Positions 1 through 64,000 of a stretch of DNA of 64,000 nt are shown one piece after another. This DNA comes from Bradyrhizobium sp. CIAT3101 (GTDB lineage Bacteria; Pseudomonadota; Alphaproteobacteria; Rhizobiales; Xanthobacteraceae). Where the stretch lies: the NCBI RefSeq assembly GCF_029714945.1, contig NZ_CP121634.1, forward strand, positions 4,733,001 through 4,797,000. The letters run 5' to 3'. A program made the position numbers and the translations under genes. The notes beneath the pieces were generated by a model. The model had not been told where the DNA came from and searched no databases. It was given only the letters and a program-made list of their open reading frames with translations. Each line of letters starts with the position of its first letter. The first letter of the stretch is position 1.

Positions 1-1
1 G

Positions 2-337
2 CAGGGCGAATTGCTCGCGACCAGCGGCGATGCCGGTCGTAATATACCGGCGTGTGTGAGCTGCCATGGTCCGGGACTCACGGGCATGCAGCCCGGCATC
101 CCCGGCCTGCTCGGCTTGCGCGCCGCCTATGTCAGCGCCCAGCTCGGCGCATGGCGCTACGGCACCCGCACGGCGAAATCGCCCGACTGCATGCAGCTCG
201 TTGCCGGCCACCTGACCGAGGCCGACGTCACCGCGGTCGCGGCCTGGCTTGCGACGCGCCCTGCCCCCGCAAATCCTGCACCCGTTGCGAAAGGCACCTA
301 CGCGTTGCCGTTCGGCTGCGGCAGCCAGCCCAACTGA
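2..337 (+). CDS. c-type cytochrome, C-terminal part (cut by window start)
   Basis: The frame is already open at the window edge and ends with TGA at 335-337, so only the C-terminal part of about 110 residues is seen. It has one haem-attachment motif CVSCH followed by a class I cytochrome c pattern (GLTGMQPGIPGL, then a late region ending in AAWLATRP), the arrangement of a small electron-transfer cytochrome c domain. It lies eight bases before the tri-haem cytochrome gene and clearly belongs to the same operon as the oxidase downstream. Whether the missing N-terminus holds further haem domains cannot be told. It presumably acts in the periplasm, passing electrons toward the haem-copper oxidase. 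Confidence 0.8.
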   Translation, partial: QGELLATSGDAGRNIPACVSCHGPGLTGMQPGIPGLLGLRAAYVSAQLGAWRYGTRTAKSPDCMQLVAGHLTEADVTAVAAWLATRPAPANPAPVAKGTYALPFGCGSQPN

Positions 338-345
338 CGAGGCGG

Positions 346-1587
346 ATGATGGGCTCGAAACTGTCGATCGCAATCCTCGCTCTCGCCGCGTTCACCACGC
401 CGGCGTGGGCCCAGGATAAAACAAGCGACATCATCGCGCGCGGCGAATATCTCGCCCGTGCCGGCGATTGCACCGCCTGCCACACCGCGGCTGAGGGCCG
501 CCTGTTCGCCGGCGGGCGCCCGATGCCGACCCCGTTCGGAACGATCTACACTTCCAACATCACGCCCGATCCGGAGACCGGCATCGGCAAGTGGAGTGCG
601 GACGATTTTTACCGGACCATGCACAGCGGCCGCTTCCCGGATGGCGGGCTGATCTATCCGGCGATGCCGTTTGCCTCCTACACCAAAGTCACGCGCGCCG
701 ACAGCGACGCGATCTTCGCCTATCTGCGCTCGATTGCGCCGGTGAACCAGAAGAACAAGCCGCACGAGCTGCGCTTCCCCTATGACAACCGCCAGCTCAT
801 CCTGGGATGGCGCACGCTGTTCTTCAGCGAAGGCGAGTTCAAGCCCGATCCGACCAAATCGGCCGAATGGAATCGCGGCGCCTATCTGGTCGAAGGCCTC
901 GGCCATTGCGGCATGTGCCATTCGCCGATCAACGCGCTCGGCGGCACCTCGCAGTCGGACGCCTTCAAGGGTGGCCTGATCCCGATGCAGAACTGGTACG
1001 CACCCTCGCTCACCTCGAACCGCGAGGCAGGTCTCGGCGACTGGAGCATCAAGGACATCACCGATCTGCTCCAGACCGGCGTCTCCGCGCGCGGCGTGGT
1101 CTACGGCCCGATGGCCGAGGTCGTGCACAACAGCCTGCAATACCTCAACGACGCCGACACCAAGGCGATGGCGGTGTATCTTAAGGGCATCGCGGAAGGC
1201 TCGTCGCCGCCGCCGACAAGCACGGCCTTGCCGAATACCGAGAGCAGCCTGCTGATCAGCCTCGGCAAGACCGTGTACGACAAGAACTGCGCGAGCTGTC
1301 ACGGCGCGCAGGGCGAAGGCAAGCCGCCACACTGGCCGCCGCTTGCCAACAACCAGTCGATCGAGATGCAGTCGGCGGTCAATCCGATCCGCATGGTGCT
1401 CAATGGCGGCTATCCGCCCGGCACCAAGGGTAATCCGATGCCCTACGGCATGCCGCCCTTCGCGGGCCTCCTCTCCGACAACGAGGTCGCCGCCGTCGTC
1501 TCCTACATCCGCACCGCCTGGGGCAATCGCGGAACGCCGGTCTCGGCGCGCGAGGCCAACGAGCTGCGCTCCGCACCGCTGAACTGA
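346..1587 (+). CDS. tri-haem membrane-associated cytochrome c (alcohol/gluconate dehydrogenase cytochrome-subunit type)
   Basis: A 413-residue protein. The frame is open further upstream, but ATG 346 is chosen because it starts a clean signal peptide (hydrophobic core, cleavage after TPAWA) and lies just after the previous stop. Three haem motifs are visible: CTACH near residue 42, CGMCH near 188 and CASCH near 315, each starting a separate cytochrome c domain. This is the architecture of the cytochrome subunits of quinoprotein alcohol, aldehyde and gluconate dehydrogenases. No dehydrogenase subunit is in view; it could lie upstream of the window, or the protein may feed electrons directly to the oxidase encoded just downstream. 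The exact electron donor is unknown. Confidence 0.85.
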   Translation: MMGSKLSIAILALAAFTTPAWAQDKTSDIIARGEYLARAGDCTACHTAAEGRLFAGGRPMPTPFGTIYTSNITPDPETGIGKWSADDFYRTMHSGRFPDGGLIYPAMPFASYTKVTRADSDAIFAYLRSIAPVNQKNKPHELRFPYDNRQLILGWRTLFFSEGEFKPDPTKSAEWNRGAYLVEGLGHCGMCHSPINALGGTSQSDAFKGGLIPMQNWYAPSLTSNREAGLGDWSIKDITDLLQTGVSARGVVYGPMAEVVHNSLQYLNDADTKAMAVYLKGIAEGSSPPPTSTALPNTESSLLISLGKTVYDKNCASCHGAQGEGKPPHWPPLANNQSIEMQSAVNPIRMVLNGGYPPGTKGNPMPYGMPPFAGLLSDNEVAAVVSYIRTAWGNRGTPVSAREANELRSAPLN

Positions 1588-1595
1588 GAGGCGTC

Positions 1596-1772
1596 ATGTT
1601 CAACTCCGATCCGCCGACCAGCCCAGCCGCCGCCGACCAGGCCGTCGAGGAAGTGGTCGCGCAAGGCCCGTCAGGTGCCATCGTGCTGGCCGGCATCGCC
1701 ACGGCCTGCGTGGTCGCGATGTGGCTTGCCTTCTATCTGTTCGTCTTCCTGCCGCGGGGACCGCTGCAATGA
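1596..1772 (+). CDS. 58-residue single-span membrane peptide of the oxidase operon
   Basis: ATG 1596 opens a 58-residue frame ending with TGA at 1770-1772, and the next gene starts at ATG 1769 inside it (ATGA overlap), so the two are translationally coupled. The first 25 residues are polar and acidic. A single hydrophobic segment follows (IVLAGIATACVVAMWLAFYL) and the C-terminus is short and basic. Size, position before subunit II and the single span fit the small accessory subunits (IIa type) of B-type haem-copper oxidases, but there is no sequence motif to prove this. The frame was read directly from the nucleotides. Confidence 0.65.
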   Translation: MFNSDPPTSPAAADQAVEEVVAQGPSGAIVLAGIATACVVAMWLAFYLFVFLPRGPLQ

Positions 1773-2332
1773 GCGCGGAGGACACGCATCGCAGCGTCGA
1801 GGTCGCGGCCCGCGTCGAGCGGCGCTGGGCCGCCATTGCCGTGATCATCATCGTGGGCATGGCGCTGCTGGCGGCGTTCGCCGGCATCCATCAGGCGACG
1901 ATGCCGCAGCCGCGCGTCGAGACCACCGATCCGTCGCGGATTCATCTGTCCGGCGAGTTCGTCGAGAGCAATCTCGGCAGTGTGCTGGAGACCAACGGCA
2001 ATGTCACCGTGCGCGCGATCGGCCAGCAATATTCCTTCACGCCGGCCTGCATCGTGGTGCCCGTGGATACGCCGATCACGCTGCGCGCCACCAGCGCCGA
2101 CGTCGTGCACGGCATCCTGATCCAGGGCACCAACGTCAACACCATGCTGGTGCCGGGCTACGTCTCCGAGCAGCTGATGCGCTTTACGAGGACCGGCGAT
2201 TATCTGATGCCCTGCCAGGAGTTCTGCTCCTTCGGCCATGAGGGCATGTGGGGCAAGGTCAAGGTGATCGACAAGACCGACTTCGCCAATCGCGCGAAAT
2301 CCGGCGGGAGGCTGAGCTGTGTTGGTCAATAG
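1769..2332 (+). CDS. cytochrome c oxidase subunit II (CuA subunit)
   Basis: A 187-residue protein with one N-terminal transmembrane helix (residues about 20-42) and a periplasmic cupredoxin domain. All five CuA ligands can be placed: His114, then Cys149, Cys153, His157 and Met160 in the stretch CQEFCSFGHEGM. Only one membrane span and the short length are typical of B-type (ba3-like) oxidases rather than the two-span subunit II of aa3 oxidases. The start codon overlaps the stop of the 58-residue gene upstream. Its 3' end overlaps the GTG start of subunit I by 14 nt. It accepts electrons from cytochrome c, probably one of those in this operon. Confidence 0.93.
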   Translation: MSAEDTHRSVEVAARVERRWAAIAVIIIVGMALLAAFAGIHQATMPQPRVETTDPSRIHLSGEFVESNLGSVLETNGNVTVRAIGQQYSFTPACIVVPVDTPITLRATSADVVHGILIQGTNVNTMLVPGYVSEQLMRFTRTGDYLMPCQEFCSFGHEGMWGKVKVIDKTDFANRAKSGGRLSCVGQ

Positions 2333-3941
2333 GAAGCTCATTCTCGCCCATTTCTGGTTTGCTTTCGCCGTGTTCGGCGTGGCGCTGACGCTCGGCGCCT
2401 GGCAGATGTTCATCCGCAGCCCGATCGGCACCTGGCTTTCCAACCCCGAGCTCTATTACCGCTCGCTGACCGCGCACGGCACGGTGATGGGCTATGTGTT
2501 CCCGACACTGGTCGCGATGGGGTTTGGCTATGCCATCAGCGAGTCCGCGCTGGAGCAGCGCCTGGTCGGCGTGCGCTGGGCCTGGACCGGTTTCTGGCTG
2601 ATCGTCCTCGGCAGCGTCATGGCGATGATCCCGATCGCGTTGGGGCGCGCCTCCGTGCTCTACACGTTTTATCCGCCGCTGATCGGCAATCTCTTCTACT
2701 ATCTCGGCGTCGTGCTGGTCGTCGTCGGCTCATGGATCTGGGTCGCACTGATGTCGATCAACCTGCGCGTCTGGCGCAAGGCCCATCCCGGGGCGACGGT
2801 GCCGCTCGCGATGTATGCGAACGTCGCGGGCTCATATCTGTGGGCCTGGACCGCCGTCGGCGCCGCGCTTGAATTGCTGCTCCAGATCATCCCCGTCGCC
2901 GCAGGGCTGAAGAACACGATCGATGCCGGCCTCGCCCGTATCTTCTTCTCCTGGACGCTGCACGCCATCGTCTATTTCTGGCTGGTGCCGACCTACATCG
3001 CCTATTACACCATCGTGCCGCGCGCGATCGGCGGCCGGGTCTATTCCGACACCATGGCGCGGATCGCGTTCATCCTGTTCCTGGTGGTGGCGATGCCGAT
3101 CGGCATACACCACACTTTTGCTGATCCGCAGGTCGGCGCCGGCTTCAAGTTCATCCATTCGGCCTTCACGGCGCTGGTGGCGCTGCCGACGCTGCTGACC
3201 GTCTTCACGATCTGCGCCTCGGTCGAGATCGCAGCACGCCTGCGCGGTGGCCGCGGCATGTTCGGCTGGATCAGGGCCCTGCCCTGGGACAATCCGATGA
3301 TGCTGGCGCTGGCGTTCTCGTTCGTCATGCTCGGTTTCGGCGGCGCCGGCGGGCTCATCAACATGAGCTATCAGCTCGATGCGTCGATCCACAACACGCA
3401 GTGGATCACCGGCCATTTCCACCTGATCTTCGGCGGTGCCATCGTGATCATGTATTTTGCGATCGCCTATGATCTGTGGCCGCATCTCACCGGCCGCGAG
3501 CTGATCGACCTCCGCCTGATCCGCACTCAGCTCTGGTTTTGGTTCGTCGGCATGATCGTCACGACCTTCCCGTGGCATTGGGTCGGCATTCTCGGCATGC
3601 CGCGCCGCATGGCCTATTTCGACTTCGGCGATCCGGCCATCGCGCCGCAAGCGCTCTCGGTGACCTTCTCGGCGATCGGCGGCTTCATCCTCCTGACCTC
3701 CGGCATCATGTTCATCGTGATCCTCGCGCGAGGCATGCGTGCCCCGCAGGCTGACGCGGGCGCCTATCGCTTTGCGGTCGCGGTGCACCAACCGACGACC
3801 GTGCCGGTCGCTCTCAACACGCACGCGCTGTGGGTGGCGCTGATGATCGCGCTCACCATCACCAATTACGGCTACCCGATCCTCAACCTCGCGACCACGG
3901 CGGGCACCTCTGTGCCGGCCGTCTATGTGGGAGCGCAGTGA
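2319..3941 (+). CDS. B-type haem-copper oxidase subunit I
   Basis: A 540-residue polytopic protein holding the O2-reducing site. Visible ligands are His53 (TAHGTVMG) and His368 for the low-spin haem, His366 (GHFHL) for the high-spin haem, and His215, His264 and His265 for CuB. His215 and Tyr219 lie in LHAIVYFW, which matches the HPIVYFW crosslink motif of ba3 oxidases except that Pro is replaced by Ala; GIHHTFADP matches the B-family HHxFADP. The start is GTG 2319, preceded by GGGAGG at about 2306-2311. There is no subunit III gene in the operon, as expected for B-type enzymes. The product pumps protons while reducing O2, probably with high affinity. Confidence 0.93.
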   Translation: MLVNRKLILAHFWFAFAVFGVALTLGAWQMFIRSPIGTWLSNPELYYRSLTAHGTVMGYVFPTLVAMGFGYAISESALEQRLVGVRWAWTGFWLIVLGSVMAMIPIALGRASVLYTFYPPLIGNLFYYLGVVLVVVGSWIWVALMSINLRVWRKAHPGATVPLAMYANVAGSYLWAWTAVGAALELLLQIIPVAAGLKNTIDAGLARIFFSWTLHAIVYFWLVPTYIAYYTIVPRAIGGRVYSDTMARIAFILFLVVAMPIGIHHTFADPQVGAGFKFIHSAFTALVALPTLLTVFTICASVEIAARLRGGRGMFGWIRALPWDNPMMLALAFSFVMLGFGGAGGLINMSYQLDASIHNTQWITGHFHLIFGGAIVIMYFAIAYDLWPHLTGRELIDLRLIRTQLWFWFVGMIVTTFPWHWVGILGMPRRMAYFDFGDPAIAPQALSVTFSAIGGFILLTSGIMFIVILARGMRAPQADAGAYRFAVAVHQPTTVPVALNTHALWVALMIALTITNYGYPILNLATTAGTSVPAVYVGAQ

Positions 3942-4756
3942 TGAGCACCCGCGATCTCTTCACCTTCAACAATCCTCATTTCAAGCGGGGCGTCGGCATC
4001 ACCGCCGCGATCCTGATCGTGACCGCGATCGCCGGCTTCATCGTGCTGCCCCTCGCCCAGCCCTGGGTTCAGTTTGCAAACGTCTGGGACGCGATCTGCA
4101 GCGCCGCCGGGGTGCCGCAGCGCGCGGCGAGCGTCACGGCCCCGGAGCAGGCAAAAGGCCTGTCGGAGGTCGTGCTGACCTCGCACACGCTGTCACGCCC
4201 GAGCCAGGAGGCGATCGGCCGCGGCGCCACGCTGGCGCAGCGTTGCGCGATCTGTCACGGCCCGACCGGCATCAGCCGCGCGGATTCGCCGAACCTCGCC
4301 GGCCAATATGCCGCCGTGATCTACAAGGAGCTGCACGATTTCCGCGCCGGCGCGCGCAGCAACGCCGTGATGTCACCCTTCGCCGTCAATCTGACGGACG
4401 ATGAAATCGCCGACCTTTCGAACTATTACGCCTATCTGCCGCGGCTTCCGGCCTATCACCCGACACCGCAATTGCCCAAGCCCAACATCGTCATCTACGG
4501 CGCACCGCTGCGCGGCATCGCGCCCTGCGGCGCCTGCCATGGCAGCCTCGACAACAAGACCGGCAGCCCCTGGCTGGAGGGACAATCCGAGGCCTATTTG
4601 AAAGCGCAGCTCCAGGCGTTTGCCTCAGGCGAGCGTCGTAACGACATCAGCCAGCAGATGCGCAACATCGCCCGCGCGATGACGCCGCAGGAGATCGAAG
4701 CGGCCGCGGCGTATTACGCCTCGCAGCCGCCGGATGTGGTGAAGGCGGTGGATTGA
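3941..4756 (+). CDS. membrane-anchored di-haem cytochrome c
   Basis: A 271-residue protein starting at ATG 3941, whose A is also the last base of the stop of subunit I (TGATG). Residues about 17-38 form an uncleaved hydrophobic anchor. Two cytochrome c domains follow, with CAICH at 102-106 and CGACH at 196-200, each with the later LTDDEIADLSNYYA or MTPQEIEAAAAYYA helix typical of cytochrome c4-like domains. It is the last gene of the operon. It probably shuttles electrons from the bc1 complex or the tri-haem cytochrome to CuA. Its stop TGA abuts the stop of the opposing gene (TGATCA), leaving no space for a terminator between them. Confidence 0.88.
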   Translation: MSTRDLFTFNNPHFKRGVGITAAILIVTAIAGFIVLPLAQPWVQFANVWDAICSAAGVPQRAASVTAPEQAKGLSEVVLTSHTLSRPSQEAIGRGATLAQRCAICHGPTGISRADSPNLAGQYAAVIYKELHDFRAGARSNAVMSPFAVNLTDDEIADLSNYYAYLPRLPAYHPTPQLPKPNIVIYGAPLRGIAPCGACHGSLDNKTGSPWLEGQSEAYLKAQLQAFASGERRNDISQQMRNIARAMTPQEIEAAAAYYASQPPDVVKAVD

Positions 4757-5227
4757 TCAGGACGACGCCAGCTTCGGCCGGCCGTAGACCGCATCGGCCC
4801 GCTTTTCGAACGCGGTGGAGAATCGCGCAAACGCGGCATCGAACATCGAGCCCATCAGCATCGCCAGCATGCGGCTCTTGAATTCATAGGCGAGGAAGAA
4901 GCCGACGTCGCAGACATCGTCGCCTTTGGGCTCGAACGTCCAGCGGTTTTCGAGATTGCTGAACGGACCTTGCAGATATTCGACCAGGATTTTCAGATTG
5001 GCGCGATCGAGTGTCACGCGGCTCGTGAAGGATTCCTTGACCAGCTTGAACGACACCGTCATGTCGGCGACGAGCACTTCGGTGCCGTCGGGTTTTGCCA
5101 TGCGCTGACGGATCTTCAACGCGCTGCACAGCGGCACGAATTCCGGGTAGCGCTCGACGTCGGCGACCAGATCAAACATCTTGGGCGCGCTGTGATTGAC
5201 ACGGCGCTTGCTCGAAAATTTGGGCAT
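4757..5227 (-). CDS. coenzyme Q-binding START-domain protein (COQ10/RatA family)
   Basis: A 156-residue single-domain protein. It begins with the family signature (FSSKRRVNHSAPKMFDLVAD, then VERYPEFVPLC) and continues through the START/polyketide-cyclase fold to FFLAYEFKSRMLAMLMG. In eukaryotes and bacteria this family binds ubiquinone and is needed for efficient respiration. E. coli RatA is a member annotated as a toxin of ribosome association, but no antitoxin partner is next to this gene. It starts 6 nt after the end of lipA on the same strand, so the two are probably cotranscribed, a common alphaproteobacterial arrangement. Confidence 0.88.
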   Translation of the reverse strand: MPKFSSKRRVNHSAPKMFDLVADVERYPEFVPLCSALKIRQRMAKPDGTEVLVADMTVSFKLVKESFTSRVTLDRANLKILVEYLQGPFSNLENRWTFEPKGDDVCDVGFFLAYEFKSRMLAMLMGSMFDAAFARFSTAFEKRADAVYGRPKLASS

Positions 5228-5233
5228 AGCGGT

Positions 5234-6190
5234 TCAGCGGGCGTGAGCTGCCCGCGCGGCCTTCAGTCTCGCAAAGTCCTCACCGGCATGATGCGACGAA
5301 CGGGTGAGCGGGCTCGCCGACACCATCAGGAAGCCCTTGGTGTAGGCAACTTTCTCGTAGGACGAGAACTCGTCCGGCGGCACGTAGCGCATCACGGCAT
5401 GATGCTTGCGGGTCGGCTGGAGATATTGCCCGATGGTCAGGAAGTCGACGTCGGCCGAGCGCAGATCGTCCATCACCTGCTGCACCTCGTGGCGCTCCTC
5501 GCCGAGGCCGACCATGATGCCGGACTTGGTGAAGATGGTGGGATCGAGCTCCTTGACCCGCTGCAACAACCGGATCGAGTGGAAGTAGCGCGCGCCCGGC
5601 CGCACCGTCAGGTACCGCGACGGCACGGTCTCGAGATTGTGGTTGAAGACGTCGGGCCGCGCGGCCGCGACGACCTCCAGCGCGCCTTCCTTGCGCAGGA
5701 AGTCCGGCGTCAGGATCTCGATCGTGGTAGAGGGACAGGCGGCGCGGATCGCGCGGATGGTCTGGGCAAAATGCTCGGCGCCGCCGTCGGCGAGATCGTC
5801 ACGGTCGACCGAGGTGATGACGACGTGGGCGAGGCCCAGCTTGGCGACGGCCTCGGCGACGTTCTGCGGCTCAGCCGCATCCAGCGCGTTGGGCAAGCCG
5901 GTCTTGACGTTGCAGAAGGCGCAGGCCCGAGTGCAGGTGTCCCCCATGATCATGAAGGTCGCGTGCTTCTTGTCCCAGCACTCGCCGATATTCGGGCAGC
6001 CCGCCTCCTCGCATACCGTGTGCAGGCCGTTGGCGCGCACGATGTTGCGGGTGTCGGCATAGCCGCGGGTATTGGGGGCGCGCACGCGGATCCAGTCCGG
6101 CTTCGGCGGCGAAGCGGAATCGGGGCGGTTCACCTTTTCGGGGTGGCGCGGGCGCAACGGGTTCGTGATGGTATCGACAATAACGACCAT
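5234..6190 (-). CDS. lipA: lipoyl synthase
   Basis: A 318-residue radical-SAM enzyme that inserts two sulfurs into protein-bound octanoyl groups to make lipoate. Both iron-sulfur sites are visible: the auxiliary cluster cysteines Cys60, Cys65 and Cys71 ([12 protein letters not shown]), and the SAM cluster Cys86, Cys90 and Cys93 (CTRACAFC). The C-terminal RSSHHA signature (in [13 protein letters not shown]), which supplies the serine ligand of the auxiliary cluster, is also present. Length and order of motifs are normal for the family. It is the upstream gene of a two-gene unit with the COQ10-like gene. The region 6191-6320 separates it from the divergent glycosylase gene and must hold both promoters. 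Confidence 0.97.
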
Positions 6191-6320
6191 GATCTGTCCG
6201 GTCTGTTCAGGTCCTACCTAGTCGGTCTGGTTGCCTGCCGCAACCCGGCTCGCGCCTCTTCAGGGAACATGGCAGATATGGGCAATATCCTGCTCTGTTC
6301 TCAGGCGATTCTCACCTCGA

Positions 6321-6929
6321 ATGGCTCCAACCTCGAAGACTTCCACACCGCGGCTTGGCAAGGCGCTGAAGCGTGCCTTTTTCGCGCGCAGCGTCCGCGA
6401 GGTCGCCCCCGATCTGATCGGGGCCACCATGCTGGTCGACGGCGTCGGCGGGATCATCGTCGAGGTCGAGGCCTATCATCATACCGAGCCTGCGGCACAC
6501 TCCTACAACGGCCCGACGCCGCGGAACCAGATCATGTTCGGCCCGCCCGGCTTTGCCTATGTCTACCGTTCCTACGGCATCCATTGGTGCGTCAACTTCG
6601 TCTGCGAGGAGGAAGGCTCGGCCGCCGCCGTGCTGATCCGTGCGCTGGAACCGACGCATGGCCTCGCCGCAATGCGCCGCCGCCGCCACGCGGTCGATGT
6701 GCACGCGCTGTGCTCGGGCCCGGGTAAGCTGACCGAGGCGCTCGGGATCACCATCGCGCACAACACCCTGCCGCTGGACCGTCCGCCGATCGCGCTGCAT
6801 GCGCGGACAGAGGATGTCGCGGTCGCAACCGGCATCCGGATCGGCATCACCAAGGCCGTCGAGCTGCCCTGGCGCTATGGCGTCAAGGGCTCGAAATTCC
6901 TCAGCAAGCCGTTCCCGAAATCGGTTTAG
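6321..6929 (+). CDS. DNA-3-methyladenine glycosylase (AAG/MPG family)
   Basis: A 202-residue protein of the mammalian-type alkyladenine glycosylase family, which excises alkylated purines in base-excision repair. Visible signatures are [19 protein letters not shown] at the N-terminus, [21 protein letters not shown] (catalytic Glu in VEAY), [18 protein letters not shown], and [13 protein letters not shown]. An upstream in-frame ATG at 6231 exists, but ATG 6321 is preferred because homology begins just after it and the extra 30 residues look like untranslated leader. The 3' end overlaps the end of convergent valS by 4 nt. Confidence 0.92.
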
Positions 6930-9802
6930 GACGCCTGCTTCAGCCGCTCCAGCGCCTCGAGCAGCTTGGCCTTGCGGGCCAGCGCCGCCTCGCGCTTTTC
7001 GCGCTCCTCCTCGACGACCTCTTCGGCCGCGTTGGCGACGAATTTCTCATTCGCCAGCTTCGACTCGGCGCGCTTGATGTCGGCGTCGGCCTTCGCGATC
7101 TCCTTGTCGAGACGCGTGCGCTCGGCGGCGAAATCGACCACGCCCTTCAACGGCAGCGCTGCCACCTCGCCACGCACAAGGAGCTGCACGGCGCCGTCAG
7201 GGGCTCGATCGGCGAAGGAGATGTCCGACAGCCGGGCCATGCGCTTGATGACGTCGGTCCAGCGCGGCGCACGCTCCCTGGTCTCGGCCGAGGCGCCGGC
7301 GAGCACAAGCGCCGTCAAGGTCGCCGGCGCAATGTTCATCTCGGCACGCACCGAGCGGATCTGCGTGATGAGGTCGATCACCCAGCCGATCTCGGCTTCC
7401 GCCTTGGGATCGCTGAAGTCGGCATGGTCGAAGATCGGCATGACAAAGGCAGGCGAGATCAGCGGATCGGTCGGTCCGGCCGCAGCCGCGAGCATCGCAA
7501 GCTGCTCCGGCGTCGGACCGGACGGCTTCAGCGGCCATGGCGCCAGCGCGAGCAGGCTATCGCGCTTGGCCGTCACCTCCCACAGCTCTTCGGTGATGAA
7601 GGGCATGAAGGGGTGCAGCAGCTTCAGGATCTCGTCCCGCGCCCAGGCGACCATGGCCCGGGTTTCGTCCTTCGCAGGGCTGTCCGGACCAAGCAGCACG
7701 GGCTTGGCGAGCTCGACATACCAGTCACAATAGACGTTCCAGACGAAGCGGTAGATCGCGCCGGCGGCATCGTTGAAGCGATAGGCTTCGATCGCCTCGG
7801 TCACCTCGCGCGTGGTGTGCGCGCTCTCATGCGCGATCCAGCGGTTCAGCGTCTCCTTGGCCTTCGCCGGCTCGAAACCTTCGGGCACGGCGCAATGGTT
7901 CATCTCGGCGAACCGGGACGCGTTCCAAAGCTTGGTTGCGAAATTGCGATAGCCCTCGACGCGGCTGGTGGCGAGCTTGATGTCGCGGCCCTGTGCCGCC
8001 ATCGCGGCCAGCGTGAAGCGCAGCGCGTCCGCGCCGTATTCGTCGATCAGGTTGAGCGGATCGATGACGTTGCCCTTCGACTTCGACATCTTGGCGCCCT
8101 TCTCGTCACGGACGAGGGCGTGGATGTAGATGGTCGAGAACGGCACCTCCTTCATGAAGTGCAGGCCCATCATCATCATCCGGGCAACCCAGAAGAAGAT
8201 GATGTCGAAGCCGGTCACCAGCGCGTTGGTCGGGTAGTAGCGCTTCACCTCGGGCGCGTCTTCGGGCCAGCCGAGCGTCGAGAACGGCCACAGCGCCGAG
8301 GAGAACCAGGTGTCGAGCACGTCCTCGTCCCGGGTGATGAAGCCTTCACGCTTGTTGCGGTCGAGCGCCATCTCGCGGCCCTGCTCGGCCGTGATGACTT
8401 CCTGCTCGACATAATAGCCAAGCGCGTGGCTGATCGCCTCCTCCTCGGTCTCCGCGACGAACACCTTGCCGTCGGGACCGTACCAGGCCGGGATCTGATG
8501 GCCCCACCAGAGCTGGCGCGAGATGCACCAGGGCTGGATGTTCTCCATCCACTCGAAATAGGTCTTTTCCCAGTTCTTCGGGACGAACGAGGTCTCGCCC
8601 GAACGCACCGCCGCGATCGCGGGCTTCGCGAGCGTCTTGGCGTCGACGTACCACTGATCGGTCAGGTACGGTTCGATCACGCTGTTGGAGCGGTCGCCAT
8701 GCGGCACCATGTGGGTGTGCGGCTCGATGCGCTCGACGAAGCCGAAGCTCTCCAGCCGCTCGACGATGCGCTTGCGCGCAGCAAAGCGGTCGACCTTGTT
8801 GAACTCCTCGGCGAACTGCGAGGCGCCTTCCGGCAGGCCCTTCAGATAGTCCTCGTTGTCGACGAGATCGAGGCAGCCTTCCTTGTCGAGCACGCTGATG
8901 CGACGCAGGCCGTGGCGGTTGCCGACCTCGAAATCGTTGAAGTCGTGCGCCGGCGTCACCTTCACCGCGCCCGAGCCCTTTTCCGGATCGGAATAGTCGT
9001 CGGCGACGATCTTGATCTTGCGGCCGACCAGCGGCAGGACGACGTTCTTGCCGACCAGCTTCTGGTAGCGCTCATCCTCCGGATGCACCGCCACGCCGGT
9101 ATCGCCGAGCATGGTCTCGGGCCGCGTCGTGGCGACCACGATGAAGGTCGTGGGATCCTCGGGATTGAACGTCTTGCCTTCGATCGGATAGCGCAGATAC
9201 CAGAGGTGGCCCTTCACCTCGGTCTGCTGCACTTCGAGATCGGAGATCGCGGTCAAGAGCTTGGTGTCCCAGTTCACCAGCCGCTTGTCCTTGTAGATCA
9301 GGCCGTCGCGGTGCAGCTCGACGAACACCTTGATGACGGCCTTGGAAAGGCCCTCGTCCATGGTGAAGCGTTCGCGCGACCAGTCGCAGGAGGCGCCGAG
9401 ACGCTTGAGCTGGTTGATGATGGTGTCGCCGCTCTCGGCCTTCCACTGCCAGACCCGCTCGAGAAACTTCTCGCGGCCCATCTCGCGACGGCCGGGCTGC
9501 TGGCGCTCCATCAGCTGCCGCTCGACCACCATCTGGGTGGCGATACCGGCATGGTCGGTCCCGGGTTGCCACAGCACGTCGCGGCCCCGCATGCGCTCAA
9601 AGCGGCACAGGATGTCCTGGAGCGTGTTGTTGAGGGCGTGGCCCATGTGCAGCGAGCCCGTCACGTTCGGCGGCGGGATCACGATGGTAAAGGGCACGGC
9701 GTCGCGGCGGTCGGGACGACCCGCCTTGAACGCAAGGCTGTCCTCCCACACGACGGACATGCGGGCTTCGATATCGGCGGGCTGGTAGTTTTTCTCGATC
9801 AT
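6926..9802 (-). CDS. valS: valine-tRNA ligase
   Basis: A 958-residue class I aminoacyl-tRNA synthetase. The HIGH-type motif HMGH is at residues 52-55 (after PPPNVTGSL) and KMSKS is near residue 570. The editing (CP1) domain with [17 protein letters not shown] lies between them. The C-terminal about 70 residues are charged and heptad-like (the ValS tRNA-binding coiled coil). It follows popZ on the same strand after 128 nt containing a GC-rich hairpin, in the conserved rhizobial order pcm-tolC-popZ-valS. No T-box or other leader is expected in Proteobacteria and none is seen. Its 3' end overlaps the glycosylase gene tail to tail. Confidence 0.98.
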
Positions 9803-9911
9803 GGGGCGCTAGAAAGCCGTGCGCGGGGTTCAAGTCAACGGAAAGCTCAGCGGCAAAAGGGCTTTCCGGCCCGACCGGCAGGTCGACTATGACGCAGGAG
9901 CAGGGCTTTAT

Positions 9912-9929
9912 CGGGGCCGGGCGGCCCCG
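9912..9929 (-). terminator. GC-rich stem-loop just after popZ
   Basis: A perfect 7-bp inverted repeat (CGGGGCC and GGCCCCG) around a 4-nt loop begins two bases beyond the popZ stop codon. No run of T follows, so it may be a weak or Rho-assisted terminator, or an RNA-processing or stability structure between popZ and valS rather than a full stop. Confidence 0.45.
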
Positions 9930-9930
9930 T

Positions 9931-10725
9931 TTAGCGGCCGCCGCGCGAGACCCGCTCGATTTCGGCCTTCACGATGCGTTCGACAAGGCCCGGCAGGTTG
10001 TCGTCGAGCCAGGATTTCAGCATCGGCCGCAGCATCTCCTTGACCAGATCCTCCAGCGTCCGCGCATTGCTGCTGAGCACCGTGTGGGCCAGTGAGTTGA
10101 AAGCGGATTCGACTGCCGAGACGGTCGACTGGGCGAGGATCGGCTGCTGCGGCGGCAGCGGCGGCGCGTCGAAATCCACCGGCGCATAGGACGGCGCGGG
10201 TGTCGAACGAGGCGGCGGCGCTTCGGCGAATTCGAGATCGTCGCGCGGCTCGACCCTGCGGAAGTTCGGCGGCGGCGGCGCCGGTGTCGGCTCCGGATCC
10301 ATCGCCATCTCGTCGGTCAATTCGAGCACGTCGGGTTCGGGCTCGGGTTCAGGTTCCGGAGCACGAATCTCGGGCGCAGCCGTGGCCGTATCGAGCCCTG
10401 CCAGCAGCGCGTCGATGTCGTCCTGGCTATTGGGGCCAGCATCCGCTGCGGGCGCGGGAGGCGGTGGCGGCGCCGGAGCAGGCTTCGCAGCCGGAGGTGG
10501 TACGGGCTTCTCGGCAGCCGGTTTTGCCGGCGCGACCTTGGACGGCGGAATGTCGGCCATCGCCTGCGGCTTCGGTGCGGGAGCGGCGGGCGCCGGCGCG
10601 GGCTTGGCAGCCTCTGCCGGCGGCGGCTTCGCCTCATCGTCGGCAATGATGCGCCGGATCGAGGCCAGAATCTCCTCCATGGAGGGTTCTGTGACCTTTG
10701 CAGGCTGCGTCATCTCCGACTCCAC
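9931..10725 (-). CDS. popZ: PopZ-family polar organizing protein (DUF2497)
   Basis: A 264-residue protein with the three-part PopZ layout. The N-terminal helix EPSMEEILASIRRIIADDE (about residues 14-32) is the client-binding segment. A long disordered linker of about 150 residues rich in Pro, Ala and acidic residues follows. The C-terminal about 60 residues (TLEDLVKEMLRPMLKSWLDD, then NLPGLVERIVKAEI) are the oligomerisation helices. In Caulobacter PopZ forms a polar condensate that anchors ParB/parS and recruits cell-cycle regulators. The start at 10725 (MESEMTQ) has an alternative ATG four codons later. It lies between tolC and valS on the same strand. Confidence 0.9.
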   Translation of the reverse strand: MESEMTQPAKVTEPSMEEILASIRRIIADDEAKPPPAEAAKPAPAPAAPAPKPQAMADIPPSKVAPAKPAAEKPVPPPAAKPAPAPPPPPAPAADAGPNSQDDIDALLAGLDTATAAPEIRAPEPEPEPEPDVLELTDEMAMDPEPTPAPPPPNFRRVEPRDDLEFAEAPPPRSTPAPSYAPVDFDAPPLPPQQPILAQSTVSAVESAFNSLAHTVLSSNARTLEDLVKEMLRPMLKSWLDDNLPGLVERIVKAEIERVSRGGR

Positions 10726-10968
10726 ATCATCAACGCCCTCGCATGCGTTGTTTTACACCAAGCACGACAGGATTGGCCGGTTCCGGATGTGTGCCCCGAC
10801 ATTTTCGTCGCGACAGCCAGACTTGTCCCCAGATCACGGCTCAACGTGAGGCGGCGCGCCCTGCCCCGTCACTCAAGCATTACGCATGCAACATTGGATG
10901 CGGGACGAATCGACCCGCAGCTTCTTGGCAAGGCTATGTCAGGGCTTTTGATGATTGCAAGCAAAGCA

Positions 10969-11002
10969 CCGGTCGGACTCGTCTGTTTGCGAGGCCGACC
11001 GG
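10969..11002 (-). terminator. stem-loop downstream of the tolC-like gene
   Basis: An interrupted inverted repeat beginning 13 nt after the stop of the TolC-like gene. The outer arms CCGGTCGG and CCGACCGG (8 bp) enclose an inner CTCG/CGAG stem and an 8-nt loop. In the minus-strand direction it is followed by TGCTTTGCTTG, only weakly T-rich, so it is a probable but not textbook intrinsic terminator. Confidence 0.5.
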
Positions 11003-11015
11003 AGGACTACGGGAC

Positions 11016-12419
11016 TTAGCGTCCGTCAGGCGTGCGCACGCCGACCCAGCTGTCGCGGACCTGCTGGTAATGCACGCTCGGATCGTAGACGGTGGTGCTG
11101 AGGCCAAGCACCTGCGGTGCAAGGCGGCCGACCGCGCTGAGCACGGAGTAGGACGCGACCACGCGGTCGTGCTGCGCGGTGACGAGCGCGACGCGCGCGT
11201 TCACCAAAGCCTGCTGGGCATTGAGGACGTCGAGCGTGGTGCGCTGACCGGCCTTGGCCTCTTCGCGCACGCCGTTCAGCGCAATCTCGGACGCCGTGAC
11301 CTGAGCCTGCGCCGATTGCACCTGCGCCTTGCCGGCTTCCAGCTGGCCCCAGGCCTGCACGACGTTGGCGCGGGTCTGGTCACGCGTCGTTTCGAGATTC
11401 AGGCGCTGCTGCGCCAGGTTCTCTTTCGATTGGCGGATCAGCGAGTATTCGGCGCCGCCTTGAAAGATCGGGATAGAAGCAGTCGCGATAGCGGACGCCG
11501 TATTGGTTCGGAAAACCGTCAGGGTCTGCTGATAACCCGTACTGACACCAGCCTGGACCGAGACTGTCGGCAGCAGCGCGCCTTCGTTGACCTTGACCTG
11601 AAGATAGTTGACGTCGATGCCGTACATCGCAGCGGTCACGCTGGGGTTTTCCACCAGGCTCAGGCTGACGGCGGTCGCGATCGTCCCGGGCAGGAAGCGA
11701 TCGACCGGCGAGCCCGGGGCAAGGTTCGTCGGCTCGTTGCCGATGATCCGGCGGAAGTTCGCGCGCGTCGTCGTCAGATTCGATTCGGCGGTGAGGGCTT
11801 GGGTCTTGCCGGCGGCCAGCTGGGCTTCGGATTGCGCCACGTCCGTGCGCGTGACCTCGCCGACATTGAAGCGGTCGCGGGTTTGCTTGAGGGTCTGTTC
11901 GAGCACGCGCACGTTGCTGCGCTGGACTTCGAGGGTGGCCGCGTCCCGCAGGTAGTCCATGTAGCTCGTGGCAGCCTGCAGCAGGACCGTCTGCTCGAGC
12001 ACACGCAACGCTTCGCGGGCACCCGAGACCTGGCTTTCCGCCGCGCGCGTCTTGTTGGCGGTCTGATTGCCGTTATAGAGCGTCTGGTTGACGGTCAGGC
12101 TGGCGCTGTTGGACTGAGGGATGCCATTGATCGTGGTGCCCTTCTGCAACGCCTGGATATCCTGATACTGATAACCGGTGCCGAGGGTCACATTGACCTT
12201 GGGACGATATCCCGACAGCGCCTGCGGCACGTTCTCGTCGGTCGAGCGCACCTGGGCGCGCTGTGCGTTGAGCTGCGGATTGTTCTGATAGGCGCGAACC
12301 AGCGCGGCCTCGATCGTATCCGCCAATGCAGGCACCGGCCCGGCAAGCGCCGCCAGGAGAACCGAAACCGCTGCTCCGGTGAAGAACTTCACCCCATGCA
12401 TCCTTGAAAATCCGTTCAT
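11016..12419 (-). CDS. tolC: TolC-family outer-membrane efflux channel
   Basis: A protein of about 467 residues with an N-terminal signal peptide (hydrophobic core ending in VPALADTIEAAL) and the two repeated coiled-coil halves of TolC (QNNPQLNAQRAQVRSTDENV, then the second repeat near NQTLYNGNQTANKTRAAESQ). TolC forms the trimeric outer-membrane duct for type I secretion and tripartite efflux. ATG 12419 is used; GTG 12425 two codons upstream and ATG 12398 are alternatives, and none has a strong Shine-Dalgarno sequence. A perfect 8-bp hairpin sits directly upstream of the start and could control access to it. The efflux operon at 23.6-32.8 kb encodes its own outer-membrane protein, so this channel probably serves other pumps. 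Confidence 0.92.
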   Translation of the reverse strand: MNGFSRMHGVKFFTGAAVSVLLAALAGPVPALADTIEAALVRAYQNNPQLNAQRAQVRSTDENVPQALSGYRPKVNVTLGTGYQYQDIQALQKGTTINGIPQSNSASLTVNQTLYNGNQTANKTRAAESQVSGAREALRVLEQTVLLQAATSYMDYLRDAATLEVQRSNVRVLEQTLKQTRDRFNVGEVTRTDVAQSEAQLAAGKTQALTAESNLTTTRANFRRIIGNEPTNLAPGSPVDRFLPGTIATAVSLSLVENPSVTAAMYGIDVNYLQVKVNEGALLPTVSVQAGVSTGYQQTLTVFRTNTASAIATASIPIFQGGAEYSLIRQSKENLAQQRLNLETTRDQTRANVVQAWGQLEAGKAQVQSAQAQVTASEIALNGVREEAKAGQRTTLDVLNAQQALVNARVALVTAQHDRVVASYSVLSAVGRLAPQVLGLSTTVYDPSVHYQQVRDSWVGVRTPDGR

Positions 12420-12427
12420 TCTCACGT

Positions 12428-12449
12428 CAGGCTCGTGCCCGCGAGCCTG
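12428..12449. promoter_or_regulatory. hairpin/dyad directly upstream of tolC start
   Basis: CAGGCTCG and CGAGCCTG form perfect 8-bp arms around a 6-nt loop, ending 8 nt before the tolC ATG. It occupies exactly where a ribosome-binding site should be, and no good Shine-Dalgarno sequence is otherwise visible. It could be an RNA hairpin that gates translation or a protein operator. The function is inferred from position only. Confidence 0.45.
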
Positions 12450-12606
12450 GTTACCGTATCCAAGTGGAGTCGTTGCCCCGTAGCAACATAGGACGCGGCC
12501 GCGCGCAACGGAACTACCTGAGGGGAGTTCTCAGCGGAAACTCTTCACGTGCAGCATCCCGGCCACACTTCTGATTCAGAACGGGATTTTAACGGGGTTT
12601 CGGCGG

Positions 12607-13269
12607 TCAGAAGACGAAGGCGGCGGCCCGTTCCAGGCCCGGAAGCACCGGGGCGGCGGCGTCGAACAGCGGCCGATGGCCGAATTCGCCGTGGGTACGG
12701 GTCACGATCATGGCCCGCGACGGCCGGGATTCGGCCGAGACGCCCACCAGGCGCCCCCCTTCCCGGAGCTGGCCGAACAGCCCGTCCGGCGTCACTTCGG
12801 TCGCGCCGTTGAGGATGATCACATCATAGGGCGCGGCAGCCGGGTCGCCCTCGGCGCTGGCGGCGGCCTTGCAGGTGACGTTGCTGAGCCCGATTGCGGC
12901 GAAGGCATCCTTGGCTTTCGCGGCCAAAGCCGAATCGCTCTCCGTGGCCGTGACCTGGTGCGCAAGCTTCGCGGCAAGCGCGGCGAGGTAGCCGGTGGCA
13001 CAGCCAACGACCAGCACGTTGTCGCCTTCGCCGATCTCGGCGGCCTGGAGCAGCTTGCCGATCAGCTGCGGCTTGATCAGGAAGCGCTTGGCGCCACCCT
13101 CGCTCACATCGAGATCGAGGTCGAGATAGGCCAGCGCCTGCCGGCTCGCCGGCACGAACGCCTCGCGCGGAACCGTGAGCATGGCATCGAGAATGCGGCG
13201 ATCGGTGACGTCATTGGTGCGCACCTGGCCATCGACCATTTTTTGGCGCGCGGTCGAGAAACCGGACAT
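12607..13269 (-). CDS. pcm: protein-L-isoaspartate O-methyltransferase family protein
   Basis: A 220-residue SAM-dependent methyltransferase of the Pcm family, which repairs isoaspartyl residues. The N-terminal FSTARQKMVDGQVRTNDVTD and PREAFVP, the SAM motif VLVVGCATGYLAALAA (around residue 75) and VIILNGATE are visible. Motif I reads VGCATGY rather than the usual GSGSGY, and the second half is compact, as in many rhizobial paralogs; activity on isoaspartate is therefore likely but not certain. ATG 13269 is preferred over ATG 13284. It precedes tolC on the same strand, separated by 187 nt that includes the tolC hairpin. Confidence 0.85.
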   Translation of the reverse strand: MSGFSTARQKMVDGQVRTNDVTDRRILDAMLTVPREAFVPASRQALAYLDLDLDVSEGGAKRFLIKPQLIGKLLQAAEIGEGDNVLVVGCATGYLAALAAKLAHQVTATESDSALAAKAKDAFAAIGLSNVTCKAAASAEGDPAAAPYDVIILNGATEVTPDGLFGQLREGGRLVGVSAESRPSRAMIVTRTHGEFGHRPLFDAAAPVLPGLERAAAFVF

Positions 13270-13405
13270 TTGCGGACCCTGCAAGGCGGACGATGCCGCG
13301 GACGAAAGTTGGCGGCATATTTGGAGCAGGCTCCGCGAAAACGCAACACGTCCGTTGGCCGGTGAAGCAACGGCGATGCAACGCAGGTATCGGAGGCGAG
13401 ATGCC

Positions 13406-13585
13406 CTATTCGATCGCGACGGCGAGCCGGCCGATCAGGGCCGCGACTTCGTCCAGCCGCGCCGAATCGGGGGTCTCGACCGCACGGGCGAGACAGGCCA
13501 GGCACTCATCGTCGCTCAATTCGGGAATGTCGGCCGGCAGAATCGAGGGGGCCAGGCGGGCGCGGTCGATCTGGATGTCGGGCAT
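13406..13585 (-). CDS. 59-residue hypothetical protein
   Basis: A small open frame read directly from the sequence: ATG at 13585, stop TAG at 13406-13408, with GGAG 10 nt upstream of the start. The product is acidic and helical, beginning MPDIQIDRARLAPSILPAD and containing a CLAC pair (SDDECLACLARAVE) that could bind metal or form a disulfide. There is no signal peptide or membrane span. It lies 136 nt upstream of pcm on the same strand, so it may be the first gene of that unit. I do not recognise the family. Confidence 0.5.
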   Translation of the reverse strand: MPDIQIDRARLAPSILPADIPELSDDECLACLARAVETPDSARLDEVAALIGRLAVAIE

Positions 13586-13798
13586 GGGAATCAGCTCCGT
13601 AAGAGTCCGGCCCGATCACGCTCGATTTGAATTAAGTCGATTTGGCGCCGTCGGCGTGGCTGCGGTGCCGCCGCCATACACATCCAGTTGATCGCGATTC
13701 TGCGGGGGCCAAGGCGGAACACCACTGAGAAATTGAGCGAGCAGCATCGTACGTCGCATCAGCGAGCGTCGGCAAACAATTGAAAATGAAGCGGAATT

Positions 13799-13873
13799 TG
13801 GCTCCCCGGGCTGGATTCGAACCAGCGACCATCCGATTAACAGTCGGATGCTCTACCGCTGAGCTACCGAGGA
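13799..13873 (-). tRNA. tRNA-Asn (GTT)
   Basis: A 75-nt cloverleaf on the minus strand with acceptor stem TCCTCGG/CCGGGGA, discriminator G and an encoded CCA at 13799-13801. The D arm is GCTCAGCGGTAGAGC, the anticodon stem-loop ATCCGACTGTTAATCGGAT gives anticodon GTT, and the T arm contains GGTTCGAATCC. All stems pair fully. The frame read across it on the minus strand is spurious. Confidence 0.97.
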
Positions 13874-13968
13874 AAAGGCGAACCAGTCGTTCGCGCGCGG
13901 CTGCGTATAACAAAGCCGCTTGCGCTTGCAAAGGACGAATTCGCCATCCCTCGCAAAGCATCGAGGAA

Positions 13969-13983
13969 GGGCCTCTCCGGCCC
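13969..13983 (-). terminator. small GC stem-loop after the 123-residue secreted protein gene
   Basis: GGGCC and GGCCC pair around a 5-nt loop, 25 nt beyond the stop of the minus-strand gene ending at 14009. No T run follows, so it is only a possible terminator. Confidence 0.3.
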
Positions 13984-14008
13984 CTCCCCTTGGCCATCCG
14001 GGCCGATA

Positions 14009-14380
14009 TTACTCGGCGATGAAGGACGTGGTCTTGGTGCCGGGGTCGTAGCGCAGCCGAAGCGCGGTCATCTTGCAGAGGTTGACATTTTTCCAGAGCA
14101 CAGACTCGTCATAGTTCTGCCAGTCGACGCGGATGTTCCAGACGCAGCCCTCGTCGTCCTCCTCGAACTCGACATAGGTCGAGGCCTGGTTCTGCAAAAC
14201 CTTGTCCAGCTCGTTGTCCCATTCGTCCAAGCCATCGTCCGGCGCGTTGAAGCCGAGGAATTTGATGGCATAGCCGGTCTCGTTGACGACGGTGACGTTG
14301 CGGGCATCGGCGGCGAACGACGACGGAGTAGCTACGATCGCAAGTCCGATCGCGACCAGTCCAGACAGAAAAAACTTCAT
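14009..14380 (-). CDS. 123-residue secreted hypothetical protein
   Basis: It begins with a clear Sec signal peptide (MKFFLSGLVAIGLAIVATPS, cleavage after SSFA), leaving a mature acidic domain of about 99 residues. This starts with a beta strand pattern (ARNVTVVNETGYAIKFL) and contains two cysteines in CVWNI and NLCKM that may form a periplasmic disulfide. The opening VTVVNxTGYxI recalls small periplasmic beta-sandwich proteins of rhizobia, but I do not recognise a characterised family. It stands alone, with tRNA-Asn downstream and the flotillin operon upstream. Confidence 0.8.
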   Translation of the reverse strand: MKFFLSGLVAIGLAIVATPSSFAADARNVTVVNETGYAIKFLGFNAPDDGLDEWDNELDKVLQNQASTYVEFEEDDEGCVWNIRVDWQNYDESVLWKNVNLCKMTALRLRYDPGTKTTSFIAE

Positions 14381-14517
14381 GTGAAATTCTCCGGATCGAA
14401 ACAGGCTCCGGCGCCTGACGTCGATCGGCGCAGGCGCCGCGGCAACCGATGGCGTTGCCTGGGAGGGTTCGTCCGGAGCGAGATCGAGAGGTTCGATACG
14501 CCCTCAATCCACGCTCC

Positions 14518-14551
14518 GGCTCGTTGCGCGACGCGAGACGCGCAACGAGCC
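14518..14551. terminator. 13-bp stem-loop downstream of the flotillin operon
   Basis: GGCTCGTTGCGCG and its exact complement form 13-bp arms around an 8-nt loop, about 43 nt past the stop of the flotillin gene. It is a very stable hairpin. No clear T tract is present on either side, so termination may be partial, but the position fits the end of the yqiK operon. Confidence 0.6.
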
Positions 14552-14593
14552 AGTTCTTATCGATTCGAATTCTCAGCAGCAATGAACCGGCAT

Positions 14594-16300
14594 TCATAGA
14601 TCGGCGGTGTTTGCTTTCTCCGGCGCAGGCACGGTCGCAGGCGCGACCGCAGCACCATTGGCCTTGCAGGTCACGGCGCCGACCAGCGCCTTCACCGGAT
14701 CATCGCCCGGTGCAAAACCGCTCTGGCGCAGGATCTCGTCGATCATCGGACGCAGCGCGTGAACCTTGAGAAGCTCGCCGGCGAGCCCCTCACCGAAGCC
14801 GACGCCGCCCGCAGCGCCATTACCATTGCCGCCGAAAGCGCCGCCGGTGTGCAGGATGCGGACGTCCTTGAGGTTGGCGATCGGTCTGACCATCTCGGCC
14901 AGCGCCGACGGCATCGTCTCGATCCGCTTCTTGGCGATCTCGAAATCGATGACGTTGGCGCCGAGCTTGTTCTGCGCCTCGTTCTTCATGGTGATGACGG
15001 CAGCCTCGGCCTCACCGATGTTGCGGACGCCGACCGCCTTGATCTTGTTGGACTCGGCTTCGGCCGTGGCCAGCGTCTTGACGGCCTCGGCGCGGTCGAG
15101 CGATGCCTTCTTCTCGGCTTCGGCGGCGACGATCAGCTCGGTCGATTTGCGCTCGGCTTCCGTGCGCGCGGCGAGCACCTGGGTCAGGCGGGCGCGATCG
15201 GCGACCTCGACCGCGCGTGCGGTGACGACCTTTTCCTCTGCGGAGACGGCCAGCGCTTCCGCAGTCTTGGCTTCGGCCACGGCCTCCGAAGTCTGCTTGC
15301 TCTTGGACGCGATCTGGATCTCGTTCTCCTGGGTGGCGATCTGGATCTCGCGCTGGGCGTCGGTCTTGCGCTTGTTGATGGCGAGGTCCGACTCGATGAC
15401 CGCGGTTTCCTTGACCTGCTTGGCTCCCGCCTCCTTTTCCGCGACGGCCCGATCGGTGTCGATGCGGGCATTCTCCTCGGTCAGGCGCGCGGTCTGCGTG
15501 GCGGTCGCGACTTCCGCGCGGGTGCTCGCGGTCTTGTTGGCGATGTCGCGCTCCTGCGACAGCTCGGCCTCCTTCTTGGTCCGCTCGATGGTCAGGGTCT
15601 GCTGCCGTGCCTCGAGGTCTTTCTGGGCGATCGCGACCTCGTTGTCGCGCACGATGGCGTTACGGTCGCGCCGGCGGGTTTCGGTAATGGTCTTCAGTTG
15701 GGTCAAACCTTCGGCGTCGAAGAAGTTTTCCGGATTGAAGAACTTGACGTCGGTCTGGTCCAGCTTAGTCAGGGACACCGACTCCAGTTCGAGGCCGTTC
15801 GACTTGACGTCGGACTCCACGGTCGATTGCACGTGCTTGACGAAGTCCGAACGCTTTTCCTGAAGTTCCAGAATGGTCATGGTCGCCGCGACCGAGCGCA
15901 GGCCGTCGACGAATTTGGCCTCGACCTGGTTGCGCAACGCTTCGGCATCGTTGGTCAGCGCACCCAGCGTCTGGCTCGCCAGCGCGATGCTCTCCTCGTC
16001 GGGCCGGACGCGGACGTAGAACTCAGCGACGATGTCGACGCGCAAACGGTCCTTGGTGATGAGCGATTCCCGCTCCTTGCGCTCGACGGTCAGCCGCAGC
16101 GTCTTCAGGTTGATGCTGCCATAGGAGTGAAAGATCGGCAGGATCATGGCGCCACCGTCGAGCACGACCTTCTTGCCGCCGAGGCCAGTGCGCACGAACG
16201 CCTCGTCGCGCGTGGCGCGCTTATAGAGGATGGTGAAGATGATCCCGAGGACAACGATCAGCGCGACGCCGATCATGGCCGGGACTGCGATGTCGAACAT
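14594..16300 (-). CDS. yqiK: flotillin-like SPFH protein (YqiK family)
   Basis: A 568-residue protein with one N-terminal membrane helix (residues about 8-28), an SPFH/band-7 domain (residues about 45-210, including RVRPDEESIALASQTLGAL) and a very long Ala/Glu/Lys coiled coil (about 220-470, with repeated AEAKTAEA and EKKASLDRAEA type segments). The tail is Gly-rich. This is the layout of bacterial flotillins, which form membrane scaffolds. It starts 11 nt after the stop of the YqiJ gene, the partner it has in E. coli yqiJK. With the PspA protein upstream this makes a membrane-integrity operon. Confidence 0.92.
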   Translation of the reverse strand: MFDIAVPAMIGVALIVVLGIIFTILYKRATRDEAFVRTGLGGKKVVLDGGAMILPIFHSYGSINLKTLRLTVERKERESLITKDRLRVDIVAEFYVRVRPDEESIALASQTLGALTNDAEALRNQVEAKFVDGLRSVAATMTILELQEKRSDFVKHVQSTVESDVKSNGLELESVSLTKLDQTDVKFFNPENFFDAEGLTQLKTITETRRRDRNAIVRDNEVAIAQKDLEARQQTLTIERTKKEAELSQERDIANKTASTRAEVATATQTARLTEENARIDTDRAVAEKEAGAKQVKETAVIESDLAINKRKTDAQREIQIATQENEIQIASKSKQTSEAVAEAKTAEALAVSAEEKVVTARAVEVADRARLTQVLAARTEAERKSTELIVAAEAEKKASLDRAEAVKTLATAEAESNKIKAVGVRNIGEAEAAVITMKNEAQNKLGANVIDFEIAKKRIETMPSALAEMVRPIANLKDVRILHTGGAFGGNGNGAAGGVGFGEGLAGELLKVHALRPMIDEILRQSGFAPGDDPVKALVGAVTCKANGAAVAPATVPAPEKANTADL

Positions 16301-16311
16301 GACTTTCTCCG

Positions 16312-16980
16312 CTAATGGACTTGCTGGCTTAGAGTGGGTTTGGTCGGTTTGAGTTCATCGTCGGCCTTCACCGCGACGAAACGGGTGTCGACGCGATCAA
16401 CCAGGAGGACGAGGGTCCCCTGCGGCAATGGCGCCGAGTCGGGTGCGGCGACCGCCAGTACAAAATGCCTGTTGCCGTGCACGTCGGCGACGCTGACGCG
16501 ACCGGGCGGTCCCTGGTCGAGGGGACCAACCACGACCTCACCGACGCGGCCGACGAGATCGCCGAGGCCGACCGCATAGCTTTCGTCCTTGGGGATGATG
16601 CGCGCGATGCCGCTGCTGGCGGCGCGGACCAGTGGGACCGAGACGACGACCGCCGCGAGTGAAGCGATCGAGGCCGGCAAGGGACCGGCCACCATCCGCG
16701 CGACATCCTGGATCAGGAAACCGGTGATGGAAAAGGCGCCGAGCGCCAGCAGCAGGAAGATCAGCAGCGGCACGCCGCCGACATTCATCCAGGAGATGGC
16801 GTTGATCACGCCGTTGTCGCTGGGATGGCTGAAATCGACGCTGGTGCCGAGCATCTCGCTGAGCGAGGCTCCGACCAGCATCGTGACCACTTCGAGCGTG
16901 CCGACGATGAGGATCATGGCCGCGGCGATCGCGAACGGCCTGACCTCGGGCGACATGACGTGTTCGAGCAATGCGCTCAT
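16312..16980 (-). CDS. yqiJ: YqiJ/NfeD-like membrane protein with OB-fold domain
   Basis: A 222-residue protein with an N-terminal helix (residues about 14-35), further membrane segments near 65-88 and 100-120, and a C-terminal soluble OB-like domain (GDLVGRVGEVVVGPLDQG, then GRVSVADVHGNRHFVLA). This matches YqiJ (DUF1449), the NfeD-type partner of flotillins. It starts 10 nt after the end of the PspA frame and ends 11 nt before the flotillin start, so all three are very probably one transcript. Confidence 0.88.
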   Translation of the reverse strand: MSALLEHVMSPEVRPFAIAAAMILIVGTLEVVTMLVGASLSEMLGTSVDFSHPSDNGVINAISWMNVGGVPLLIFLLLALGAFSITGFLIQDVARMVAGPLPASIASLAAVVVSVPLVRAASSGIARIIPKDESYAVGLGDLVGRVGEVVVGPLDQGPPGRVSVADVHGNRHFVLAVAAPDSAPLPQGTLVLLVDRVDTRFVAVKADDELKPTKPTLSQQVH

Positions 16981-16990
16981 GACACGAACC

Positions 16991-18145
16991 TCAGGAGCGC
17001 GACTTCAACCGCGCGAGCCTCGCCGCAATCTCCTTGTTGCGATGCAACGCGCTGAGCTCGTCGATGTCGCTGGAATAAGGAATGCCCGGCGGCACGCCGG
17101 TGACGCGGGCCACTGCCCTGCCCGCGCGCAACGCCTTGCCCGCCGCGGACGTGCCGCCACGTTTGCGGGGCGAGGTCGAGGCCTGGTGGCTGGCCGCCGC
17201 CTCGCTCTTCTCCAGATCGACGCGCCGCTGCTCGGCATCCTGGAGCGCCGAGAGCACCGCACGCAGCGACGTCACGCATTGCTCGATCTTCTCGTTGTTC
17301 TCGTCGATGGCGCGGGAGAGCACCTCGAACTGCGCTTCCAGGTCCATCTGCCGCGCGATGCCGGCGCGGGCAAGATCGTCGCGGCCATCTGCGATCGCAC
17401 CCTCAATCTTGGCGGCGAGATCGGTCATCTCGCGTTCGATCTCGGTGCGGCGCGCATTGAGGCGATATTCCTCGGCGCGCGCGGCCGCGAGCGCATCGCG
17501 CGCCTCGCTCTCGGCACGCTCGATCTCGCGGATGGCCTGGCCGACCACTTTCAGCTTGTTGTTGCCTTCCGCCTGCTCGATCGCGTCATAGGCGATGCCG
17601 GCGATCAGACGTCCGACCCGGGACAGGAAATTTTCGGGAGCGGCAGCGATGGTATCCATAGCGTTCTCCTCCTCTGGCAGACTGTTCGGCGTGACGCCGT
17701 AGTGAACCTCGAAACCGTCGTCGGTGCGGATCAGGTGCGCGGGCACGCTCTGGCCCCAGCCCTCCGCGTAGCCGGCGTAGTCGAAGGGCACGCTGAAGCG
17801 TCCCTGTACGGTCGATATCGAAATCGTGGCCGGGCCTTTGATCTTGGCGAGCTTGTCGTCGAGCGGCAGGCGGCGGCCTTGTGCCGCGCGATAGTCGGCG
17901 CGGTCGCGCAGGCCCAGCGTCACCAGCCGCGACGGCAGCGCGGTCTCCTTGCGGATCGGCTCATAGGCATGGGCATGCAGCAGCACGACGTTGGAGCCCA
18001 CATTATGGGTCCGCGCGACCTCGTCGAGAATCTCCATCATGCGGTCATAGGCCTGGAACGTCGCCTCCATCGCGGCCTTGGCGGCCGGGTCAGGGGCTAG
18101 CCTGTAACGCAGCGCCGATGGCGCATGTCGGGGCGACGGGCTCAT
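16991..18145 (-). CDS. TnpB-like N-terminal region in frame with a PspA/IM30-family protein
   Basis: An uninterrupted 384-codon frame from ATG 18145 with two unlike halves. Residues 1-162 resemble the N-terminal half of TnpB/Cas12f-type nucleases. There is an LRYRLAPDP opening strand, a helical part containing LHAHAYEPIRKETALPSRLV, and a beta-barrel (WED-like) stretch LPLDDKLAKIKGP, then TISISTVQGRFSVPF, then LIRTDDGFEVHYGV. The RuvC and zinc-finger parts are absent. From Met163 the product is a PspA/IM30 coiled-coil protein (222 residues, MDTIAAAPENFLSRVGRLIA onward), which binds and protects the inner membrane. A strong AGGAGG lies 8 nt before codon 163, so the PspA part can be made alone as well as fused. 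Genes for YqiJ and flotillin follow. The TnpB resemblance is from memory of the family pattern, not a search. Confidence 0.75.
   Translation of the reverse strand: MSPSPRHAPSALRYRLAPDPAAKAAMEATFQAYDRMMEILDEVARTHNVGSNVVLLHAHAYEPIRKETALPSRLVTLGLRDRADYRAAQGRRLPLDDKLAKIKGPATISISTVQGRFSVPFDYAGYAEGWGQSVPAHLIRTDDGFEVHYGVTPNSLPEEENAMDTIAAAPENFLSRVGRLIAGIAYDAIEQAEGNNKLKVVGQAIREIERAESEARDALAAARAEEYRLNARRTEIEREMTDLAAKIEGAIADGRDDLARAGIARQMDLEAQFEVLSRAIDENNEKIEQCVTSLRAVLSALQDAEQRRVDLEKSEAAASHQASTSPRKRGGTSAAGKALRAGRAVARVTGVPPGIPYSSDIDELSALHRNKEIAARLARLKSRS
17668..17673 (-). promoter_or_regulatory. strong internal ribosome-binding site for the PspA start at 17659
   Basis: AGGAGG on the minus strand, 8 nt upstream of ATG 17659, inside the coding frame of the TnpB-like segment. 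Its quality argues that translation of the PspA protein normally starts here (222 residues), even though the upstream frame runs into it without a stop codon. Confidence 0.75.
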
Positions 18146-18603
18146 GGAAAGCACTAAAGCACCATTTTGGTGCTTTACAAGGGGGGAGCTCAATCACGTT
18201 CCACTGATCCTGATGCACTCGGAGGGTTAGTCGCTGTCGCCCGGGGCTGCGTTCAAGGCGCGCCATCACCTCTAAATCACCGCGGATCAAGACTTCTTGC
18301 ACGCGCGGGTTGCAATTTTACGGAAAGTCCCTGCGGACCCGGAACAGGATGCGGTGTGGGCGCGGCCGTCTCCCAACCGTCACGCCCCCTCTGACCGGGG
18401 GTGAGGTGAAGGAGGAATGCGTCAAATCAGAATTTCCGTAAAGGCGAATATGTTGCCGGGCGTGGATTGACGGGGGCGCGGTGTGCTTTGCCCGACGGCC
18501 AACACGAGGGATGGTGTTTTGTACGGGACTGCGCCATCAATCCGGAACGGGACTGTCCTCAAGCGTCCGCCGACAGCGCGGTTCGAGACCGGGAAACCCA
18601 TCG
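18146..18603. other. 458-nt divergent intergenic region
   Basis: Separates the PspA operon (-) from the receptor-like gene (+). Besides the dyad at 18155-18177 it contains a 10-bp inverted pair, TTTACGGAAA at 18317-18326 and TTTCCGTAAA at 18433-18442, 106 nt apart, and a GGGACTGTCC motif near 18551. I see no convincing gene here; short frames on both strands lack family features. Confidence 0.5.
18155..18177. promoter_or_regulatory. 9-bp dyad upstream of the TnpB-like/PspA operon
   Basis: TAAAGCACC and GGTGCTTTA form a perfect inverted repeat around a 5-nt AT-rich centre, 9 nt upstream of ATG 18145. A further partial copy, AAAGCAC at 18148-18154, lies between the dyad and the start codon, so the half-site occurs three times. 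It looks like an operator or leader hairpin controlling the operon; the binding factor is unknown. Confidence 0.55.
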
Positions 18604-19746
18604 ATGCCTCGTCCGCAACCGGCGACCAGCTCTCGCGCTCGAAGCGATCGGCTGCCCTGGTCGGTCGTAGCCAATGTCGTGCGCGGGCTGGTATGGGCAC
18701 TGCTCGTCTGCATGACCTGGTCGCCGGCTCAGGCCGAGACCGCCAAGCTCCGGGTGGCGACCCGCATCGTGCCGCCCATGGTCGTCGAGAAGAACGGCAC
18801 GCTGACCGGCTTCAGTATCGAGCTCTGGAACAGCATTGGCAGACAACTGAACCGCGAGACCGAATACGTCGTGTTGCCCGATGTGCGCGAATTGCTCGAT
18901 GCCGTGGGACATGGACAGGCCGATCTCGCCATCGCAGCCATCTCGATCACGTCGGAGCGGGAAGACAGATTCGACTTCTCTCAGCCGATCATGAACTCCG
19001 GCCTGCAGATTCTTGTTCGCGGCACGGCCGTGAATGTCGAGGCCAATCCGCTGCGCGAGCTGGCGCAACTGTTCTTCTCGCGCACCCTGCTGGTCTGGCT
19101 CGGCATCGCGCTTCTCCTGATCCTCGTGCCGGCGCATCTGATGTTCCTGGTCGAGCGCACGCATCACAGCGGGATCATTCCAACCAGGAACTATTTCCCG
19201 GGAATCTTCCATGCGATGTTCTGGGCGGCAGGCACGCTGGCCACCCAGGCGGATCAAATGCCACGGCACTGGATGGCGCGGATCGTCGCCGTGCTGTGGA
19301 TGTTCACGGGCGTCGTGTTCGTTGCCTTCTACACGGCGCAGCTGACGGCTTCACTGACCGTGCAACAGATCAAGGGACCGATTAACGGCCCGCAGGATCT
19401 CGTCGGCAAGACCGTCGGTACGACGCGAGGAAGCACCGCGACCGCCTATCTGAACGAGGTCAAGGCTCAGATGGTCGAGTTTGAGAAGGTCGACGACCTC
19501 TACAATGCCCTGTTGAACCACGAGATCGACGCGGTCGTGTTCGATGCACCCGCGCTGCTCTACTACACGACCCACGATGGCCGGGGATCGGCGCGGACCG
19601 TCGGCGAGGTGTTCCACAAGGAAGATTACGGCATCGTCTTTCCGACCGGCAGCCCGTTGCGCAAGCAGGTCAACGAAGCCCTGTTGGGGCTACGCGAGAG
19701 CGACAGGTACCAGAGGATCTATGAGGAATGGTTCGGCAAGCGCTAG
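18604..19746 (+). CDS. prokaryotic ionotropic glutamate receptor-like ligand-gated channel
   Basis: A 380-residue protein. After a signal sequence (residues about 20-45, ending SPAQA) comes the first lobe of an amino-acid-binding domain (LRVATRIVPPMV to about 150, with FSIELWNSI and ITSEREDRFDFSQPI). Then come a membrane helix M1 (about 162-184), a re-entrant pore segment (about 200-217), a second helix (about 225-250) ending in AFYTAQLTASLTVQQIKGPI, and finally the second lobe of the binding domain (LVGKTVGTTRGST to the end). YTAQLTASLT corresponds to the SYTANLAAFLT signature of eukaryotic glutamate receptors. The pore reads GTLATQAD, without the GYG filter of GluR0. ATG 18604 gives the signal peptide; the longer frame from 18481 does not. 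Confidence 0.85.
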   Translation: MPRPQPATSSRARSDRLPWSVVANVVRGLVWALLVCMTWSPAQAETAKLRVATRIVPPMVVEKNGTLTGFSIELWNSIGRQLNRETEYVVLPDVRELLDAVGHGQADLAIAAISITSEREDRFDFSQPIMNSGLQILVRGTAVNVEANPLRELAQLFFSRTLLVWLGIALLLILVPAHLMFLVERTHHSGIIPTRNYFPGIFHAMFWAAGTLATQADQMPRHWMARIVAVLWMFTGVVFVAFYTAQLTASLTVQQIKGPINGPQDLVGKTVGTTRGSTATAYLNEVKAQMVEFEKVDDLYNALLNHEIDAVVFDAPALLYYTTHDGRGSARTVGEVFHKEDYGIVFPTGSPLRKQVNEALLGLRESDRYQRIYEEWFGKR

Positions 19747-19984
19747 ATCGGCCTGCCGAAACGAGATCCAGTCGTGCGGGCCACGAGGCTCCGACAAATC
19801 AGATGATTTTGCTGCCAGACGAAACTGTTTCATAAATCTGACAGATATGATTCGACGACCTATCGGAATTGCGCCGGATATCCGCCATTCAACAGCTTCT
19901 CCGCAGCATATCAACAGGCCGGGCCTGACGGATTTGCGCTGACCGCACAAAGTACTTGCTGCGCACAAATCCACAGGGGGGCCG

Positions 19985-20248
19985 TCAGCCGCCCGCCTGG
20001 TCGAACACGGTGCGGCAAGCCTCGCTCAAGCTTGAGCGGTTACGGCGCAGGCAGGCCGTGATGGCGCGGACGTTGGGGATTTCACCGGCGCAGAGCCGGT
20101 AGACGTCGGGGGTGCAGGCCCGGCGCTGCTCCGGCGTGCCCTGCTGCGCACTCGCGGCGGTGGCGAACAGCGTCAGGAACAGCCCGACCGTTGAGGCGCG
20201 ACGCGCCCGGCTTCTCACACCCGCAAACCGCAAGAACCTCGCCTTCAT
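19985..20248 (-). CDS. 87-residue secreted Cys-rich protein
   Basis: Signal peptide (basic start, hydrophobic FLTLFATAASA, cleavage near AQQ) followed by a mature domain of about 52 residues with four cysteines: CTPDVYRLCAGEIPNVRAI, then TACLRRN, then EACRTVF. This C-x7-C...C-x13-C spacing is shared by a small secreted family common in Bradyrhizobium and related to eukaryotic-type Cys-rich repeats. The function is unknown. A perfect CRP-type palindrome lies 83 nt upstream of its start. Confidence 0.78.
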   Translation of the reverse strand: MKARFLRFAGVRSRARRASTVGLFLTLFATAASAQQGTPEQRRACTPDVYRLCAGEIPNVRAITACLRRNRSSLSEACRTVFDQAGG

Positions 20249-20330
20249 GACCAGTCTCCTGTCTGCCCTGCTCGCCCGGCCTGCGTTGGCCGGTGTGGGC
20301 GTATGGGTAGGAGGAATAAATCGCGCCGGA

Positions 20331-20346
20331 TGTGATCTCTTTCACA
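20331..20346. promoter_or_regulatory. CRP/FNR-family palindrome (TGTGA-N6-TCACA)
   Basis: A perfect 5+5 match to the classical CRP consensus, between the Cys-rich gene (-) and the 64-residue gene (+). It is 83 nt from the former start and 173 nt from the latter, so regulation of the minus-strand gene is more likely. The binding protein (a CRP-like cAMP receptor) is not encoded in this window. Confidence 0.55.
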
Positions 20347-20426
20347 CTGGCCGCTGCCTGGAGACGCCTAAAGTTCCATCCGGGGATCTCTGGGGATTTT
20401 TCAGGAATCGCTAACCAAACGGATCT

Positions 20427-20459
20427 CGATCGGCCGATCGTTAAAATGCGAACGATCGG
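20427..20459. promoter_or_regulatory. nested palindromes upstream of the 64-residue gene
   Basis: A perfect 14-bp palindrome (CGATCGGCCGATCG, 20427-20440) shares its right half with a second inverted repeat, CCGATCGTT and AACGATCGG around 8 nt (20434-20459). Three CGATCG units result, centred 60-90 nt upstream of ATG 20519. The arrangement suggests an operator with cooperative half-sites or an RNA that can switch between two hairpins. Confidence 0.45.
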
Positions 20460-20518
20460 GTCAATCGGGAAACAAACCGGCTTTGCGACAGTGCGCCATC
20501 CGCGTTCCGGAGGGTGTG

Positions 20519-20713
20519 ATGAGCGAAGCCGAATTCAACTTGATGCTGGAAGCCGTCCGCGACGCCATGATCAATGAAGATTTCGCGCCCGCGCCGGAGG
20601 AGGAATTCGTGCCCCGCTCGTGGAGCTTTTTCGCGACGCCCAAGGCCGCGAATGACAATGAGGGTGCCTGGCCCCTCGTGCCCTTTCCGGACGGCTGGTA
20701 CGCCGCCTGCTGA
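20519..20713 (+). CDS. 64-residue acidic hypothetical protein
   Basis: ATG 20519 preceded by GGAGG at about 20509-20513. The product is short and acidic, with an amphipathic N-terminal helix (MSEAEFNLMLEAVRDAMINE), a Pro/Glu stretch, and an aromatic C-terminus (RSWSFFATPKAANDN and PFPDGWYAAC). It has no signal peptide or membrane span. I do not recognise the family. The good ribosome-binding site and helix-forming composition support it as a real gene. Confidence 0.6.
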   Translation: MSEAEFNLMLEAVRDAMINEDFAPAPEEEFVPRSWSFFATPKAANDNEGAWPLVPFPDGWYAAC

Positions 20714-20758
20714 GACCTTCCGGCCCGACCTGATTGCGGGCCTCGGGGCCTGCTGCGA

Positions 20759-20905
20759 TCAATTCTTGACGCTATCCTCGTCGTCCCGCTGCGCCCGGTC
20801 GGGTGCAGCCGGCGGGAAGATGCTGTCATAGATCGCGCGCGCCTCGGCAATGAGGCGGGCCCGCTCCAGCTCGGATTTCGGGATAAATCGGACGATCTCG
20901 CCCAC
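20759..20905 (-). CDS. 48-residue hypothetical protein (GEIVRFIPKSELERARLI type)
   Basis: The frame is open far upstream through tRNA-Cys, but the real start is probably GTG 20905, preceded by GGAG at 6-nt spacing; ATG 20938 is an alternative. The product begins MGEIVRFIPKSELERARLIA and continues EARAIYDSIFPP, a short basic/helical peptide of a type I recall as frequent in Bradyrhizobium genomes. No known function. Confidence 0.55.
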   Translation of the reverse strand: MGEIVRFIPKSELERARLIAEARAIYDSIFPPAAPDRAQRDDEDSVKN

Positions 20906-21095
20906 GTGCTCTCCAGCGCTCGATTGTCGGGACTGCATCCCTTCGCAGATGCGAAGGTTGTGCCATCCGGCCTGAATCGAGGGTTTCCAGCAAGCCCCGG
21001 GCAAACCCGGTGGGCATGGCTCGGCCAGTTCCGTCCGCACCATCGGCGGAACGCGGCAAAACCAAAATTTATGCTGAAATATCAGAAGCTTGTGA

Positions 21096-21169
21096 TGGAG
21101 GCCACGACCAGAATTGAACTGGTGTACACGGTTTTGCAGACCGTTGCGTAACCACTCCGCCACGTGGCC
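21096..21169 (-). tRNA. tRNA-Cys (GCA)
   Basis: A 74-nt cloverleaf with acceptor stem GGCCACG/CGTGGCC, discriminator T and encoded CCA (21096-21098). The anticodon stem-loop ACGGTCTGCAAAACCGT gives GCA. The D arm GGCGGAGTGGTTACGC and T arm with CAGTTCAATTCTG are regular. The open frame that crosses it is not a gene. Confidence 0.97.
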
Positions 21170-21225
21170 CCGTAAGGGCGGAGCAATATAGGGGATCAAC
21201 GGCTTAGGCAACCCCGACCGGCCGG

Positions 21226-21978
21226 TTACACCTTGGCAGCCCCGAGGTATCTGGCAAGAATCTCCTCAGTCGTGCCCGCCGCGGTGATCCGCCCCTCCTC
21301 CAGCAGGATGGCGCGGTTGCAGCTGCTCTTGATCAGGTCGACGTCGTGCGAGGCCAGCACCAGGATGCCGGCGCGGGCCACGATCTCGTCGAGGCGCTGC
21401 CGCGCTTTTTTCCGGAAATGCTGGTCGCCGACGCCGATCCATTCGTCGAGCAGCACGATCTCGCCCTCGACGGCGGTGGCGACCGCAAAAATCAGGCGCA
21501 GCATCATGCCGCTGGAATAGGTCCGTAGCGGCAGGTCGAGCCGGTCGCCGAGCTCGGTGAATTCAGCGATCTCCGCGCGCCGCGCATCGATCTCGGTCCG
21601 CCGGGCACCGATCACCAGGCCGCGGCGCATGATGTTCTCGTAGCCGGTCGCCTCTTCGTCGAAGCCGGCCGACAGGTCGAACAGCGACAGGCAGCGGCCG
21701 AGCACGTCGATGCTGCCTGAGGTCGGATGGTAGATGCCGGCAAGGACCCGCAGCAGCGTTGTCTTGCCGGCGCCGTTGGCGCCGACGATGGCGACACGAT
21801 CCCCGGCACGGATGTCGAGGTCGATGCCATCGAGCGCAGTGACGATGTGCGGACGGGCTGCCTCGCGGCGCAAGGTCACGGCGCGAACGAAGCGGCTGCG
21901 CAGCGAACGGTCGCGGAACGACAGCACCGGAAACGTGACCGAGACGTTGCGCAGCACGATATGGGCCGTGGTGCTCAT
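21226..21978 (-). CDS. polysaccharide/O-antigen-type ABC transporter ATP-binding protein
   Basis: A 250-residue ATPase with Walker A (GANGAGKTT), signature TYSSGMMLRLIFA, Walker B (IVLLDEWI) and switch His (LASHDVDLI). The EWIGVGDQHFRKKA stretch after Walker B is characteristic of the KpsT/Wzt/TagH family that exports capsular or O-antigen polysaccharide. It starts 8 nt after its permease partner ends. A longer frame upstream is a shadow of the permease gene. No polysaccharide synthesis genes are next to it here. Confidence 0.9.
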   Translation of the reverse strand: MSTTAHIVLRNVSVTFPVLSFRDRSLRSRFVRAVTLRREAARPHIVTALDGIDLDIRAGDRVAIVGANGAGKTTLLRVLAGIYHPTSGSIDVLGRCLSLFDLSAGFDEEATGYENIMRRGLVIGARRTEIDARRAEIAEFTELGDRLDLPLRTYSSGMMLRLIFAVATAVEGEIVLLDEWIGVGDQHFRKKARQRLDEIVARAGILVLASHDVDLIKSSCNRAILLEEGRITAAGTTEEILARYLGAAKV

Positions 21979-21986
21979 CCCGCCCC

Positions 21987-22832
21987 TCACAGCCAATAGG
22001 CCACGCGGTGGCGGAATTTTGCGTAGCACCCCAGCCCGACGGCGGTGACGGCGATTGCGTAAGCCAGGCCGAGCAGCCATTGCTCCGCATCCATCGGCTG
22101 CGACAACAGCGGCCTGCGCACGAGATCGAGCAGCGTCGCGAACGGATTGACTCGCGTCAGCCAATGGAACGCGGTGCCGCGCACGCTGTCCTCGGTCCAG
22201 ATCACTGGCGTGAGGAAGAAGATGAATTGCAGGCCGCTCACGATCGCGGATCCGATGTCGCGAAAGCGCGCGCAGAGCATGCCAAGCGCAACCGAGCCGC
22301 CGAGCAGCACGACGAGCAGGATCGCAAAGCCCGGCACGACGAGCAGCATGCTCGCGTGCAGCGGCCAGGGCATCACGATGTAGAGCAGGACGACGATGAG
22401 GAGATGATGGGCGAAGATCAGCACGTTGCGCGCGATCATCTGCAGCACGTGCACGATCAGCGGTGCCGGCACCGCCTTGATCAGATGGCCGGAGGCCACG
22501 AAGATGTTGGAACCTTCCTGCAGCGTCGTGGCGATCAGCGTCCAGACGATCAGGCCAACCGCGAAGGACGGCAGGAAGGCGGTGATATCCTGCTTGAACA
22601 GCGCGGCGTAGACCGTGCCGACACTGACGATCGTCGCCGCAAGCGTCAGCGTGATCCAGAGCGGCCCGATCACGGTACGCCGGTAGCGCAGCGAAATGTC
22701 CATTAGGGCGAGCGTGCCCCAACGATCGAACTGCGCTGCCTGGGCCAGGATCTCCTTCGCTGCGCTCTGAATTCGGCTGCCCCTTCTGCTCCGGCTCGGA
22801 CGGTCTGTATCTGCCCGCTCCTGACAGGGCAA
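21987..22832 (-). CDS. ABC-2 type polysaccharide export permease (KpsM/Wzm-like)
   Basis: A protein of about 281 residues with a cytoplasmic N-terminus, the conserved LMDISLRYRRTVIGPLW motif before the first span, and about six membrane helices ending in the family-typical KFRHRVAYWL. It pairs with the ATPase gene downstream. The only upstream start that keeps the conserved N-terminal region is TTG 22832, which has no clear ribosome-binding site, so the true start remains uncertain. The substrate is unknown; exported lipid-linked glycans are usual for the family. Confidence 0.87.
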   Translation of the reverse strand: MPCQERADTDRPSRSRRGSRIQSAAKEILAQAAQFDRWGTLALMDISLRYRRTVIGPLWITLTLAATIVSVGTVYAALFKQDITAFLPSFAVGLIVWTLIATTLQEGSNIFVASGHLIKAVPAPLIVHVLQMIARNVLIFAHHLLIVVLLYIVMPWPLHASMLLVVPGFAILLVVLLGGSVALGMLCARFRDIGSAIVSGLQFIFFLTPVIWTEDSVRGTAFHWLTRVNPFATLLDLVRRPLLSQPMDAEQWLLGLAYAIAVTAVGLGCYAKFRHRVAYWL

Positions 22833-22860
22833 TCAACCGTACGGACGAGATCGGCTCACA

Positions 22861-23601
22861 TCAGGACCGTTTGCCGCGCCGGAAATCGCGTCGCCGGCCT
22901 TTCGGCGCCGGCTTTGGCGCCAGTTCCGGCATCTCGGCCTGAACTTCGCGGTAGCGCGTCAACAGCCGTTCAAAACTGGCGTTCAGCGTCTCGGCGATGT
23001 CGGGACGCCGCTCGAGGCCCGCCAGCAGCGTTGCGGCTGCCTCGATGGTCGACAGTCCGTCCTTGCGCGGCTCCTTGCGCAACCGCCCGTAGCGTGACGG
23101 GCGCTTCGGGTTGAGGATCACGCGTTGGCATTTCAGCATCCAGGGATTGCGCCACCACAACGCCTTGGCCTGGCTCCAGGTCCCGTCGAGCAGCACCACG
23201 CCTTCGAGCTTATTGAAGATGGCGCGCTGGTTGTCGGCGACCTCGCCCTTGCGGTTGAGCGCCACGATCTCGCTGTCCACATCGAGATCGGCGGCGCGGG
23301 ACGAGCCGAGATAGAGCACGGCCCAATGCGAGGCGTTCTCGATGGGGTACCCGAGTGCCTTGGACAGGCTCGGCCAGGACAGGCCGACGCGAACCGTGGC
23401 ATTCTCGAAGTGCTTGGCCAGCAGCCGCGCGGTCCCGAGCGCCCTGTCCTGCTCCTGCGGATGCTGGAGGATCAGGAGCGACAGCTCGTTCTCGATCGGT
23501 GTGACACTGTCGCAGATGCAGAGCGGCATCGGCTTTTGGCAATGCGGGCATTCGGGAATCGGCTCCGGCGCTGCGGCCGCGGTTTCAGCTGGGTTCGACA
23601 T
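22861..23601 (-). CDS. DTW-domain tRNA-uridine aminocarboxypropyltransferase
   Basis: A 246-residue protein with an N-terminal zinc-binding cluster (CPHCQKPMPLCIC) and the family motif DGTW in VVLLDGTWSQAKAL, followed by NPKRPSRYGRLRKEP and LSTIEAAATLL. DTW-domain proteins (TapT, TuaA and relatives) transfer the aminocarboxypropyl group of SAM to a uridine of tRNA, giving acp3U. The C-terminus is strongly basic, suited to RNA binding. It lies between the ABC exporter and the RND operon with no functional link evident. Confidence 0.88.
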   Translation of the reverse strand: MSNPAETAAAAPEPIPECPHCQKPMPLCICDSVTPIENELSLLILQHPQEQDRALGTARLLAKHFENATVRVGLSWPSLSKALGYPIENASHWAVLYLGSSRAADLDVDSEIVALNRKGEVADNQRAIFNKLEGVVLLDGTWSQAKALWWRNPWMLKCQRVILNPKRPSRYGRLRKEPRKDGLSTIEAAATLLAGLERRPDIAETLNASFERLLTRYREVQAEMPELAPKPAPKGRRRDFRRGKRS

Positions 23602-23637
23602 GTCGCCGCTATACGCTCGAAGCCGCGCTGCAACAAC

Positions 23638-26600
23638 CTATTCCGCCGGCGCCGCGAGCGCTTGCGGCTCGGACCGCCGGCGCAGACGGTCGATCAGGAG
23701 GTAGATCACGGGCGTGGTGTAGAGCGTCAGGATCTGCGAGACGAACAAGCCGCCGATGATGGTGATGCCGAGCGGGCGGCGCAGCTCCGTGCCCGGCCCG
23801 GTCGCGACGACCAGCGGAATGCCGGCGAACAGCGCCGCCATGGTCGTCATCAGGATCGGGCGGAAGCGTGCCTGGCAGGCCTCGAAGATCGCTTCGGCAG
23901 ACGACAGGCCACGCTGGCGTTCGGCATCGAGCGCGAAGTCGACCATCATGATGCCGTTCTTCTTGACGATGCCGATCAACAGGATGATGCCGACGAAGGC
24001 GATCACCGTCAGCGGCGTGTTGGTGATCTGGAGCGCGAGCAGCGCGCCGAGGCCGGCAGAAGGCAGCGTCGAGATGATCGTGAGCGGATGGGCCAAGCTC
24101 TCATAGAGCACGCCGAGCACGATATACATCGCGACCAGCGCACCGAGGATGAGCAGCGGCTGCCGGCCGCTGGTCTTGGCGAAATCGCCGGCGTTGCCGT
24201 CAAAGCTGCCGCGGATGCCTTCAGGCATGTGCAACTCGTCGACCGCGCGCTGGATGTTTTGCGTCGCGGCCTGAAGGTCGACGTCAGGCAACGTGTTGAA
24301 CGACACCGTCGTCGAAGGCACCGACTGCGAATGATAGACCGCGAGCGCAGCCAGCCCGCGCTTCGCGTGGACCACGGCCGACAGGGGCACCTGCACGTCG
24401 CCCGAGCCGGCGACATAGATGCGATCGAGATTGGACGGATCGACCTGGAATTTCGGGTCGATCTCCAGCACGGTCATGTACTGGTTGCGCTGGGTGTAGA
24501 TGATCGCGATCTGGCGCTGCGAGAAGGCGTTGTTCAGGGCGTTGTCGATGTCCTGAACCCTGACACCGAGCGCTGCAGCCTTCTGGCGGTCGATGTTCAG
24601 TGTCAGCTGGAGTCCGCCGGGATCGCGGTCGCTGGAAATGTCGGTGATGCCCTCGACCGTCTCCATGCGCTTGGCCACGATCGGTGCCCACTTCTGCAAG
24701 AGGTCGAGGTCGGTGCTCGAAAGCGTGTACTGGTAGTTGGAATCGCTCTGCCGACCGCCGGCGCGGACGTCCTGGGCGGCGAACATGAAGAGACGGATGC
24801 CGGGTACGGGGAAAAGTGCCTTCCGCAACCGGTCGATCACGATCTGGGTCGAGATATGATCGCGCTCCTCGGGCGGCTTCAGGCTGATGAACATGGTACC
24901 TCGGTTCGAGGTCGCTCCACCTGGTCCCCCCACTCCGCTGCCGACCGTGGAGCCGATGCCGGCCACGGCTGGATCCTGCATCACGATGTCGGCGAGGCGT
25001 TGCTGCAAGGTCAGCATCGACTGGAATGAGATATCAGCCGAGGCGCGCGTGGCACCAATGACGAAGCCGGAATCGTCGACCGGGAAATCGGATTTGGGAA
25101 TCTTGATGTAGAGCGTTACAGTTAGACCAATGGTGGCAAAGAAGACCAGAAGCGTTAACAACGGAAATTCGAGCACAGCGCGTAAAGTGTGGGTATAAAA
25201 GGCGACGACACGCGATAGCAGACCTTCGATGATGCGATCGAACAGCGTCGCGGTCCCCGATGTTGTCTGCCGGATGTAATGGGCGCAGATCATCGGCGTC
25301 ACGGTCAGCGATACCAGCGTCGAGACGACGATAGCGAAGGTCAGCGTCAATGAAAATTCACGCAGCAGGCGTCCCTGAATCCCGTTCATGAAAAGGAGCG
25401 GCGTGAACGCCGCGATCAGCGACAGGCTGATCGAAACGACCGTGAATCCGATCTGCTTGGCACCCTCCAGCGCCGCCTGCATCGGCCGCATGCCGTGCTC
25501 GAGATTGCGGAACATGTTCTCGATCATGACGATGGCGTCGTCGACCACGAAACCGACCGAGATCGCGAGCGCCATCAGCGACAGATTGTCGATCGAGAAG
25601 CCCGCGACCCACATCCCGGCACAGGTACCGGCCAGCGCCAGCGGCACCGAAATGCCGGCCGCGACCGTCGGCGTCACCCGGCGCAGGAACACGAACACGA
25701 CGACCATCACCAGGACCGCGGTCGCGAGCAGCGTCCACTGCATGTCCATCACGCTGGCGCGGATCGTGGTGGTGCGGTCGACCAGCGTGGACACGTCGAC
25801 GCCGGCCGGGATCCATTGCTTCAACTCGGGGACCAGCGCCTTCACCCGGTCGACGGTGTCGATGACGTTGGCGTCGCCCTGCTTGGTGATCTGGATCAGC
25901 ACCGCCGGCTGCTTGTTGAACCAGGCGATGGAGCGCGCGTTGCGGACGCTGTCCTCGATGTCGGCGACGTCGGAGAGCCGGACGAAATTGCCGTTCGAAC
26001 TCTTGATGACGATGTCACGGAATTCCTTGGCCGTGCGCATCTGCCTGTTCAGCGACAGCGTCTCGCTCTGGCGCTCGCCGTTGAAGATGCCGACGGGACC
26101 GAGCGGGTTGGCGTTGATGATGGCGGTCCGGACGTCGTCGGTCGCGATCCCCGCATTCGACAGCGCCACCGGATTGAGCTGGATCCGCACCGCCGGCTGG
26201 TCCGCGCCCGACACGGTCACATCGCCCACGCCCGGCACCTGCGAGATGCGCTGCGCCAGCACGGTATCGGCGACGTCGTAGATGGCGCTGGCGGACAGCG
26301 TCTTGGAGGTCAGCGCCAGCACGAAGACGGGGGCGCCTGCCGTATTCGCCTTGCGGAAGCGCGGCAGCGCCGGCAGGTCGCTGGGAAGGTCGACCAGCGC
26401 GGCGTTGATGGCGGCCTGCACGTCGCGCGCCGCCTTGTCGATGTTGCGGCCGATATCGAACTGGAGCTGGATGTTGGCCGTGCCGAGAGAGCTCGTCGAC
26501 GTGATCTGGTTGATGCCTGCGATTTCGCCGAGCCGCCGTTCTAGCGGCGCAGCCACGGTCGCGGCCATCACGGAAGGGTCGGCACCGGGACGGCTCGCCG

Positions 26601-26745
26601 AGACGAAGATGGCGGGGAAGTCGACATTCGGGACCGAAGCAACCGGCAGGAACTCGTAGGCGACGCCCCCCAGCAGAAACAGCCCGATCGACAGCAGCGT
26701 GGTTGCGACGGGGCGGCGGATGAAGGGCTCCGAGATCGACGCCAT
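23638..26745 (-). CDS. mdtC: RND multidrug efflux permease (MdtC-like)
   Basis: A 1035-residue inner-membrane proton/drug antiporter of the HAE-1 family. Visible are the N-terminal cytoplasmic/first-helix motif SEPFIRRPVATTLLSIGLFL, FDIGRNIDKAARDVQAAINA of the porter domain, the TM4 proton-relay aspartates in VVDDAIVMIENM, and the second-half repeat with GIVKKNGIMMVDFALD. Its ATG overlaps the TGA of the first permease gene (TGATG), indicating coupled translation. Two adjacent, different permeases are the hallmark of the heteromeric MdtBC pump. It ends the operon. Confidence 0.92.
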   Translation of the reverse strand: MASISEPFIRRPVATTLLSIGLFLLGGVAYEFLPVASVPNVDFPAIFVSASRPGADPSVMAATVAAPLERRLGEIAGINQITSTSSLGTANIQLQFDIGRNIDKAARDVQAAINAALVDLPSDLPALPRFRKANTAGAPVFVLALTSKTLSASAIYDVADTVLAQRISQVPGVGDVTVSGADQPAVRIQLNPVALSNAGIATDDVRTAIINANPLGPVGIFNGERQSETLSLNRQMRTAKEFRDIVIKSSNGNFVRLSDVADIEDSVRNARSIAWFNKQPAVLIQITKQGDANVIDTVDRVKALVPELKQWIPAGVDVSTLVDRTTTIRASVMDMQWTLLATAVLVMVVVFVFLRRVTPTVAAGISVPLALAGTCAGMWVAGFSIDNLSLMALAISVGFVVDDAIVMIENMFRNLEHGMRPMQAALEGAKQIGFTVVSISLSLIAAFTPLLFMNGIQGRLLREFSLTLTFAIVVSTLVSLTVTPMICAHYIRQTTSGTATLFDRIIEGLLSRVVAFYTHTLRAVLEFPLLTLLVFFATIGLTVTLYIKIPKSDFPVDDSGFVIGATRASADISFQSMLTLQQRLADIVMQDPAVAGIGSTVGSGVGGPGGATSNRGTMFISLKPPEERDHISTQIVIDRLRKALFPVPGIRLFMFAAQDVRAGGRQSDSNYQYTLSSTDLDLLQKWAPIVAKRMETVEGITDISSDRDPGGLQLTLNIDRQKAAALGVRVQDIDNALNNAFSQRQIAIIYTQRNQYMTVLEIDPKFQVDPSNLDRIYVAGSGDVQVPLSAVVHAKRGLAALAVYHSQSVPSTTVSFNTLPDVDLQAATQNIQRAVDELHMPEGIRGSFDGNAGDFAKTSGRQPLLILGALVAMYIVLGVLYESLAHPLTIISTLPSAGLGALLALQITNTPLTVIAFVGIILLIGIVKKNGIMMVDFALDAERQRGLSSAEAIFEACQARFRPILMTTMAALFAGIPLVVATGPGTELRRPLGITIIGGLFVSQILTLYTTPVIYLLIDRLRRRSEPQALAAPAE

Positions 26746-29700
26746 CACTGCATCCCCTCGGTCGCGCCCGCCGTCGGCGGCGCGTCGGGCTCCGGCGGCG
26801 GCAGCGCCTGTTCGAGGCGGCGGTTGATGCGGTCGAGCGCGAGATAGATCACCGGCGTGGTGTAGAGCGTCAGCAGCTGGCTCAGCAGCAGGCCGCCGAT
26901 GATGGAGATGCCGAGCGGGAAGCGCAGCTCTGCACCGGTGCCGCTCTCGATCGCCAGCGGCAGCGCGCCGAACAGCGCGGCCAGCGTCGTCATCATGATC
27001 GGGCGGAAGCGCAACAGACATGCCTGCACGATCGCCTCATGCGCCGGCATGCCCTGCCCGCGCTCGGCCTCCAGCGCGAAGTCGATCATCATGATCGCGT
27101 TCTTCTTGACGATGCCCATCAGCAGGATGATGCCGATCAGGCCGATGACCGAGAGATCCTGCCCGCACAGGATCAGCGCCAGGATGGCGCCGACGCCGGC
27201 CGAGGGCAGCGTCGAGAGAATCGTGATCGGGTGGATGTAGCTCTCGTAGAGCACGCCGAGCACGATGTAGATCGTGATCACGGCAGCAAGCAGCAGCCAG
27301 GGCTGGCCTGCGAGCGCCTTGGCGAATTCGGCGGCGTCGCCGGCATAGACGCCGACGATGCTGTTGGGCATTTCAATCCGGGTCTCGATCGCCTTCACCG
27401 CCTCGACGGCATCGCCGAGCGCGGCGCCCGGCGCGAGGTTGAAGGAGAGCGAGATCGCCGGGAATTGCGCCTGGTGCGAGATCGCCAGTGGCGCCGTGGT
27501 GCGCTTCAGCGTCGCCACCGCGTCGAGCGGGACCTGCGCGTTGGGCGCGCCGACCACCGAGCTGCTGGCCCCGCCCGGCAGATATAGCTTCGACAGGATC
27601 GAGGGATCGCGCTGGTACATCGGCAGCGCTTCCAGCACCACGCGGTACTGGTTTGCCTGGCCGTAGATGGTCGATATCTGCCGCTGCGCAAAGGCATCGT
27701 TGAGCGTGTCGGTGATGGCCTGCAGGCTGACGCCGAGCTGCCCGGCCCGGGTGCGGTCGACGTCGAGCTGCGCGCGCAGGCCGCCCTCCTGGGCCTCCGA
27801 GGAGACGTCACGGAACAGGGGATCGTGCCGCATCTCGTCGACGAGCTTCTTCGCCCATTCCGACACCAGCGTCGCATCGGTACCGGTCAGCGTGTACTGG
27901 TATTGCGACCGGCTCGACTGGGTCGAGATCTGCACGTCCTGCACAGGCTGGAAGTAGACGGTCATGCCGGGGATGCCGGCGACCTTCTCCTTCAGCCGGG
28001 CAATGACGACGCTGACATCGTCACGCCGCTCGCCGCGAGGCGTCAGGCTCATGACCAGGCGTCCGACATTGGTGGTCGGGTTGACCGAGCCCGCGCCGAT
28101 CACCGAGACCACGCCGGTCACGTCGGGGTCGGCCTTGATGGCGTCGGCGATCTCGGCCTGCCGCTTCTGCATCTCTCCGAACGAGACATCGGGCCCCGCC
28201 TCCGTCACAGCCGTGATCGAGGCGGTGTCCTGGAGCGGCAAAAAGCCCTTCGGTGCGACGACATAGAGCACCAGCGTCGCGACCAGCGTGGCAAAGGTCA
28301 CGACCAGCGTGGTGCGCTGGTGCCGCAACACCACGAGCAGCGTGCGGTGGTAGAAGTCGACGGTGCGGTCGATGAAGCGACTGATGGCAGCCAGCCCCGG
28401 CACCGCCAGCTCCTCATGGGCGTGCTTGAGCAGGCGCGAGCACATCATCGGCGTCAGCGTCAGCGACACCACCGCCGAGGTCACGACCGCGATCGTCAAG
28501 GTCAGCGCGAATTCGCGGAACATGCGGCCGACCAGGCCCGACATGAACAGCAGCGGGATGAACACCGCGATCAGCGACACCGTCAGCGAGGTCACGGTGA
28601 AGCCGATCTCGCTCGCGCCCTTGAGCGAGGCGGTCATTGCGCTGTCGCCATTCTCCATATGGCGAACGATGTTCTCGATCATGACGATGGCGTCGTCGAC
28701 CACGAAGCCGGTGCCGATCGTGAGCGCCATCAGCGACAGATTGTCGAGGCTGAAGCCGGCAAAATACATGATGCCGAAGCTCGTGATCAGCGACAGCGGC
28801 AGCGCTACGCCCGCGATCAACGTGGCGCGCAGCGAGCGCAGGAACAAGAGCACCACCAGCGTCACCAGCACCACGCTGAGGATCAGCGTGAACTGCACGT
28901 CGTGGACGGAGGCGCGAATGGTGACGGTGCGGTCGGAGACGATGGTCAGGTGCACGCCGGCCGGTATGGCGCGCTGGACCTTCGGGATCTCGGCGCGGAT
29001 CTGGCTGACGACGTCGATGACATTGGCGCCAGGCTGGCGCTGGATGTCGATGATGACGGCCGGCGTGCCCTGGTACCAGCCGCCGGTGCGATCATTCTCG
29101 AGCCCGTCGACGATCTGCGCGACGTCGCCGATCGTGACCGGCGAACCGTTGCGATAGGCGATGATGATCGGCCTGTAGGCGTCGGCGGCGGCGATCTGGT
29201 CGTTGGCCGCGATGATGTAGGATTGCTGGGCGCCGTCGAGGGAGCCCTTCGGCCCCGAGACGTTGGCGTTGGCAATCGCGTTGCGCAGATCCTCCATGGC
29301 GATGCCGTAGGCAGCCAGCCGCGCCAGATCCGCCTGGATGCGCACGGCCGGCTTCAGCCCGCCGAGCACGGAAACACGACCCACGCCGGAAATCTGGCTG
29401 AGCCGCTGCGCCAGCAGCGTGTCGGCGATATCGCTCATCGCGCGCAGCGAGATCGTATCCGAGCGCAGCGCCAGCGTCATCACGGGCGCATCCGCCGGGT
29501 TCACCTTGGCGTAGGTCGGCGGGTAAGGCAGCGTCTTGGGCAAGACGCCTGCGGCGGCGTTGATCGCGGCCTGCACGTCCTGCGTCGCGCCGTCGATGTC
29601 GCGGTTGAGATCGAACTGCAGCGAGATCTGGCTGACGCCGAACGAACTCGTCGAATTCATCGCCGTCAGCGACGGGATCTGCCCGAGCTGCCGCTCCAGC

Positions 29701-29897
29701 GGCGCGGTGATCAGCGAAGCGATCACGTCGGGACTCGCGCCCGGCAGCTGCGTCGACACCTGCACGGTCGGGAAATCGACCTGCGGCAACGCGGAGACCG
29801 GCAGCGCGAAATAGCCGAGCGCGCCGCCAATCAGCAGCGCAATACCGAGCAACGAGGTTGCGATCGGCCGGCGGATGAAGGGTTCTGAGACACCCAT
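26745..29897 (-). CDS. mdtB: RND multidrug efflux permease (MdtB-like)
   Basis: A 1050-residue paralog of the following permease, with the same domain order: SEPFIRRPIATSLLGIALLI at the start, porter-domain motif FDLNRDIDGATQDVQAAINA, TM4 VVDDAIVMIENIV with the proton-relay Asp pair, and GIVKKNAIMMIDFALEAERG in the second half. In E. coli MdtB and MdtC form a B2C trimer. It starts 37 nt after the adaptor gene ends. The C-terminal tail is Pro/Glu-rich (PPPEPDAPPTAGATEGMQ). Confidence 0.92.
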   Translation of the reverse strand: MGVSEPFIRRPIATSLLGIALLIGGALGYFALPVSALPQVDFPTVQVSTQLPGASPDVIASLITAPLERQLGQIPSLTAMNSTSSFGVSQISLQFDLNRDIDGATQDVQAAINAAAGVLPKTLPYPPTYAKVNPADAPVMTLALRSDTISLRAMSDIADTLLAQRLSQISGVGRVSVLGGLKPAVRIQADLARLAAYGIAMEDLRNAIANANVSGPKGSLDGAQQSYIIAANDQIAAADAYRPIIIAYRNGSPVTIGDVAQIVDGLENDRTGGWYQGTPAVIIDIQRQPGANVIDVVSQIRAEIPKVQRAIPAGVHLTIVSDRTVTIRASVHDVQFTLILSVVLVTLVVLLFLRSLRATLIAGVALPLSLITSFGIMYFAGFSLDNLSLMALTIGTGFVVDDAIVMIENIVRHMENGDSAMTASLKGASEIGFTVTSLTVSLIAVFIPLLFMSGLVGRMFREFALTLTIAVVTSAVVSLTLTPMMCSRLLKHAHEELAVPGLAAISRFIDRTVDFYHRTLLVVLRHQRTTLVVTFATLVATLVLYVVAPKGFLPLQDTASITAVTEAGPDVSFGEMQKRQAEIADAIKADPDVTGVVSVIGAGSVNPTTNVGRLVMSLTPRGERRDDVSVVIARLKEKVAGIPGMTVYFQPVQDVQISTQSSRSQYQYTLTGTDATLVSEWAKKLVDEMRHDPLFRDVSSEAQEGGLRAQLDVDRTRAGQLGVSLQAITDTLNDAFAQRQISTIYGQANQYRVVLEALPMYQRDPSILSKLYLPGGASSSVVGAPNAQVPLDAVATLKRTTAPLAISHQAQFPAISLSFNLAPGAALGDAVEAVKAIETRIEMPNSIVGVYAGDAAEFAKALAGQPWLLLAAVITIYIVLGVLYESYIHPITILSTLPSAGVGAILALILCGQDLSVIGLIGIILLMGIVKKNAIMMIDFALEAERGQGMPAHEAIVQACLLRFRPIMMTTLAALFGALPLAIESGTGAELRFPLGISIIGGLLLSQLLTLYTTPVIYLALDRINRRLEQALPPPEPDAPPTAGATEGMQ

Positions 29898-29933
29898 GAG
29901 ATGCGCCTCGTCGTCAGTCCGACTTTGTCCGGG

Positions 29934-31370
29934 TCATGGCTGCTTTGCTCCAGCCCCCGATGCACTCGGACTTGCACTTGGACTTGGACTTGCTCCTGGC
30001 CCCGGTGCCGGTCCGGTCTGCCCCTTCTGGTCGCCTTCGCTGCTTTTCCGCTTGGCGCGGAATTCGCCGTCCTTGCCCGATCCGTCCTTCGGCCCGTCCT
30101 TGGCCTGACCGCCCTTCCCGTCCCCCTGAGGCGCGCGCGTGCGCTTGCGCGGGGCGAGATCGGCCGAGGGCGTCTGCTCATCGCGGCCGACGATCACCTT
30201 GGAGCCGTCGGACAGATTGGCAAAGCCCGTGGTCACGACCCGGTCGTTCGGCGAAAGGCCGCTCGCAATGACCGCGTCATGCTCATTCTGCTGCGTCACC
30301 GTCACCGGCTTGGCCGAGACGATGTCGCCCTCGCCGATGACATAGCTGAACGTGCCGATCGGTCCGCGCTGCACCGCCGATGTCGGCACCACCAGCGCCT
30401 GCGACAATGTCTCGACCTTGAGGCGGACATTGACGAACTGGCCGGGCCAGAGCTGGTAATTGGCGTTGGGGAATTCCGCCTTGAGCTTGAGCGTGCCGGT
30501 GGTCTGGTCGACCTGGTTGTCGATGCCGGTGAGCTTGCCGGTGTCGATCACGGTGACGCCGTCATTGCCGAACACGTCGACTGCAAGCGAGCCCTTCGCT
30601 GCGGCCGCATTGACGCGCATGATCTGCTGCTGCGGCAGGCTGAACCACACCGCGATCGGCTGCAATTGCGTGATGACGACGAGGCCGGTGGTGTCGGCGG
30701 CGTGGATGATGTTGCCCTGGTCGACCTGGCGCAGGCCGGCCCGGCCCGACAGCGGCGCCACGATCTTGGTGTAGCTCAGCGTCGCCGCCGCGTTGTCGAT
30801 CGCGGCCTGGTCAGCCTTGACCAGCGCCTCGGTCTGGGCGACCGCGGCGCGCTGGGTGTCGGCCTGCTGCTTCGAGCCGGCATTGGAGGCCGCGAGCTGC
30901 TCGTAGCGCGTCAGGTCGATGCGCTGGTTGGCGAGCTGGGCTTCGTCCTGCGCCTTCTTGGCGACGGCCTGGTCATAGGTCGCCTGGTAGAGCGCCGGGT
31001 CGATCTCGCCGAGCACGTCGCCCTTCTTGACGTCCTGGCCTTCGGTGAACTTCACGGCAATCAGCTTGCCGTCGACCTGCGAGCGAACGGTGACGGTGTT
31101 GAGCGCGCGGATCGCGCCGACCCCGTCGAGATAGACCGGCACGTCCTGGACCATGGGTGTCGCCGCCAGCACGGGCACCGGCAGATCGGGCCGCTGTTGG
31201 CCTCGACCGCCGGCCGCCTGTTGCGGCTTCTGCTGCATCACGGTCCAGCCGAGATAGCCGAGGCCGCCGAGGATCGCGAGCGTGATCAGGGTCATGACGA
31301 AGCCGCGGCCGCGCGACTTTTTCGCCGTCCCCTGTTTCGCGTTGTCCTTCGTTTCCGGCTTAAAGAGCAT
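29934..31370 (-). CDS. mdtA: RND efflux periplasmic adaptor (MdtA-like)
   Basis: A 478-residue membrane-fusion protein. One N-terminal membrane anchor (residues about 25-45, VMTLITLAILGGLGYLGWT) is followed by the barrel-sandwich/lipoyl halves (VPVYLDGVGAIRALNTVTVR, VDGKLIAVKFTEGQDVKKGD), an alpha hairpin, and the beta-barrel domain (YTKIVAPLSGRAGLRQVDQG). The long C-terminal tail of about 80 residues is low-complexity and rich in Lys, Gly, Pro and Ser, unusual for the family. ATG 31370 lies inside the last codons of the outer-membrane gene (11-nt overlap); a longer upstream start is unlikely. Confidence 0.92.
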   Translation of the reverse strand: MLFKPETKDNAKQGTAKKSRGRGFVMTLITLAILGGLGYLGWTVMQQKPQQAAGGRGQQRPDLPVPVLAATPMVQDVPVYLDGVGAIRALNTVTVRSQVDGKLIAVKFTEGQDVKKGDVLGEIDPALYQATYDQAVAKKAQDEAQLANQRIDLTRYEQLAASNAGSKQQADTQRAAVAQTEALVKADQAAIDNAAATLSYTKIVAPLSGRAGLRQVDQGNIIHAADTTGLVVITQLQPIAVWFSLPQQQIMRVNAAAAKGSLAVDVFGNDGVTVIDTGKLTGIDNQVDQTTGTLKLKAEFPNANYQLWPGQFVNVRLKVETLSQALVVPTSAVQRGPIGTFSYVIGEGDIVSAKPVTVTQQNEHDAVIASGLSPNDRVVTTGFANLSDGSKVIVGRDEQTPSADLAPRKRTRAPQGDGKGGQAKDGPKDGSGKDGEFRAKRKSSEGDQKGQTGPAPGPGASPSPSASPSASGAGAKQP

Positions 31371-32835
31371 TGACCGGTTTCTCCATTCGCGGCTCCCAGC
31401 CGCCGCCAAGCGCCTGATACAGGCTGACAATGGCAAGAAGGCGTGCGAGCTGCGCCTGCGCCAGGGTGTCTTCGGCCTGGAACAGCGTCAGTTGGGTGTT
31501 GAGCACGGTGACGATATCGGCCGTGCCGGCGCGCAGTTGCTGCTCCGCAAGGTCGAAGGCGCGCCGCGAGGCGTTGACGACATCGCGCTGCAATTGCAGC
31601 TTGATCGTGGTCTGCTTGATCGAGAACAGCGCATTGTCGACGTCGGTGAAGGCCTGAACGATGGTCTTGCGGTAAGTCTGCAGCAGCTCTTCCTGCCGCG
31701 CTTTCGCGTACTCGAAATTGCCAAGGATCTTGCCGCCGTCGAAGATCGGCTGGGTCGCGCTGCCGACCAGCTGGAAGAACGCTGCGTGCGGCTGGAACAG
31801 CGAGACGAGCGCCGAGCTCTGATAGCCGCCATTGCCGGTGAGCTGGATGGTCGGGAAGAACTGCGCACGCGCATTGCCGATATTGGCGGTGGCCGAGGCG
31901 AGCTGCGCCTCCTGCCGGCGGATGTCCGGCCGCTGGGTCAGGAGCTCGGACGGCAGGCCGGGCGTGACCCGCGGGATCGCGATCCGGTCCAGCGAGCCGC
32001 CCGCGAGGCGCACGCTCTCCGGCGGACGCGACACCAGCACCGCCAGCGCATTGGTGTTCTGGTCGAGGGTCTGGCGCAGCGGTGGCACCAGCGCCTTCTG
32101 GTTGGCCAGCACGCTCTCCTGCTGGGCGACGTCGAGATCGGTGCCGGTGCCGGCTTTGCGGCGTTCCCGGATGGCATCGAGGATGCGCTGGGCGCTGGCG
32201 ATGTTGCGCTGGGCGGTGCGCAGGCGGTCCTGCGAGGACAGCACCTGGAAATAGGCATTGGCGACGGCTGCGAGCGTCGTCAGCGCGACGGTGTCGCGGT
32301 CGAACCGGCTGGCATTGGCGGTCTCCTCCGCCGTCTGCAACGCGTCGCGGTTCTGGCCCCAGAAATCGAGCTGGTAGCTGGCACTCAGCGACGCGGAATA
32401 GTTGACGACTTCACGGCCGCCATTGGTAAGGCCCGACGCGCTCGAGCCGGACGTGCGCGAATACGTCTCCGAACCGCTTCCCGACAGGCTGGGCAGCAAT
32501 GCCGCACCCGCCTGGCGCGCCTGGGCGTCGGCCTCCACGATCCGCGAGACCGCGGCCGCGATGTCGAGGTTGACGGTCTGCGCCTCCTCCATCAGCTGCG
32601 TCAGTTCGGTCGAGCGGAAGCCGCGCCACCAATCCAGCGTCGGCGGCGCATCCGCCTTCCCGGCGTATTTGTACTGCGTGGGGACATCGAGCGCGGGATC
32701 GGGAAGGTCCTGGGTGAGGACGCAGGCGCCCGAGCTCGAAGCCAGGCACACCACGGCGACCGCACGCAGCGTTCGCGACGCAGACCCGAGGAATTGCCGC
32801 TTCGCGACGGCCGGAACCCGCTGTGTCACATCCAC
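31360..32835 (-). CDS. outer-membrane efflux lipoprotein (OprM/NodT family)
   Basis: A protein of about 491 residues with a lipoprotein-like signal (RAVAVVCLASSSGAC, lipobox Cys near residue 38) followed by two TolC-fold repeats (ELTQLMEEAQTVNLDIAAAV and RPDIRRQEAQLASATANIGN). PSLSGSGSETYSRTSG and FFPTIQLTGNGGYQ mark the beta strands. The family forms the outer-membrane exit duct of RND pumps. It is first in the operon, so the pump here is self-sufficient and does not need TolC. The start is GTG 32835; another GTG two codons on has a better-spaced AGGGGG. The 3' end overlaps mdtA. Confidence 0.9.
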   Translation of the reverse strand: MDVTQRVPAVAKRQFLGSASRTLRAVAVVCLASSSGACVLTQDLPDPALDVPTQYKYAGKADAPPTLDWWRGFRSTELTQLMEEAQTVNLDIAAAVSRIVEADAQARQAGAALLPSLSGSGSETYSRTSGSSASGLTNGGREVVNYSASLSASYQLDFWGQNRDALQTAEETANASRFDRDTVALTTLAAVANAYFQVLSSQDRLRTAQRNIASAQRILDAIRERRKAGTGTDLDVAQQESVLANQKALVPPLRQTLDQNTNALAVLVSRPPESVRLAGGSLDRIAIPRVTPGLPSELLTQRPDIRRQEAQLASATANIGNARAQFFPTIQLTGNGGYQSSALVSLFQPHAAFFQLVGSATQPIFDGGKILGNFEYAKARQEELLQTYRKTIVQAFTDVDNALFSIKQTTIKLQLQRDVVNASRRAFDLAEQQLRAGTADIVTVLNTQLTLFQAEDTLAQAQLARLLAIVSLYQALGGGWEPRMEKPVNAL

Positions 32836-32975
32836 CCCCTGCCAGGCAGATCACGCCGCCACCGCGCGGCCGGATTAGCCGATTCGCGGGCGGGCGGCTG
32901 GAGGCCTTTCTGTAGCTCGATCACAGCGTGATGCTTTCTGCGGAACCTGAATTTCATCCTAGCCGGGTGCGGAAC

Positions 32976-32992
32976 TGCGGGACAGTCCCGCA
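32976..32992. promoter_or_regulatory. 17-bp palindrome, probable operator
   Basis: TGCGGGAC and GTCCCGCA flank a single central base, a perfect dyad of the size bound by dimeric regulators. The half GTCCCGCA recurs at 33053-33060 in the hairpin. It is 141 nt upstream of the efflux operon start and 241 nt from the opposite gene. No regulator gene is adjacent. Confidence 0.45.
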
Positions 32993-33052
32993 CCTGCGAA
33001 AAGCACGCCCGATCACAGCCGGTTCGAGACAACGAAAATACAAAAAGCTACT

Positions 33053-33070
33053 GTCCCGCAGGGACTTTTT
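33053..33070 (+). terminator. terminator-like hairpin with T5 tail
   Basis: GTCCC and GGGAC pair around GCA and are followed by TTTTT. It has the form of a short intrinsic terminator on the plus strand, yet no plus-strand protein gene lies upstream of it. It may end a short RNA or act as an attenuator in the leader of the FAD oxidoreductase operon starting at 33233. Confidence 0.5.
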
Positions 33071-33232
33071 GATTTGCCGTGCCACTCCGAAGCGCGTTCA
33101 AGCTTACCAAGATTTCATGTGATATTGCGGCCACACTGGCCGCGAGACCAGCGAACGCCGCCTTTGCTCCACTGAAACCTGCACCGCAACGCACCGTAGC
33201 TTGCTTCACACGAGGCAGGGACACTTTCACAC

Positions 33233-34546
33233 ATGCGCATCGCGGTCATCGGAACGGGCATCGCCGGCAACGCGGCGGCCTGGACGCTTTCGCAGCGCTA
33301 TCCAGTGACCGTCTATGACCGCGAGCTACGCCCAGGCGGCCACAGCCACACCGTCACCATCGACTACAAGGGCACGCCGGTCGCGGTCGACATCGGCTTC
33401 ATCGTCTACAACGAGCTCAACTATCCCGACCTGACCGCAATGTTCGCCCATCTCGGCGTCGAGACGGTGGCGAGCTGCATGAGCTTTGCCGTCTCAGCCG
33501 ACCGCGGCCGGTTCGAATGGCGCGGCGGCGGCAATGACTGGCGGGAGACGGCGGCAGGCCTGTTTGCGCAGGCTGGCAACCTGCTCTCTCCGTCCTACCT
33601 GCGGATGCTCACGGAGATCCCGACATTCGGTCGGCAAAGTATCGACGATTTGCGCAACGGCCGCCTGAGCGGGCTGACACTCGGCGACTACGTCCAGCAA
33701 CGGCGTTTCTCCAAACGGCTGCTGACCGACTATCTCGCACCGATGGGCGCCGCGATCTGGTCCGCGCCTGCGAACGAGATGCTCGACTTTCCGGCCGAGA
33801 ACTTTGTCACCTTTTTCGACAATCATCGCCTGCTGCACTACGACCGCCCGGTCTGGCGCACGGTCAAGGGCGGCAGCCGGCGCTATGTCGAGCGGCTGCA
33901 GGCCGGGTTCAAGGATCGCGTCCGGCTCGGCTGCGCGGTCACGTCGGTCGAGCGAAGCCCTCATGGCGTCGTCGTCCATGACAGCCATGGTGGGTGCGAG
34001 ACATTCGATCACGTGGTGATCGCCACCCACAGCGACCAGGCGCTCGCGATGTTGTCCGACGCAGACCCGCGCGAGCGCGACATCCTCGGTGCCATCCGCT
34101 ATTCCCCGAACAGGGTCTATCTCCATCGTGACGTCAGGCTGATGCCGAAGCGCCGGCATGCCTGGGCGTCGTGGAATTTCCTGCGCTGGCAGCGCGAGGG
34201 AGATGCGACGAACGACGTCGCGGTGACCTACTGGATGAACAACCTCCAGGGCATCGATCCCGACATGCCGCTGTTCGTCAGCCTCAACCCGCCGTTCGAG
34301 CCCGCGCCCGAGCTCACCTTCGGCCATTACCTCTGCGAGCATCCGCAGTACAATGCGGCGGCCTTCGCCGCGCAGAAGCGGCTTGGCGAAATCCAGGGGA
34401 CGCAGCACACCTGGTTCTGCGGCGCCTGGACCGGCTATGGCTTTCACGAGGATGGCCTGCGCTCGGGCCTTGGCGTCGCCGAGGCTCTCGGGGCGACTGC
34501 GTCCTGGCGCGCGGCACCAGTCGAGCTCGCGGAGGCCGCGGAGTAG
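33233..34546 (+). CDS. FAD-dependent oxidoreductase (COG2907 type, lipid-linked)
   Basis: A 437-residue flavoprotein. The Rossmann FAD motif is at the very N-terminus (RIAVIGTGIAGNAAAWTLSQ), followed by the amine-oxidase-like PGGHSHTV and a C-terminal FAD-contact region (WFCGAWTGYGFHEDGLRSGL). This family almost always sits beside DUF1365 and a cyclopropane-fatty-acid synthase homolog, as it does here. In Rhodobacter sphaeroides an equivalent set in the singlet-oxygen response makes methylated furan fatty acids. The substrate is therefore likely an unsaturated acyl chain of a membrane phospholipid. The stop is 4 nt before the next start. Confidence 0.87.
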   Translation: MRIAVIGTGIAGNAAAWTLSQRYPVTVYDRELRPGGHSHTVTIDYKGTPVAVDIGFIVYNELNYPDLTAMFAHLGVETVASCMSFAVSADRGRFEWRGGGNDWRETAAGLFAQAGNLLSPSYLRMLTEIPTFGRQSIDDLRNGRLSGLTLGDYVQQRRFSKRLLTDYLAPMGAAIWSAPANEMLDFPAENFVTFFDNHRLLHYDRPVWRTVKGGSRRYVERLQAGFKDRVRLGCAVTSVERSPHGVVVHDSHGGCETFDHVVIATHSDQALAMLSDADPRERDILGAIRYSPNRVYLHRDVRLMPKRRHAWASWNFLRWQREGDATNDVAVTYWMNNLQGIDPDMPLFVSLNPPFEPAPELTFGHYLCEHPQYNAAAFAAQKRLGEIQGTQHTWFCGAWTGYGFHEDGLRSGLGVAEALGATASWRAAPVELAEAAE

Positions 34547-34550
34547 CGCG

Positions 34551-35387
34551 ATGGAGACGAGAGCCCTTCCCGCCACCGATGCCGCTGCGCTCTATTTCGG
34601 CGACGTCATGCATGCGCGGCTGAAGCCGATGGGCCATCGCTTCAGCTACCGCGTTATGAGCCTGCTGATTGATCTCGACCGGCTTGGCGAGGCCGACCGG
34701 CAGACGGCGCTGTTCGGCGTCAACCGCGCTGCGCTCTACAGTTTTCACGAGAAAGACCACGGCCCGCGCGACGGCTCCTCGCTGCGCACCTATGCGGAGG
34801 GCCGCGCGGCCGCACACGGCATCGACCTCGGTGGCGGCCGGGTCGAGCTGCTCTGTTATCCCCGCCTGCTCGGCTACGGCTTCAGCCCGCTCTCGGTCTA
34901 CTTCTGCTATCGCGCAGATGGCCAACTGGCGCTGATGATCTACGAGGTGCGCAACACGTTTGGTGAGATTCATCCATACATCCTGCCGGTGCAGCCGGGT
35001 GAATGGACCGATGCGGGCCTGCGGCAGCAGCAGGACAAACTGTTCTACGTCTCACCCTTCATGCCGATGGCAATGCGCTACCATTTTCGTGTGTTGCCAC
35101 CGTCCGACACGGTCAAGCTGCGCATTCTGGAGACCGACCGCGACGGCCCGCTGCTCGCGGCGACCTTCAGCGGTCGCCGCCGCGCCCTGACGTCCGCCGC
35201 CCTGCTGCGGTCGTTCGTTGCGTTGCCGCTCGTCAGCCTCAAGGTGATGGCGGCGATCCACTGGGAGGCGCTGCGGCTTTGGCTGAAGGGTGTCCGGCTG
35301 GTGCCACGGCCGAATGCCGCAGAGCAGCGTAACGGCGAAACCACCTTGGCGCACGACAAAGTGCATCCCTATATTGCTGATAGCTGA
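34551..35387 (+). CDS. DUF1365 family protein
   Basis: A 278-residue protein beginning at ATG 34551; the longer frame upstream is a shadow of the oxidoreductase. Family features seen are YFGDVMHARLKPMGHRFSYR at the start, LLCYPRLLGYGFSPLSVYFC in the middle, YEVRNTFGEIHPYILP, and the late hydrophobic helix SFVALPLVSLKVMAAIHWEA. The biochemical role is not established. It is consistently coupled with the COG2907 flavoprotein and the Cfa-like methyltransferase, so it probably acts in the same lipid modification. Confidence 0.87.
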   Translation: METRALPATDAAALYFGDVMHARLKPMGHRFSYRVMSLLIDLDRLGEADRQTALFGVNRAALYSFHEKDHGPRDGSSLRTYAEGRAAAHGIDLGGGRVELLCYPRLLGYGFSPLSVYFCYRADGQLALMIYEVRNTFGEIHPYILPVQPGEWTDAGLRQQQDKLFYVSPFMPMAMRYHFRVLPPSDTVKLRILETDRDGPLLAATFSGRRRALTSAALLRSFVALPLVSLKVMAAIHWEALRLWLKGVRLVPRPNAAEQRNGETTLAHDKVHPYIADS

Positions 35388-35470
35388 CCGGTTGCGGGGC
35401 GCGCGCGGGTCCAGCGATAGAAGCGGGATAGGCGCGCTCGGCTCGCGGTCGGACAGTATCCGTTCAGTTG

Positions 35471-36712
35471 ATGGATTTTCCGATGTCGAATGCCATCTCG
35501 GTGACGCCCGACGACGTCGAAACAGTGTTTGCCGACCTGCCGCGCATCGTCCGCCTTGCGCTGGCCTTCGGGGCGCGACTGCGGCGCGGTACGCTCGACG
35601 TCACGCTGCCCGACGGGCGCCTGATCCGGCTGGGCGGAAACGAGCCGGGCCCGAAGGCTGCGATGCGCCTCCACAATTACAGCGTCGCCGCGCGGCTGAT
35701 CAATAGCGGCGATATCGGCATCGCGGAAGCCTATCTGGCCGGCGATTGGGATACGCCGGACCTGACGCAGTTTCTCTACCTGTTCTGCGTCAACCACGAT
35801 CTGATCCAGGCGATGCTGCGTGACAAGCCGCTGATGCGGTTCGTCCAGATGGTGCAGCACTGGTTCAACCGCAACACCCGCCGCCAGGCGAGGCGCAACA
35901 TCCACGCCCATTACGACATCGGCAATGCGTTCTACTCGGCATGGCTCGATCCGAGCATGACCTATTCCTCGGCCCTGTACGACGAGACCACCACGGACCT
36001 CACGGCCGCGCAGACCAACAAATATCGGCGCCTCGCCGAAGCGCTCGACTTGAAGCCCGGCCAGAAGCTGCTCGAGATCGGCTGCGGTTGGGGCGGCTTC
36101 GCCGAGTTCGCCGCCAAGACGTTTGGCGCGCGCGTCGTCGGCCTCACGATCTCGACCGAGCAGCGCGACTTCGCGCGCAAGCGCATCCACGAAGCGGGCC
36201 TCGCGGAGAAGGTCGAGATCCGGCTGCAGGATTATCGCGACGAGCGGGATCGCTACGACCGGATCGCCTCGATCGAGATGATCGAGGCGGTCGGCGAGCA
36301 GTTCTGGCCGCGCTATTTCGCCCAGCTGCGCGACCGGCTGCTGCCGGGCGGGCTGGCCGGCATCCAGGCCATCACGATCCAGGACAAGCTTTTCCAGGGC
36401 TACCGGCGCGAGGTGGACTTCATCCAGCGCTATGTGTTTCCCGGCGGCATGTTGCCCTCGCCCGCGGTGCTGAAGTCGCTCGGGGACCGGTTCAACGTCC
36501 CCGTCATCGGCGAGCGCATCTTCGGGCAAGATTATGCCAAGACGCTTGCCACCTGGCGAAATAACTTTCGCGCGGCCTGGCCGGGCTTGGTCCCGCTGGG
36601 CTTCGACGACCGGTTCCGGCGGCTGTGGGAGTACTATCTCGCCTATTGCGAGGCCGGATTCCTGTCCGGCAATATCGACGTCCGGCAGGTCATCTTCGCA
36701 AAGCAGCAATAA
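35471..36712 (+). CDS. cfa: cyclopropane-fatty-acyl-phospholipid synthase family methyltransferase
   Basis: A 413-residue protein with the Cfa layout: an N-terminal lipid-binding domain, then the methyltransferase core with HYDIGNAFYSAWLDPSMTYS, SAM motif LLEIGCGWGGFAEFAA (near residue 200), SIEMIEAVGEQFWPRYF and the C-terminal FRRLWEYYLAYCEAGF. It adds a methylene or methyl group from SAM to acyl-chain double bonds in membrane phospholipids. ATG 35471 is used, with ATG 35486 (MSNAIS) as a possible alternative. It closes the three-gene lipid-modification unit. The exact product, cyclopropane or a methylated acyl intermediate, cannot be read from sequence. Confidence 0.88.
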   Translation: MDFPMSNAISVTPDDVETVFADLPRIVRLALAFGARLRRGTLDVTLPDGRLIRLGGNEPGPKAAMRLHNYSVAARLINSGDIGIAEAYLAGDWDTPDLTQFLYLFCVNHDLIQAMLRDKPLMRFVQMVQHWFNRNTRRQARRNIHAHYDIGNAFYSAWLDPSMTYSSALYDETTTDLTAAQTNKYRRLAEALDLKPGQKLLEIGCGWGGFAEFAAKTFGARVVGLTISTEQRDFARKRIHEAGLAEKVEIRLQDYRDERDRYDRIASIEMIEAVGEQFWPRYFAQLRDRLLPGGLAGIQAITIQDKLFQGYRREVDFIQRYVFPGGMLPSPAVLKSLGDRFNVPVIGERIFGQDYAKTLATWRNNFRAAWPGLVPLGFDDRFRRLWEYYLAYCEAGFLSGNIDVRQVIFAKQQ

Positions 36713-36727
36713 GAGTTTGCGCCCTCG

Positions 36728-36772
36728 CCTTGCAAGGGGTCGCTTGTAAGCCCGGCAACCCTACTTTAGGGT
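36728..36772. promoter_or_regulatory. two small palindromes between cfa and cysK
   Basis: A perfect 10-bp palindrome CCTTGCAAGG (36728-36737) just after the cfa stop, and ACCCTA/TAGGGT around 3 nt (36758-36772) 37 nt before cysK. The first may contribute to termination; the second could be a cysK operator or hairpin. Functions are inferred from position. Confidence 0.35.
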
Positions 36773-36809
36773 CTGGTGACTTCTCGCATCCAGCCGGTAA
36801 TTGCCTGAC

Positions 36810-37844
36810 ATGACCATCAAAAACGACGTTGTCGACGCCATCGGCAACACCCCGCTCATCAAGCTCAAGCGCGCGTCCGAACTGACCGGCTGCACCATTC
36901 TCGGCAAGGCCGAGTTCATGAATCCCGGCCAGTCGGTCAAGGACCGCGCCGGCAAATGGATGATCCAGGAAGCCGAGAAGCGCGGCGAACTGAAGCCGGG
37001 CGGTCTCGTGGTGGAAGCGACCGCCGGCAACACCGGCATCGGTCTTGCGGTGGTGGCGAGCGCGCGGGGCTATCGCACGCTGATCGTGATCCCGGAGACG
37101 CAGAGCCAGGAGAAGAAGGATTTTCTGAAGCTGTGCGGCGCCGAGCTGCTGGAATCGCCGGCATTGCCCTACTCAAATCCGAACAACTACCAGCATGTCG
37201 GCCGTCGTCTTGCCGACGAGCTGCGCAAGACCGAGCCGAACGGCGTGCTGTTCGCCGACCAGTGGAACAATCTCGACAACGCCAAGGCACATTACGACTC
37301 GACCGGTCCCGAAATCTGGCAGCAGACCGGCGGCAAGATCGACGGCTTCGTCTGCTCGGTCGGCAGCGGCGGCACGCTCGCCGGCATCAGCCGTTTTCTG
37401 AAAGAGAAGAACAAGGATATCCGGATCGCCTGCGCCGATCCGCACGGCGCTGGCATGTTTGAATACTTCAGGACCGGCGAGGCCAAGGCAACGCCCGGCG
37501 ACTCCATCACGGAAGGCATCGGGCTCGGCCGGAAAACCGCGATCGTCGAGAGCGCCAAGGTCGACGACGCCTATCTCATTCCCGATGCGGAAGCCGTCAC
37601 GATGATCTACGAGCTGCTGCAGCACGAAGGCCTTTGCCTCGGCGGGTCCACCGGCATCAACATCGTCGGTGCAATGCGGCTAGCCAAGCAGCTTGGCCCC
37701 GGCAAAACCATCGTCACCATTCTCTGCGATTCCGGCAGCCGCTATCAGTCGAAGCTGTTCAACGCCGACTTCATGCGGGCCAAGAACCTGCCGGTGCCGG
37801 AATGGCTGGAGAAGCGCAGCAACATCAAGCTGCCGTTCGTCTAG
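36810..37844 (+). CDS. cysK: cysteine synthase A family protein (O-acetylserine sulfhydrylase)
   Basis: A 344-residue fold-type II PLP enzyme. Lys44 in NPGQSVKDRAGKW is the PLP lysine. The substrate loop VEATAGNTGIGLAVVA and the phosphate-binding GSGGTLAGISRFL are present, and GGSTGINIVGAM completes the active site. It makes cysteine from O-acetylserine and sulfide. The sequence is slightly longer than E. coli CysK, with VEATAGNT in place of the usual EPTSGNT, a variant common in alphaproteobacteria. ATG 36810 is used rather than TTG 36801. Confidence 0.92.
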   Translation: MTIKNDVVDAIGNTPLIKLKRASELTGCTILGKAEFMNPGQSVKDRAGKWMIQEAEKRGELKPGGLVVEATAGNTGIGLAVVASARGYRTLIVIPETQSQEKKDFLKLCGAELLESPALPYSNPNNYQHVGRRLADELRKTEPNGVLFADQWNNLDNAKAHYDSTGPEIWQQTGGKIDGFVCSVGSGGTLAGISRFLKEKNKDIRIACADPHGAGMFEYFRTGEAKATPGDSITEGIGLGRKTAIVESAKVDDAYLIPDAEAVTMIYELLQHEGLCLGGSTGINIVGAMRLAKQLGPGKTIVTILCDSGSRYQSKLFNADFMRAKNLPVPEWLEKRSNIKLPFV

Positions 37845-37857
37845 GGTCGGGATGGCG

Positions 37858-37887
37858 GCGACCGCTCGCTTCAGGTGTAGCGGTCGC
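37858..37887. terminator. stem-loop between convergent cysK and DUF805 gene
   Basis: GCGACCGCT and AGCGGTCGC form perfect 9-bp arms around a 12-nt loop, starting 13 nt after the cysK stop. The right arm lies in the last codons of the convergent DUF805 gene. It is well placed to terminate cysK, without a following T run. Confidence 0.5.
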
Positions 37888-38299
37888 GGCTCGGCCAGAA
37901 CAACAGCGCCAGCGTCAGCACGAGATTGGCAATGCTGCCGACGACCGTGCCGGTGTGCTCCTGGCCAAGCGCATAGGCCGGAAACTTCATCGCAACGACG
38001 TAGTCGACGATCATCAACGCGATCCAGGCCGGGACGACGCAGACCGGGTCCCAGCCGATGTCGCGGAAGCGCATCGAGTACAGTTCGATCGTCGCAATTG
38101 CGAAGAACGCCATCGCCGCGATGATTCCCCCGTTCTTTAGGAGATCATCGGGGCGGATATTGGCCGAATTGACGTTGCGCAGCACCGACATCGCGACCAC
38201 GAAGCAGATCGCAGTCATCACCACCGCGAGCACGAGCGTGGCGAGGAAGAACTGCAAACGCCCCAGGCGGGTATTGAGGCCGAATACGAGGTCCAGCAC
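37871..38299 (-). CDS. DUF805 family membrane protein
   Basis: A 142-residue protein with four predicted membrane helices and the family opening FGLNTRLGRLQFFLATLVLA. The motif MRFRDIGWDPVCVVPAWI corresponds to the conserved RxRDxG of DUF805/YhaH proteins. The start is GTG 38299, which has GGAGG at 6-nt spacing; the longer frame has no plausible upstream start. The function of DUF805 is unknown. Confidence 0.82.
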   Translation of the reverse strand: MLDLVFGLNTRLGRLQFFLATLVLAVVMTAICFVVAMSVLRNVNSANIRPDDLLKNGGIIAAMAFFAIATIELYSMRFRDIGWDPVCVVPAWIALMIVDYVVAMKFPAYALGQEHTGTVVGSIANLVLTLALLFWPSRDRYT

Positions 38300-38441
38300 G
38301 AGCGCCTCCGTTTTCAGGCCATAGGTGCAGAAAGAACTTTCGGACGCGTGAAGCGGCGGACGCGCAACCGTGGATATGGTTGAGGAGAGATTACGAAGCT
38401 CCGACGAGGTCGAGCCCAGGTTTGCCAAGGTTGAGGACGGA

Positions 38442-38476
38442 GGGTGGGCATGGCGCAAGGGCGCCTTTGCCCATCC
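38442..38476. repeat. interspersed palindromic repeat acting as terminator of aapP
   Basis: A two-tier hairpin. The outer arms GGGTGGGCA and TGCCCATCC (one G-U pair) enclose an inner GGCGC/GCGCC stem with an AAGG loop. GGGTGGGCA...TGCCCACCC palindromes are a common interspersed repeat in Proteobacteria. This copy lies 7 nt beyond the aapP stop and probably serves as its terminator. Confidence 0.55.
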
Positions 38477-38483
38477 TACGAGA

Positions 38484-39224
38484 TCAGCGCAGGATCTGGC
38501 TCAGGAACAGTTTCGTTCGGGCGTGCTGGGGCGTGGCGAAGAATTCGTTCGGCGTGTTGGCCTCGATGATCTGGCCGGCATCCATGAACACCACGCGGTT
38601 GGCGACCTCCTTGGCAAAGCCCATCTCGTGGGTGACGACCAGCATGGTCATGCCCTCATCGGCCAGGTCGACCATGGTGTCGAGGACCTCCTTGACCATC
38701 TCGGGGTCGAGCGCCGAGGTCGGCTCGTCGAACAGCATCACCTTCGGGTTCATGGTGAGCGCGCGCGCGATCGCGACGCGCTGCTGCTGCCCGCCGGACA
38801 TCTGCCCCGGAAACTTGTTGGCCTGGTGCGGGATCTTGACCCGCTCCAGGAATTTCATCGCGGTCTCCTCGGCGTCCTTCTTGGGGATGTTGCGGACCCA
38901 GATCGGCGCCAGCGTGCAATTGTCCAGCACGGTGAGGTGCGGGAACAGATTGAAGCTCTGGAACACCATGCCGACTTCGCGGCGCACCGCATCGACATGC
39001 TTGAGGTTCGGCCCGAGTTCGATGCCGTCGACGACGATCTCGCCCTCCTGGAATTCCTCGAGCGCATTGATGCAGCGGATCAGTGTCGATTTGCCGGACC
39101 CCGAGGGGCCGCAGATCACGATGCGCTCGCCCTTGTTGACCTCGAGGTCGATGTCGCGCAGCACGTGAAATTCGCCGTACCATTTGTTGAGGCCGGAAAT
39201 GTTGACGATGGGATCTGCGGTCAT
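38484..39224 (-). CDS. aapP: general L-amino acid ABC transporter ATP-binding protein
   Basis: A 246-residue polar-amino-acid ABC ATPase: Walker [11 protein letters not shown]-loop [13 protein letters not shown], signature [15 protein letters not shown], Walker [14 protein letters not shown] and switch VVTHEMGFA. It is the last gene of the aapJQMP operon, the broad-specificity amino-acid uptake (and exchange) system of rhizobia. It starts 12 nt after the aapM stop. The longer frame upstream is a shadow of aapM. Confidence 0.96.
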
Positions 39225-39235
39225 GGTGAGCTCGA

Positions 39236-40756
39236 TCAGTTGCGGCGGTGGGCGTTGAGGCGGCGCTCGACGAAGAGCGAGTAGCGGGACATTCCAAAGC
39301 AGAAGATGAAGTAGATGATCCCGGCGAAGGCAAAGCCGGTGAACAAGGTCGAGGGCGTCGACCATTTGGGGTCGGCGAACGAGGCACGCAGCGAACCCAG
39401 CAGATCGAACAGCGCGACGATCGACACCAGCGAGGTATCCTTGAACAGCGAGATGAAGCTGTTGACGAGGTTCGGGATGACGTGCCGCAGCGCCTGCGGC
39501 AGCACGATCAGCGACGTGGTCTTCCACCAGGACAGCCCGAGCGCCGCCGCTGCCTCCCCCTGCCCGCGCGGGATCGCAGCAAGGCCGCCGCGGACGTTCT
39601 CGGCCTGGTAGGCGCCCGTGAACAGCGCGATGCCGATCAGCGCGCGCACCAGGCCGTCGACGGTGAAATTGCCCGGCAGGAACAGCGGCAGCATGTAGGT
39701 GGCGAAGAACAGCACCGTGACCAGTGGCACGCCACGCCAGAACTCGATGAACGCGATCGAGAAGATCCGGATCAGCGGGATGGAGGCGCGCCGACCGAGG
39801 GCCAGCGCGATGCCGATCGGCAGCGAGGTGACGATGCCGGTCACGGAGACCACCAGCGTCACCAGGAGACCGCCCCAGAGATTGGTCGCGACGATCGGCA
39901 GACCGCCGCGGTCGAGCCCCATCAGCTTGATAACGATTGCGATGGTGACGAAGGTGGCGATGCTCGAGGCGAGCGCGCGCCATCCCGTGCGCATGCCGCC
40001 ACTGAGGACAAAGGCGATCAACGAGACGAACGCCGTCGTGATGGCAAAATCGAGCCAGACCGACTGCCCTGACGCCTGGATCTGGTCGCGCAGCCAGGTC
40101 AACGGGAAGATCAGCCAATGAATCGCGGTGCCAGCCAGCACGATGAGATTGCCGACAACCCACAGCAGCGGCGCGATCGCCGATGTCTTGCTCAGGCTGA
40201 GCAGCACCTGCCCGGCGCTGACGATGCTGTCGTCGAACAGTTCCAGCAGGCCGGCAGTCCAGCTCAGGCCGAAGCCGCTGATGCCGCCGCCATGCAACAG
40301 GAAGAACGCGACGACCGGAAAGGCGAAGAAGAACAGGCTGGCGTTGAGGCCTTTGGCCGGCAGGCGCGGGATCAGCAGCGGCAGCAGCAGCGCGGCCGCC
40401 AGGATCAGCGTGAGATTGACCCGCCAGCGCTCGGCTTCCGGATAGAAGCCGTAGATCAGCTGCGGCAGCTTGGCCTGGATGTAGGGCCAGCAGGCGCCGA
40501 CGGTGAATCCGGCGTTCTCAGCGAGGCAAGCCGTCCGATCCTGGCCGCTCCAGACCGCATCGACGATCAGGAACCTGACGGATGGAATGATGGTGAACCA
40601 GAGCAGCAGCGCGCCCAGGATCGTCAGGAGAATGTTGGTCGGCGAATTGAACAGGCGGGTGCGCAGCAGGCCGACAAAACCGGTGGTCTTCACCGGCGCG
40701 GGCCGCTCGGCGACCAGGTCATCGCGGACGAAGGATGACGCGGTGATGTCGGTCAT
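39236..40756 (-). CDS. aapM: general L-amino acid ABC transporter permease AapM, enlarged
   Basis: A 506-residue permease. The C-terminal half is the normal HisM-type permease domain, with the EAA loop [20 protein letters not shown] and the conserved [16 protein letters not shown]. The N-terminal half has the periplasmic [20 protein letters not shown] segment of AapM. Between them is an extra hydrophobic region (about residues 115-290) with several added membrane helices. To my memory rhizobial AapM is about 385 residues, so this version is roughly 120 longer. The start ATG 40756 overlaps the aapQ stop (ATGA). Confidence 0.92.
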
Positions 40757-41958
40757 GCGCCGAGACTCCGGCTGAGGCGCCAACTGTAGACGCTCATGAC
40801 GGCGCTGGTGATGAGCGAGATCAGGAGGTAGACGCCCATCGTCGTGGTGATGATCTCGATCGCTTGGCCGGTCTGGCTGAGCGACGTGCCGGCCCACACC
40901 GAGAAGAGATCCGGATAGCCGATCGCGACCGCCAGCGAGGAATTCTTGGTGAGGTTGAGGTACTGGTTGGTCAGCGGCGGCACGATCACGCGCATCGCCT
41001 GTGGCACCACGATCAGCCGCAGTGTGGTGCCACGGCTGAGGCCGAGCGAGGCCCCCGCCTCCATCTGGCCGGCGTGGACGGACAGGATACCGGCGCGCAC
41101 GATCTCGGCGATAAAAGCCGCAGTGTAAGTCGACAGCGCCAGAGTCAGCGCTACGAATTCCGGGATGATGCGCGCGCCGCCGGCGAAATTGAATCCCTTG
41201 AGTTGCGGCAGCTCGACCGTAAACGGCAGACCGAACACCAGCATCGTCACAAGCGGCAGCCCAATGACGAGGCCCAGCGCGTAAGGCCAGATGCGGATCA
41301 TCTGCCCGCGCTGGAACAGCGCTCGTCGCGCGTAGACGCGCAAGGCCAGCGCCGCCAAGATGCCCAAGGCCAGCGCCGCCAGGAACGGCTCCAGACCGGC
41401 CTGGCCGATCGGCTGCGGAATGACGAGACCGCGATTGCTGATGAAGGCGATGCCGAGAAACGAGATGCTCTGTCGCGGATTGGGCAGCGCCGCCAACACC
41501 GCCAGGTACCAGAACAGGATCTGGAACAGCAGCGGCAGGTTGCGGATGATCTCGACATAGATCTCGCCGACGCGCGACACCAGCCAGTTCGGCGACAGCC
41601 GGCACAGCGCGACGATGAAGCCGATCACCGTGGAGAACACGATGCCGACCACAGAGACGACGAACGTGTTTAATAGGCCGACCACGAACACCCGCAGGAA
41701 CGTGTCGGAGCCGGTATAGGAGATCAGGGTCTGGTTGACGTCGAAGCCGGCGTTGTTCGAAAGGAAACCGAAGCCGGTGGCAATGTGCTGGTTCTCGACG
41801 TTGGTGCGCGCGTTCGAGATGATCTCGTAGGCGATCCAGCCCAGCACCGCCGCGAAGGCAAACTGGACGGCGACGCCGTTCCAGCCTGCCTTGCCACCCA
41901 GAAGGCGCCTGATCTTCAGGGCGATCTGGAGCGGCGGTTTACGAGCCTCGGTGCTCAT
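40753..41958 (-). CDS. aapQ: general L-amino acid ABC transporter permease AapQ
   Basis: A 401-residue HisQ/HisM-type permease with about eight membrane helices. The typical long periplasmic loop NARTNVENQHIATGFGFLSN near the N-terminus marks AapQ/BztB. The EAA loop QMEAGASLGLSRGTTLRLIV contacts the ATPase, and EIIRNLPLLFQILFWYLAVL is conserved. It starts 27 nt after aapJ ends and overlaps aapM by 4 nt. Confidence 0.95.
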   Translation of the reverse strand: MSTEARKPPLQIALKIRRLLGGKAGWNGVAVQFAFAAVLGWIAYEIISNARTNVENQHIATGFGFLSNNAGFDVNQTLISYTGSDTFLRVFVVGLLNTFVVSVVGIVFSTVIGFIVALCRLSPNWLVSRVGEIYVEIIRNLPLLFQILFWYLAVLAALPNPRQSISFLGIAFISNRGLVIPQPIGQAGLEPFLAALALGILAALALRVYARRALFQRGQMIRIWPYALGLVIGLPLVTMLVFGLPFTVELPQLKGFNFAGGARIIPEFVALTLALSTYTAAFIAEIVRAGILSVHAGQMEAGASLGLSRGTTLRLIVVPQAMRVIVPPLTNQYLNLTKNSSLAVAIGYPDLFSVWAGTSLSQTGQAIEIITTTMGVYLLISLITSAVMSVYSWRLSRSLGA

Positions 41959-41985
41959 TGCCGTGTGCCGACCGATCGGGCGGAA

Positions 41986-43002
41986 TCAGCGGATCGGCGG
42001 CGCGTACTGAAGACCACCCTTGTTCCAGAGATTGTTCAGACCGCGGTTGATGGCGAGCGGCGAGCCGGCGCCGACGTTGCGATCGAACACTTCGCCGTAA
42101 TTGCCGACGGCCTTGACGATGCGGATCACCCAGTCCTTGGTCAGGCCGAGCTGTTCGCCGAAATTGCCGTCGGTGCCGAGCACGCGCTTCAGCTCCGGAT
42201 TTTCCATTTTGGCTTTCTCGTCGACGTTCTTCGAGGTCACGCCGAGCTCTTCGGCGGTGATCATGGCGAACAGCGTCCATTTCACGATGTCGAACCACTG
42301 GTCATCGCCATGGCGCACCATCGGTCCGAGCGGCTCCTTCGAGATGATCTCCGGCAGAACCATATGGTCGTTGGGATTGGCGAGCTTCAGACGGTTGGCG
42401 TAGAGGCCCGACTGGTCGGTGGTGAAGACGTCGCAGCGGCCGGCCTCGTAGGCCTTGACGGTTTCGTCGTTGGTGCCGAACGCGATCACCTCGTACTTCA
42501 TGTTGTTGGCCTTGAAGTAGTCGGCGAGGTTCTGCTCGGTGGTGGTGCCGGTCTGCACGCAGACCGAGGCACTGTTCAGTTCCAGTGCGGAATTCACCTT
42601 GAGCGACTTCTTCACCATGAAGCCCTGCCCGTCATAATAGGTCACGCCGGTGAAGTTGGCGCCGAGCGAGGTGTCGCGCGAGATGGTCCAGGTGGTGTTG
42701 CGCGAGAGCACGTCGATCTCGCCGGACTGCAGCGCGGTAAAGCGGTCCTTGGCCGAGGTCGGCACGTATTTGACTTTGGTCGGATCGTTGAAGATCGCAG
42801 CCGCAATGGCGCGGCAGACATCGACGTCGAGGCCGGTCCAGTTGCCCTTGTCGTCGGGCGAGGAGAAGCCGGGCAGGCCCTGGCTGACGCCGCAGGACAG
42901 TGTGCCCCGATCCTTGACGGTCTTGAGCGTTTGCGCGTCGGCGGCCTGGGCAGAGAGGCCGGCGGCGAGAGCAAGAGAGAGAGCCAGGGTTACGCGTTTC
43001 AT
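41986..43002 (-). CDS. aapJ: general L-amino acid-binding periplasmic protein AapJ
   Basis: A 338-residue solute-binding protein of the PBPb family. Signal peptide MKRVTLALSLALAAGLSAQA, cleaved near ADA, then TLKTVKDRGTLSCGVSQGLP, DVDVCRAIAAAIF (the conserved DVDVxRA ligand-lobe motif) and RNTTWTISRDTSLG. It delivers amino acids to AapQM. It is the first gene of the operon, so the promoter must lie in the 387-nt divergent region to metC. The upstream open frame has no better start. Confidence 0.96.
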   Translation of the reverse strand: MKRVTLALSLALAAGLSAQAADAQTLKTVKDRGTLSCGVSQGLPGFSSPDDKGNWTGLDVDVCRAIAAAIFNDPTKVKYVPTSAKDRFTALQSGEIDVLSRNTTWTISRDTSLGANFTGVTYYDGQGFMVKKSLKVNSALELNSASVCVQTGTTTEQNLADYFKANNMKYEVIAFGTNDETVKAYEAGRCDVFTTDQSGLYANRLKLANPNDHMVLPEIISKEPLGPMVRHGDDQWFDIVKWTLFAMITAEELGVTSKNVDEKAKMENPELKRVLGTDGNFGEQLGLTKDWVIRIVKAVGNYGEVFDRNVGAGSPLAINRGLNNLWNKGGLQYAPPIR

Positions 43003-43389
43003 GGGCTTCAAGCCTTTCAAAGTCATCTCAACGTCAGGAACGGTGTCTCTGCCAAGACTTTCCCTGCACAAAGGGCAGCCTTGCAAGAGTCATGCTGGAA
43101 TACCTTGCCGAACACTCGCCGATGCTGGGAGGCCATACCTTAAATCCTCGCCGCGGGCGCCCGCCGTTGTGGCTGTGGCGCAAGGTCCGGTCAGACGATG
43201 GATCGAAGGTCGCGGCAGGCCCCTCAACATGCGGCGACTGAATAGCACCTGCGCATCACAGAACGACTGGCGAGCCGGGTCAAGGGGTTGACGGGACTCT
43301 TCTGTGTTCTGTTATTAACGTCAGCGGCCTCCAGGCCGCCCCGACCGCGCGATCCGCGCCGGCGGAAACGCTTTTTTGAAAGCAGTCGC
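43003..43389. other. 387-nt divergent aapJ-metC intergenic region
   Basis: It holds promoters for both directions. On the plus strand TTGACG (43288-43293), an 18-nt spacer and TTATTA (43312-43317) form a plausible sigma-70 promoter for metC. A perfect hairpin, CGGCCT/AGGCCG around CC, follows at about 43327-43340 in the metC leader. I looked for a SAM-II-type riboswitch and did not see one. A 49-codon frame near 43092 looks spurious. Confidence 0.5.
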
Positions 43390-44574
43390 ATGGATTCCTC
43401 GCACCCCGCACAGCAGCACGCCGAAACCCGGCTGGTCACCTCCGGCCGCGACACCAAGGCGCAGAAGGGGTTCGTCAATCCACCTGTGTTCCACGGCTCG
43501 ACCGTGCTCTATCCGACCGCCGAGGACCTGCACGCCCATCGCGGCGAGTTTACTTATGGCCGGCACGGCAGCCCGACCACCCGGGCGTTCCAGGACACGC
43601 TGATGGCGCTGGAGGGGCCGCAATGCGCCGGCGTCGGCATCGTCCCGTCAGGCCTGTCGGCGATCTCGACCACCCTGCTCGCGGTCTTGAAGACCGGCGA
43701 CCACATCCTGGTCTGTGACAATGTCTATCGTCCCACGCGCAATTTCTGCAACGGCATGCTGGCCCGCCTCGGCATCGAGACCACCTATTTCGATTCGCTG
43801 ATCGGCGCCGGCATCGAGAAGCTGTTCAAGCCCAACACCCGCGCTGTGCTGGTCGAGGCGCCCGGCTCGCAATCGTTCGAGATGCCGGATATCCGCGCCA
43901 TCGCTCACGTCGCCCATGCGCGCGATGCGCTCGTCATCGACGACAACACCTGGGCCACGCCGCTCTATCACCGCTCGCTCGAGCAGGGCGTCGACATCAG
44001 CATGCAGGCCGCCACGAAATATATCGGCGGCCATTCCGACATCATGTTCGGCACGATCTCGGCCAACGCCAGGACCTGGCCGCAGATTACCGAAGGCATC
44101 CGCCTGCTCGGCGTCTGCGCCGGTCCCGACGACGTCTTCCTTGCGCTGCGCGGCCTGCGCACGCTGTCGGTGCGGCTCGCGCAGCATCATCGCTCGGGCC
44201 TCGACATGGCGCGCTGGCTCGCTGGCCGCCCTGAGGTCGCTCGCGTCCTGCATCCGGGGCTCGAGACCGATCCGGGCCATGCCATCTGGAAGCGCGACTT
44301 CACCGGCGCCTCCGGCCTGTTCAGCATCGTGCTGAAGCCGGCGCCGCAGACGGCCGTCGACACCATGCTCAACACACTCAAACTGTTCGGCATGGGCTTT
44401 TCCTGGGGCGGCTTCGAGAGCCTCGCGATTCCCTTCGACTGCAACGACTATCGTACGGCGACGAAATGGGCGCCCGGTGGCCCGACACTGCGCCTGCATA
44501 TCGGGCTGGAGAGCACCGACGATCTCAAGGCCGATCTCGATCGCGGCTTCGCTGCCCTCAAAGCGGCAATGTGA
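43390..44574 (+). CDS. metC: cystathionine beta-lyase
   Basis: A 394-residue PLP enzyme of the Cys/Met metabolism family, which cleaves cystathionine to homocysteine. Features seen are YGRHGSPTTRAFQDTLMALE, the cofactor region GIVPSGLSAISTTLL, VIDDNTWATPLYHR, and the PLP lysine Lys210 in QAATKYIGGHSDIMFG; the C-terminal SWGGFESLAIPF is typical of beta-lyases. ATG 43390 is chosen; the earlier frame codes a low-quality Arg/Pro-rich stretch. It is monocistronic, divergent from aapJ. Confidence 0.93.
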   Translation: MDSSHPAQQHAETRLVTSGRDTKAQKGFVNPPVFHGSTVLYPTAEDLHAHRGEFTYGRHGSPTTRAFQDTLMALEGPQCAGVGIVPSGLSAISTTLLAVLKTGDHILVCDNVYRPTRNFCNGMLARLGIETTYFDSLIGAGIEKLFKPNTRAVLVEAPGSQSFEMPDIRAIAHVAHARDALVIDDNTWATPLYHRSLEQGVDISMQAATKYIGGHSDIMFGTISANARTWPQITEGIRLLGVCAGPDDVFLALRGLRTLSVRLAQHHRSGLDMARWLAGRPEVARVLHPGLETDPGHAIWKRDFTGASGLFSIVLKPAPQTAVDTMLNTLKLFGMGFSWGGFESLAIPFDCNDYRTATKWAPGGPTLRLHIGLESTDDLKADLDRGFAALKAAM

Positions 44575-44734
44575 GCCTGCTCACGAGGCATCTCGCCTGC
44601 GGACGCGCCAGAGCGCGCCGCGGCGGGAACGAGCAAGGACCGCAGGCGTTAACGCCGACGCGCCAACAAAGGGTTTGATCCGCTGGCGTTTGGCGCTAGC
44701 CTGAATCCCTTCGACTCTCATCCGGACACGGAGC

Positions 44735-46429
44735 ATGGGAACGTTGGTTCTGCTCGATCTGATGGGCGGCGTGGCGTTGCTGCTGTGGGGCCTGCACATG
44801 GTCCAGAGCGGCATCCTGCGCGCCTTTGGCCCCGATCTGCGACGCCTGCTCGGCAAGGCGCTCGGCAATCGCTTCAGCGCGTTTGCAGCCGGGCTGGGAC
44901 TCACCGCACTGCTTCAGAGCAGCACGGCGACCGCGCTCCTCACCAGCTCCTTTGCCGCGGAGGGCCTGCTCAGCCTCGTCGCCGCGCTCGCCATCATGCT
45001 GGGGGCCAATGTCGGCACGACGCTGATCGTGCAGGCATTGTCGTTCAACATTGCAGCGGTCGCGCCCGTGCTGTTCGTGCTCGGCCTCGTCGCCTTCCGC
45101 TCCGGCCCGCGCTCGCGGATCAAGGACATCGGCCGAATCGCAATCGGCCTCGGATTGATGCTGCTGTCGCTGCACATCCTGCTCGACACGCTGGCGCCGG
45201 CGGAGAACGCACCCGGTGTGCGCGTCGTGATGTCGGCGATCACAGGCGACCCCGTTCTGTGCATCATCGTCGCCGGGCTTCTGACCTGGGCCGTGCATTC
45301 GAGCGTCGCCAGCGTGCTGCTGATCATGTCGCTGGCCTACTCGCAATTCATCACGCCCGATGCGGCGCTGGCGCTGGTGCTCGGGGCCAATCTCGGCAGC
45401 GCCGTCAACCCCGTGTTCGAAGGCGCAAAGCGCGACGATCCCGCGAGCTATCGCCTGCCGGTCGGCAATCTCGTCAACCGCGTCATCGGCATTGCGCTGG
45501 TGCTGCCGTTCCTGGGCACGATCGCGGGTCACATGCATGCCTGGCAGCCCGATCTCGCCAAGATGATCGCCGCGTTCCACATCGCCTTCAACGTCGGCAC
45601 GGCCGTCATCTTCATCGGCCTGCTCGACCCAATGTCGCGCCTGCTGACCCGGCTCCTGCCCGATCGCGTGCAGGAAACCGATCCCGCGCGGCCGCGCTAT
45701 CTCGACGAGACCGCACTCGAGAGCCCCTCGCTCGCGCTTGCGGACGCCGCCCGCGAGACGTTGCGCATGGGCGATCTGGTCGAAACCATGCTGCGCAAGG
45801 TCATGGCCGCGATGATGACCGGCGACCGCTCGCTGGTCGACCAGGTCTCGAAGACGGACAATGTCGTCGACAGTCTCGACGAGGCCATCAAGCTCTACGT
45901 CACCAAGCTGACCCGCGGCAGCCTCGATGAAAGCGAAGGCCGGCGTGCGATGGAGATCATCTCCTTCGCCATCAACCTCGAGCATATCGGCGACATCATC
46001 GACAAGAATTTGAGCGAGCTCGCCACCAAGAAGATCAAGCGGCGCTTCCAGTTCTCGGCTGAAGGCGCCGAGGAACTCGCCGCGTTCCACAAGCGTACGA
46101 TGGATTCGCTGCGGATCGCCTTCGGCGTGTTCATGTCGGGCGACGCCAATGAGGCCCGCAAGCTGTTGGTGGAAAAGACCGCGCTGAAGAACACCGAGCT
46201 CGCGGCCGTGGAGCGCCATCTCGATCGCCTGCGCGAGGGCCGCCCCGAGACCATCGAGACCACGTCGCTGCACCTGGACGTGCTGCGCGATCTGCGCCGC
46301 ATCCATTCGCATATCTGCTCGGTCGCCTATCCCGTGTTGGATGCTGCGGGCCAGCCCTATCGCCGGACCGAGGCGGAGACGGCCGCCCTGCCCGCCTCAG
46401 GCGCCACGGCGCTGCCGCGCCAGGGCTAA
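44735..46429 (+). CDS. Na+/phosphate cotransporter family protein with PhoU-like tail
   Basis: A 564-residue protein. The N-terminal about 320 residues form the two inverted NptA repeats with the QSSTATALLTSSFA and HSSVASVLLIMSLA signatures and two GANLG/GANVGTT motifs. The C-terminal about 230 residues (MGDLVETMLRKVMAAMMTGD onward) are a PhoU-like helical domain. The family imports phosphate with sodium or exports it to balance the pool. A 12-bp perfect palindrome, GGCGTTAACGCC, lies 79 nt upstream (44645-44656), but no Pho box is seen. It overlaps the convergent EamA gene by 4 nt. Confidence 0.92.
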   Translation: MGTLVLLDLMGGVALLLWGLHMVQSGILRAFGPDLRRLLGKALGNRFSAFAAGLGLTALLQSSTATALLTSSFAAEGLLSLVAALAIMLGANVGTTLIVQALSFNIAAVAPVLFVLGLVAFRSGPRSRIKDIGRIAIGLGLMLLSLHILLDTLAPAENAPGVRVVMSAITGDPVLCIIVAGLLTWAVHSSVASVLLIMSLAYSQFITPDAALALVLGANLGSAVNPVFEGAKRDDPASYRLPVGNLVNRVIGIALVLPFLGTIAGHMHAWQPDLAKMIAAFHIAFNVGTAVIFIGLLDPMSRLLTRLLPDRVQETDPARPRYLDETALESPSLALADAARETLRMGDLVETMLRKVMAAMMTGDRSLVDQVSKTDNVVDSLDEAIKLYVTKLTRGSLDESEGRRAMEIISFAINLEHIGDIIDKNLSELATKKIKRRFQFSAEGAEELAAFHKRTMDSLRIAFGVFMSGDANEARKLLVEKTALKNTELAAVERHLDRLREGRPETIETTSLHLDVLRDLRRIHSHICSVAYPVLDAAGQPYRRTEAETAALPASGATALPRQG

Positions 46430-47283
46430 GACGCGGCGCGCGGTTTGACTTGCGTGATGGCGACGCCGGAGATCGCGAGCAGCCCGCCGATGATCAGCTT
46501 TGGCGTCATGCGCTCGCCCAGGAACAACACGCTCGACATCAGCGCAAACACCGGAAGCAGCAGGCCGAAGGGCGCGACGCGCCCCATCGAGCAACGCCCG
46601 ATCAGCCAGAACCAGAGGCCGAAGCCGACAATGCCGCCGATGAAGATCGTGTAGGCGAGCGCCAGCCAGCCGCGTCCGTCGGCGGTGGCGAGGCTCGCCA
46701 TTTGCCCATATTCGAGCAGCAGCGACATCACCAAGACCTGCGGCACCGTCAGCAGCGACGACCAGCCCATCAGCATCAGGGGATCGAACGGGCCGTAGCG
46801 TTTGGTCAGGACGTTGGACACCGCGAACGCAAAAGCGGCACCAACGACGAGCAGCAGCGGCAGAGCGTTTCCCGAAAACCCAGGCCCGGCTGCCAACACA
46901 ACCACGCCGACGAACGCCAGCACCACGCCGGCGGAGGCGATGAGCGACGGCCTTTCCGCGAGCAGCGGCCAGGCCAACAGGACGGTGAACGGCGGGGCGA
47001 GTTGATAGGCGACGGCCGACAAGCTTCCCGAACCGAGCCCAAGGCCAACATAGAACAGCCCGAAGTTCAGCCCGCCAAGGAAAACCGAAATGGCGGCGAC
47101 AGGACCGAACTGTTGGCGCGTCGGCCTCTTGACGAACGGAACAAGCAGCAGCGCGATGGCCAGGAAGCGCAGTGCGAGGAAGAAGAGCGGCGGAAACTCC
47201 CTGACGCCGACCTTGATGGCTACAAACTGGTAGCCCCAGAGCAACGGGACGGCGACCGCGCAGATGATCTGAATGGCGGACAT
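46426..47283 (-). CDS. EamA-family (DMT) transporter
   Basis: A 285-residue protein with ten predicted membrane helices in two EamA repeats. The first starts at LLWGYQFVAIKVGVREFPPL and the second at AFAFAVSNVLTKRYGPFDPL, ending with the GERMTPKLIIGGLLAISGV motif typical of RhtA/YdcZ-like exporters. These export amino acids or other metabolites. A 14-bp palindrome 17-30 nt upstream and the TetR gene just beyond indicate repression by that regulator. ATG 47283 is used; the longer frame is a shadow. Confidence 0.9.
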   Translation of the reverse strand: MSAIQIICAVAVPLLWGYQFVAIKVGVREFPPLFFLALRFLAIALLLVPFVKRPTRQQFGPVAAISVFLGGLNFGLFYVGLGLGSGSLSAVAYQLAPPFTVLLAWPLLAERPSLIASAGVVLAFVGVVVLAAGPGFSGNALPLLLVVGAAFAFAVSNVLTKRYGPFDPLMLMGWSSLLTVPQVLVMSLLLEYGQMASLATADGRGWLALAYTIFIGGIVGFGLWFWLIGRCSMGRVAPFGLLLPVFALMSSVLFLGERMTPKLIIGGLLAISGVAITQVKPRAAS

Positions 47284-47299
47284 GGCATCGTTGTTTTCA

Positions 47300-47313
47300 A
47301 GACCGTTCGGTCT
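47300..47313. promoter_or_regulatory. probable TetR operator upstream of the EamA gene
   Basis: AGACCG and CGGTCT form a perfect 14-bp palindrome around TT, typical of TetR-family operators. It sits 17 nt before the EamA start, between that gene and the TetR gene (both minus strand). The cognate relation is inferred from adjacency. Confidence 0.65.
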
Positions 47314-47353
47314 AGATATCGGCGTGCGAACAGCGGAAGCGTCCATGGTTGAT

Positions 47354-47968
47354 CTACCTGATGAAACGGTCGAGAAAAGCGTCAACGGTGGCTTGCGAAA
47401 TGATCCGTGTCGGTGCCGTCTTACCGACCACCCGCAGGCCCTCGACGAAACAGACGAGAATTCGGGCGGCACTCGACGGCTCGACTCCATCGGCCAGTTG
47501 GCCCGCTGCCTTCGCACGGGAAAGTGCACCAGCCACCCGAGCCTCCATGGCCTTGAAAAAGCTCCCGATGCGACGATCAACGTCGACATCACGGCCAGCC
47601 AGTTCCATGGCTGTGGCTACCAGCAAGCATCCGCGCCGACCATTGGCACCGCTGTTGCGGTCAACGTAGCCGGCAAGGTAGGCCCTCAAGCCGTCGACAG
47701 GGTCTCCGCAAGGATCGAACTCGATATCCATCCGTGTCATTGCATCGGCAATGTAGCGATCAAGCGCACGCAGGAAGAGCGAGTGCTTGTCACCGAAAGC
47801 GGCGTAAAGACTGCCACGCGAGAGCTTCGTCGCACGAAGAAGGTCCGGCAGCGCCGTGGCGTGATAGCCGCGCGACCAGAACACACCCATCGCGCGTTCG
47901 ACAGCGGCTTCCGTGTCGAAACTCCGGGGACGGCCACGGGGCAGTTGGACTGGGGTTGGGCGGCGCAT
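47354..47968 (-). CDS. TetR/AcrR-family transcriptional regulator
   Basis: A 204-residue regulator. The N-terminal helix-turn-helix is clear: RPRSFDTEAAVERAMGVFWS, GYHATALPDLLRATKLSRGS, then LYAAFGDKHSLFLRALDRY. The C-terminal ligand domain has RRGCLLVATAMEL. The GRPRSFD opening and GCLL motif place it near AcuR/NemR-like regulators that answer reactive electrophiles. It lies 70 nt upstream of the EamA transporter and probably represses it and itself. ATG 47968 is used. Confidence 0.92.
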   Translation of the reverse strand: MRRPTPVQLPRGRPRSFDTEAAVERAMGVFWSRGYHATALPDLLRATKLSRGSLYAAFGDKHSLFLRALDRYIADAMTRMDIEFDPCGDPVDGLRAYLAGYVDRNSGANGRRGCLLVATAMELAGRDVDVDRRIGSFFKAMEARVAGALSRAKAAGQLADGVEPSSAARILVCFVEGLRVVGKTAPTRIISQATVDAFLDRFIR

Positions 47969-48063
47969 GGCCGGAATATGAACCGATCGGTCTTGAAATC
48001 GCAAGAGCCGATTGGGATCACATCTCACACGATTTCGGGAGAAGTCCGGAACCTGGTGCTGGA

Positions 48064-48402
48064 TCAGCGCTCCAGCGTCCTCGACGTGCGGCCGCGGTTC
48101 TTGATGATCAACATGATGTTGCGGATGTAGATGATCGTCGCCAGCGCCTGCCCGAGGATGATGACGGGCTCGCGCTTCACGACGCCGTAGACCAGCGTCA
48201 TCAACCCGCCGCCCATCGAGCAGAACCAGAACGCCATCGGCACCACGCTGTTGCCGGCGCGCTCGCTCGCGATCCATTGCACCAGGAAGCGGGCGGTGAA
48301 GAACAATTGCGCGACCAGGCCGAAGGCGAGCCAGAAATCGAACTTGGCGACGAAGACGTCGTAGAGATAGTTGCTCAGCGCCTGGCCATATTGGATGATC
48401 AT
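48064..48402 (-). CDS. lipid-A-disaccharide synthase N-terminal domain (LAB-N) protein
   Basis: A 112-residue protein with three membrane helices and the LAB-N signature LVAQLFFTARFLVQWIASER, then VPMAFWFCSMGGGLMTLVYG and YIRNIMLIIKNR. The domain occurs fused to LpxB in some bacteria and alone in others, usually beside a GT2 dolichol-phosphate-sugar synthase, as here. It may recruit or flip a lipid-linked sugar. It overlaps the GT2 stop by 4 nt (ATGA) and is the last gene of the unit. Confidence 0.87.
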   Translation of the reverse strand: MIIQYGQALSNYLYDVFVAKFDFWLAFGLVAQLFFTARFLVQWIASERAGNSVVPMAFWFCSMGGGLMTLVYGVVKREPVIILGQALATIIYIRNIMLIIKNRGRTSRTLER

Positions 48403-49133
48403 GCGTTCACCTCAGTCACCTCTGGCGTCGGCTTCTTGCGGCGGATCAGCCACCACACGCCGGCGAGATCCATGATCCCGATCCACAGCCGGTCGAAGAA
48501 GCCGTAATTGGACACGCCGGAATGGCGCGGCCGGTCGATCACGTCGACATAGGCGATGTCAAAACCTTCGCGGCGAACCAATGCCGGCAGGAAACGATGC
48601 AGCCCGTCGAAATAGGGCATGGTCAGGAAGACGTCGCGCCGGAATGCTTTCAACCCGCAACCGGTGTCGCGCGTGCCGTCCTTCAGGATGCCATTGCGGA
48701 TGCCGTTTGCTACGCGCGATTGGAATTTCTTGAAACCGGTGTCCTTGCGGCCAACGCGTTGTCCCGCGGCAAGCCCGACATTCGCGCTCCTCTCGACCGC
48801 CGCGATCAGGTCCGGCAGGAAGGCTGGATTGTTCTGGCCGTCGCCATCGAGCGTCGCCACGATCGTGCCACGGGCCGCGCGCACGCCGCTGCGCACCGCC
48901 GCCGACTGGCCGCCCGACCTGGCATGACGCAACTGCCGCAGATTGTCCCGCTGAGTCATGATCGACGCGAGCCGCTCGCCGGTCGCATCGGTCGAGCCGT
49001 CGTTGACATAAATGATTTCATAGGCCCAGCGGCCATCGAGCGCGGCCGTGATCTCCTCGATCAGGGGCGCAATGTTGTCGACTTCGTTGCGCACGGGGAC
49101 GACGATGGAAACCGAAGGCTGGGACGACGACAA
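48399..49133 (-). CDS. GT2 polyprenyl-phosphate sugar synthase
   Basis: A 244-residue family 2 glycosyltransferase: VSIVVPVRNEVDNIAPLIEE, IIYVNDGSTDATGE (nucleotide-binding DxSxD region), ATLDGDGQNNPAFLPDLI (the DGDGQ catalytic pocket) and DTGCGLKAFRRDVF. These are features of dolichyl-phosphate mannose synthase/ArnC-like enzymes that load a sugar on undecaprenyl phosphate. It has no C-terminal membrane span, which the adjacent LAB-N protein may supply. It would provide the donor for the ArnT-like enzyme in the same operon. Confidence 0.92.
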   Translation of the reverse strand: MSSSQPSVSIVVPVRNEVDNIAPLIEEITAALDGRWAYEIIYVNDGSTDATGERLASIMTQRDNLRQLRHARSGGQSAAVRSGVRAARGTIVATLDGDGQNNPAFLPDLIAAVERSANVGLAAGQRVGRKDTGFKKFQSRVANGIRNGILKDGTRDTGCGLKAFRRDVFLTMPYFDGLHRFLPALVRREGFDIAYVDVIDRPRHSGVSNYGFFDRLWIGIMDLAGVWWLIRRKKPTPEVTEVNA

Positions 49134-49199
49134 ATCGAAGCTCGTGGTTGGAATTGGCCTGCGACCTGGGGAACCGGCAGCCCCGGGAAGCAGCCGCTT

Positions 49200-50045
49200 T
49201 TATGGGGCAGATGCCCCGCGGGCAACCCTTTTGAGGCGCCCGGGAAGCGGTCCCGGAAGCGGCACGATGGTGCCGTCGGCGCGGATGGCAAAAGCGAGCC
49301 GGCGCGCCGCAAACCAGTAGCGGACGGCCATGGTGCTGACCATGCCGACCAGCGCACCGGCCGTGACGTCACTCGGGTGATGCGCCAGCAGCACCAGGCG
49401 CGTCAGTATGATCACGATTGCGTAAGTGAACATGAACACGCGCAGGCGCGGCCAGAGCGCCGAAACCGCAAAGGCCAGTGCGAACGCCGTCGCCGCATGC
49501 CCCGACGGCAGGCTGGCATAAGCCCCCGTCCCCTCGAACGGGATGAAGTTGAACGGATCGGCCTTGCCGCCGACGAACGGACGGCCGCGGCCAATGAGAT
49601 ATTTCAGGCCATCGGTGACGAACGTGGACAGGGCAACGGACAGAAACAGATATTGCAGCCGGGTGCCGAAGCCGAGCATTAGCGCGCGGCGTGTGCCGTG
49701 CATCGCGGCGGCAACGAGCGCCAATACGATGAGCGCGACCCCCAGCACGGAGAGCACATTCTCGTCCTTGCCGAAATCGGTGAGGATGCGGATCGGCCAG
49801 AGCGCCGGCGTACCGCGTGCCGGCATCAGCTGGATCTCGGTCCGATCGAACGCGACCATCAGCACGACGATCAAGGCGGCCCCCGCCGCACTGAGCCACA
49901 GCGAATGCCGCGCCAGTTTTCGTGCAGCCGCGGCGCGGCGCGAATGCGACGGCGTGCGCACGAGCTGCGCCAGCGCGTGTCCCGCCACCCCGAACAGCTG
50001 CACAGGGTAGCTTGCGCGCGGCGCGACGGTGGTCGTTACAGGCAT
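49200..50045 (-). CDS. PAP2-family phosphatase
   Basis: A 281-residue membrane phosphatase with the three PAP2 motifs: KYLIGRGRPF, PSGHAATAFALAFA and TRLVLLAHHPSDVTAG (Thr replaces the usual Ser of motif 3). About six helices. Likely substrates are undecaprenyl pyrophosphate or a lipid phosphate such as a lipid A phosphate. It starts 1 nt after the ArnT-like gene ends and is followed by the GT2 gene after 66 nt. Confidence 0.9.
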   Translation of the reverse strand: MPVTTTVAPRASYPVQLFGVAGHALAQLVRTPSHSRRAAAARKLARHSLWLSAAGAALIVVLMVAFDRTEIQLMPARGTPALWPIRILTDFGKDENVLSVLGVALIVLALVAAAMHGTRRALMLGFGTRLQYLFLSVALSTFVTDGLKYLIGRGRPFVGGKADPFNFIPFEGTGAYASLPSGHAATAFALAFAVSALWPRLRVFMFTYAIVIILTRLVLLAHHPSDVTAGALVGMVSTMAVRYWFAARRLAFAIRADGTIVPLPGPLPGRLKRVARGASAP

Positions 50046-50046
50046 C

Positions 50047-51789
50047 TTATTCGGTGCCCTCGGAGCGGAAGATCGAAATCGAGATCGCGCGTCCCTGCGA
50101 GAAATTATAGCCGTCGATGCGCGTGCCGACCTTGTAGCGCAGCCCGATCGCCTCGGCGCGTTGCACGAAGCTGCGCTCTGACTTCTGCTCGATCAATGCA
50201 AACCGGCAGCTTCCCTGCCTGAGGAAATCGGCGGCTCCCGATCCGTCGGTCAGCAGCGTCTGGGTGCCCGTCAGGAACACGAGGCTCGGCTCGTGATAGC
50301 CGGCCGACGCCGCCTTCGGCCCGACGCAGGTGACGTTGCGCAGCGCCCGCGCGACCTCGATGCTCGGAAACAGCGGCGTGAGCGACGGCAGCACGATGCC
50401 GTAGACCACGACCGCCAGCATCAGCGCCGCGACCAGCGCGTTGAGCACCGAGCGTTCGGCACGGTTGTTGTCGTACAGCCACCAGGCGAACAGGCCGAAG
50501 ATCAGCGAGGCCGCGATGAACGGCCAGGCCACGAAGGCCGGCTGCCGCGTCAGCATGACAGCCCCGACCACCGCGATGATCGAGCCGCCCGCGGGGATCG
50601 CGAACCACCAGGCCGAGCCGCGCGCCAGCCAGGAGCGCGACAGCACATTCCGCTCCAGCGCACCGACGGTCAGGATCGCAATCGCGGGATAGAGCGGCAG
50701 CACGTAATGCGGCAGCTTGGTCAGCACCGCCTCGAACACGATCCAGGACGGGATCAGCCAGGCCAGCAGGAACTGCGCGCCGGGTTCGCGCCGCGCCCGC
50801 CACACCGCAGGCGCCGCCATCGCTGCCAGCGGCGCGCCCGGCCAGAAGGTGATCCAGAACAGCGCCAGGTACAGTCCGGGCGGCGCGCCATGGGATTCCT
50901 GCGCGCCGATCTTGCTCAGCATGTCGCCACCGACGGAATCGGCGAAGAAGGCATCGCCCGCGCGCCAGAAGATCGCGACGAACCAGGGCAGCACCAGCAC
51001 CAGCATCCACATCAGGCCCCAGACCGGGCGCAGCTTCCACAGCCAGGAGGAATCGCGGTCCTGGATCGCGAGCGCGATGATCGTCAGGCCCGCGAACATC
51101 AGGATCAGCGGCCCCTTGATCAGGATACCCACGGCCAGCGCGGTCCAGAAGATCGCGGGCCAGCTCCAGGGCGGATGGGTTTCGTCCTCGGCGCGCTGCC
51201 AGGACAGATAGGCGCGCGACATCGCGCCCATTGCGGCAACTACGCAGAACAGCAGCATCGCGTCGGTCTTGGCGAGCCGCGCCTCGACGCCGAGCAGCAC
51301 GGAGGAGCACACCAGAAGGCCGGCAAGAACCGCGGCGCGCCGCGTGACGAAGCCGAGCGCCGCCCAATAGGTCATCAGCACGGCGCCGATCGCCCCCAGC
51401 AGCGACGGCAGCCGATAGACCCAGATCCGGAGTTCGGCCTTCGGCAGCTTCAACGCGGTGGCGACTTCGACAGCGGCGGATTGCAACCAGTAGATGCCGA
51501 CGGGTTTCTTGTAGCGCACGTCCTCCTGGAAGCGGATGTCGACATAGTCGCCGCTCTCGACCATCTGCTTGGTGGCCTGGGCAAAGCGTGCCTCGTCGCG
51601 ATCGACCGGCGGAATGGTGAAGAAGCCGGGCAGGAACAGCAGCAGCGCGCACACCGCGAGGAAGGCCACAGCGCGGGCGTGGCTGGCGGTGACAAAGTCG
51701 AGCATCAGCACGAGCCGACTGCCCGGATTTACGGGCGTTTTCGGCTCTCGGGGCGCTCCAAAACGGGGCGTGGGATAGGTCTCGGCCAT
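50047..51789 (-). CDS. ArnT-like GT39/GT83 glycosyltransferase
   Basis: A 580-residue polytopic enzyme. After the first helix comes the conserved acidic loop PPVDRDEARFAQATKQMVES with the catalytic Asp-Glu, then FQEDVRYKKPVGIYWLQSAA, the hallmark of ArnT/PMT-type transferases. About twelve helices precede a periplasmic tail of about 130 residues. It moves a sugar from undecaprenyl phosphate onto lipid A or another periplasmic acceptor. With GT2, PAP2 and LAB-N it forms an envelope-glycosylation unit comparable with the Rgt galacturonic-acid system of rhizobia. ATG 51789 is used; the sugar is unknown. Confidence 0.9.
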   Translation of the reverse strand: MAETYPTPRFGAPREPKTPVNPGSRLVLMLDFVTASHARAVAFLAVCALLLFLPGFFTIPPVDRDEARFAQATKQMVESGDYVDIRFQEDVRYKKPVGIYWLQSAAVEVATALKLPKAELRIWVYRLPSLLGAIGAVLMTYWAALGFVTRRAAVLAGLLVCSSVLLGVEARLAKTDAMLLFCVVAAMGAMSRAYLSWQRAEDETHPPWSWPAIFWTALAVGILIKGPLILMFAGLTIIALAIQDRDSSWLWKLRPVWGLMWMLVLVLPWFVAIFWRAGDAFFADSVGGDMLSKIGAQESHGAPPGLYLALFWITFWPGAPLAAMAAPAVWRARREPGAQFLLAWLIPSWIVFEAVLTKLPHYVLPLYPAIAILTVGALERNVLSRSWLARGSAWWFAIPAGGSIIAVVGAVMLTRQPAFVAWPFIAASLIFGLFAWWLYDNNRAERSVLNALVAALMLAVVVYGIVLPSLTPLFPSIEVARALRNVTCVGPKAASAGYHEPSLVFLTGTQTLLTDGSGAADFLRQGSCRFALIEQKSERSFVQRAEAIGLRYKVGTRIDGYNFSQGRAISISIFRSEGTE

Positions 51790-51839
51790 TGGTTCCGCTT
51801 ACGCTGAAACCGCCATCGCCACAACCGCTTAAGGCAAGG

Positions 51840-53984
51840 TCATTGAATTCGAATGACAACTGTGTCCGCGGCGCCAGTGGCGTCGATCACGGTCAGCCGT
51901 GCAAAGCCCGGGCCGGGTGGATCAATCAGGCGCTGGCGGCGCCCGTCGATCTCGCCGAGCGCCGTACCGTTGACCATGACAGTCATCGGCAATACCCCGC
52001 CGGCGACCTTCACGGGCATGGCGGCAGCCTCGGCTCCGGCCGAGCGATCCACGTCGATCCGGGAGCCATTGAGCGGGAACTGGATATGGAGCGCCTGCTC
52101 GCCCCCGGTCCGCACGAGTTCCCCGACGGGGCGGAACCGCTTCAGTGGCAACGGCAACTTCGCGTTGCTGGCGACCAGGGTTCCCTTGGGCGGCTTGGGC
52201 AGCGGGGTCAGCGTCTTGCCGGTGCGGGCGAAGGCGTCGAACAGGATGGGCGCCGCCGCGATGCGGCCGATCAGGCCGGGAACCGGGGCGCCATCGGGCC
52301 GGCCCACCCAGACGCCGATGGTCATGCGGCCGTCGAACCCGACCGACCAGGCATCGCGATAGCCGTAGGAGGTTCCGGTCTTGAAGGCGATGCGGTTGTG
52401 GGCGGCGTTTTCCGGCGGTGGGGTTCCCAGGAGCACGTTGCCGACCTGCCAGGCCGCGACGGGGTCCAGCAGCCGCAGCGGCTCGCGGTCATCGGCGGCC
52501 GTCATGACCTCGCGCAACGGCCTGGTGGTGCCGAGCCGGGCGAAGCCCGCATAGAGCTGAACAAGATCCTGCAGCGTCACGCCGACGCCACCGAGCCCCA
52601 TGGCGAGCCCCGGTGCCTCGTCCTTGGGCAGCACGAGATTGCCGCCGGCCTGGCGCAGCCGCGAGGCCAGTCGGCTCGAGCCGACGCGGTCCAGCAGCAC
52701 GATCGCCGGCACGTTCAGCGACAGCTGCAGCGCCTTCTTCACCGGCACCGTGCCCTGGAACGTCATGTCGAAATTTTCCGGTGCGTAGGAGCCGAAGCGG
52801 ACCGGGCGGTCGTCGATCAGACTGTCGGGGTGAACAAAACCGTCCTCGAAGGCGAGCCCATAGATGAACGGTTTCAGCGTCGAGCCCGGCGAGCGAATGG
52901 CGCGGGTCATGTCGACCTGCCCTGCCCGGCTCTCATCGAAATAATCGGCCGAGCCGACGCGCGCGAGCACGTCGCCGCTCTCATTGTCGACCACGATGAT
53001 GCCGACCGAGATGTTCGGTCCCAGCGCAATGGCACGATCGCGCGCCAAGGGCTCCAGCACCCTCTGGAGATTACAATCCAGCGTCAGCTTGATGACCGGC
53101 GCGTCCTTGACCGTTGCGAGCGCGCTGTCGGAGGCATGCGGCGCCAGGATCGGCATTGGCTTGCGCAGCTTCGGCACAGGCGCGGACTTGGCCTGCTTTG
53201 CATCGTCCACACTGACCACATGCTCCTCGACCATGCGGTCGAGCACGCGATCGCGGGCGATACGCGCCGCTTCGGGATAGCGGTCGAGCCGCCGCGTCTC
53301 CGGCGATTGGGGCAGCGCGACCAGCAGCGCTGCTTCCGCCAGCGACAGCCGCTTCGGCTCCTTGCCGAGATAGGCAATGGACGCAGCGCGAATGCCCTCG
53401 AGATTGCCGCCATAGGGCGCCAGCGCGAGATAGAGGTTGAGGATCTCGTCCTTGCTCAGTGTCCGCTCCAGCTCGATCGCGCGCACGATCTGGTGCAGTT
53501 TGGCGTAGAGCGAACGCTGCCGCCTTGGCTCCATCAGCCGCGCCAGCTGCATCGAGATGGTCGAGCCGCCGGACACGATGTGCCCGCGCGTCGAGAGCTG
53601 CAGCGCGGCGCGGCCCAGCGCTAGCGGATCGATCCCATCATGGCTGTAGAAGCGCTGGTCCTCATAGGCGAACAGCAGCTTCAGATAGGTCGGATCGACA
53701 TTGGCTTTGGCATCGACCGGCAGCCGCCATCGCCCGTCGGTCATGGCATAGGCGCGCAGCAGTTTGCCGTTGCGGTCGACGACGGTGGTGGAGACACGGC
53801 GCGCTTCGTCGAACGGGAGAGGACCGAGGGAATAGACCCAGCCGACGAAGCCGATGATGGCGAGGATGAACGCGAGCGCGGCGATAGAGAGGACACGATG
53901 TCCCCTGCCCCGCACGCCGTCATGGCCGGGCTTGTCCCGGCCATCCACGTTCTTGCTCAGCGCCTCGCTCATCTCACGCCTCAC
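51840..53984 (-). CDS. pbpC: penicillin-binding protein 1C
   Basis: A 714-residue bifunctional peptidoglycan synthase. It has an N-terminal membrane anchor (about residues 31-52), a glycosyltransferase domain (FAYEDQRFYSHDGIDPLALG, STISMQLARLMEPRRQRS), a transpeptidase domain with SPGSTLK, SLN and KTGTS, and the PBP1C-type C-terminal beta domain. Residues about 12-21 (NVDGRDKPGH) are encoded by a palindromic repeat. The start is GTG 53984, overlapping the upstream stop (GTGA), or ATG 53972. It follows the alpha-2-macroglobulin gene, the usual pbpC partner. Confidence 0.94.
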   Translation of the reverse strand: MRREMSEALSKNVDGRDKPGHDGVRGRGHRVLSIAALAFILAIIGFVGWVYSLGPLPFDEARRVSTTVVDRNGKLLRAYAMTDGRWRLPVDAKANVDPTYLKLLFAYEDQRFYSHDGIDPLALGRAALQLSTRGHIVSGGSTISMQLARLMEPRRQRSLYAKLHQIVRAIELERTLSKDEILNLYLALAPYGGNLEGIRAASIAYLGKEPKRLSLAEAALLVALPQSPETRRLDRYPEAARIARDRVLDRMVEEHVVSVDDAKQAKSAPVPKLRKPMPILAPHASDSALATVKDAPVIKLTLDCNLQRVLEPLARDRAIALGPNISVGIIVVDNESGDVLARVGSADYFDESRAGQVDMTRAIRSPGSTLKPFIYGLAFEDGFVHPDSLIDDRPVRFGSYAPENFDMTFQGTVPVKKALQLSLNVPAIVLLDRVGSSRLASRLRQAGGNLVLPKDEAPGLAMGLGGVGVTLQDLVQLYAGFARLGTTRPLREVMTAADDREPLRLLDPVAAWQVGNVLLGTPPPENAAHNRIAFKTGTSYGYRDAWSVGFDGRMTIGVWVGRPDGAPVPGLIGRIAAAPILFDAFARTGKTLTPLPKPPKGTLVASNAKLPLPLKRFRPVGELVRTGGEQALHIQFPLNGSRIDVDRSAGAEAAAMPVKVAGGVLPMTVMVNGTALGEIDGRRQRLIDPPGPGFARLTVIDATGAADTVVIRIQ
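53918..53948. repeat. interspersed palindromic repeat inside pbpC
   Basis: ATGGCCGGG and CCCGGCCAT form perfect 9-bp arms around CTTGT (53922-53944), within a slightly longer conserved unit. Translated on the minus strand it gives VDGRDKPGHD, a peptide I recall as frequent in Bradyrhizobium annotations because this repeat is usually intergenic. Here it is part of the cytoplasmic N-terminus of PBP1C. Confidence 0.7.
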
Positions 53985-56900
53985 TTCGCCGCCCGCACCT
54001 CGACCGTGCCGGTACCCGTGCGGCCATAGCGCGAGGGATTGTACATGTCCTCGACATAGGCCTGCGGCAGCACGTATTTGCCGGGCGAAACGACGCGCAC
54101 GACGTAGGCGACGGTGAAGACCGCCTTGGAGTCCGAGGCGCGATCCACGGCCGCCGTGAAGCGGTCATCGCGGAACTCGGTATCCTCCGGCTCCTGGCCG
54201 TCCTCGATCCAGTCCAGCGTGCCGCTGTCACCCGACGACACCAGTTTTGGATTGTCGATCTCCAGGCCTGCCGGCAGATAGTCCGACACCATGATGTGGC
54301 CGTACTCGGGCTTCGCTTCCGTAATCTTCAACACCACGGCGAAGCGATCGTTCTGCTTGACCTTGCTGATATCGGCGGGCTTGCCGTCGAGCGTGAAGTA
54401 GTTGCGCTCGATCTTGAAGCCGTTCGACGCGGCCGGCTCTGGCGTGATCGGCGAGCCCGACACCGAGATCACCGCCTGCACGGGCGCATCGCCGGTGTTG
54501 GTGATCTTCAGCGGCTTGCCGGTCAGCGTATCCGCCTTGTAGCTGCGATAGAGCGCGGTCTTGACGCTCTGGCCGTCGACCTCGAGCGAGAGGTTCTCCT
54601 TGGCCAAGGCGCGGGCCGCCAGCACCAGCCACGCATTCTCCTGCGTCGAGGTGTAGGGCGTGAGCCCGCGCGCGGTCTCGACCCGTGCCACCGCCTGCGT
54701 CAGCGTTGCCTTGGGCGCGTTGCCTTCGCTCGCGAGCGAGACGAGAGCCGCAGCATCGCGCAGCTGCGAGCCGTAATCGGTGCGGCCGAATTCCAGCACC
54801 GGCTTTGGCGCGAGGCTGTCGAGGGCTGCGCCATAGACCCGCTCCGCGCGGTTGCGATCGCCGACCAGCGCCAGCGCTGCCGCGAGCTGAGACTTCGCAA
54901 TCGGGGTTGCGAGGTTACTCAGTTTGGTGTCGGCGAGATAACGGAGATCGCCGATGGGAGCAGCGCCGTTGCGGGCCAGCACATAGAGGCCGTAGGCGAG
55001 ATCGCGCCCGCCATCCTTCTCCGGCTCATTGCCGTTGACGACGGAGTTGCGGATACGATCCAGCGCGTTCTTGAACAGCACGTCCGGCACCACAAAGCCC
55101 TTTTCGCGGGCGCGGGTCAGGAAGTCCGTCACGTATGCATCGAGCCACGCGTCGTCACCTCCGGCCGACCACAGACCGAACGAGCCATTGGATCCCTGAC
55201 GGGCCAATAACCGCTCGATGGCGTCGCGGATGCGCTGGTCGACCTCGGTGTCCATGGCCAGATGCGCGCCGGCCGCAAGATCGTTGACGTAGAGCAGCGG
55301 CATGGCGCGGCTCGTGATCTGCTCCGAGCAGCCATAGGGATAGCGGTCGAGCGCCTTGAGGATCGTCGCCGCATCGAGCGCCGTCGACAGGCTCGCCGAA
55401 ACCGAGACGCTGCCGGTGCCCGGCACGAGGTCGGAGAACATGTCCGAGGTCAGCGTCAGGCTCTCGCCCTTCGCCAACGTCCGGATCGAGCGCCGCGCCA
55501 GCACCTGCGTTGCCGCCTTGACGTCGAGCGCATAGTGGCGCGCCAGCGTCGGGCCATTCGGCCCCTTGATGTCGACGTCGAGCGTCGCCGATCCCGCCGC
55601 GGTCGCGTCGATCGCGAGCGCGAACGAGTTGCGCTGCTTGGCGGCGAGCTTGACGGTGGTGGCGGGATTGCCGGTCATCTTCACCGGACCGCCCGTCTTG
55701 ACGTTGATGACGTAGTCGCCGGCCTGGCCCTCGACGTTGTCGATCTCGAGATTAACCGTGCCATGGTCGCCGTTGAGCAGGAAGCGCGGCAGGGTCGTGG
55801 TCAGCACCACGGGATCGCGGATCACGACGTCGGTGTTGGCGCGGCCGAGCTTGGTCGCGGTCCACGCCACTGCCATCACGCGCGCCGTGCCGGCGAACTC
55901 CGGAATGTCGAAGCTCACTTCGGCGGTGCCGTCGGCACCGACGGTGACGATGCCCGAGTAGAGAGCCAGCGGCTTCTGCGCAGGCGGCGAACCCTGCAGT
56001 TCGGCCGCGCCGGCGTCACCGCCGGATTTGATCTGGCCGCGCGTACCCGACATGCCGTCAATCAGCTGCCCATAGAGATCGCGGATCTCCGCGCTCAGGC
56101 GGCGCTGGCCGAGATAATAATCATCCGGCGCCGGCGGCTTGTAGTTGGTGAGGTTGAGGATACCGACATCGACCGCAGCGATGACGATTTTCGCGTCCTC
56201 GCCCGGATTGAGTCCGTCGAGCCTGACCGGGATCTTCAGCTTCGCGTTGGGCCGGATCAGCGCCGGCGGCGTCAGCTTGACCTGGAGCGTGCGGCTCTGC
56301 TTGTCGATGCCGAACCATTTCAGGCCGATCGCGCGGCCCGGCATGCGCTGGGCCGCCGCGTCGAGCGGACGGCGCAGCGTCGCCACCACGTAAGCGCCGG
56401 TGCCCCAGTCCTTGCCGACCGGGAGTTTGACCTGCGCGGTGCCTTCCTTGACGTCGATGGTCTGCGTCGTCAGCAGGCGATCGCCGAGCACGTTGACGGT
56501 GAGCTTGCCGGCGGAACGGACATTGACCGACACGGTCATGGTGTCGCCGGACGCATATTGCGGCTTGTCGATCGAGGTCTCCAGCAGATCCGGCGTATCG
56601 GCGCTGCCGTCGGAATACCAGCCGACGTCGAACTGCACCGAGGTGACGGGGCCGTCGGCATCGTTCGACTTCACATCGAGCCGGTAGCGGCCGGGCTGGG
56701 GCGCGAGCGAAATCCGGGACGGCTTGTCGGCGGCGATGGTGACGTCACCATCGGCCACGCGCGAGGTCGACTTGACCGGCTCGTACTCCCAATAATTGTT
56801 CTGGCGGTACCATTGGTAGCGCGACTCCATCCTCAGGAGCTCGTAGCGCAGCCCGTCGCGGGGAAGCGTCTTGCCCTCGGGAGAAACGAACACGATGTCG

Positions 56901-59185
56901 AACTCGGCCTTGTCGCCCTCCGCCACGTTCTTGTCGCCGAACAGCGGCTTGATGCCGATCAGCGCGGTCGCGGGTGCGACCGGCAGCACCAGCTTGCGCT
57001 CGACGGCGCGCCCGCCCGTCTCGACCATGCGGACGAAGATCTGCGCCTCCTGCGGACGGGTCGAGGCCGGCTGCTTCTCCAGCGTCACCGGGAAGGTCGC
57101 CACGCCATTGGCGTCGGCCTCGGGCAGGTTCTCCAGCGGTGTGCGCTCGTTCGAGGTGGTCTGCTCGTCATCGACGCCGAACTGGTAGCCGGCAAAGCCC
57201 GGCCGCTCCGAAGCCGGCGCAATCAGCATGTCGCCTTCGAGCTGAAGGCCCGACGCCGGCGCGCCATAGAGGAAATGACCGTCCGCCTTGAGCTCCACAG
57301 GAGCGTTAGCTTTGATCAGCTTGTCCTTGGCGGACAAATCAAATTCGATCCGATCGGGGACGTAGTCCTCGACCATGAAGGTGGTCTCGCCAACCGAAGA
57401 TCCCTTCGGATCGGTGAAGGCGCGCACCCGCCAGGTGCCTGTCGGAACGGCCGAGTTCAGCGGCACGGATAGCGTCCGGCCGCCGGCACCTTGGTCAGCC
57501 AGCACGGCGCGACGGTATTCGACACCGTCGGGACGCTCGATCACCAGGGTCAGCGGCCCGCCATTGACGGCATTGCCCTGCCCGTCGCGCAGCAGCGCAG
57601 TCAGATAGACCGTCTCGCTGGAGCGGTAGACGCCGCGCTCGGCATAGACGAAGGCGTCGGCGCCCGATGGCACCACGCGACCCGCGACACCGCGGTCGGA
57701 CAGATCAAAGGCCGAGGTCTTGAGGCTGAGGAACGCGTAATCGGCCTTCTCGCCGGTGACGGTCAGCATCGCCGGCGACAGGCCGCCCTCGCCGCGCGCG
57801 AGCCCCGCCTCGAACAACACATGGCCGGACTCGTCGGTCTTGCGCGTCGCCAAAATTTCGTTGTTGCGTGCGACCAGCCGCACCTCGGCTTTGCCGACCG
57901 GATCGGTCGAGGCCAGCGAATTGACGAACACATGGATGCCGTCATTACCGGAATAGGCCGTGACGCCGAGATCCGAAACGATGAACCATTGGGTGGCGAG
58001 CTGGTTGTCGTCGTCGCTGCCCGGGCCCTTGGCCGCCGCCGTCATCACATAGACGCCGGGCTGGAGCTCACCCAGCGCCTGGTCGACCGGAAACGCGGTG
58101 ATGACGTCCTGGTTCAGTGTCATCGCGGTCGCAAGCTCGCCGGACCAGACTTTTACGCCGCGCTCGTCGCCGAGATCGCCAAGCTGGTACTTCGACAGCG
58201 TCTTCTGGAAGTCGCTGTCGACCACGGTGTTGATCAGGTTGCGATCGCCGATCCGGAACACGTTGATGTTCACCGCGGGCGTGTTGACGCTGACCACGGG
58301 AATGCCGCGCTGGCCGGTGCGCGGCAACACGTAGGCGCGGCTGGTGAAGCGCACGAACGGCTTGCGGTCGCGCACATAGATGTTGAACTCGGCCGATTTC
58401 GGCAGGCCCTCCTTCACGGTCGACGGCAGGCCGGCGCGGAGATTGATATTGTAACGTTCGCCGTGCTTCAGCCCATCGACGCAAAGCTGCTTGCCTTCGG
58501 CCGACAGCGCCGGCTTGTCCTGGCCGGCAAGCGCCAGGAACGGCGCGAAATCGGTGCGCTTGGCCAGCTCTTCCGAGAACTGGAAGCAGGCGCGCGGGCT
58601 CGCCGAATCCGAGTCCACGGTATAGTCGAGCAGCCGGAAGCCGTGCTCGTCGCGCAGTTTCTCGTAGCTGCCGCGAACGTCCGCGACCTCGCGCATGTCC
58701 AGCGACAGCCGCAGGGCATCCAGTGCCGGCCGCCACAGCTTGCGCTCGGACAGCGATTTGCCGAGCACGGCGAGCGCATCGGCCTCCTCGCCCGGATTGC
58801 CGGCGCGCTGGTAGGCGATGTAGGCGGCGGTCGAGGCGCGCTCCAGCAGGAAGGTCTGCTCGCTCGAGCTCTTCGGCGTGATCTGGAAGATCACCTTTGC
58901 GAGCCGCAGCCAGTTGCCGGCGTCGTCAGGTGTGACCGCGGCGATCTGGCCGAGGACCGAGAGCCCGGTGCGGTAGTCGTTGCGCTTGAAGGCGGCATCC
59001 GCGTCGGTGCGCAAGGTCGCCCCGGTTTTGGCGACCGGCCCCGCCTCGCTCTTGATCTGCGCCTCCAGCTTGATGGCGGAATCAGCGAGATCGTCGCGCT
59101 TGAACGCCTTATCCGCCGCGTGTGCGGCGCTCAGGCCAAGCGCCAGCGCGGCGCAGATTGTGACGGCGCGAACCAGACCGATCAT
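53981..59185 (-). CDS. bacterial alpha-2-macroglobulin (YfhM-like)
   Basis: A 1734-residue periplasmic protein, presumed protease trap guarding the envelope. It has a signal peptide (ALALGLSAAHA) without lipobox, so unlike E. coli YfhM it is probably soluble or anchored otherwise. Helical repeats of about 150 residues come first, then a series of beta-sandwich MG domains. The thioester motif GCSEQ lies in YPYGCSEQITSRAMPLLYV at about residue 1285, followed by the helical thioester-toroid and the C-terminal receptor-like domain. ATG 59185 is chosen by the signal peptide. The stop overlaps the pbpC start. Confidence 0.93.
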   Translation of the reverse strand: MIGLVRAVTICAALALGLSAAHAADKAFKRDDLADSAIKLEAQIKSEAGPVAKTGATLRTDADAAFKRNDYRTGLSVLGQIAAVTPDDAGNWLRLAKVIFQITPKSSSEQTFLLERASTAAYIAYQRAGNPGEEADALAVLGKSLSERKLWRPALDALRLSLDMREVADVRGSYEKLRDEHGFRLLDYTVDSDSASPRACFQFSEELAKRTDFAPFLALAGQDKPALSAEGKQLCVDGLKHGERYNINLRAGLPSTVKEGLPKSAEFNIYVRDRKPFVRFTSRAYVLPRTGQRGIPVVSVNTPAVNINVFRIGDRNLINTVVDSDFQKTLSKYQLGDLGDERGVKVWSGELATAMTLNQDVITAFPVDQALGELQPGVYVMTAAAKGPGSDDDNQLATQWFIVSDLGVTAYSGNDGIHVFVNSLASTDPVGKAEVRLVARNNEILATRKTDESGHVLFEAGLARGEGGLSPAMLTVTGEKADYAFLSLKTSAFDLSDRGVAGRVVPSGADAFVYAERGVYRSSETVYLTALLRDGQGNAVNGGPLTLVIERPDGVEYRRAVLADQGAGGRTLSVPLNSAVPTGTWRVRAFTDPKGSSVGETTFMVEDYVPDRIEFDLSAKDKLIKANAPVELKADGHFLYGAPASGLQLEGDMLIAPASERPGFAGYQFGVDDEQTTSNERTPLENLPEADANGVATFPVTLEKQPASTRPQEAQIFVRMVETGGRAVERKLVLPVAPATALIGIKPLFGDKNVAEGDKAEFDIVFVSPEGKTLPRDGLRYELLRMESRYQWYRQNNYWEYEPVKSTSRVADGDVTIAADKPSRISLAPQPGRYRLDVKSNDADGPVTSVQFDVGWYSDGSADTPDLLETSIDKPQYASGDTMTVSVNVRSAGKLTVNVLGDRLLTTQTIDVKEGTAQVKLPVGKDWGTGAYVVATLRRPLDAAAQRMPGRAIGLKWFGIDKQSRTLQVKLTPPALIRPNAKLKIPVRLDGLNPGEDAKIVIAAVDVGILNLTNYKPPAPDDYYLGQRRLSAEIRDLYGQLIDGMSGTRGQIKSGGDAGAAELQGSPPAQKPLALYSGIVTVGADGTAEVSFDIPEFAGTARVMAVAWTATKLGRANTDVVIRDPVVLTTTLPRFLLNGDHGTVNLEIDNVEGQAGDYVINVKTGGPVKMTGNPATTVKLAAKQRNSFALAIDATAAGSATLDVDIKGPNGPTLARHYALDVKAATQVLARRSIRTLAKGESLTLTSDMFSDLVPGTGSVSVSASLSTALDAATILKALDRYPYGCSEQITSRAMPLLYVNDLAAGAHLAMDTEVDQRIRDAIERLLARQGSNGSFGLWSAGGDDAWLDAYVTDFLTRAREKGFVVPDVLFKNALDRIRNSVVNGNEPEKDGGRDLAYGLYVLARNGAAPIGDLRYLADTKLSNLATPIAKSQLAAALALVGDRNRAERVYGAALDSLAPKPVLEFGRTDYGSQLRDAAALVSLASEGNAPKATLTQAVARVETARGLTPYTSTQENAWLVLAARALAKENLSLEVDGQSVKTALYRSYKADTLTGKPLKITNTGDAPVQAVISVSGSPITPEPAASNGFKIERNYFTLDGKPADISKVKQNDRFAVVLKITEAKPEYGHIMVSDYLPAGLEIDNPKLVSSGDSGTLDWIEDGQEPEDTEFRDDRFTAAVDRASDSKAVFTVAYVVRVVSPGKYVLPQAYVEDMYNPSRYGRTGTGTVEVRAAK

Positions 59186-59587
59186 GTAGGGACTCCCGGA
59201 AATCGCGGACGAACGCCGCGGGCGCATAAAATGCGCGGAAAGGTGACAGACTCATGGCGATGGAACCAGAGGTGCAAAACGTCGCATTCGCCATGGCAAG
59301 GCACGCCCAGAGGAGACCGATCGCGCTATCGCCGCGCACGCCGTCCTGTGGCGCAGCAATATCGGACCAGTCGTCCGGCAGCCGTGTCCCGGAAGCTCAT
59401 CAGCGCCCCCGGCGATGTGATCCATCGTCCAGTACGCTGCCGCTCAACCCGGCACCCTGACACTCCGCCGTTCCGCTTTGTCGCGCCATCGAGGAAAACG
59501 GTTCGGTTCAGGCTTGGCGAAACACCAGATTTTTCATATTGGCATGCTATATGACAGCCAGCCCCCCTAGACCGGGTGGCCCAGGAC
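59186..59587. other. 402-nt region between the macroglobulin gene and tRNA-Arg
   Basis: It contains a small hairpin (GCGCAT/ATGCGC around AAA, 59221-59235) in the leader of the macroglobulin gene. The rest has no recognisable gene; an open frame on the minus strand here runs into the tRNA and is rejected. The tRNA promoter must lie near its 3' end. Confidence 0.45.
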
Positions 59588-59664
59588 GGTCCCATAGCTC
59601 AACTGGATAGAGTAGCGGATTTCTACTCCGCGGGTTGCAGGTTCGAGTCCTGCTGGGATCGCCA
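59588..59664 (+). tRNA. tRNA-Arg (TCT)
   Basis: A 77-nt cloverleaf with acceptor stem GGTCCCA/TGGGATC (one G-U pair), discriminator G and encoded CCA (59662-59664). The D arm is GCTCAACTGGATAGAGT, the anticodon arm GCGGATTTCTACTCCGC gives TCT, and the T arm GCAGGTTCGAGTCCTGC pairs fully. Confidence 0.97.
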
Positions 59665-59836
59665 GCCTCAGTTTTGCTGGCGCGCGCCGGCGTTCATCAT
59701 TAACGCGCGCGTCGACGCGCCATAACACATCCGTCATCTTTCACGAACGCGTGGGCACCCTCGCCTCGGCCTTTGAACCGCGCAGGTGCGCCCTATCTAT
59801 GCGCGGCGGGCGACCTGCGCCCGGTTAGGACGATCG

Positions 59837-60070
59837 ATGCCGCGAGCCGAATTGACGAGAATGGGGATTGCCTGTGCTGTGGCGATCGTCGCGATGTCGT
59901 TTCTCGTGCTCGACGCAGTCGTGGACGTCAACTCCGGCGCGATCGCAAAGCGGATCGAGATGGCGCAGGCGTCCATTGCGGATGCCGCCATGAGCCAGCA
60001 TCAGCTCGCCTCCGCCGTTCACGCCTGGACGCGTCGAGGCCACCAGAAAGAGCCGTCGGCGGTGGAGTGA
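59837..60070 (+). CDS. 77-residue hypothetical membrane-anchored protein
   Basis: ATG 59837 follows TTAGGA at short distance. One hydrophobic segment (MGIACAVAIVAMSFLVLDAV, residues about 9-28) is followed by a helical, mostly periplasmic stretch (IAKRIEMAQASIADAAMSQH). No cysteines or known motif. An earlier in-frame ATG at 59786 adds an Arg-rich stretch and is less likely. Function unknown. Confidence 0.55.
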   Translation: MPRAELTRMGIACAVAIVAMSFLVLDAVVDVNSGAIAKRIEMAQASIADAAMSQHQLASAVHAWTRRGHQKEPSAVE

Positions 60071-60460
60071 TTCCAACTTCGGCCTGAACTCGGCTCCGCA
60101 CGGTCGAGCGCTCCGATTGTTCACGGTTCGACTCCGCTCCGTTCCCAAAATACGAATCATCACCACAGAATGCGGCACGACGCATGTCTTAACGACACGT
60201 TTCGCAAGCCACGACCAACACGCATCGATCGGGTCGTTCTTTCGACAAAATGCAACCGCTGCGCGGGAACGAGATCGCGATCGGCACGTTGATGCGACGA
60301 AACAGAGTGGTGCCGACCTGCCAGCCCCGGTCGGCTTTGAAGGGCCCCGTGCTTGTCCCCCCGAGCACGGGGCTTTCTCATGACGGGTGCCAAGAGACTC
60401 GAATGGCAAGACTCGAATGCCAATATCCCGAATCGGGCGCAGCTGTCCGTTAGACGAAAA
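60071..60460. other. 390-nt region with a candidate small RNA
   Basis: No protein gene is visible. Two tandem stem-loops lie at 60312-60335 (GCCGACC/GGTCGGC) and 60344-60373 (terminator), suggesting that a non-coding transcript ends here. Downstream, AGACTCGAATG occurs twice (60395-60405 and 60409-60419), in a stretch that vaguely resembles a decayed tRNA on the minus strand. Confidence 0.4.
60344..60378 (+). terminator. strong intrinsic terminator
   Basis: GCCCCGTGCT and AGCACGGGGC form perfect 10-bp arms around a C-rich 10-nt loop, followed by TTTCT. It lies 274 nt beyond the 77-residue gene, too far to be only its terminator, and so may end a separate small RNA. Confidence 0.7.
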
Positions 60461-60613
60461 TCAGCTTTGTCGCTCGTCGTCGCGCCGATCGCGAGCGAGC
60501 TGATGCCAGGCCAGGGCCAGTTCGATCAGTCGTTGCCGATCGGGCCCTTCGGACGCCGCGGCGCGCTTCATCGCCGCCTCGGCTTCATGCTGGGGGTCGT
60601 ACTTGGTACACAT
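60461..60613 (-). CDS. 50-residue hypothetical protein
   Basis: A short helical, charged protein starting at ATG 60613 (MCTKYDPQHEAEAAMKRAAA) and ending ALAWHQLARDRRDDERQS. The pattern, a DPQHEAEAAM opening with a GPDRQRLIELALAWHQLA core, is one I recall in many Bradyrhizobium small hypothetical proteins, which supports it as real. The longer open frame upstream is not supported. Function unknown. Confidence 0.6.
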   Translation of the reverse strand: MCTKYDPQHEAEAAMKRAAASEGPDRQRLIELALAWHQLARDRRDDERQS

Positions 60614-61055
60614 GCGGCCAAGTTTAACCGTCCGATCTGGACAAGTGCGTGGCAATTTCGTCCGTATGATTGCGGAGGACGAAAGTCGCACCGGCGTGCG
60701 CGTTTCCGCACGATGGTACCGCGACGAATCTGTCGTTGCGACCGGGAGCTGCGCGGGCTCGCTTCTCGCAGACGATGTCACGTCAAAAGCGCGAAGACGG
60801 GCGCGAAACCCGATTGCGCTGATCTTCGTATTTTCCTCATTCTGCAAACAGCCGGCCCCGTCGACGGGTTCACGTTCGGAGTCGGTTGCGACGGATATTG
60901 TCCGCTCGGCAACAGCGTGTTGCCTCACGGCGCCGCGCGCACAAACCGGTGAGGCCCGGCTTTCATTCCGGCGATCTGTGAAGTGCATCACAGCCGAGTT
61001 CCGGCGCGTTCGCTAAACAGCGTCTTAAGCGCCGCAAGAACGCGACACAGGAAGG
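60614..61055. other. 442-nt region upstream of a small membrane protein
   Basis: Apart from the CRP-type palindrome at 60977-60992 I see no gene or structure here. A 137-codon frame on the plus strand lacks any family features and is rejected. Confidence 0.4.
60977..60992. promoter_or_regulatory. CRP/FNR-family palindrome (TGTGA-N6-TCACA)
   Basis: A perfect CRP-type consensus, extended by one more C-G pair on each side, 64 nt upstream of the ATG of the 58-residue gene at 61056. That is the right distance for an activator site at the promoter of this gene. Confidence 0.6.
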
Positions 61056-61232
61056 ATGGCTGTTCGCCTCATGACACACAAGGCCGAAGCCGCAGCACGG
61101 GCTCACGCATCATCGCGCAAGACCGACCTGTTCGGTCTCTCCCTCCTCGCCGCCATCGTCCTGGTGATGACAATCTGGATCGGCGGCCTGGTCTGGGCCG
61201 CGATGGCGTTCCTGACCTGGCTGGTCTCCTGA
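61056..61232 (+). CDS. 58-residue single-span membrane protein
   Basis: Read directly from the sequence: ATG 61056, right after AGGAAGG, to TGA 61230-61232; ATG 61071 is an alternative start giving 53 residues. A basic, Ala-rich N-terminus (MTHKAEAAARAHASSRKTD) is followed by one long hydrophobic helix (LFGLSLLAAIVLVMTIWIGG) continuing to the C-terminus. Function unknown. It has a CRP-type site upstream and a strong hairpin downstream, which supports it as an independently controlled gene. Confidence 0.6.
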   Translation: MAVRLMTHKAEAAARAHASSRKTDLFGLSLLAAIVLVMTIWIGGLVWAAMAFLTWLVS

Positions 61233-61309
61233 GCGCAACGCGGTCGCACGCCTTGGTTGTGCGTCCCAGCAACGTTGTCAGACCTCGTCTCCCGATGGAA
61301 GCAAACGCA

Positions 61310-61338
61310 AATGAGGCGGGCACCGGGCCCGCCTCATT
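61310..61338. terminator. 12-bp bidirectional terminator hairpin
   Basis: AATGAGGCGGGC and GCCCGCCTCATT form perfect 12-bp arms around ACCGG. It lies between the 58-residue gene (+) and the convergent Pro/Gly-rich gene (-). The A-T pairs at the base give AAT/ATT on each side, so it can serve both directions. Confidence 0.75.
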
Positions 61339-61363
61339 CGTGTTGGATTACGCTTTGAGAGGT

Positions 61364-62182
61364 TCAGTAGCAGGCGCGCGGATCGGTCTGCACATACTGG
61401 CCGCTCGGATAGCGGTAATAGCAATTGCCCTGAGCGAGATAGTAACCGGGGCGCGATGCGGCGGTGGCGCCGGCGATCGCCCCGGTTGCGCCGCCGATCA
61501 CGGCGCCTGCGGCCGCACCCGTGGCGTTGCCGGAAATCAGGCCGCCAAGCACGCCGCCGACGATGGCTCCGCCGAGCGCGCTCGCGCCGGGATCTGCCGG
61601 CGGCGGTGGAGGCGGCGGTTCATAGGCGACCGGCGGACCGGGCGGCGCGTAGGCCACCGGCACATCGTCGATATAGTCCTCGGAAATGTAGGCGGGCGGG
61701 CCGTCCATCCGCTGGGGATAATAGTACCAGACGCCGCCGACATCCCACCACCAGCCGGAGCGGCCGTTGTGGACCTCGTGGCGCCAGCGTCCACCGTCCC
61801 AGGCAAGGTTGCCGCGATAGGCATGTCCGCCCCAATCACGCGCCGGCGCGGGGCCGCGTGCCATGTAGCGGCCGGGTCCCGGCGGCGGGCCACCGGCATT
61901 GCGCGGTCCGGGACCATGCGGGCCGGGAGCGGCTGCTGGCCCTGCTCCTGGGGCCGGAGCCATGTGGGCCTGACCGCCGGGCTGAGGCCCGGGGTGCACG
62001 GCCTGCTGCGGCGGAGGACCCTTGCGCATGTTCTGATTGGCCGGGGGTGGACCACCTGCGCCCTGCCCTGGCGGCTGGCCGGGGCCCCTCGGCGCGGCGT
62101 CCTGCGCTTGCGCGGACAGTGCCAGCAACGACATGGCCGAAACCATGGGAATGATGATCTTCATGCGGCTGGACGCACTCAT
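61364..62182 (-). CDS. secreted Pro/Gly-rich glycine-zipper protein
   Basis: A 272-residue protein with a signal peptide (IIIPMVSAMSLLALSAQAQ), a long disordered Pro/Gly/Ala region (residues about 28-110), an aromatic middle segment (WRHEVHNGRSGWWWDVGGVW), a Pro-run, and a C-terminal glycine-zipper membrane segment (ALGGAIVGGVLGGLISGNAT onward). It ends in a Tyr-rich tail with two cysteines (NCYYRYPSGQ, DPRACY). Similar glycine-zipper proteins are outer-membrane or surface proteins of rhizobia. No specific function known. Confidence 0.82.
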   Translation of the reverse strand: MSASSRMKIIIPMVSAMSLLALSAQAQDAAPRGPGQPPGQGAGGPPPANQNMRKGPPPQQAVHPGPQPGGQAHMAPAPGAGPAAAPGPHGPGPRNAGGPPPGPGRYMARGPAPARDWGGHAYRGNLAWDGGRWRHEVHNGRSGWWWDVGGVWYYYPQRMDGPPAYISEDYIDDVPVAYAPPGPPVAYEPPPPPPPADPGASALGGAIVGGVLGGLISGNATGAAAGAVIGGATGAIAGATAASRPGYYLAQGNCYYRYPSGQYVQTDPRACY

Positions 62183-62367
62183 GCGTGCTTACCCCTCAAC
62201 TTTCGCAATTGCCGTGGTCCACGCGCGATAGACGATTCGGGTCGCGCCTGGGTGATGCCGACGGACATGACTGACCTGTCAAACTGACCTGACAGGCCGG
62301 CTATGTCCCGTTACAAATGTTTAAGATCACGGCAATTTTTCGTCCGGACGCGTCCAGCAAGACCGGC
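62183..62367. other. short intergenic region with a weak hairpin
   Basis: CCTGTC and GACAGG (62275-62280 and 62291-62296) can pair around 10 nt in the region between the glycine-zipper gene and the 74-residue gene, both on the minus strand. TGACCTG occurs twice within it. This may be the terminator of the upstream gene; nothing else is seen. Confidence 0.35.
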
Positions 62368-62592
62368 CTAGCGGGCCGGCTCGATCACATTGCAATTGCT
62401 CCGCCCCGACATCAGGCAATCCTGCAGCTTGCTGGCAGCCGTGAGGTCGCGGGCAAGCCACAGCCCGACACCGAGGATCACAGCGGCGATGATCAGCCCG
62501 GCGATGGCACCACGACGGTTGTCACCGGATTGGGGATTTGCCGGCGCACTGGGCTTCTTGGTGGTGTCAGGCTTGGAGTCAGGCTCGGACAT
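62368..62592 (-). CDS. 74-residue hypothetical membrane protein
   Basis: A polar N-terminus of about 27 residues (SEPDSKPDTTKKPSAPANPQ) is followed by one membrane helix (GAIAGLIIAAVILGVGLWLA) and a periplasmic tail with two cysteines (LQDCLMSGRSNCNVIE), probably disulfide-linked. The C-terminal DCLMSGRxNC pattern occurs in a small family of rhizobial single-span proteins. Function unknown. Confidence 0.7.
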   Translation of the reverse strand: MSEPDSKPDTTKKPSAPANPQSGDNRRGAIAGLIIAAVILGVGLWLARDLTAASKLQDCLMSGRSNCNVIEPAR

Positions 62593-62668
62593 GGGGACCT
62601 ATCGCGCTCGGTGAGGCCCTTTATCACCTCTGCGACGTCGCGTCACATCCTGCGCTCCGCATCGCCAC

Positions 62669-62911
62669 TCAGCCCCGCGTTGCCCTCCGCGCCTCCTTGC
62701 GCAAGGTCTCGACCGCCGGGATGGCCTGCTGCGCGCGCGGCGCACAGCTCGTCAGGATGAACGCGGTCTGGGTGCACTCCCATGCGCCCCCCAGAACGGT
62801 GCTCTCGATGGGGTGCGGGCGGGCAAGCAACAGCACCGTACCCACAACTGCCGCTGTGGCGACCGTGACTGCAAGGGCTTTCAGGCTTAGCCGGAAATAG
62901 ATCATGCCCAT
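62669..62911 (-). CDS. 80-residue hypothetical membrane protein
   Basis: One N-terminal membrane helix (LKALAVTVATAAVVGTVLLL, residues about 10-30), then a short periplasmic domain with two cysteines (WECTQTAFILTSCAPRAQQ) and a basic C-terminus. Possible signal anchor. ATG 62911 and ATG 62905 are both possible starts. A near-perfect CRP-type site lies 50 nt upstream. Function unknown. Confidence 0.68.
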   Translation of the reverse strand: MGMIYFRLSLKALAVTVATAAVVGTVLLLARPHPIESTVLGGAWECTQTAFILTSCAPRAQQAIPAVETLRKEARRATRG

Positions 62912-62960
62912 GCTCCGTCTCGTATTGGGGCGGACGCTAGGCGCCGCCGCTGGGTGCCCT

Positions 62961-62976
62961 TATGAAGGGCATCACA
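62961..62976. promoter_or_regulatory. CRP-type site (9 of 10 consensus) with overlapping dyad
   Basis: TATGA-N6-TCACA on the plus strand, reading TGTGA-N6-TCATA toward the 80-residue gene, 50 nt before its start. An overlapping inverted repeat (TGCCCTT/AAGGGCA around ATG, 62955-62971) could be an alternative operator or hairpin, so the assignment is less certain than for the other two sites. Confidence 0.4.
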
Positions 62977-63172
62977 ATTCGGCAGTTTTTCCGGGCTACG
63001 AAGGATCGGCTGGGTAAGCGATTTTCGTTGACCTGATCGGCTGCGATTATGGGTGGCTTCACGGCGCACGGCGATGTACACGCTTCTGCGTCGTGTGGTG
63101 CCTGCTTGTGCCCAGCCGACGTACCAACAGGCAGTGATGTAGGATCGAAAGCGAGGAAGACAAGGCTCGTCG

Positions 63173-63520
63173 ATGAGTGGATTCAGGGAACCCGGGTTTG
63201 CAGACCGGCAAAAGGCGGCGCAGGACGCACGCAAAAATCTTTTAAACAAATTCAAGTCGCAGCCGGGGCACGACGATCCCGCGGTCGCGGCGAAGCGTGC
63301 CGAGCGCGAGGCACTCGCAGCCAAGCGCGCCGAGGTGAAGGCCGCTCGCGAGGCTGAAAAGGCCGAGCAGAAGCGCGTCGCGGAAGAGGCTGCTGCCGCC
63401 GAAGCGGCGCGCATCGCCCGCGAAGCCGAAGAGGCGGTCGCCAGACAGGCCGAACTCGAAGCCGAGCAAAAGGCCAAGCGCGACGCCCGTTACGCGGCCC
63501 GCAAGGCCAAGCGGAAGTAA
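63173..63520 (+). CDS. DUF6481-type highly charged coiled-coil protein
   Basis: A 115-residue protein. It has a short conserved N-terminus (SGFREPGFADRQKAAQDARK, NLLNKFKSQPGHDDPAVAAK) followed by about 75 residues of Ala/Glu/Arg/Lys heptads (for example EREALAAKRAEVKAAREAEK), a single long basic helix ending RDARYAARKAKRK. No membrane segment. The GFxxRQKxAxxARKxLL start fits DUF6481, whose function is unknown; it resembles proteins coexpressed with cold-shock genes, but that link is weak. Confidence 0.78.
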   Translation: MSGFREPGFADRQKAAQDARKNLLNKFKSQPGHDDPAVAAKRAEREALAAKRAEVKAAREAEKAEQKRVAEEAAAAEAARIAREAEEAVARQAELEAEQKAKRDARYAARKAKRK

Positions 63521-63535
63521 CTCTCAACAAGATTT

Positions 63536-63561
63536 GACCTGAAGCGGATGTGCTTCAGGTC
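63536..63561. terminator. 10-bp stem-loop after the DUF6481 gene
   Basis: GACCTGAAGC and GCTTCAGGTC pair perfectly around a 6-nt loop, starting 16 nt past the stop. It probably terminates the DUF6481 gene, although no T tract follows. The bases right after it (CGAATCCTGACGGCGCTACCA) resemble the 3' end of a tRNA. Confidence 0.5.
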
Positions 63562-63642
63562 GAATCCTGACGGCGCTACCAGCTCCGTCCGCGCGAACGC
63601 GTGCGCACGATGGCAGGCCATCGACCGAGCCTGGATCAGCGC

Positions 63643-63675
63643 ATGCCGGGCTCGCCTCGCGAGGGTGCCCGGCAT
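63643..63675. repeat. REP-like palindromic element
   Basis: ATGCCGGGC and GCCCGGCAT form 9-bp outer arms, with an inner perfect palindrome CCTCGCGAGG. GCATGCCGGGCTCG/GTGCCCGGCATGACGG elements of this form are typical interspersed repeats of Bradyrhizobium-like genomes. It lies 12 nt beyond the end of the MXKDX gene. Confidence 0.55.
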
Positions 63676-63687
63676 GACGGCATGAGA

Positions 63688-63930
63688 TCAGTTCTTCTTC
63701 ATCATCCCGTCGTCTTTCTTCATCCCATCCTTCGACATCGTATCCTTCTTCATGCCGTCGTCCTTGGACATGGTGTCCTTCTTCATGCCGTCCTTGGACA
63801 TCGTGTCCTTTTTCATCATGCCGTCGTCCTTGCCCATCTTGTCCTGGGCGAAAGCGGCGGGCGACAGCGCGAGGCCCAGCGAGAGAACGGCAGCCGAGAC
63901 GCCGAGCGCAATGCGGGTGCGAATGGTCAT
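63688..63930 (-). CDS. pentapeptide MXKDX-repeat secreted protein
   Basis: An 80-residue protein with a signal peptide (RIALGVSAAVLSLGLALSPA, cleavage after AFA) followed by a mature part made of repeats of the type M-x-K-D-x (KMGKDDGMMKKDTMSKDGM, then KKDTMSKDDGM and KKDTMSKDGM). The family is known as the pentapeptide MXKDX repeat proteins, small secreted or periplasmic proteins that are extremely rich in Met, Lys and Asp. Such composition suggests copper or other metal binding, but this is inference. ATG 63930 has AAGGGA upstream at 9 nt and is preferred over the start at 63981. Confidence 0.85.
   Translation of the reverse strand: MTIRTRIALGVSAAVLSLGLALSPAAFAQDKMGKDDGMMKKDTMSKDGMKKDTMSKDDGMKKDTMSKDGMKKDDGMMKKN
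63690..63845. repeat. tandem 15/30-nt coding repeats of the MXKDX gene
   Basis: The repeats of the MXKDX protein are also repeats at the DNA level, with units such as GTCCTTCTTCATGCCGTC recurring with few changes across the segment. The region can expand or contract by slippage, so repeat number may differ between strains. Confidence 0.6.
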
Positions 63931-64000
63931 GAGACATAATCCCTTCGAGATGGTGTTCGTCAGCGACTTGTGCCGCGACACAATCTCGACGGTTCGACGC

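Follow-up and report, generated by a model that had tools for sequence, protein, structure and literature searches.

The N-terminal 162 residues of a PspA/IM30-type protein from Bradyrhizobium sp. CIAT3101, hereafter X, descend from the recognition lobe of TnpB, as was shown computationally by colinear sequence and by fold. We consider it fairly probable that this exapted lobe is now RNA-independent, and that X-PspA reads a dyad in its own promoter, represses its operon and is released by membrane stress. The fusion is a single minus-strand frame of 384 residues, running from an ATG at 18145–18143 to a stop codon that ends at 16991 of the window (i.e., the whole stretch of 64,000 nucleotides that was analysed, from a genome comprising a single contig of 9.37 Mb). 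An earlier note, made from the letters alone, had placed a frame here, and the segments it quoted (RYRLAPDP, LHAHAYEPIR, LPSRLV, ISISTVQGRFSVPF and LIRTDDGFEVHYGV) were all present; the succession of PspA/IM30, YqiJ and flotillin that it described was matched by Pfam families, with the genes on the same strand (Table 1). The PspA part was divergent, and from residue 163 onward it scored 50.9 bits against PspA_IM30, above the cut-off of 33.9, placing it in that family.

Table 1. Features of the X-PspA locus, in window coordinates
Feature	Position	Strand	Basis or remark
X, TnpB-type recognition lobe (WED+REC), RuvC absent	17660..18145	-	fusion residues 1-162
PspA/IM30 part, own in-frame ATG at 17659	16991..17659	-	PF04012
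YqiJ, NfeD-like membrane protein	16312..16980	-	PF21001, PF07290 (YqiJ_N/YqiJ_OB)
YqiK-type flotillin	14594..16300	-	PF15975, PF01145 (Flot/Band_7)
Internal Shine-Dalgarno AGGAGG, 8 nt ahead of PspA ATG	17668..17673	-	sequence
Dyad, putative operator AAAGCACC-N5-GGTGCTTT	18156..18176	.	5' end 31 nt upstream of X start codon
Predicted -35 TTGTAA	18175..18180	-	best-scoring pair
Predicted -10 TTTAGT, end 7 nt upstream of ATG	18153..18158	-	best-scoring pair

Two further genes were seen nearby: a tRNA gene on the minus strand (13802–13873, 72.9 bits) and a divergent neighbour on the plus strand (18481–19746), whose 421-residue frame resembled, by eye, a periplasmic-binding-protein-like ion channel.

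The AF2 model of X (pLDDT 88.1) consisted of a strand (10–16), four helices (20–47, 53–68, 72–80 and 82–87) and a further set of strands (92–151). This is a WED barrel with a helical REC inserted after the first strand, the arrangement that marks the TnpB/Cas12 superfamily. Structure comparison against the PDB, which the earlier note had proposed as a check, placed TnpB, Cas12f and Fanzor on top, and all 50 of the 50 matches listed belonged to the superfamily; Foldseek with the X model returned nothing at E ≤ 0.001 in either PDB or BFVD (best 5.2e-3 and 1.1e-3 respectively). At E ≤ 1, neither Pfam nor NCBIfam had a model that matched residues 1–162. When 13 family members were compared with Pfam at E ≤ 10, the best 25 of 58 families were PspA and mostly coiled-coil families, with no TnpB family among them, while a sequence search of the PDB with a 108-row profile found 15 sequences, each with its best stretch at profile positions ≥168, beyond X. 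Since neither the family libraries nor the PDB sequence search produced a TnpB match, folds and InsQ-type profiles were needed to make the link.

A six-frame search of 398 genomes from the phylum with the X profile matched 12 of them. Nine of these carried X-PspA loci, two matched weakly and one held an intact TnpB (E = 3.3e-10). The intact TnpB, P0138, carries PF01385 and PF07282, and its close relatives are named InsQ/TnpB. Alignment of the X profile (14 rows) with 35 InsQ-type TnpBs by hhalign gave a probability of 97.6 over 141 columns (E = 2.9e-12), and a single pair of sequences was similar by BLASTP alone (E = 3e-5). Furthermore, the X profile matched 120 of 120 InsQ-type TnpBs, with a median of 42.6 bits; none of the reversed or shuffled TnpB copies matched, their best score being 3.7 bits, which rules out chance resemblance. 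Control hhalign comparisons with an unrelated profile gave probabilities of 1.0% and 0.2%. Canonical TnpBs showed no clear match, and only one (L139) of 30 loci fetched by PF01385 clearly matched the X profile, a set in which the frame compared was not TnpB for at least four (L113, L119, L128 and L136). When the InsQ profile was used in the PDB search, the best stretches began at InsQ position 122 or later. A TnpB in this genome was considered as a recent source of X and was not found (PF01385, 0 matches). The assignment of residues 1–162 to the N-terminal half of TnpB/Cas12f, as claimed from the letters, was thus borne out by structure comparison and, independently, by sequence profiles. The missing nuclease domain that had been remarked upon was likewise real: the 384-residue frame, which runs from X directly into PspA, matched no TnpB nuclease family (RuvC, TNB zinc finger), so that RuvC is wholly absent and PspA stands in its stead.

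The fusion was conserved. Of 121 X loci (some genomes being counted repeatedly), 120 had X and PspA in a single open frame, with no stop or frameshift between them down to approximately 37% identity over the whole frame. Among Bradyrhizobium loci, dN/dS was 0.077 for X and 0.083 for PspA (61 pairs against L001; L058 and L059 were omitted for a codon indel). Together, the low ratio and the single frame show that X is more than a chance reading frame and is under purifying selection. YqiJ followed on the same strand at all 121 loci and flotillin at 114; the other seven loci stopped no more than about 850 nt from the frame. With one X as the query, a protein search retrieved 468 proteins at E ≤ 1, and a PspA domain was present in 120 of 120 among the matches listed.

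The survey of other genomes that had been suggested found X conserved ahead of PspA-YqiJ-YqiK in several families and in many alphaproteobacteria. Within the family, 9 of the 198 genomes carried X. The order yielded 21 matches among 297 genomes, 15 genomes having X and the other six matching in the PspA part only; for the class there were 17 matches among 385 genomes, six with X and 11 with PspA alone. Among groups picked around earlier finds, it occurred in 5/131, 4/5, 8/20 and 4/17 genomes. The operon is patchy even within the genus, at least four complete Bradyrhizobium genomes (G122, G138, G153 and G187) having no X match. At one locus (L178, genome G1320), X lay directly upstream of YqiJ and flotillin, with no PspA match within 3.4 kb and with the dyad retained. 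The most diverged X-PspA found (L163, genome G1287) had a long branch in the tree and a poor dyad match. A contig titled Frankia sp. RB7 (L011) carried a Bradyrhizobium-like copy with X 97% identical, which probably reflects a wrong label or contamination.

The dyad upstream of X had the consensus cTTGAAAGCACCAAAgnnGTGCTTTATa; at most loci it began 31–33 nt upstream of the start codon of X. In this genome, AAAGCACC-N5-GGTGCTTT had one perfect site, no sites with one mismatch and one with two. The 121 X loci comprised 52 distinct forms, among which the arms varied as GCAC/GTGC, GGAC/GTCC (L082, L177) and ACAC/GTGT (L088). In a sample of 25 operators, hand-picked from the 52, 87% of arm cells paired, compared with 31–50% when one arm was slid, and the covariation score was 0.162 against 0.086 in shuffles (0/500 as high). 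Three pairs showed two-sided changes, which was not unusual against shuffles (113/500). Exceptions included the f11 group, where one arm was degraded, and L098 and L163, where the spacing was unlike the usual. The best score against the consensus was 13–19 of 21 among X loci and 12–15 of 21 anywhere in the 18 loci whose match was confined to the PspA part; hence, for the ten of 121 X loci at 15 or less, the match was no better than in loci without X.

Around the dyad, the best-scoring -35/-10 pair had a spacer of 16–18 nt, and the -10 ended 6–8 nt upstream of the ATG in 47 of 52 distinct loci; these pairs were picked as the best scoring near the dyad. The -35 was a weak match in Bradyrhizobium and a stronger one (TTGAAA) in most other lineages. 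Therefore, the dyad lies inside what is predicted to be the promoter of X-PspA and, save for the low-scoring, degraded-arm and odd-spacing loci, it is conserved there as would be expected of an operator read by a repressor. Seven plasmid loci from Rhizobium, Bosea, Agrobacterium and Shinella, out of 11 matches, all possessed the dyad, Arg at X residue 73 and annotated OB-fold and flotillin genes (7/7); all seven belong to the common type and say nothing about the Gln73 class described below. In 64 Bradyrhizobium loci, conserved blocks extended to 180 nt upstream of X (window approximately 18190–18330, minus strand), one of them around GATCAGTGGAACGTGAT, 50–70 nt ahead of the X start codon; these blocks could represent a second control element or promoter.

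Variation in the dyad offered a means of relating X to its putative operator. X residue 73 was Arg in all 88 distinct loci with a CAC/GTG half-site (defined by a C in position 5 of the dyad or a G in position 17) and Gln in all six distinct loci lacking it. Column 73, alone of 146, agreed with the operator in all 30 tree rows, while three others agreed in 29 of 30. On the gene tree, this match needed three changes on the best tree, and two on well-supported branches; a sign test needs more than these two to three independent changes, and the correspondence is suggestive and not significant. A contrast by genome family returned columns 73, 76 and 108 of 147, and since the gene tree did not group L082 with L085–L087, the tree count was trusted over it. 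Residues 73 and 76 sit in the helix at 72–80 of the AF2 model and were paired by hhalign with InsQ residues 65 and 68; through an A-Y-K shared by InsQ and ISDra2, aligned by eye without gaps, they correspond to F77 and Q80 of ISDra2 TnpB, which together with K76 read the TAM. MAFFT placed ISDra2 and X out of register at the TAM helix. That X reads the dyad is supported, though not proven, by the match between residue and operator, by their linkage, and by the X without PspA that keeps its dyad. Net charge averaged -0.7 in X (14 sequences) and +12.8 in InsQ N-lobes (35); this near-neutrality weakens any claim of nucleic-acid binding, that of DNA included.

The linker between X and PspA contained a second candidate translation start. 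Of 49 distinct loci examined, 45 had a Shine-Dalgarno sequence of at least 4 nt ahead of the in-frame PspA ATG; at the X start codons, by contrast, it did not exceed 3 nt in 47 of 48. From this combination, X-PspA is probably read from a leaderless mRNA, with PspA also read from inside. Given the Shine-Dalgarno sequence and ATG that PspA has of its own, cells may produce free PspA alongside the fusion.

Operons without X often carried a protein of 160–177 residues in its place before pspA (10 aligned; L089–L092, L099, L100 and L102–L105), with an N-terminus like KSVPxSVRLSxEDAxFIAxL. Neither Pfam nor NCBIfam contained a dedicated family for this protein, and nothing convincing was obtained from Pfam (three whole proteins), PDB or NCBIfam. 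One of six N-termini gave a sub-threshold match to RHH_1 (13.3 bits, E = 0.081), with NikA-like and DUF6290 matches weaker still, so the N-terminus is perhaps, on this weak similarity, a ribbon-helix-helix. Although it shares the position of X before PspA, the replacement is unrelated to it (hhalign, 0.2%), and where a dyad was found upstream its sequence was different: a pattern search located one close to TGTATACAAATGCATACA in L099, L103 and L104, and part of it in L091 and L092. No good copy of the X-locus dyad was present in operons without X. Regulator and operator may have been swapped together between operon types.

These observations can be assembled into a model. The WED and REC lobe of a TnpB would have been severed where it meets the nuclease lobe and joined to PspA, its guide RNA being no longer used. 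Oligomers formed through PspA would display X as a dimer, which would read the dyad using the helix with which TnpB reads the TAM, and X-PspA so bound would repress the X-PspA/YqiJ/YqiK operon. Were PspA to engage damaged membrane, X-PspA would leave the DNA and the operon would be expressed; translation from the internal start would then make the effector, free PspA, more abundant than the regulator, and free PspA, YqiJ and flotillin would act on the membrane.

X could instead be a protein-protein module, such as a chaperone or membrane-sensing adaptor for PspA, with the dyad read by another transcription factor. Its neutral charge would suit that role, and known PspA neighbours in related operons are described as CesT/Tir chaperone-like (PMC11237479, in the part available); X itself matched neither CesT/Tir nor DUF2170 (YjfI) in Pfam at E ≤ 1, while the fold lists may omit such families. 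Such a module seems unlikely, given that the genome holds one perfect copy of the dyad and that the dyad stays with X where PspA is absent (L178), is not found in good copy where X is missing, and varies with residue 73. We regard as distinctly unlikely the possibility that X binds RNA, i.e., that a hairpin transcribed from the dyad ahead of the start codon is bound by WED and controls translation of its own mRNA. The dyad does fold as RNA (z-score -2.65 for 121 nt), its covarying arms suit a hairpin and a DNA dyad equally, WED contacts stem 4 of the omega RNA in ISDra2, and the conserved blocks upstream in Bradyrhizobium could hold another promoter. However, the dyad lies between the -35 and the -10 in those 47 of 52 distinct loci, upstream of the predicted -10 end, so transcripts from that promoter would not include a hairpin; the positive charge of TnpB has also been lost.

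The remaining readings are both very improbable. One holds that X is still guided, with an unrecognised guide RNA encoded elsewhere, after the manner of TldRs, which are domesticated TnpBs that act as RNA-guided repressors (PMC13418256, in the part available). Omega RNA is bound in ISDra2 TnpB by RuvC together with WED, and X lacks the former as well as the charge; a fixed dyad, moreover, suggests DNA that is read by protein. An Rfam search of 13500–19500 found a tRNA, alone in reaching its gathering score, and one sub-threshold match, which also rules out an ordinary RNA family at the locus. The regulatory role that the earlier note had proposed for a domesticated remnant is supported only indirectly, by the operator evidence, and its option of TldR-like RNA guidance is not supported, given the loss of RuvC and charge and the outcome of this search. 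The other reading takes X and PspA for two coupled genes, in frame by accident, whose fusion product is unimportant; the conserved Shine-Dalgarno and ATG of PspA would agree with this, as would the solitary X of L178, but an unbroken frame in 120 of 121 loci, to the limits of divergence given above, argues against it.

Under the favoured interpretation, of a repressor derived from TnpB, X can be set beside several known systems. It resembles TnpB (ISDra2, PDB 8h1j/8exa; InsQ-type P0138) in its WED and REC lobe, its colinear sequence and its fold, including the helix with which TnpB reads the TAM. In contrast to TnpB, the RNA-guided nuclease of IS200/IS605, it has no RuvC/TNB nuclease lobe, is near-neutral, is fused to PspA and occupies a fixed place in a chromosomal operon with no guide RNA recognised. 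With TldR it shares descent from TnpB by domestication and a proposed role in transcription; TldR, however, retains an inactivated RuvC and is RNA-guided, according to the available part of PMC13418256, whereas X has no RuvC at all and probably reads DNA as a protein. PspA is also linked to band-7/flotillin and YqiJ-type genes in the PspA-YqiJ-flotillin operons of Ravi et al. 2024 (PMC11237479), as far as the accessible text describes them, although the partner there is CesT/Tir-like and here a TnpB lobe; the words TnpB, transposase and Cas12 were absent from its main text. A link between TnpB and PspA was not found in searches of the open-licence PubMed Central literature, in agreement with the earlier suggestion that loss of RuvC with linkage to PspA and flotillin would be new.

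In E. coli, PspA couples the state of the membrane to transcription of its own operon by inhibiting a separate AAA+ activator, PspF. In the model for X-PspA, by contrast, PspA would itself carry the DNA-reading domain. We lean, narrowly, towards regarding X as a DNA-binding domain that stands on its own, needs no RNA and recognises a palindromic operator through the TAM-reading helix of TnpB, its fusion making PspA a stress sensor and transcription factor in one protein. An exapted TnpB as such is of a kind already known; the domesticated TnpBs compared (Cas12, TldR) are RNA-guided and keep RuvC, active or inactivated, in the parts of the sources available. RNA-free reading of an operator, if shown, would make X a bacterial DNA-binding domain of a new class, with an RNA-guided nuclease as its ancestor, and a family with the recognition lobe only would show that TAM recognition alone can become an ordinary transcription factor. 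X would offer a minimal scaffold with which to ask how TnpB reads DNA without RNA, and control of the PspA-flotillin operon would be explained by a PspA that bears its own DNA-reading domain.
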